This document shows positions 1 to 20,699 of a stretch of DNA of 20,699 nt, piece by piece. Origin of the DNA: Candidatus Bathyarchaeota archaeon (GTDB lineage Archaea; Thermoproteota; Bathyarchaeia; 40CM-2-53-6); contig VBBQ01000019.1 of NCBI GenBank assembly GCA_005888755.1, positions 1-20,699 of the forward strand, in the 5' to 3' direction. Position numbers and translations under genes: made by a program. Position 1 is the first letter of the stretch. The number at the start of each line of letters is the position of its first letter. Under the pieces are notes generated by a model. The model was not told where the DNA came from and made no database searches. It saw only the letters and a list, made by a program, of their open reading frames with translations.

Positions 1-60
1 TGAAGGGCGGAAACTAGTGTGAGAAACGTACCCAAACAAGAAAGGAGATGAGTCAAACAC

Positions 61-522
61 ATGAGAAAAATCGTCTTACTCCTTGCACTCCCCATACTCT
101 TACTCCTACCCACCGCATCAGCGATAACACCCACCACGATAACCGGAACATTCACCTTCACCAGCAACCAACTCATAACCACTAAAACAGCCGGGCCCAA
201 CACCCTCGTCACGTCGACGATCACCCTCGCCCTAGCCGGGGGTCTCAGCGGCACTATTGACCAGACATCAACAGCACTGACCACCGCCCAAGGCCTAACA
301 GTCGACGTCGGGCAGACACGATTGGCCTTTACAGGCACAGCAGCTGGAGCCTCAGGAACCCTCCTGTTTGCGTCAACAGCCAACACTGCAGGCGGAGCCT
401 TCCACGGCCACTTCACAATCCTCAGCGGAACAGGCGGGCTCACAAATCTCCGCGGAGAAGGAACCTTCATTGTCACCTCGATGAGCGGTGGAACCTACAC
501 ACTACAAGTAAACTCCAACTAG
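61..522 (+). CDS. Secreted DUF3224-like beta-barrel protein (predicted)
   Basis: This encodes 153 aa. Residues 1-21 form a Sec signal peptide (MRK, then a Leu-rich core, ending at SASA or ASA-I). The mature part is Thr/Gly/Ala-rich with an alternating beta pattern and no further membrane segment, so it should be exported or lipid-free on the outside. Near residues 115-135 it has the segment HFTILSGTGGLTNLRGEGTF. This resembles the end of DUF3224 and allene-oxide-cyclase-type barrels (GSGTGxLxGLxGxG); that family link is from memory of the pattern and not proven. No catalytic residue can be named. The ATG is preceded by a good Shine-Dalgarno match (GGAGATG at 44-50). No adjacent gene suggests a partner. 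Function is unknown; the call as a real secreted protein is firm, the family call moderate. Confidence 0.75.
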   Translation: MRKIVLLLALPILLLLPTASAITPTTITGTFTFTSNQLITTKTAGPNTLVTSTITLALAGGLSGTIDQTSTALTTAQGLTVDVGQTRLAFTGTAAGASGTLLFASTANTAGGAFHGHFTILSGTGGLTNLRGEGTFIVTSMSGGTYTLQVNSN

Positions 523-650
523 CCTGCGAAACCGACCGATCGAGTCGGCACAGTCCCCTTCCCAAATTTTCTTCCATTTTCCCTCCTTGGATTTCAAGGC
601 AGCGTGAGAGGAGCGAGCTTGTGGCCTGAAAAATCGGTATTCGAACGACA

Positions 651-674
651 AGCCAGGAAGGATCCTTCTTGGCT
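651..674. repeat. 24-bp near-perfect palindrome
   Basis: The left half AGCCAGGAAGGA (651-662) is followed without a spacer by TCCTTCTTGGCT (663-674). Eleven of twelve positions are complementary, and the odd pair would be G-U in RNA. With no spacer it looks more like a DNA dimer-binding site or cruciform than a normal RNA hairpin, although a hairpin with GGATCC as the loop is possible. It lies about 130 nt downstream of the secreted-protein gene. Confidence 0.6.
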
Positions 675-995
675 CGACTACGGGCCAAGAGTAGGGCTGC
701 TTGTGCGTGCGGCAAGCAACTTTAGGGATGCTCACTTCTTGTGTCCATGTGCGCGTTCGGTATGCTGAAAGGATTCAGCAATTAGTACAGCTCAACTCGT
801 GAGTCAAATCCGAGACAAGCTCGAGTTGAAACTTCAATGCCGGAAGGAATCTTCGCCTATTTGAAAATAGACATTTTGGAGAGTTATTCTCGGCTATGAC
901 CAAGTCTTACAGAGATTATTCTGAAGACGAGGGTTTGATGATCCAAACGACGCTCGTTGGTCTGAATTTCCATCGAACGACCGAGAAGAACAGGG

Positions 996-1055
996 TCCTG
1001 CTACCCGTTCTTCAAGGACGTGGGAGAAGCGGGTTCAACTCCCGAGCAGGAACCA
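996..1055 (+). ncRNA. tRNA-like fold lacking a D arm (tRNA remnant or small RNA, tentative)
   Basis: An outer stem TCCTGC (996-1001) pairs with GCAGGA (1046-1051), followed by A and then CCA (1053-1055). Inside are a hairpin at 1004-1024 and a T-arm-like hairpin CGGG-TTCAACT-CCCG (1030-1044) whose loop fits the TTCRANY consensus. Placing the first hairpin as an anticodon arm gives the loop CTTCAAG (1010-1016) with T33 and a TCA anticodon. There is no D arm, the T stem has only 4 bp and the variable region is odd, so this is not a normal tRNA. It may be a decayed tRNA, an integration remnant or chance. Confidence 0.25.
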
Positions 1056-1136
1056 AACCAAACCGCGCAAGTTTAGAGCGAATGATCCCCAAGCTCTCGG
1101 CTTCGCCGGTGATCGTGAGCCTCACTGCCGCAGATC

Positions 1137-2138
1137 TCATCCGAAGGATTGAGACGACCACCTTCGCAACAACTTCTCAGCTTCATCGGAGAGCTGGTCG
1201 ACGATCTTCGCCGCTGGTAGAATGCTCTTCACCGAACCGACGCCCTCTCCTGCCCAGTGGGGCATCGCTTCGACGTTGCCCCTGACCTCTTTCGTAACGG
1301 CAATAGGCTGAAATCGAAGAACAGGGGCCCACTCGTCACTGGATTTCACATATCGCTGACCAACCTCTTCTCCTTGAAATGCTTGGGCAGCCTCTACGCT
1401 CGAACGAGTGACTCGATGGGGTGCGTTAGGCCATCCCCGCCCGAAGGCTTCCGTGAAGATAGTGTCTTCGGCTTCAGACTTGACGAGAGCCCGCTGGTAG
1501 ACGGGGTGCGCACCCGCTTCTTCGGCAGCAGCGAAACGCGTCCCTACACGCACCGCCGCCGCGCCGGCCGCAAGTGATGCGGCCATCGCTCGGCCCGAAC
1601 TGATCCCACCCGCGGCAATCACGGGAATATCCGTCTTTGAAAGAACTTGGTCGAGCAAGGCCATTAGTCCGATCCGCCCGCGAATGTGGCCTCCCGCTTC
1701 GATGCCCTGAGCGATGATCATGTCGCATCCGGCATCTGTCGCGGCCCCTGCCTCTACCTTTGACCCAACTTGCCAGCAAGCCAAGGCTCGTTCGGAATGA
1801 ACTATCTTGACGAGTTCGGCTTGGGGTTCATGATAGAAGAACTCGACGAGCCTGGCTAGTTTGGAGGCGGCTCTTACCGACTCAGAAACCTCTGGGATGT
1901 CTTCGTCTGTCAGGCCCGGGATGAGAAAGTTGGCTCCGAACGGGCGTAACGTTCTCTTTCTGACTAGCTCTAGTTCGCGGGTCACCTTTTCCGGAGGAAA
2001 TCCTCCAACGGAGACCATTCCCAGTGCTCCAGCCTCTGACACGGCCGCGGCGAGCTCAGGGTTAGCAAGGGCGGCCATCCCTGCCTGTTGTATGGGCACC
2101 GAGCAACCGATCAGCTTTGTAAAACCGGTCTTGAGCAA
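1137..2138 (-). CDS. Nitronate monooxygenase family FMN-dependent oxidase
   Basis: The product (333 aa) is a TIM-barrel flavoprotein of the nitronate monooxygenase / 2-nitropropane dioxygenase family, which also includes FabK-type enoyl reductases. Visible motifs are the N-terminal PIQQAGMA segment (residues 15-22), AQGIEAGGH (143-151) with the family's active-site His151, the phosphate-binding IPVIAAGGI (171-179) and GTRFAAAEEAGAH (199-211). Members oxidise nitronates to carbonyl compounds and nitrite, for example in detoxifying propionate-3-nitronate; the substrate here is inferred from the family only. Length is normal. The start is TTG at 2138-2136; GAGGTG on the minus strand (2152-2147) sits 8 nt upstream as a strong Shine-Dalgarno site. 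The gene stands alone, next to the accessory region. Confidence 0.88.
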   Translation of the reverse strand: MLKTGFTKLIGCSVPIQQAGMAALANPELAAAVSEAGALGMVSVGGFPPEKVTRELELVRKRTLRPFGANFLIPGLTDEDIPEVSESVRAASKLARLVEFFYHEPQAELVKIVHSERALACWQVGSKVEAGAATDAGCDMIIAQGIEAGGHIRGRIGLMALLDQVLSKTDIPVIAAGGISSGRAMAASLAAGAAAVRVGTRFAAAEEAGAHPVYQRALVKSEAEDTIFTEAFGRGWPNAPHRVTRSSVEAAQAFQGEEVGQRYVKSSDEWAPVLRFQPIAVTKEVRGNVEAMPHWAGEGVGSVKSILPAAKIVDQLSDEAEKLLRRWSSQSFG

Positions 2139-2358
2139 ATGAGCGCCACCTCGAAAGATTCAGGGAATGACGTCTTAAGAGTTGCCGAATCCCAGAGAGG
2201 TTGCCACTATCTGCCGAGCCCGGTTGGATATCTTCGTTCAAGTTCTCGAGTTCACGCCCTCCGGAGTTCTCGAGGCCGAACACACATCGAGATTCTCAAA
2301 GTTCTTGTGAGGATTCGCACAAAAATCAAGACGAAATTAGAAGAAATCGGCAGGTAAC

Positions 2359-2387
2359 ATTAGGCGCTCGCTTGGTGGCGCTATGTT
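2359..2387 (+). repeat. 29-nt direct repeat, copy 1
   Basis: It matches positions 6144-6172 at 27 of 29 bases; the shared core is GCTCGCTTGGTG followed by CGCTATGTTA. In this copy, flanking TAACAT/ATGTTA and inner GCGC/GCGC arms can form an interrupted hairpin spanning 2354-2387. The two copies bracket the small-membrane-protein region. Confidence 0.8.
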
Positions 2388-2518
2388 AGTGCTAGCTAAC
2401 CCAAATTGAAATGAGTTGGAATACGACCTCTCGGAGCACGACACTCTTTGTTCTGCGGACTTGCTTCTAGCCTTCGCTTGTGTTTTCGTTCTCGCGAATA
2501 GCGACCTACCTGCGGGAC

Positions 2519-2616
2519 ATTGGGACGTTTTTTGTTTCCGTCTCGCGTCAACCAATCCCTCTTGTGGTGTTTGTATGCGCAAACTAACCCGTTCTCGTGC
2601 TCGCGCTTTCGCTTTG
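2519..2616 (+). repeat. ~98-nt diverged repeat, copy 1
   Basis: It aligns with 5495-5592 over the full length with a small internal gap and several substitutions. Best conserved are ATTGGGACGTTT at the left end and TTGTGG-GTTTGTATGC-CAAACT in the middle. The middle contains the inverted repeat GTTTG-N6-CAAAC (2569-2584), kept in both copies while the loop varies. On the minus strand both copies read K-x-R-x-RER-x-SL-x-IQTPQE, so it could also be a decayed coding segment. Confidence 0.7.
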
Positions 2617-2894
2617 ACGAGGGCTTATCGTGATAAGTTCTCTTGCGCGAATTCCGAAAATCCTAAGCATAATGTCGATTGCCGCCGCGACTCACCCCAT
2701 TGCACACAACAATGGCTTAGAAGGGGTCCCGGTTGCATGGCTGCTCATAATGAAATTTATCAAAAACCAGTTGTCGAAACCTCCGACCCCATCTATTTCT
2801 GATGACTCGAAGACACCGGTTGGGTCGGACTTTCTATCCTCTTGTGGATTCGAACGAGAAGAAAAAATTCAACAAAAAAGCTCAGTAAATTCCT

Positions 2895-2910
2895 CAGCAA
2901 TCCTTTTTTC
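2895..2910 (+). repeat. CAGCAATCC-T-tract element, copy 1
   Basis: This is the sequence CAGCAATCC followed by a T run and C. Copies 2 and 3 are at 3131-3145 and 3423-3437. Each lies shortly upstream of a small membrane-protein reading frame. The T tract could act as an intrinsic terminator for the preceding transcript or as part of a shared leader; the sequence does not decide which. Confidence 0.6.
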
Positions 2911-2974
2911 TCCGATTCCCTAAGTCATCACACGAGATAGAAAAGAGACGATTACTACCGACCTCGAAGGGACT

Positions 2975-3085
2975 CTGCAATCCAGACGCAGAAGACTCCG
3001 ACGTTGGCTGAAGATAGTCTTCTGGGTCGTTCTCACTTTGCTCGCCTTTTACATCACAATTCTTGGGTACCTCCCACCCTTCTAA
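2975..3085 (+). CDS. Possible 36-aa single-span membrane peptide (CTG start?)
   Basis: An in-frame peptide has an Arg-rich start (QSRRRRLRRW) followed by one strong hydrophobic span (LKIVFWVVLTLLAFYITILG) and ends in YLPPF. The frame is open back to the stop near 2923 but contains no ATG, GTG or TTG before the hydrophobic span. A CTG at 2975 with GAAGGGA just upstream is the only plausible initiator. The Arg-then-span design and the LPPF motif resemble the protein at 3445-3675, so this may be a shortened relative or a decayed one. It is low confidence as an expressed gene. Confidence 0.3.
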   Translation: MQSRRRRLRRWLKIVFWVVLTLLAFYITILGYLPPF

Positions 3086-3130
3086 AATGAGAACTCGAAA
3101 TATTCAGCTCATTAAGATGACAACTAAGCC

Positions 3131-3145
3131 CAGCAATCCTTTTTC
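3131..3145 (+). repeat. CAGCAATCC-T-tract element, copy 2
   Basis: The 15-nt sequence CAGCAATCCTTTTTC is identical to copy 3 and lies about 36 nt before the start of the next small membrane protein. Confidence 0.65.
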
Positions 3146-3180
3146 CCAAGTCTTCCAATTTTCATGTAGGCAAAAAGGAC

Positions 3181-3396
3181 TTGAAGCCTCGAACTGGGAG
3201 TTGGCGTGTCTATCAAACCCTCGCTACGATTTATCTGGCGGTCTGGATAGGGATACTCATCCTATTCTGGTTGGGTCTCAGTTCTTGGAATAATCTGTCG
3301 ATTGTTTTTCTCGTCCAGCTCGCCTTATCGGTAATTGGATTAGCCTATCTGCATTTCTACCATCTGCCCCCGAAAAGGAGTTCCACCCAACCGTGA
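3181..3396 (+). CDS. Small two-span membrane protein (unknown)
   Basis: The product (71 aa) has two hydrophobic spans at about residues 12-34 and 39-60, a short loop with SSWNN, and a basic C-terminus (PPKR). The likely topology is a hairpin with both ends on the cytoplasmic side. The start is TTG, with AAAAGGAC a few nt upstream as a weak ribosome-binding site. It has no recognisable domain or catalytic motif. It is the first of a same-strand run of small membrane proteins and is preceded by the repeated CAGCAATCC-T element. Function is unknown; a role as a membrane subunit or lineage-specific factor cannot be told apart. Confidence 0.55.
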   Translation: MKPRTGSWRVYQTLATIYLAVWIGILILFWLGLSSWNNLSIVFLVQLALSVIGLAYLHFYHLPPKRSSTQP

Positions 3397-3422
3397 CGAC
3401 TCCGAGATGGATCGAACCGTTC

Positions 3423-3437
3423 CAGCAATCCTTTTTC
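3423..3437 (+). repeat. CAGCAATCC-T-tract element, copy 3
   Basis: This is identical to copy 2 over 15 nt. It lies 27 nt after the preceding stop and only 8 nt before the next ATG, so in this copy it occupies the ribosome-binding-site region, which has no obvious Shine-Dalgarno sequence. Confidence 0.65.
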
Positions 3438-3444
3438 CTCGGAT

Positions 3445-3675
3445 ATGCAAGTATCTACCCTCATGCCTGGACTAAGGAAATGGGTTAGTCGTAGGCGAAG
3501 TCTAATCCTTGCTCTTGCCCTCTGGTATGTCGCAATGATACTGTTCGCGGTTACGAACACTCCACTCCCGCCATTTCTTCCAAGTCAAGTTGCCGTATAT
3601 CTCATCTTGGCCTTCGCTTATTCCATGCTCGTTCAATTCTTTTGGAAGCGACATGAAAGAGTAGGAAATGGATAG
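3445..3675 (+). CDS. Small two-span membrane protein (unknown)
   Basis: The product (76 aa) has a basic N-terminal stretch (residues 11-18, RKWVSRRR), one span at about 19-37, a Pro-rich extracellular loop (NTPLPPFLPS, 38-47), a second span at about 47-66, and a basic tail (KRHER). The positive charges at both ends predict both termini inside. It starts at ATG. Its stop TAG shares a base with the GTG of the next gene (TAGTG), so the two are probably co-translated. No family is recognised. The LPPF motif is shared with the possible 36-aa peptide upstream. Confidence 0.65.
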   Translation: MQVSTLMPGLRKWVSRRRSLILALALWYVAMILFAVTNTPLPPFLPSQVAVYLILAFAYSMLVQFFWKRHERVGNG

Positions 3676-4202
3676 TGCGAGCTCAACCCTTCACGACCAT
3701 CTCTATTGTAGGGGTTTTCATACTGGCATACTTGTGGCTTGCAGCGACTCTCGGGTTTCCTTTTGGGGAGACTGCGTTCTGGTTACTTGCCCCTACTACT
3801 TGGTGGGGATATACCTCATTTTTGCTGTTTTGGCTGGGTTGGCTTGCTGTCGCACAGCTTGCATACCGCGAGCGGACGAGGAAACGACAGAGAGCGAACC
3901 TGGTCGGGGCTCTTGAGGGAAGAACTACTTCGGAGAATTTAGCTATACTTGTAATTGGTGGCGTTTTGATAGTGACTGGATTCATCTTTGGAGAAGTGAC
4001 TTTTCTGCCCGGATTCTGTAGTACCCCATCCGGGTATTGCATTGATGTTGTCCCGTCAATTCGCGCTGTAATATCCGGGGGTGGGGGCGGGTCAATCACG
4101 GGAACGGGAGGATATTTGATAGGGAAAATAGCGTTGCACTGGAGACGACAGCCGGCGAATAGAGAGAAGCCGAAAACATTCTTAGACCTGCAAACCAGTT
4201 GA
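3675..4202 (+). CDS. Polytopic membrane protein with Gly-rich C-terminal segment (unknown)
   Basis: The product is 175 aa. Spans are predicted at about residues 8-27, 44-64 and 88-107, and a Gly-rich weakly hydrophobic segment at 132-153 (SGGGGGSITGTGG) could be a fourth. A basic loop (RERTRKRQR, 65-73) lies after span 2. Two cysteines (Cys115, Cys122) sit in the loop after span 3 and could form a disulfide outside the cell. The first 65 residues are clearly related to the protein at 4226-4510: MR-Q at the start and Y19, W21, L22, A23, L26, G27 identical at the same positions. It starts at GTG overlapping the previous stop. Function is unknown. Confidence 0.68.
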   Translation: MRAQPFTTISIVGVFILAYLWLAATLGFPFGETAFWLLAPTTWWGYTSFLLFWLGWLAVAQLAYRERTRKRQRANLVGALEGRTTSENLAILVIGGVLIVTGFIFGEVTFLPGFCSTPSGYCIDVVPSIRAVISGGGGGSITGTGGYLIGKIALHWRRQPANREKPKTFLDLQTS

Positions 4203-4225
4203 CTCTATTAGAGAGGAACTCTTAG

Positions 4226-4510
4226 ATGCGAACGCAAACTCTTAGGCTTGTGCTTATTGCGCCGACAATCCTCGTTTTCTACATATGGCTGGCGATATTC
4301 CTCGGTGAAAATGCGACATACTTGCCGCTATCCGCCCAAATCGGGGCCCATAATTTGTTGCTGGGAAACGTCGAGTGGGTGTTTCTGTATCTGTGGATAG
4401 TAGGATTCTTCTTTGTCACTTTTGGGGAGAAGCTAAGTGAAAGACGGCGTAAACTGAATGGGTCGAACCTTGGCAGACACCCTTCTGCCAAGACAAGCGA
4501 ATCAAATTGA
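4226..4510 (+). CDS. Small two-span membrane protein, paralogue of the preceding gene
   Basis: The product (94 aa) has spans at about residues 6-27 and 48-67, an intervening loop of about 20 residues, and a strongly basic, probably disordered tail (SERRRK, 71-76). Its first span, ILVFYIWLAIFLG, matches FILAYLWLAATLG of the upstream protein without gaps from the initiator Met, so the two arose by tandem duplication; this copy lacks the third span and Gly-rich end. The ATG is preceded by GAGAGGA about 10 nt upstream. No known family is recognised. Confidence 0.68.
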   Translation: MRTQTLRLVLIAPTILVFYIWLAIFLGENATYLPLSAQIGAHNLLLGNVEWVFLYLWIVGFFFVTFGEKLSERRRKLNGSNLGRHPSAKTSESN

Positions 4511-4967
4511 TTTCAAAGCACTGCATCCGGAATACTTCCGAAGGCCACAGGTCGCGCCTTCACTCAATGAATGTTCCCACCCTTGGGAGTGTGCGCGAAT
4601 TCCACAAATTTTGAAACATTATGTCGGTCTCCCCGAGCAATCACCGTGGCGCGTACGATAACACCATAGAAGGAACCTACTCCAAAAACTGCGCTATCCT
4701 GCTTGGACGTGGCGGCATAGGCTGAACGTGAATGATCGAGGAACGAGAGGGTGTTGGTTCTCGTCCTGGTCCGATGGAACGCCGACTTGCAAAGGCCCGC
4801 CCCAAATATTCCGTGAACCGTTTTCACGAAACCGAAAAACACAATGACCGTGAGGGCATGGGACCCGCGAACACTCCTAAGAGAGACATTCATAAGTTGC
4901 GCCGACCTCATTGTTCATTGCGCCGCGGACCCGCGCTCTCATTGAGGATGCGAAAAGATGTGATTCA
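4511..4967. other. Intergenic stretch without a convincing gene
   Basis: About 450 nt. Both strands have open frames (for example 4564-4911 minus), but none shows a domain or a ribosome-binding site. No tRNA or clear hairpin was seen. A TTG-initiated extension of the following metallopeptidase (from 4911) would use its last 57 nt. Confidence 0.4.
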
Positions 4968-5453
4968 ATGGTGACCGTTCCAATAGAGTTCTTGCAACAA
5001 CTCGTGGACGAGCATCTTCCCGGAAAGGGTGTGAAGATTACGTACAGTATTACGCTGCCGCGATGGGCTGATGGACGTTCGGACCCGTTTAAGAAGACAA
5101 TTATGATTCGTCCAAATTTATCCAGGAAACTGATTCTGTTTACCGCGTTGCACGAGATTGGTCACTTTATCTTGTCCGGGGACAAGTCAATCGCGCCAAA
5201 ATTTACATTAGCCTTGGAAGATGCAACAACAAGGAATTCGGAATTATACTCAAAATTAGAGACGGCAAACAGTCTTCACGACATAATTGACGCTGCGACG
5301 TCGGTGCCCGGTCTGCGGTACGAGATTGTGGTGCCCTACATAAGAAATTGGTTGGATAATGAGAACGCCGTGGATCGGTGGGCTTTCGCGGAACTTGTTC
5401 GATTGAAAAAGAAGGGGTCATCTCCCATTCGCTCAAGATCCGACACACCGTGA
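4968..5453 (+). CDS. ImmA/IrrE-like zinc metallopeptidase
   Basis: The product is about 161 aa from ATG 4968; a TTG at 4911 would add 19 residues (both frames are open, and neither start has a well-spaced ribosome-binding site). The zinc-binding HExxH is clear in FTALHEIGHFILSGD, and near the C-terminus ENAVDRWAFAEL resembles the ExxADxFAxxLL segment that supplies the third zinc ligand in ImmA/IrrE (DUF955) peptidases. These enzymes commonly cleave a repressor or stress regulator and are encoded beside a helix-turn-helix protein, especially in mobile elements; no such partner is visible here. The location inside the repeat-bounded accessory region fits an acquired gene. Family assignment is likely; the substrate is unknown. 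Confidence 0.7.
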   Translation: MVTVPIEFLQQLVDEHLPGKGVKITYSITLPRWADGRSDPFKKTIMIRPNLSRKLILFTALHEIGHFILSGDKSIAPKFTLALEDATTRNSELYSKLETANSLHDIIDAATSVPGLRYEIVVPYIRNWLDNENAVDRWAFAELVRLKKKGSSPIRSRSDTP

Positions 5454-5494
5454 CCGTGACCCCCCCAAACCTCCGAAAGAGGGTCCGAGGGCTC

Positions 5495-5592
5495 ATTGGG
5501 ACGTTTCTTGTTCCGCTCCGAGAATTGTAATGCCTTTCTTGTGGGGTTTGTATGCACAAACTCATCCGTTCACGCTCTCGCACTTTCATTTG
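5495..5592 (+). repeat. ~98-nt diverged repeat, copy 2
   Basis: This is the partner of 2519-2616 in the same orientation. It retains the GTTTG-N6-CAAAC inverted repeat at 5546-5561. The minus-strand reading is MKVRERERMSLCIQTPQE, against KARARERVSLRIQTPQE in copy 1. Some codon differences are silent and others not, so coding constraint is suggested but not shown. Confidence 0.7.
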
Positions 5593-5821
5593 TCGTGGTC
5601 TTACTCTCCTCGGCAAATTCCTCACCTTCATCAAAAAAGTTGTGATTTATAAGTCGCGATCCGGTTTCGAGTCTCAGGCGAAAAGCCCTGTCGTCTCCGC
5701 TCTCCCATAGTTCAAAGTCCTGACTGAACTCAAATCTGTCGTGGTCAGGCCGTTCAGTCCCGGTCGCCGCCTGCTGATGAACGTGGAGCCTACCTCCCTC
5801 TTTCATCTCGATACTGCCCAA
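5570..5821 (-). CDS. Doubtful hypothetical protein
   Basis: This 83-aa open frame starts with TTG at 5821 (or ATG at 5806). The product is acidic and hydrophilic (for example FEFSQDFELWESGDDRAFRLRLETG), a composition more protein-like than most random frames nearby. Its 3' end overlaps the ~98-nt repeat. No domain is recognised. It may be a small regulator, a remnant or chance. Confidence 0.22.
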   Translation of the reverse strand: MGSIEMKEGGRLHVHQQAATGTERPDHDRFEFSQDFELWESGDDRAFRLRLETGSRLINHNFFDEGEEFAEESKTTTNESARA

Positions 5822-5863
5822 TCGCGTTTGAGCCTTTCAGTCGATCAATTCCAATTCTGCGAC

Positions 5864-5877
5864 CGACATCGATGTCG
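5864..5877. repeat. Perfect 14-bp palindrome
   Basis: CGACATCGATGTCG reads identically on both strands. It lies in the gene-free stretch between the metallopeptidase and kae1 and is a candidate dimer-binding site. Confidence 0.5.
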
Positions 5878-6143
5878 ATTCCTTTGAGCTGGAAGGGTTG
5901 TCGCACAGTAGGAGGCACGATAAAGATCCTGCCCACACAATAGAGGAGAAGTGCAGGAGGGGAAGTCGGTGATTGCCAGCTTCCCGCCTCTGCTACGATC
6001 AGAATCAGTCCGATGACAGTTCAGACTCAATGACTCTCTAGCGGAAAGTTTATCAAAGGTTTCTTCTGCAAATTAGTAGTACCGTATTCGGGTACGTTCG
6101 GTTATGGGAAGGGCTGCTTCCTAGCAGCGAGGAGCTTGTGACT

Positions 6144-6172
6144 TTAGGAGCTCGCTTGGTGTCGCTATGTTA
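6144..6172 (+). repeat. 29-nt direct repeat, copy 2
   Basis: It differs from 2359-2387 only at the sixth and nineteenth bases. The changes break the GCGC/GCGC stem of copy 1, so the conserved feature appears to be primary sequence more than the hairpin. It lies about 100 nt upstream of kae1. Confidence 0.8.
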
Positions 6173-6229
6173 ATTTCGGGTTGGATTTGCAGACACTTCC
6201 AAGCTGGAGACACCAATAGTCCCACAGGC

Positions 6230-6238
6230 AAAATTTAA
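6230..6238 (+). promoter_or_regulatory. Putative TATA box of the kae1 operon
   Basis: AAAATTTAA is centred about 26 nt before a predicted start site near 6260, leaving a leader of about 14 nt before the TTG start codon. This is the usual archaeal TATA geometry. Confidence 0.45.
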
Positions 6239-6273
6239 CCTTTGCAAGTTAGTCGTACCCGCTCGCACGATCA

Positions 6274-7263
6274 TTGTTTTTCCTCGGAATAGAATCAACC
6301 GCTCACACCTTTGGAGCGAGCATAGTCGACGATCAGGGTAAGATACACACAAACGTGAACTCTACTTATCGGCCGCCTACCGGTGTAGGTATCCATCCCA
6401 GAAAAGCAGCCGAGCATCTCAACGAAGTCTCAAGCAGTGTAATCGAGAAAGCCCTCCAAGGACCCGTAGAGAGATTCCTTCCAGACGCCGTTGGTTATTC
6501 CGCCGGACCCGGTCTCGGACCATGCCTCAGAATAGGTGCAACACTTTCGAGAGCTCTAGCTCTCTACATGGACAAACCTCTAGTCCCCGTGCACCACGGC
6601 GTAGCACACCTAGACCTTGCCATGGCTGCTGGACACTCACACGACCCCCTGGCGGTCCTAGTCTCAGGAGGACACACAGCGATCGCCGTCCACCTGAACA
6701 GACGATGGCGGATATACGGTGAGACCGAGGACATAACCATGGGAAATCTCCTTGACATGTTTGCCCGAGAGGCAAAGCTCCCATCACCCGGAGGAGTCGC
6801 CGTCGAATCAAAGGCGAAAGAAGGTCGAACCCTACTTCCCCTCCCCTACACTGTAAAGGGAAATGACGTTGCCTACTCGGGACTGCTCACCGCTGCCCTC
6901 CGTTTTCTGAACAAAGGTCAATCGCTGGCAGACATTTGCTTCTCGATCCAAGAAGTCGGATTCGCAATGCTAGCCGAGGCAGTTGAAAGGAGCCTTGTTC
7001 AGACTAGGAAGAAGGAGGTTCTAATCGCAGGCGGTGTGGCCGCCAATCAGCGTCTTCGAGAAATGATCCAGATGGTGGCAGAGGATCACGGCGCGACCTT
7101 TCATCCCGTTCCAGTCCAATACTCGGGTGATTGCGGTGCTCAGATCGCTTGCTCGGGACGGCTCGCGTTCGAGTCGGGTATCACTATTCCCGTCCCGGAA
7201 AGCTTTGTCAATCCGCGATGGCGTCTAGACGAGATTGATGTGCCATGGATTCCTCGACCTTAG
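6274..7263 (+). CDS. kae1: KEOPS subunit Kae1, tRNA t6A37 threonylcarbamoyltransferase
   Basis: Kae1 (TsaD/Qri7/OSGEP family, 329 aa, normal length) transfers threonylcarbamoyl from TC-AMP to A37 of ANN-decoding tRNAs as the catalytic subunit of KEOPS in the cytoplasm. The N-terminus FLGIESTAHTFG is the ASKHA phosphate-1 motif. HHGVAH (107-112) supplies the metal-binding histidines His108 and His112, SGGHT is at 131-135, DITMGNLLDMFAR at 153-165, GGVAAN at 253-258, and the metal-ligand region YSGDCGAQIA (283-292) contains Asp286. The start is TTG, the only candidate that gives the family N-terminus. The 3' end overlaps bud32 by 19 nt, so the two KEOPS subunits are co-translated as separate proteins; many euryarchaea have them fused. 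Confidence 0.96.
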   Translation: MFFLGIESTAHTFGASIVDDQGKIHTNVNSTYRPPTGVGIHPRKAAEHLNEVSSSVIEKALQGPVERFLPDAVGYSAGPGLGPCLRIGATLSRALALYMDKPLVPVHHGVAHLDLAMAAGHSHDPLAVLVSGGHTAIAVHLNRRWRIYGETEDITMGNLLDMFAREAKLPSPGGVAVESKAKEGRTLLPLPYTVKGNDVAYSGLLTAALRFLNKGQSLADICFSIQEVGFAMLAEAVERSLVQTRKKEVLIAGGVAANQRLREMIQMVAEDHGATFHPVPVQYSGDCGAQIACSGRLAFESGITIPVPESFVNPRWRLDEIDVPWIPRP

Positions 7264-7901
7264 ACCTCCATCCTCTACACAGAGGCGCAGAAGCAGATCT
7301 CTTTCTCTCCGAGTTGCCACCTTGGAAGGCGGTTGTTAAGAGAAGAGTTCGAAAAGCCTACCGCCACGAAGAGCTAGACGCAAAGATCAGAAAGGAGAGA
7401 ACGGTCAGAGAGTCATCTGCAATCCATGACGCAAAGATCGCTGGAGCGAGAACCCCAAGCATTCTCGGACTCGACCTCGAACGGTATTCCATAATCATGA
7501 CATTCATAGATGGAATGGTCGCCAGGGATGCTATCGATACAATGGGCAATTCGCGTCGACTTCCTCTCCTCGAGGAGCTTGGAAGACAGGTCGGCTTTCT
7601 CCATTCAGCGGGAATTGTTCACGGCGACTTGACAACGTCAAACATTATCCTACCGGATGGCGGCAAGCCGTTCATCATAGATTTCGGAATGGCCACGAAA
7701 TCCTCCGAGCCCGAGGATCGTGGAACAGACCTCCATCTGCTCCAAAGGTCGCTGATCGCTACTCATGCTCTAGATGCAACAAGTTCGTTCAAACGGGTCG
7801 CGAAAGGCTATCGAGAGGCTGCTGGCGAAGAGACTACGAGATCAAGTCTTCGCAAAGCCGCGGAAATTGCACGGAGAGGAAGATACTTCGCAATCCGATA
7901 A
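7245..7901 (+). CDS. bud32: KEOPS subunit Bud32, small atypical kinase/ATPase
   Basis: Bud32 (PRPK family, 218 aa) is the ATPase that binds and regulates Kae1 in KEOPS during t6A synthesis. Seen here: a minimal kinase N-lobe with RGAEADLFL (13-21) in place of a Gly-rich loop, the ATP-contacting lysine in VVKRR (Lys32), the family segment KAYRHEELDAKI (37-48), the catalytic loop HGDLTTSN (126-133) and the metal-binding DFG (146-148). The basic C-terminus (RGRYFAIR) matches the Bud32 tail that reaches toward the kinase core. The ATG lies inside the end of kae1, and the XTPase frame begins before its stop, so three proteins come from one tightly packed message. Confidence 0.95.
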   Translation: MDSSTLDLHPLHRGAEADLFLSELPPWKAVVKRRVRKAYRHEELDAKIRKERTVRESSAIHDAKIAGARTPSILGLDLERYSIIMTFIDGMVARDAIDTMGNSRRLPLLEELGRQVGFLHSAGIVHGDLTTSNIILPDGGKPFIIDFGMATKSSEPEDRGTDLHLLQRSLIATHALDATSSFKRVAKGYREAAGEETTRSSLRKAAEIARRGRYFAIR

Positions 7902-8463
7902 GCGAACATTATGGTTCGTAACTCAGAACGCTCACAAGTACCAGGAAGCCCGCAGAACTCTTGACCCATTTGGAATCAGGATTCGAAAGCTCTCAATTCC
8001 GAAGACCGAGATTCAGAGCGTGGATCTTGGTGATATAGCCAAGTTTGCAGCAGAAGAAGCGGCGGAAAAATACAACCGTACTGTCCTGGTCGAAGACTCC
8101 GGGCTCTTCGTTAATGCTTTGAACGGCTTTCCTGGCCCATACTCATCATACGTCCACGCAACCATCGGCGTTCAAGGCCTCGTGCGCTTGATGAACCAAA
8201 AGCTGCGGCGAGAGGCATATTTTCAGGCGTCCCTGGCTATCGCATCGCCAAGAGGCGCCAGTCAAGAGTTCTCAGGAAGAGCATACGGCACCATATCGCA
8301 CAAGCCTGCCGGAAAACAGGGCTTTGGATTTGACCCAATTTTCATTCCAAAGGGCACACGAAAGACGTTCGCCCAGGGTGGAAGCCTATTCAAGGATAGA
8401 TATTCACACCGGGCTATAGCCTTCAGAAAGCTTGCACTCTGGTACGTCAAAACCAAGGTCTAA
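7867..8463 (+). CDS. XTP/dITP pyrophosphatase (HAM1/RdgB family)
   Basis: This 198-aa enzyme hydrolyses deaminated purine triphosphates (ITP, dITP, XTP) to monophosphate and diphosphate, keeping them out of nucleic acids. Motifs: FVTQNAHKYQEARRTL (substrate and phosphate contact), VEDSGLFVNALNGFPGPYSSYV with its acidic metal-binding pair, GKQGFGFDPIFIP, and SHRAIAFRKL near the end. The start is uncertain. TTG at 7867 overlaps bud32 by 35 nt and gives about 13 residues before the family start; the frame is open further upstream to 7774 but inside bud32. No canonical start lies at the expected position just before LWFVTQN. Co-transcription with bud32 is near certain. Confidence 0.93.
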   Translation: MHGEEDTSQSDKRTLWFVTQNAHKYQEARRTLDPFGIRIRKLSIPKTEIQSVDLGDIAKFAAEEAAEKYNRTVLVEDSGLFVNALNGFPGPYSSYVHATIGVQGLVRLMNQKLRREAYFQASLAIASPRGASQEFSGRAYGTISHKPAGKQGFGFDPIFIPKGTRKTFAQGGSLFKDRYSHRAIAFRKLALWYVKTKV

Positions 8464-8495
8464 ACCCATAATCGTGTCTAGCACACAGCGGAGCC

Positions 8496-8504
8496 CTAAA
8501 ATAA
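8496..8504 (+). promoter_or_regulatory. Putative TATA box for rpo7-spt4
   Basis: CTAAAATAA is centred about 29 nt upstream of the ATG at 8529, as expected for a leaderless or nearly leaderless archaeal transcript. Confidence 0.5.
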
Positions 8505-8528
8505 CGCCCTCAGCCGTGTTCCGTGAAT

Positions 8529-9101
8529 ATGTTCCGTATAGTGACAGTCGAGGACGTAGTACGGATTCCGCCACAAAAGTTCGGACACCCCATCGACGAA
8601 GTCGCCCGTGAACAGATCAAACTAAAGTACGAGAACTATGTGGACGAAGAACTAGGCTATGTCATCCTTGTAACAGACGTCGATGTTGAGACAACCGGAA
8701 AAATTCTCCCCGGCGATGGCTCAACCCATCACAAAGCCCTCTTCAAACTACTCACCTTCTTCCCAGAGCTCCATGAGGTTGTAGAGGGAGAGATCGTCGA
8801 GGTCACCGACTTTGGAGCATTCGTGAGAATAGGCCCTGAAGACGCGCTTCTACATGTATCCCAGATCATGGACGATTTCATAACCTACGACGAGAAACAC
8901 GGGGTACTCGCTGGGCGTGAAAGTCATCGAAACTTAGGAAAAGGGAACATGGTCAGAGGACGAATAATCGCCGTCAGCTTCCCGCGCGGCGGCTCGGGAG
9001 GAAAAATCGGAATCACACTGCGCCAACCGTTTCTGGGAAGGATCGAATGGATTCAAGAGGACCTCAAAGGGAAGCCTCCGAAGCTGGAGCATAAGGCTTG
9101 A
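8529..9101 (+). CDS. rpo7: DNA-directed RNA polymerase subunit Rpo7 (RpoE')
   Basis: Rpo7 (190 aa) is the archaeal counterpart of eukaryotic RPB7. With Rpo4 it forms the stalk of RNA polymerase, which helps open-complex formation and binds nascent RNA. The N-terminal half begins with the conserved MFRIVTVEDVVRIPP, and the tip domain follows. The C-terminal S1/OB domain has GEIVEVTDFGAFVRIGPEDALLHVSQI, then the long loop and GKIGITLRQPFLG. The ATG at 8529 matches the family start; an in-frame GTG two codons upstream is possible. The stop overlaps the spt4 start (TTGA). A TATA box sits just upstream, so this begins a new unit after the XTPase gene. Confidence 0.96.
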   Translation: MFRIVTVEDVVRIPPQKFGHPIDEVAREQIKLKYENYVDEELGYVILVTDVDVETTGKILPGDGSTHHKALFKLLTFFPELHEVVEGEIVEVTDFGAFVRIGPEDALLHVSQIMDDFITYDEKHGVLAGRESHRNLGKGNMVRGRIIAVSFPRGGSGGKIGITLRQPFLGRIEWIQEDLKGKPPKLEHKA

Positions 9102-9283
9102 CAGACAAAGCATGCAAGAACTGCCGCATGATAAGTGCCGGACCAGTATGTCCCAACTGCAAGTCCACCAACTTGAGCGATGACTGGACCGGTTTCGTAG
9201 TTGTATTGGAACCGGCAAACTCTGAGGTAGCCCACTTGATGCAGATCAAAGTCCCTGGAAAGTTCGCGATCAGAGTTAGATAG
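9098..9283 (+). CDS. spt4: Transcription elongation factor Spt4 (RpoE'')
   Basis: This 61-aa zinc protein pairs with Spt5 (NusG-like) to clamp RNA polymerase on DNA and raise processivity. Four cysteines (CxxC at residues 6-9 and 18-21) form the zinc site, followed by the conserved LSDDWTGFVVVLEP and SEVAHLMQIKVPGKFAIRVR strands. Length is typical. The start is TTG within TTGA, shared with the rpo7 stop. The rpo7-spt4 pairing is widespread in archaea; the S24e and S27ae genes that often follow on the same strand are elsewhere here (S27ae is convergent, S24e lies at 14168). Confidence 0.95.
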   Translation: MTDKACKNCRMISAGPVCPNCKSTNLSDDWTGFVVVLEPANSEVAHLMQIKVPGKFAIRVR

Positions 9284-9298
9284 AAGCCGACTGGGCTG

Positions 9299-9313
9299 GG
9301 GGTTTCTGACCCC
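9299..9313. terminator. Short hairpin between convergent spt4 and rps27ae
   Basis: GGGGT-TTCTG-ACCCC can form a 5-bp GC-rich stem 16 nt after the spt4 stop and 29 nt from the rps27ae stop. There is no clear T tract, so a terminator role is only suggested by its position between convergent genes. Confidence 0.25.
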
Positions 9314-9341
9314 ATCACTCATTGCGAAGATGAAACCTATC

Positions 9342-9590
9342 TCATTTTGGCGCGTAATCTGTGAAGCTGCAGGCCCCGCAAACCCATCTCTCGGTAGGCT
9401 GTTTGTGAGACGCCATCACGGATCCACACCTCGGACACTTTCTGTTCCTCAGCTTCGTCACTGAGCCGGAGATCTCGTAGAGCTCACTCCTCATCCGACG
9501 CTTCTTCTGTTTCGGCTTCGCCGGCGCGGGTGCTTGCGACTTTCCCTTCTCCGGTGCTGGAGGCTTTGCTTGTGCCGGTGCTTGAGACAT
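9342..9590 (-). CDS. rps27ae: 30S ribosomal protein S27ae with Ala/Pro/Lys-rich N-terminal tail
   Basis: The product is 82 aa. The C-terminal half is the S27ae zinc domain: KCPRCGSVMASHK with Cys52/Cys55, then WVCGACSFTDYA with Cys71/Cys74. It is a small-subunit protein near the mRNA entry/beak side. The first ~28 residues are a low-complexity tail with repeated APAKP-like units, absent from typical short archaeal S27ae (about 50-65 aa) and similar in composition to the tails on S6e and S24e in this window. It starts at ATG. It runs opposite to its usual neighbours, converging on spt4 and diverging from rpl7ae. Confidence 0.93.
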   Translation of the reverse strand: MSQAPAQAKPPAPEKGKSQAPAPAKPKQKKRRMRSELYEISGSVTKLRNRKCPRCGSVMASHKQPTERWVCGACSFTDYAPK

Positions 9591-9613
9591 ATCTTCGACG
9601 CATCAGCCCCGCG

Positions 9614-9623
9614 TCATATTTAG
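9614..9623 (-). promoter_or_regulatory. Putative TATA box for rps27ae
   Basis: On the minus strand CTAAATATGA lies about 29 nt upstream of the ATG, consistent with a leaderless transcript. Confidence 0.45.
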
Positions 9624-9649
9624 TGTTGTTTCCGTTGCTAGTCGAAACG

Positions 9650-9658
9650 TTCATAAAA
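9650..9658 (+). promoter_or_regulatory. Putative TATA box for the rpl7ae operon
   Basis: TTCATAAAA is placed to start transcription near 9680, giving a GC-rich leader of about 20 nt before the ATG at 9701. Confidence 0.45.
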
Positions 9659-9700
9659 GCCGGGCACCGCTCGGCTGGCGGCCGATGAGAGTGAGTCTGG

Positions 9701-10090
9701 ATGGCACAAAAATCCGTTTACGTACGATTCCAAGTTCCCAAAGAAGCCGTTGACAAGGCCTATTCACTTCTCCAGGTTGCAAAGGACACAGGAAAACTCC
9801 GAAAGGGCACAAACGAGTCGACCAAGGCAATCGAGCGAGGAATCGCCAAGCTAGTAATCATCGCAGAGGATGTTGAGCCCCCACAAGTAGTTGCCCACCT
9901 ACCAATCCTATGCGAAGAGAGAAAGATCGCGTACCTTTACGTCCCTAGTAAGCTCGAGCTAGGCAAGTCCGCAGGACTAGACGTAGGTTCTGCTGCAATC
10001 TCCGTGGTTGAGCCCGGTGATGGTGCGCAGTCTCTCAAGGATCTCTTGAAGATAGTTGAGAATATCAGGAAGACCGGTGCAGGGAAGTGA
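9701..10090 (+). CDS. rpl7ae: Ribosomal protein L7Ae, K-turn RNA-binding protein
   Basis: L7Ae (129 aa) binds kink-turns in 23S rRNA, box C/D and H/ACA guide RNPs and archaeal RNase P. The signature [25 protein letters not shown] (K-turn-binding loop and core) is followed by [33 protein letters not shown]. The start is ATG with little Shine-Dalgarno character. It heads the compact run rpl7ae-rps28e-rpl24e-ndk, a conserved archaeal order; its stop overlaps the rps28e start (GTGA). Archaeal L7Ae genes can be autoregulated through a K-turn in the leader; I could not build one convincingly in the ~20-nt leader here. Confidence 0.97.
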
Positions 10091-10311
10091 GTAAGGGCAA
10101 AGACAGGTCCGACGAACCACTCATCCCGGCCGAAGTCACACAAGTTATCGGACGGACTGGAGTCACGGGAGAAGTTATCCAAGTCCGAGTAAGAGTGTTA
10201 GAAGGCCGCGACAAAGGACGAATTATCACTAGAAACGTGAAAGGCCCTATCAGACTTAACGACGTTCTCATGCTTCGAGAAACTGAGAGAGAAGCGAAAA
10301 AGATCAGGTAG
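10087..10311 (+). CDS. rps28e: 30S ribosomal protein S28e
   Basis: S28e (74 aa) is a small OB-fold protein of the 30S subunit found in archaea and eukaryotes. Typical sequence is visible throughout: [42 protein letters not shown] and the C-terminal [16 protein letters not shown]. The start is GTG within GTGA, shared with the L7Ae stop. L24e follows after an 11-nt gap. Confidence 0.96.
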
Positions 10312-10322
10312 AGGCGTAAGCG

Positions 10323-10517
10323 ACGCCAAAGACGTTCAAATGTTCTTTCTGCGGAAAGAATTTTCCAAACTCCACAGGCATAATGCACGTGAAGAACGAT
10401 GGGACAATACTCTACTTTTGCTCGCGCAGATGCAGAGTCAGCACTCTCTCCTTCAAGAGAGACTCTCGTAAGCTAAAGTGGACTGCTTACTACGGAAAGA
10501 GAGAGAAAGGACGCTGA
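10323..10517 (+). CDS. rpl24e: 50S ribosomal protein L24e with apparent ACG start codon
   Basis: The product is 64 aa. The zinc ribbon is complete: CSFCGK (Cys7, Cys10) and YFCSRRC (Cys33, Cys37), with HVKNDGTILYF between and the family tail SRKLKWTAYY. Homologues begin Met-Pro-(K/R)-T-F-K-C; here the frame reads ACG-CCA-AAG-ACG-TTC-AAA-TGT, and an in-frame TAA lies two codons before the ACG (10317-10319). No ATG, GTG or TTG can therefore start the intact zinc ribbon. GAGGCG (10311-10316) sits 6 nt upstream as a possible ribosome-binding site. Either ACG initiates or one base (ATG to ACG) is a sequence error. A standard gene finder would miss or truncate it. Gene identity is certain; the start mechanism is inferred. 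Confidence 0.92.
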   Translation, partial: TPKTFKCSFCGKNFPNSTGIMHVKNDGTILYFCSRRCRVSTLSFKRDSRKLKWTAYYGKREKGR

Positions 10518-10936
10518 GCACCCAGTCCAACACTAAGACATTCGCGTTCCTCAAACCTGAAGCCCTTCAATCGAGAGTCGCTGGGGAAGTCCTCTCCAGG
10601 CTGGAAAAGAAAGGCTTCACCATCAAACAATTGCGCCTTTACAACATATCCAAAAAGGAAGCCGAGACGCTATACGCCGTTCACAGAGGAAAACCGTTCT
10701 TTCAAGAACTCGTCGATCACGTGACGAGCGGACCCGTCGTGCTAATGATCCTTGAAGGCTCGAACGCAGTTGAGGTTCTGCGTCGAATCATTGGCGCCAC
10801 TAATCCGCAGAGCGCTGATCCTGGCACCATCAGAGGCGATCTCTCGCTATCAATAACCGCCAACATGATACACGCGTCTGACAGCCTCGAGAACGCGAAG
10901 AAAGAATCTGCGATATTCTTCCACGACGGAATCTAG
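10514..10936 (+). CDS. ndk: Nucleoside diphosphate kinase (probable CTG start)
   Basis: Ndk (140 aa from CTG 10514) exchanges the gamma phosphate between NTPs and NDPs through a phospho-histidine. Visible: TFAFLKPEALQSRVAGEV, VHRGKPFFQELVDHVTSGPVVLMILEG, GATNPQSADPGTIRGDLS, and the active-site segment NMIHASDSLENAKKES, in which the His of IHASDS is phosphorylated. The L24e stop TGA overlaps the CTG as CTGA, the same arrangement as GTGA and TTGA junctions nearby. The only canonical upstream start is a GTG at 10478 inside rpl24e, which would add 12 residues not expected in the family and lacks a ribosome-binding site. Its place after rpl24e and before the aIF5B gene is conserved in many archaea. 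Confidence 0.93.
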   Translation: MSTQSNTKTFAFLKPEALQSRVAGEVLSRLEKKGFTIKQLRLYNISKKEAETLYAVHRGKPFFQELVDHVTSGPVVLMILEGSNAVEVLRRIIGATNPQSADPGTIRGDLSLSITANMIHASDSLENAKKESAIFFHDGI

Positions 10937-10980
10937 CACTCAGCTTCTTTCGAGGAGCTTCGATCTAGAAGTCTCTGGTC

Positions 10981-11011
10981 CAAGGGTTTCCCCTTCCCGA
11001 TGGGGCCCTTG
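10981..11011. terminator. Nested hairpin between convergent ndk and the RibD-like gene
   Basis: An outer stem CAAGGG/CCCTTG (10981-10986 with 11006-11011) encloses CCCC/GGGG (10990-10993 with 11002-11005) with a TTT bulge. It lies 45 nt after ndk and 43 nt from the 3' end of the opposing gene. There is no U tract, so it could be a bidirectional transcript-end or stabilising structure. Confidence 0.35.
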
Positions 11012-11053
11012 AAGACTTCGACTTACTGAGAGCTCTCGTAGGCCTGAGGAGCG

Positions 11054-11674
11054 TCATGCACGATTGCCTGAGTCAAAAGATCCTGTTTTGATCTCTCCGT
11101 CTCGACGATATGTGGCTACGACAACACCTGTGGTTGAGGTCTTACTTTCAAGAAGCTTGAACGAGGCAGGCATGGTGCCGTCGCCAAACAGTCGCTTGCC
11201 ATGTCCTACCGTAACCGGGTATATTTTCAAACGGAACTCATCAACGAGATCGTGTTTTAGAAGAGTTTGAATAAGGTTAGAACTACCGTGAACCTGCAAT
11301 TCATGCCCATCCCCTCTCTTAAGTTTCCTAATCTCTTCGGGGATGTTACCCGTCACGAGCGTAGAATTGTTCCAATCAAGCTTCCTAAGGGTTCTGGAGA
11401 CGACGTACTTTCTCGCGTTGTTTAGTCCGTCCGCGCCTGGGTTGTCTTTTGCCTTCGGCCAATAAGCTGCGAATATCTCATAGGTCTTTCGGCCAAGCAA
11501 GAGATCGTATGGATTTCCCATTTGCTCACCCATTACCTTTCCCATGAAATCATCCCAGTAGCCCACGGACCATCCTCCATGCTTGAAATTGCCACTTGTA
11601 TCCTCGTCGGGTCCGCCTGGGGCCTGCATAATTCCATCAAGCGTTACAAATGATAACACAACAATTTTTCTGAT
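11054..11674 (-). CDS. RibD C-terminal/DHFR-fold reductase family protein (apparent ATC start)
   Basis: The product is 206 aa from ATC 11674. It belongs to the stand-alone RibD_C-like 'dihydrofolate reductase family' group. Motifs: LSFVTLDGIMQAPGGPDEDTSG at the N-terminus, LLLGRKTYEIFAAYWP, KYVVSRTL, ELQVHGSSNLIQTLLKHDLVDEFRLKIYPVTVGHGKRLFG. Members bind NADPH; the substrate here is unknown. The family start is M-R-K-I-V-V-L-S-F-V; here the codons are ATC-AGA-AAA-ATT-GTT-GTG, and an in-frame TGA lies two codons before ATC. GAGG on the minus strand (11686-11683) is 8 nt upstream of ATC. The first canonical start is GTG 11659, which would remove half of the first beta strand. It stands alone between two translation operons. 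Confidence 0.88.
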   Translation of the reverse strand: MRKIVVLSFVTLDGIMQAPGGPDEDTSGNFKHGGWSVGYWDDFMGKVMGEQMGNPYDLLLGRKTYEIFAAYWPKAKDNPGADGLNNARKYVVSRTLRKLDWNNSTLVTGNIPEEIRKLKRGDGHELQVHGSSNLIQTLLKHDLVDEFRLKIYPVTVGHGKRLFGDGTMPASFKLLESKTSTTGVVVATYRRDGEIKTGSFDSGNRA

Positions 11675-11842
11675 GGCTCATTCCTCAACTACTTTTTTTC
11701 GCTATGGACTCTCAACCGTCTCATTATCAATTCTTCACTCCGTAAGAAGCTTTCACTTCAGATTGCGACTTGGCTTGGTTTATCCCTTCGAAATCGTTCG
11801 ATTGGGTTTCATCGTTTGATATTGCCCTCCTGAAAATCATGG

Positions 11843-11849
11843 TTTAATA
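11843..11849 (+). promoter_or_regulatory. Putative TATA box for the aIF5B gene
   Basis: TTTAATA predicts transcription from about 11872, giving a leader of about 20 nt before ATG 11893. The leader contains an out-of-frame ATG at 11876. Confidence 0.45.
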
Positions 11850-11892
11850 CTGACATCAGAAAACTGAGAGGCAATATGGAGCCCTCCCAGAT

Positions 11893-13671
11893 ATGCCCAT
11901 TCGCTCACCCATTGCAGTCGTTCTCGGCCACGTGGACCATGGGAAAACCACGCTCCTAGACAAGATCAGAGGCACTTCCGTAGCCGCCCGAGAACCAGGC
12001 AAGATCACTCAGTGGATTGGAGCGAGTCTCATCCCGGCTCAGACCATAGTCAAAATCTGTGGACCCCTTCTCATCAGATTTAACCTCAAAATCGAAGTTC
12101 CAGGAATACTGTTTATCGACACCCCAGGCCATGAAACGTTCAGCAACTTACGGAAGCGGGGAGGATCAGCTGCAGACGTCGCCGTGCTCGTCATCGATCT
12201 CACGAAGGGAATCGAGCCTCAAACCGTGGAGTCCTTGAACATTCTGAAGGCTCGCAAGACCCCGTTTCTCGTCTGTTGCAACAAGATCGACGCTATACCC
12301 GGATGGAAATCTTCACCCGACGGCTCGTTTCTTGCTAACACAGAAAACCAGCGTCCGGAAGTCTTGACCGATCTCGATAACCGACTCTACACGATGATGG
12401 GAACCCTCTCAAGATACCAGTTCCGCGCTGATCGGTTCGACAGGATCAAGGACTTCTCCAAGACCATCGCCCTCGTACCCTCAAGCGCCAAGACAGGTGA
12501 GGGATTGCCAGAGCTCATGGCCATGCTTGTGGGACTCACCCAGATTTACATGAAAGGAGAACTAACCACCACTGCGGGTCCGGCGGAAGGAACCGTTCTA
12601 GAGGTGAAAGAAGAACCTGGGCTGGGAGTCACTATTGACGCTATGATCTTTGACGGAACCATCAAGGTGGATGACGAGATCGTGTTGGCAGGACGAAACG
12701 GAGTCATACGGACGCGAGTTCGGGCTCTACTGGTGCCAAAGCCTCTCGACGAGATCCGGGACCCCAGGGACAAGTTCAGCCATGTAGAACATGTCGACGC
12801 CGCCGCGGGAATCAAGGTTGCCGCCCAAGGCCTCGATGACGCAATCGCCGGGTCCCCCATCTACGGTGTAGATACTCCGTCGCGGCGAGCAGAACTAGAG
12901 AAGAAGGTGCTTAGCGAAGTGGAATCAGTCAAGGTCAGCACCGATCGAAGCGGTGTCATCGTGAAAGCAGATGCGCTAGGCTCGCTGGAGGCGCTCACAA
13001 CATCCCTTACGGTTTCCAAGGTACCCATCCGTCTCGCAGACGTGGGCGAAATATCTAGGCGAGACGTGGTCGAGGCTAAGGCCGTTCGAGCAAAAGACCC
13101 CTACCTTGCCGCGATTCTCGGATTCAACGTCAAACTATTGCCCGACGCCGAAGAAGAGATCAAAGAAACAGGAATACCTGTATTCAGAGCCGACATAATT
13201 TATCGGGTCTTGGAAGATTACTCTAGATGGGTCGAGGCTCAAAGGAGCGCCGGTGTTAAGGCCGAAATGGAGCTCCTGATTCGGCCTGGCAAGATGAAGA
13301 TTCTGAAAGGATTCGTCTTCCGCAGAAACGATCCAGCAATAGTCGGAGTCGAAGTGCTGGAAGGAACAATCAAACCGAAGTATCCAGTGATCAACAGCAG
13401 CGGAAAACGCATCGGCGTAGTCCTAAGAGTCCAAGACCAAGGAAAAGATGTCCCAGAGGTCGGAGCGGGGAAGCAAGTTGCCGTTTCCATCGACAAACCA
13501 ATCGTAGGCAGACACATCTTCGAAGGAGACGTTCTCTACATCGACGTCCCCACGAAGCATGCGAAGACGCTTTCTTCAAAGTTCAGAGACTATCTTTCCC
13601 CAGCAGAACTTGCACTGTTGGACGAGCTGGCCAATATTGCCGCGAAAAATCCTTCGGGACCGATGGCGTGA
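11893..13671 (+). CDS. infB: Translation initiation factor aIF5B (IF2 family GTPase)
   Basis: This 592-aa protein is of normal archaeal size without the long N-terminal extension of bacterial IF2. It promotes subunit joining and Met-tRNAi placement. G1 is GHVDHGKT (12-19), the switch I region ITQWIGA (38-44), G3 DTPGHE (76-81), G4 NKID (130-133), and G5 SSAKTGEG near residue 200. Domain II (beta barrel with GTVLEVKEEPGLGVTIDAMIFDG), domain III (SGVIVKADALGSLEALT) and the C-terminal barrel (IRPGKMKILKGFVFRRNDPAIVGVEV) follow. The ATG gives the standard MPIRSPIAVVLGHVDHG start. S6e follows in the same direction after a short gap holding its own TATA-like sequence and an inverted repeat. Confidence 0.97.
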   Translation: MPIRSPIAVVLGHVDHGKTTLLDKIRGTSVAAREPGKITQWIGASLIPAQTIVKICGPLLIRFNLKIEVPGILFIDTPGHETFSNLRKRGGSAADVAVLVIDLTKGIEPQTVESLNILKARKTPFLVCCNKIDAIPGWKSSPDGSFLANTENQRPEVLTDLDNRLYTMMGTLSRYQFRADRFDRIKDFSKTIALVPSSAKTGEGLPELMAMLVGLTQIYMKGELTTTAGPAEGTVLEVKEEPGLGVTIDAMIFDGTIKVDDEIVLAGRNGVIRTRVRALLVPKPLDEIRDPRDKFSHVEHVDAAAGIKVAAQGLDDAIAGSPIYGVDTPSRRAELEKKVLSEVESVKVSTDRSGVIVKADALGSLEALTTSLTVSKVPIRLADVGEISRRDVVEAKAVRAKDPYLAAILGFNVKLLPDAEEEIKETGIPVFRADIIYRVLEDYSRWVEAQRSAGVKAEMELLIRPGKMKILKGFVFRRNDPAIVGVEVLEGTIKPKYPVINSSGKRIGVVLRVQDQGKDVPEVGAGKQVAVSIDKPIVGRHIFEGDVLYIDVPTKHAKTLSSKFRDYLSPAELALLDELANIAAKNPSGPMA

Positions 13672-13682
13672 CCTCGAAGGAC

Positions 13683-13689
13683 ATTTATT
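13683..13689 (+). promoter_or_regulatory. Putative TATA box for rps6e-rps24e
   Basis: TTTATTA begins 12 nt after the aIF5B stop and predicts transcription from about 13712, within the inverted repeat described next. Confidence 0.45.
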
Positions 13690-13702
13690 AACGGCCTCGG
13701 AG

Positions 13703-13724
13703 GACTCCGGTTCCATCCGGAGTC
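13703..13724 (+). promoter_or_regulatory. 8-bp perfect inverted repeat at the rps6e start region
   Basis: GACTCCGG (13703-13710) and CCGGAGTC (13717-13724) are exact complements separated by TTCCAT. The repeat ends 12 nt before the S6e ATG. If transcription starts near 13712, it straddles the start site and could be an operator; in a read-through message from the aIF5B gene it would form a stable hairpin. Confidence 0.55.
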
Positions 13725-13736
13725 AATCTAGAGAAA

Positions 13737-14171
13737 ATGGCGAAATTCCAGCTCATAGTATCCGATCCCGTGAGCAAGACCTCTAAGGCCGCGACTATTG
13801 AAGGGGCCAAGGCTCAGGCGCTTGTAGGAAAGTCGATCGGGGATGAGGTCGATGGGAAACTTCTCGGGATCGGAAACATGAGGCTCAAAATTACCGGTGG
13901 CACCGATAAGGATGGAATTCCGATGCGTTTCGATATTCAAGGTGGAGCTAAGAAGCGAGCGATTCTTTCAGGTGGAGTAGGCTTCAAGCCAAACGACCGT
14001 GGCGAAAGAAGGAGAAAGTTAGTTCGCGGACGGGTAGTTGGCGAGGATACCTTGCAAGTCAATAGCGTGGTTATGGCAGAGGCAGCTCCTGCAACGCCAA
14101 AGACTTCAGCTCCAGAGAAGAAGGCTGAGCCAGCTAAGCCAGCTCAGAGGCCACTGGAGGCTAAGGGTTGA
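13737..14171 (+). CDS. rps6e: 30S ribosomal protein S6e with Ala/Lys/Pro-rich C-terminal tail
   Basis: The product is 144 aa. Residues 1-120 are the archaeal S6e core: FQLIVSDPVSKTSKAATIEG, GKSIGDEVDGKLLGIGN, LKITGGTDKDGIPMRFDIQGGAKKRAILSGGVGFKP and RRRKLVRGRVVGEDTLQVN. It binds 16S rRNA in the small subunit. The last ~28 residues form a low-complexity tail containing PEKKAEPAKPA, identical to a stretch in the S24e tail immediately downstream. It starts at ATG. Its stop overlaps the S24e start (TTGA). Confidence 0.96.
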   Translation: MAKFQLIVSDPVSKTSKAATIEGAKAQALVGKSIGDEVDGKLLGIGNMRLKITGGTDKDGIPMRFDIQGGAKKRAILSGGVGFKPNDRGERRRKLVRGRVVGEDTLQVNSVVMAEAAPATPKTSAPEKKAEPAKPAQRPLEAKG

Positions 14172-14689
14172 GCGTGGAAATAGTCTCTGAGCACGTCAAC
14201 GCTTTGCTGGGCAGAAAGGATGCGAAGTTGATTGTCCATCACGAGGGAACCGGGACTCCCGATCGTTTAGCCATCAGAAAGATTGCCTCTGATCACTTCA
14301 AGACGCCGCAGGAAAAGGTCTTTGTTCGAAGCGTCCGGACGAGGACAGGTGGGTCTTCAGCAGTCTGCCAGGTCGAAGTGTATGGCGATTCGAAAGTTGC
14401 CGGGCAAATTGTTCCTGCTTATGTGAAGAATCGAAATCTTCCACCTGGACAGAGAGTTTCTCGGAAGAAGGGACCTGAAGACGAGAAACCTGCTGCTCCC
14501 GCGCCAAAGGCTGCAACTCCTGAAAAGAAGGCTGAGCCCGCAAAACCAGCCGCCCCGGCAAAAGAGTCAAAGCCAGCGGCCGCCGAAACAAAGCCTTCAA
14601 CGAAACTCGAGACAAAGCCTTCGGCGAAACCTGACGCGAAGCCCGCTGCAAAGCCAGCAGCAAAACCGGACAGCAAACCGAAAGCCTAG
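14168..14689 (+). CDS. rps24e: 30S ribosomal protein S24e with long Lys/Ala/Pro-rich C-terminal tail
   Basis: The product is 173 aa. The first ~100 residues are S24e (VEIVSEHVNALLGRKDAKLIVHHEGTGTPDRLAIRKIA, then VFVRSVRTRTGGSSAVCQVEVYGD), a 30S protein of archaea and eukaryotes. Usual archaeal S24e is about 100-120 aa; here some 65 extra residues of AKP-type repeats follow (KPSAKPDAKPAAKPAAKP near the end), resembling histone H1-like tails and probably disordered and RNA-binding. The start is TTG in TTGA shared with S6e; a GTG two codons later is an alternative. Many archaea place this gene beside spt4 and rps27ae, so it appears relocated. Confidence 0.92.
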   Translation: MSVEIVSEHVNALLGRKDAKLIVHHEGTGTPDRLAIRKIASDHFKTPQEKVFVRSVRTRTGGSSAVCQVEVYGDSKVAGQIVPAYVKNRNLPPGQRVSRKKGPEDEKPAAPAPKAATPEKKAEPAKPAAPAKESKPAAAETKPSTKLETKPSAKPDAKPAAKPAAKPDSKPKA

Positions 14690-15054
14690 ACGGTTGCCTT
14701 CCAGGAAGACTATCGGACGGAAATGGCCCAATAGCCTCACATGAAGCGGTTGTCCCGGAAATTCGGAGCTCAGAAATCGGCTATTATCAGCCCTGATCTC
14801 GATTCTAACAGCCCCTCCCTACGCAGCCCAAGAAAACGTTCGTGACGGGACGACGAAACCTCAAGTTTCGCCCTGCCATCTAAGCGTGGACCGCGCCCTG
14901 AATCGTTCTTCTCGCTTATAATACCTGCCCAGTCAGCAAATGTTCTCCTGGGGGAGGGGGTCTTAGCGACCCGACCTCGCGACACACAACTGGACAGTCC
15001 AGACAGGATACGGAACCGAATTGATCTGAAGGATCGATCGGTCTAGTTTTCGAT
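14690..15054. other. Intergenic region between convergent rps24e and ychF
   Basis: About 365 nt without a recognisable gene. It contains a stable hairpin CGAAAC-CTCAA-GTTTCG (14854-14870) that GGG (14847-14849) and CCC (14871-14873) can extend around a 4-nt bulge, a TATA-like CTTATAATA (about 14914-14922, plus strand) and, about 30 nt after it, a GGGTC-TTAGC-GACCC hairpin. A small non-coding RNA on the plus strand is possible but unproven. A minus-strand open frame at 14770-14985 shows no domain. Confidence 0.4.
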
Positions 15055-16257
15055 TCATGCCCTGTGAGCCGAGCTGACTACGCTCACAATATCTCGCGCT
15101 TTGAGCACGTAGTTGTCGGAGAGAGGCATACCATTTCGAGCATTGACTCCATACAGCATTTGCTCTCCGATCTCGGTGTGAATCCTCAACGCCAGCTCCT
15201 TGAGAGTCGTCCCATTAGGAACCAGATACGCGTCTGGAAGAACGTTTCCCGCATGATCCGTGAACTTTTCAGGATTCTCAACCGGATAAACCACAATCAT
15301 ATTCAAGAGATTGAGAAAAGCTGAGTTGATACACGCCTGAACCCCAGTTGATCCAATCGGTTTCAGGACTTTTTCTCGAATCATCTCTAGAGCAGCCTTC
15401 TGCTCAGGGCTAACCGCTCTTGGATCAAGGAGACGAAAGTCAGCGTCTCCCGGTTTGTATTCTATCAATCGTTTTTCCGCCGCCCTCCGCAACGCTAGCT
15501 CCGCCTCTGCAGAAACCGGAATCGTCAGCTCTCCAGTCTGTTTCAGTCGACTGACATTTCCCGTCGATGTTGGCAAGTCTATCTTGTTGGCGGCGAGCAA
15601 CAAGGGTTTCGCTTCCTTCCTGATAATGTCAACCAGACCTAGCAGGTTCTCCCTGGTCCATCCACTTGGTTTTCCCTTCAGGCCTGCGCGTTTGATCCCG
15701 TTCTCGGCCTGGCTCTTGCTCACCCCAAGCCCGCTGAGACGGTCAGAAACCAAAGACGCCGGATCTTCTCCAGCCATCTCCATCTTCCGCGCTGTCTTCT
15801 CCCAGTCCTTACCTACTATCCGGAGCATCCACAGCTTCAGCTCAGTTTCGAGAAAAGCGACATCGTCAACCGGGTTGTGGGCACCAGGCTGAGTCAGCTT
15901 TCCCTCGGAGTCAGTAGACCCTGACGCGTCAACTACGTGAATCAGCGAATCAGCTTTTCGCAGCTCGTCAAGGAACTGGTTTCCAAGCCCTCTTCCCTCC
16001 GACGCGCCAGGCACCAATCCGGGAAGATCGATGATGTCGATCGGTATGAATCGTTCTCCGTCGATGCATCGTGAGTTCTGAGGCTCATCCTCTAGTCCAA
16101 GGTCTTTGCAGACACACTCTGTTCTAAGATACGAAATTCCATGGTTCGGCTTGATAGTAGTGAACGGATAGTTTGCGATTGGCACCAGTGTCAGAGTTGC
16201 GGCGCTGAAGAATGTGCTTTTTCCCGCGTTGGGCTTTCCTACAATACCGACCTGCAC
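15055..16257 (-). CDS. ychF: Redox/ribosome-associated GTPase YchF/OLA1 family (archaeal form)
   Basis: This 400-aa protein belongs to the Obg-related YchF subfamily, which binds ribosomes and hydrolyses ATP or GTP. The P-loop is GKPNAGKS (7-14), switch I ANYPFTTI (28-35), G3 DLPGLVPGASEGRGLG (77-92) and G4 NKID (224-227). A helical insertion lies between, and a C-terminal TGS domain occupies about 325-398 (DAYLVPNGTTLKELALRIHTEIGEQMLYGVNARNG is its core). Cysteines CVCKDLG (48-54) are typical of archaeal members. It starts at GTG, 13 nt after the stop of the F420-NADP reductase homologue, so it is probably the last gene of a three-gene minus-strand operon. Confidence 0.95.
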   Translation of the reverse strand: MQVGIVGKPNAGKSTFFSAATLTLVPIANYPFTTIKPNHGISYLRTECVCKDLGLEDEPQNSRCIDGERFIPIDIIDLPGLVPGASEGRGLGNQFLDELRKADSLIHVVDASGSTDSEGKLTQPGAHNPVDDVAFLETELKLWMLRIVGKDWEKTARKMEMAGEDPASLVSDRLSGLGVSKSQAENGIKRAGLKGKPSGWTRENLLGLVDIIRKEAKPLLLAANKIDLPTSTGNVSRLKQTGELTIPVSAEAELALRRAAEKRLIEYKPGDADFRLLDPRAVSPEQKAALEMIREKVLKPIGSTGVQACINSAFLNLLNMIVVYPVENPEKFTDHAGNVLPDAYLVPNGTTLKELALRIHTEIGEQMLYGVNARNGMPLSDNYVLKARDIVSVVSSAHRA

Positions 16258-16270
16258 ACTGGACCACGAA

Positions 16271-16957
16271 TCATGATACGTGAGAGATGCCGGTGATTCT
16301 CAGGCCAGCACTCTTGACCTTGTAACGGATATTCAGCGATACCAAGAGCGCCGTCAACTGTTCGACAGTCCGCGAGTTTTCCAGCCGGCCCGCATCAAAG
16401 CCACGCGCCCCTGCAATCCCCTTTACGAGATCCAGAACAATCTTCTTCGCATTCTCATCATCAGAGCATACGAGGACATCGCAGTCGACAGGTTTCGAAG
16501 GATCTTTGAGGAGTTCCGCGCTCACGTTGTTGAATGCTGTGACAACGCTGACCGTGTTTGGCACAACCGAGGCTGCGAGTTCTCCCGCGGACCCCGGCCA
16601 GACTCCCACTGTGCGAGTAGCCCGGCCACCGATCGCTGTCTCAAGGGGAACAGACACATTGACCAAGACTTGGCCCGATCTGAATTTTGGCTTGACCGTA
16701 CGAAGCGTATCGATCAACGCTGCAAAAGGCACTGATACAACTATCACGTCACCCTGTGAGACAGCGTCCTCGTTGCTAACTCCCGACACCCGAACTGGGC
16801 GTCCAGCGGTTCGGATAATCGTCTTTGCAGCCTCGGCCGCCCTATCAGGACTTCTGGAACCCACGACTACTTGGTGTCCGGTGATTGCCCATCGGAGCGC
16901 GAGCCCGAAACCCTCCTCTCCGGCTCCGCCTAGCACCGCTATCTTGCGATTCTCCGT
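16271..16957 (-). CDS. F420H2:NADP oxidoreductase homologue (apparent ACG start)
   Basis: The product is 228 aa from ACG 16957. It is a Rossmann-fold protein of the Fno/NpdG family, which moves hydride between F420 and NADP. The dinucleotide motif LGGAGEEGFGLALRW is followed by the 2'-phosphate-binding GSRSPDRA; VIVVSVPFAALIDTLRTVKPKF and VVTAFNNVSAELLKDP are typical. Read from the first canonical start (GTG 16936) the protein begins MLGGAGEEG and loses the first beta strand. Upstream in frame the codons ACG-GAG-AAT-CGC-AAG-ATA-GCG-GTG give [11 protein letters not shown], exactly the family N-terminus, with a CGGAG ribosome-binding site 6 nt before the ACG and an in-frame TAA further up. It overlaps the malic enzyme 3' end by 19 nt. 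NADP made by one and used by the other is a plausible link. Confidence 0.87.
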   Translation of the reverse strand, partial: TENRKIAVLGGAGEEGFGLALRWAITGHQVVVGSRSPDRAAEAAKTIIRTAGRPVRVSGVSNEDAVSQGDVIVVSVPFAALIDTLRTVKPKFRSGQVLVNVSVPLETAIGGRATRTVGVWPGSAGELAASVVPNTVSVVTAFNNVSAELLKDPSKPVDCDVLVCSDDENAKKIVLDLVKGIAGARGFDAGRLENSRTVEQLTALLVSLNIRYKVKSAGLRITGISHVS

Positions 16958-18312
16958 TTTGTTCTCCGCCCTACCGACTTACCAGGAAGAGGTTTGATCA
17001 ATCCCTTTCGCATGAGCAGTTCCGTTGACTTTCGAGCATGGCTTATGATCGTGGTAGCTCTTTCATAGAGTTCTTTTCGGGTGAGCTTGAGTCTCGCCAA
17101 TCCCTGTCTGACCGCTTCAGCTCCGACTGCGGCAGCCTCCCGAGGAAATACTTCCCAGTGACTCATGCTGGGCAGAATCTTGTCCTCATCTATTCCCATC
17201 TCTTCCGCAATCTTCGCCAACTCGTTAGCGGCGGCTATGCACATCTCGTCGCTGATCATCTTTGCTCTAACATCTAGCGTACCCCTGAAGATTCCCGGAA
17301 ATCCAAGAGAGTTGTTGACCTGGTTGGGAAAATCCGATCTGCCCGTTGCAACAATCTTTGCGCCGGCCTCTTTTGCTTCCCAGGGCCAAACTTCAGGAAT
17401 AGGATTAGCGCAAGCGAAAATAATCGAGTCATCCGCCATCGTCGAGATCATTCCTTTCGGAACCACTCCAGGGCCCGGTGTTGACATTGCAATCAAGACG
17501 TCTGCTCCTTTTAGCGCTTCCGAGAAGCCTCCAGTGCGCCCTTGTGAGTTTGTCTTCAAGCACATTTGCCATTTCGCGTGGTACTCCTTCTCCAGTTCTG
17601 TCCGTTGCAGATTGAGGATTCCTGTATGGTCCACCATGATGATGTTCCCGGGCGAAACTCCGGCCTCAATGATTATCCGCGCGACTGCTATGTTCGCCGC
17701 CCCTGCCCCAAGCATACAAATCGACGCGTTTCCGATCTTCTTACCCACAACTTTCAGCGCGTTGATGAGACCGGCACAGACGACCGTTCCCGTCCCCTGT
17801 TGATCGTCATGCCACACTGGTATTCGAAGGTCCTGTTTCAGAGCATCCAGAACGTCAAAACACTTCGGCTGCGATATGTCTTCCAGATTTATCCCACCGA
17901 AAGATGGTTGCAACCATCGGACCGCGTTCTCAATCTCGTCAGGCTTTTTGGTGCCGAGACAAATAGGGTAAGCGTCGACTCCTCCCAAATACTTGAACAA
18001 TAGGCTCTTTCCCTCCATCACGGGAAGCCCGGCCTCTGGGCCGATGTCTCCGAGACCAAGCACACGAGTGCCGTCAGTAACTATCGCGATGCTGTTCCAC
18101 TTGTTAGTGTAATCATACACCTTGTCCGGGCTTTTCTGAATCTCCTTGCAAGGGTCCGCGACACCTGGCGTATACCAGATTGCAAAGTCATCGTAGGAAT
18201 CAACCGGAACCTTCGAAACGATCTCTATCTTCCCTTGATAGAAAGGGTGATACTTCATCGAGAGCTTAGCAGGAGCATAAGCTCGTTTCAGCAACGCTGT
18301 GTCTTGAGCCAA
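16939..18312 (-). CDS. Malic enzyme (NAD(P)-dependent, decarboxylating)
   Basis: The product is about 457 aa from TTG 18312. It oxidatively decarboxylates malate to pyruvate, CO2 and NAD(P)H. Seen: LHPFYQGK-like N-terminal segment ([18 protein letters not shown]), [16 protein letters not shown] with the catalytic Tyr, [20 protein letters not shown] with the catalytic Lys, metal-site [20 protein letters not shown], dinucleotide-binding [17 protein letters not shown], and ANPIPEVWP plus [21 protein letters not shown]. The frame is open 50 codons further up to 18462, but that stretch lies over the rpl15e start and reads unlike the family; TTG 18312, TTG 18294 or ATG 18258 are realistic starts. 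First gene of an operon with the F420-NADP reductase homologue and ychF. Confidence 0.93.
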
Positions 18313-18435
18313 TCCTGGCCTGTCACTTCTACGGGAAAGCTGGTTCGCAAACCGGCCTGATTTAACGCTGTTGAAAGCAAAACCGCCAGTAATCCTTATC
18401 AGGGATTCGACAGTGGATGCGACTGCGGACAAGAC

Positions 18436-18858
18436 TTGTCGTATTCCCACCTTGCAAACCAATGGAGAGAGAAAACACCCGAGCTCAAGGAATGGCTGCG
18501 GCTCTCAGTAGTTGGTTGGAGAAAGGAACCCGTCGTCAAACGGATTGAGTATCCCACAAGACTAGATCGAGCACGGAGCCTGGGATACAAAGCGAAACAG
18601 GGGATCGTCCTCGTCCGGGTCCGAGTCAGGAGAGGCGGCGCAAAGAAACCCCGTCCCATCTCCGGAAGACGACAGAAGGCAATGGGTGTCTCGAAATTCA
18701 CCAGAAGCCTCTCTCTTCAAAGAATAGCGGAAAAACGCGCCAACAGAAAATACGTCAACCTTACAGTCCTACACTCGTACTACTTGTATTCAGACGGCAT
18801 TCACCACTGGTACGAAGTAATACTTGCTGACAAGAATCACCCTGCTCTCGCTGATTAG
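18436..18858 (+). CDS. rpl15e: 50S ribosomal protein L15e
   Basis: L15e (140 aa) is a large-subunit protein of archaea and eukaryotes. Typical blocks are visible: RLSVVGWRKEPVVKRIEYPTRLDRARSLGYKAKQGIVLVRVRVRRGGAKKPRP, then NRKYVNLTVLHSYYLYSDGIHHWYEVILADKNHPAL. The start is TTG (MSYSHLANQWREK), which matches the family N-terminus; no ATG is available. Its promoter must lie in the ~120 nt separating it from the divergent malic enzyme gene, a reason to prefer the shorter malic enzyme start; CCTTATC about 40 nt upstream is only a weak TATA candidate. Confidence 0.95.
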   Translation: MSYSHLANQWREKTPELKEWLRLSVVGWRKEPVVKRIEYPTRLDRARSLGYKAKQGIVLVRVRVRRGGAKKPRPISGRRQKAMGVSKFTRSLSLQRIAEKRANRKYVNLTVLHSYYLYSDGIHHWYEVILADKNHPALAD

Positions 18859-18970
18859 CACAGAGAGAAGTTCAGTCCATCGTCAGAATCACCGATACTG
18901 CCGGTCGCAAACACATGAAATTCTATGAGACCAGCACCCAATCGGCGCATCGTAAGCCCAAGGAGAGCAG

Positions 18971-19981
18971 ATGAATCCGGACCCGCTGAACAGGATAGCC
19001 ATGATCGGGCGTAAAGTAGACCCTGTCATTTTCAAGACATTGGCCGAGGCCTCCTCTTCCACTTTTCAATCCCCCGTAACTTACCATTTCAAAACCGGCG
19101 GCAAAAGAATGCGAGCCACACTCGTTCTTCTAGCATGCGCGGCCTGTGGCGGAAGAATTGAAGATGGAATGAATCCTGCGGCCCTGGTCGAGATGATTCA
19201 CAATTATTCGCTAGTAATGGACGATCTCATAGATCGAGGCCTCGTGAGAAGAGGGAAACCAACCGTGAGAGTCAAGTTCGGAGACTCAGTCGCATTATTG
19301 ATTGCGATGCTTTACCGTGAAGCTCTCGACGATCTGATTGAGAAATGCGTCTCACCCGACAAGACAAGAGTGGTCGCGGTGCAGGCAATGAAGGACATCA
19401 TTGAAGGAGAGAGGCTTGACATCATGTTCGAACAAGCCGGGAGAGAGGACCCCTATCTCAAAGCCCATCGCACTCTCAACCCGAGCTTCGCCCTCTACAT
19501 TGAGATGATAGGAAAGAAGACCGCGGCTCTCTTCAAAGCTGCCTCCCAGATAGGAGCATACTCCGGGCGAGCGAACGCTAGAATTGCGCGATCCTTGGGG
19601 GAATTCGGATGGAAGGCGGGCCTTGCATTTCAGATAATGGATGATGTTCTGGACATATGCGGAGAAGAGACAGGGAAACAGATCGGTAAAGACATTGTCG
19701 AACACAAGCTAGGAAACGCGGTGATATTGACCGCCCTCAGATACCTGCCCCGTCCTAAGAAGTCAGAGATTCTTAGTACATTAAGGTCAGAAAGGGTGTC
19801 GCAAGCCATGCTCATGAGGGCGAGACAACTAGTTATGGAGACGCCTGCAGAGAAGGATTGCAGAGAAATCGCCGGAAAGTACTTGCAGGAAGCTAAAGCT
19901 CACCTATCCGTTCTAGGAAAGTCCGCCTATAGAGATGGACTGGCTACGCTCTCTGAGGCGATTGTTTCACGGACTTTCTAG
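18971..19981 (+). CDS. Geranylgeranyl diphosphate synthase (short-chain polyprenyl synthase)
   Basis: This 336-aa trans-prenyltransferase condenses IPP with allylic diphosphates to make the C20 side chains of archaeal ether lipids. GGKRMRATL (43-51) binds IPP; the first Asp-rich motif is MDDLIDRGLVRRG (DDxxD at 84-88, RRG at 93-95); GKKTAALF is at 181-188; the second Asp-rich motif is FQIMDDVLD (DDVLD 224-228). The residue five before the first motif is Tyr79, a bulky aromatic as in archaeal type I GGPP synthases, favouring C20 over longer products. The ATG has AGGAGAG just upstream. It converges with, and overlaps by 38 nt, the isopentenyl phosphate kinase gene, which supplies its IPP substrate. 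Confidence 0.95.
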   Translation: MNPDPLNRIAMIGRKVDPVIFKTLAEASSSTFQSPVTYHFKTGGKRMRATLVLLACAACGGRIEDGMNPAALVEMIHNYSLVMDDLIDRGLVRRGKPTVRVKFGDSVALLIAMLYREALDDLIEKCVSPDKTRVVAVQAMKDIIEGERLDIMFEQAGREDPYLKAHRTLNPSFALYIEMIGKKTAALFKAASQIGAYSGRANARIARSLGEFGWKAGLAFQIMDDVLDICGEETGKQIGKDIVEHKLGNAVILTALRYLPRPKKSEILSTLRSERVSQAMLMRARQLVMETPAEKDCREIAGKYLQEAKAHLSVLGKSAYRDGLATLSEAIVSRTF

Positions 19982-20699
19982 ACTTCTTCCAAGGAACGAA
20001 TCTGGTCCCGATCGACCCGGTTTGGTCGAGGATCATTCTAAGCGCGTTCTTCTCCCTTAGGTTGAAAATGTAGCACTCGCATCCGTTCTTGGCAAGCCAA
20101 ATGGCCTGTTTCACCTTCTCGCCCATGCTGCCGGTAGCATCGGTGGAAGGGCTTCGTGAGGCGCTCAATACCGAGCGAAAGTTTTCGGAGTTCACTTCAG
20201 GAATGAGAGTGGCATTCGGAAAATTCTTCGGATTCGCGGAGTAAACACCATCGACATCACACCCGAACAATACTCTGAAAGCTCCCATCTTCGATCCAAT
20301 CAGGGAGGCAATGCGATCCCCCGATAGGACGCCGATCCCCCGAGATTCGTCGAACACCAGATCACCATGCAACAACGGGGTGAGCCCGGCATCCAACGAC
20401 TTTCGTATCGGATCTAACAGGAACTTTTTCACTTCTCCCTTGTCAAGAGTCGCGAAACTCATCGGATGAAGCGGAACAGGATTCATATTTCTCAACAGCA
20501 GGGACGCGTAAATTATCCTCGTAAGCTGGCCCAGATAGAACTCAGTCTCTGAAATGGAACGAAGCTGAGATCGATCCCGGAGACCTCCACCTACACCAGA
20601 CCTAGTGACAAAGGGATGCGCGTAAGAACCTCCGCCATGAATCAGAACGAGATGAAGCCGGTAGTCTGCAAGCTGATCAGCGGCGTGTCGAATCACGGG
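19944..20699 (-). CDS. Isopentenyl phosphate kinase, 5' end beyond the window (partial)
   Basis: This is the C-terminal ~251 residues of an amino-acid-kinase-fold enzyme that phosphorylates isopentenyl phosphate to IPP in the archaeal mevalonate pathway. The frame is open to the last base, and the expected N-terminal KxGGS strand is missing, so the true start lies outside the window. Visible: LVLIHGGGSYAHPFV with the substrate-contacting Gly-rich loop and the catalytic-type His in YAHP, TPLLHGDLVFDESRGIGVLSGDRIAS, LFGCDVDGVYSANP, TDATGSMGEKVKQAIWLAKNG and the closing GTRFVPW. Its last codons overlap the end of the GGPP synthase gene on the other strand, so the two lipid genes are convergent, not co-transcribed. 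Confidence 0.94.
   Translation of the reverse strand, partial: PVIRHAADQLADYRLHLVLIHGGGSYAHPFVTRSGVGGGLRDRSQLRSISETEFYLGQLTRIIYASLLLRNMNPVPLHPMSFATLDKGEVKKFLLDPIRKSLDAGLTPLLHGDLVFDESRGIGVLSGDRIASLIGSKMGAFRVLFGCDVDGVYSANPKNFPNATLIPEVNSENFRSVLSASRSPSTDATGSMGEKVKQAIWLAKNGCECYIFNLREKNALRMILDQTGSIGTRFVPWKKSRKSVKQSPQRA

Follow-up and report, generated by a model that had tools for sequence, protein, structure and literature searches.

Conserved near-cognate start codons, very probably genuine, in core genes of a genus of soil Bathyarchaeota

The genus of soil Bathyarchaeota analyzed here appears to start about one gene in twenty, core translation genes included, at ACG, AUC, AUU or CUG. These triplets are very probably genuine starts, used as weak ones, at which the ordinary Met-tRNAi initiates on a mismatched codon with the assistance of a Shine-Dalgarno (SD) sequence. 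The window, i.e. the whole analyzed stretch of 20,699 nucleotides (G000:C16:1-20699), belongs to the metagenome assembly of a soil Bathyarchaeota MAG (2.0 Mb, 95% complete). The comparison covers congeners, sister genera and the genera g7 and g8; the genus itself consists of uncultured soil archaea, every genome named is a metagenome assembly, and protein names were assigned from reading of the sequences. An earlier note had described four genes with near-cognate starts within 7 kb of the window. Re-reading of the sequence returned the same coordinates for all four, and the four sites indeed lie in this interval; however, the starts are not restricted to these 7 kb, as cases occur elsewhere in the genome. 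The features are as follows.

10311..10314, plus strand: candidate SD sequence GAGG, 8 nt before the rpl24e ACG (from the sequence and an SD scan)
10323..10517, plus strand: rpl24e, ACG start at 10323-10325 (from orthologues and synonymous/nonsynonymous counts)
10514..10936, plus strand: ndk, probable CTG start overlapping the rpl24e stop (CTGA)
11054..11674, minus strand: RibD-like (dihydrofolate-reductase-like) gene, ATC start at 11674-11672 (from orthologues)
11683..11686, minus strand: SD sequence GAGG, 8 nt before the ATC; GGAGG or AGGAGG in several relatives
16271..16957, minus strand: F420-dependent NADP reductase homologue, ACG start at 16957-16955 (from orthologues)
16964..16967, minus strand: SD sequence GGAG, 6 nt before the ACG; AGGAG or GGAGG in several relatives

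The coding regions of rpl24e, the NADP-reductase homologue, the RibD-like gene, aIF2-gamma and topoisomerase I have no canonical start ahead of them. In rpl24e, an in-frame TAA (10317-10319) is followed by GCG and then by the ACG at 10323. Not until codon 21 (ATG 10383), past the first Cys pair, does this frame contain a canonical start codon; a canonical start would indeed cut a zinc ligand pair from the protein, as the earlier note had pointed out. The RibD-like gene has a TGA two codons 5' of ATC 11674, and an in-frame TAA precedes ACG 16957 (minus strand) of the NADP-reductase homologue by seven codons. The ribosome-binding sites reported earlier for these two genes, at 8 nt and 6 nt, respectively, are both present.

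Alignment of the orthologous start regions, which the earlier note had proposed, showed that the triplets are kept across congeners, and supports its view that the starts are genuine. The rpl24e start is ACG in 15 of 15 congeneric genomes, all rows being distinct, and ATG in both sister genera found; the orthologues examined outside the family start at ATG, GTG or TTG. All nine congeneric sequences of the NADP-reductase homologue start at ACG, as does that of the sister genus L039; the RibD-like gene starts at ATC in all nine distinct congeneric sequences, including a second paralogue of the same genome (G000:C5:2287), while the aligned gene of G016 has an ACG. Throughout the alignments, the start triplet is either conserved or swapped only for other starts. 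Among the other fourfold codons whose first two bases are conserved, the third base is invariant in 0/16 for rpl24e, 3/28 for the NADP-reductase homologue and 5/21 for the RibD-like gene; as a control, at conserved Thr codons inside the compared genes ACG is retained in only 37-42%. Because the near-cognate triplets are kept between species while nearby synonymous sites differ, they are real signals rather than sequencing errors. The notion that sequencing or assembly errors made them from ATG draws on the fact that all the named genomes are metagenome assemblies, several of them from related soil projects. Its probability is nevertheless negligible: the same triplet recurs in as many as 15 assemblies, most of whose synonymous sites have diverged, and different near-cognates alternate at one codon. 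Orthologues refute such errors for rpl24e, the NADP-reductase homologue, the RibD-like gene, aIF2-gamma and topoisomerase I, and the shared artefact feared in the earlier note is refuted as well, since as many as 15 species, each assembled independently, carry an identical triplet at the corresponding position.

Coding constraint sets in at the start triplet. Between the near-cognate start and the first ATG, codon changes follow the pattern of coding sequence, but further upstream they do not: ahead of the tested starts nearly all codons vary nonsynonymously, with stops present. Of the 20 rpl24e codons between the ACG and the first ATG, 14 show synonymous changes only and four nonsynonymous changes, whereas all five codons upstream of the ACG vary nonsynonymously, stops among them. 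For the NADP-reductase homologue, 24 codons past the ACG include 19 with synonymous changes only and two with nonsynonymous ones, and the 79 aIF2-gamma codons before its first ATG divide into 50, 22 and seven with synonymous-only, nonsynonymous and no changes, respectively. This pattern bears on the alternative that ribosomes initiate at canonical codons further downstream, leaving the upstream part untranslated. A GTG does lie within eight codons in some species for the NADP-reductase homologue (codon 8; GTA or GTT in others) and the RibD-like gene (codon 6 in the window; GTA in L035). However, the synonymous-biased evolution reaches the near-cognate codon itself, and the first canonical codon is 20 to more than 80 codons inside rpl24e, aIF2-gamma and topoisomerase I, which makes downstream initiation highly improbable.

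The start of aIF2-gamma varies: in 14 congeneric species it is CTG (six), ATC (five), TTG (two) or ATT (one), and never ATG or GTG. The triplet directly precedes the residues QPEIN, and the sister genus G018 also has CTG. An SD sequence AGGTG(A), 7-8 nt upstream, is common to the CTG and TTG copies, and in most ATC-type copies the SD match is absent or imperfect. The functional copy of the window's genome lies at G000:C5:44757-45509 (minus strand) and has a CTG start, and the window itself carries a remnant of another copy:

6166..6186, minus strand: relict of the aIF2-gamma 5' end (ATC-type start plus six codons), matching the leader and start of aIF2-gamma in G005

The leader of the relict runs upstream to about 6250, and this old locus adjoins Kae1. 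An ATC-type relict beside Kae1 and a working copy with a CTG-type leader together indicate that the whole aIF2-gamma leader was exchanged. As to the other subunit, aIF2-beta has ACG or TCG in one clade where the sister clade has ATG or TTG (L276, L277, L275, L273, L278), and G001 and G007 lack any canonical codon from the upstream TAA to the onset of the conserved domain.

Topoisomerase I has ATC in the start column in seven species, ATT in two and ATG in one (G013); the gene of G017 likewise has ATC. Its next canonical codon lies 27-205 codons inside, AGGTGG stands upstream of the start in most species, and the start comes straight after an in-frame TAG. The lack of any gap at this TAG, together with an ARAGORN call of tRNA-Pyl, would fit an N-terminus derived from read-through, frameshifting or fusion with the upstream gene. 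We consider this origin very unlikely, since the other genes are preceded by TAA, TGA or TAG at varying distance, the corresponding topoisomerase codon in G013 is ATG, and the tRNA-Pyl call resembles an intron artefact. In particular, pyrrolysine read-through was rejected, as the call (G000:C17:8556-8644; L169, L063) looks like an ordinary intron-bearing tRNA; no pyl gene was recognized by eye among the large ORFs neighboring it.

The fourth gene of the window, ndk, probably starts at CTG 10514. Every locus examined has CTG in the start column. Its C doubles as the third base of the final rpl24e codon, at which any other nucleotide would leave the L24e protein unchanged and turn the ndk triplet into ATG, GTG or TTG. 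The start is only probable because a GTG in the ndk frame (10478; ATG in L039) lies 12 codons further 5', within the rpl24e reading frame, so that a canonical start does precede the coding region in the strict sense. The CTG described in the earlier note is therefore conserved, but is not the sole possible start.

A genome survey, also proposed in that note, yielded many further near-cognate starts. In a two-genome comparison of G017 and G005, with calls curated by eye and several judged from two genomes, 12 of 217 genes (about 5%) use a near-cognate start in one or both genomes. Five of the 12 are rpl24e, the NADP-reductase homologue, the RibD-like gene, aIF2-gamma and topoisomerase I; the others are as follows.

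DNA ligase: CTG; GTG in G000 at the same column
Amidohydrolase: ACG; GTG in G005 at the same column
CbiO-like ATPase: CTG; TTG in G018 at the same column
Flavoprotein: CTG versus TTG
GGGP synthase: CTG versus ATG
Zn-ribbon protein: CTG versus ATG
BirA: CTG

In genus g7, which belongs to the same order and has one SUI1 gene, three of 92 gene pairs look near-cognate, namely rpl7ae (ACG; G028:C8:27742, L146), leuC (ATC; G028:C1 stretch L209, near 8400) and an AglB-like gene (ATT/ATC). The rpl7ae ACG and the leuC ATC are each common to two species. Genus g8 gave no clear case in 84 gene pairs and one or two ambiguous ones. The excess in the window's genus, 12/217 against 3/176 in g7 and g8 together, is not significant (p = 0.06, range 0.06-0.24), and thus near-cognate starts may extend beyond this genus. 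As the ribosomal-protein operon is split, its census yielded only a handful of usable genes; uL2 of G007 (L203) and uL3 of G034 (L214) have CTG in the start column, where relatives have ATG or TTG.

An SD match of at least 4 nt accompanies 79% of the near-cognate starts (15/19 sites; 10/11 genes in at least one genome), compared to 24% of random sites and 29-35% of canonical starts, the latter a rough figure because these starts were called automatically. The rpl24e matches are weak, and the match is absent or imperfect in BirA and one ligase copy. The anticodon arm of the initiator tRNA, GGGCTCATAACCC, was found in 16 of the 18 congeneric genomes, with a normal CAU loop, so an unusual initiator tRNA was rejected as the cause. 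The tRNA gene has an apparent intron 3' of this arm, and in some species another 5' of it (L182, L188, L192 and others); ARAGORN misses the intron-bearing form. Editing of the RNA to restore a canonical start, e.g. by C-to-U conversion of ACG to AUG and of CUG to UUG, would suit ACG and CTG; however, no canonical start can be obtained in this way from ATC or ATT, which are equally conserved, and we regard it as exceedingly improbable.

Given the SD enrichment and the normal CAU arm, the simplest reading is the ordinary Met-tRNAi acting on a mismatched codon placed by the SD sequence. In this mechanism, an SD sequence about 6-9 nt upstream would position the 30S subunit, the initiator Met-tRNA (CAU) would pair with two of the three bases of ACG, AUC, AUU or CUG, and the protein would begin with methionine, at a reduced rate. 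We infer that regulation also operates at these starts: selection would keep the weak start since it sets a low or regulated rate of synthesis. For aIF2-gamma, the weak start may make a start-selection factor respond to how stringently starts are selected.

A candidate cause behind this initiation on mismatched codons, rather than an alternative to it, is the multiplication of aIF1 (SUI1), whose extra paralogues would lower start fidelity and permit near-cognate starts. Up to three copies occur in the window's family; among the genomes listed out of 256 in the class, no other has more than one. The three paralogues of the window's genome (L042-L044) are at the following positions.

G000:C37:71057-71275: SUI1/aIF1 paralogue
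G000:C32:20997-21206: SUI1/aIF1 paralogue
G000:C3:1163-1372: SUI1/aIF1 paralogue

Copy 1 has a Zn knuckle, and copy 3 is without the basic loop-1 motif. According to PMC6237735, which cites the work, aIF1 of Sulfolobus promotes discrimination against non-canonical starts, which makes the paralogues plausible but unproven modulators of start-codon choice here. As a necessary cause, the multiplication was rejected, because g7 has ACG and ATC starts with one SUI1 gene; in addition, the difference in frequency between the genera is not significant. The paralogues are a possible but rather unlikely cause. Somewhat more doubtful still is a regulatory layer of relaxed stringency, in which the aIF1 duplicates would tune discrimination and aIF2-gamma, which retained a never-AUG start through the whole-leader swap between ATC and CTG types, would sense stringency in a feedback loop, IF3-like but independently evolved.

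For archaea, gene finders recognize no starts besides ATG, GTG and TTG, so several core proteins would be truncated or missed here. A conserved ACG or AUC as the only start of essential genes also offers a natural test system for archaeal start fidelity, which depends on factors shared with eukaryotes. Our search of the open literature, with subscription journals mostly outside it, found no earlier report of conserved ACG/AUC starts in archaea.

The closest known counterpart is bacterial infC, encoding IF3, which has AUU or AUC as a weak initiation codon. Both systems have an essential translation gene with a conserved AUU/AUC start and an ordinary initiator tRNA, and aIF2-gamma is likewise an initiation-factor gene with a conserved weak start (14 genomes). 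Compared to infC, the present case is archaeal, involves aIF2-gamma, rpl24e, topoisomerase I and other genes, and uses ACG and CUG too, with autoregulation a feature of the bacterial gene and only a possible one here. Near-cognate initiation (ACG/CUG/AUU) is also found in eukaryotes, e.g. the ACG of yeast ALA1 (PMC2909995). The two share Met-tRNAi on codons one base off AUG and the orthologous factors aIF1, aIF1A and aIF2; in contrast to the eukaryotic scanning mode, initiation here would be SD-led, and the near-cognate is conserved as the gene's only start. Among 36 groups of prokaryotic genomes, PMC5622118 gives switch frequencies of about 3e-5 per gene for AUG to CUG and about 2e-5 for AUG to AUU. 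Similar to the GUG and UUG starts of that survey, the weak starts described here interchange with AUG at orthologous positions; however, near-cognates occur in about 5% of the compared genes here, and they include ACG, which the accessible part of the survey does not name.
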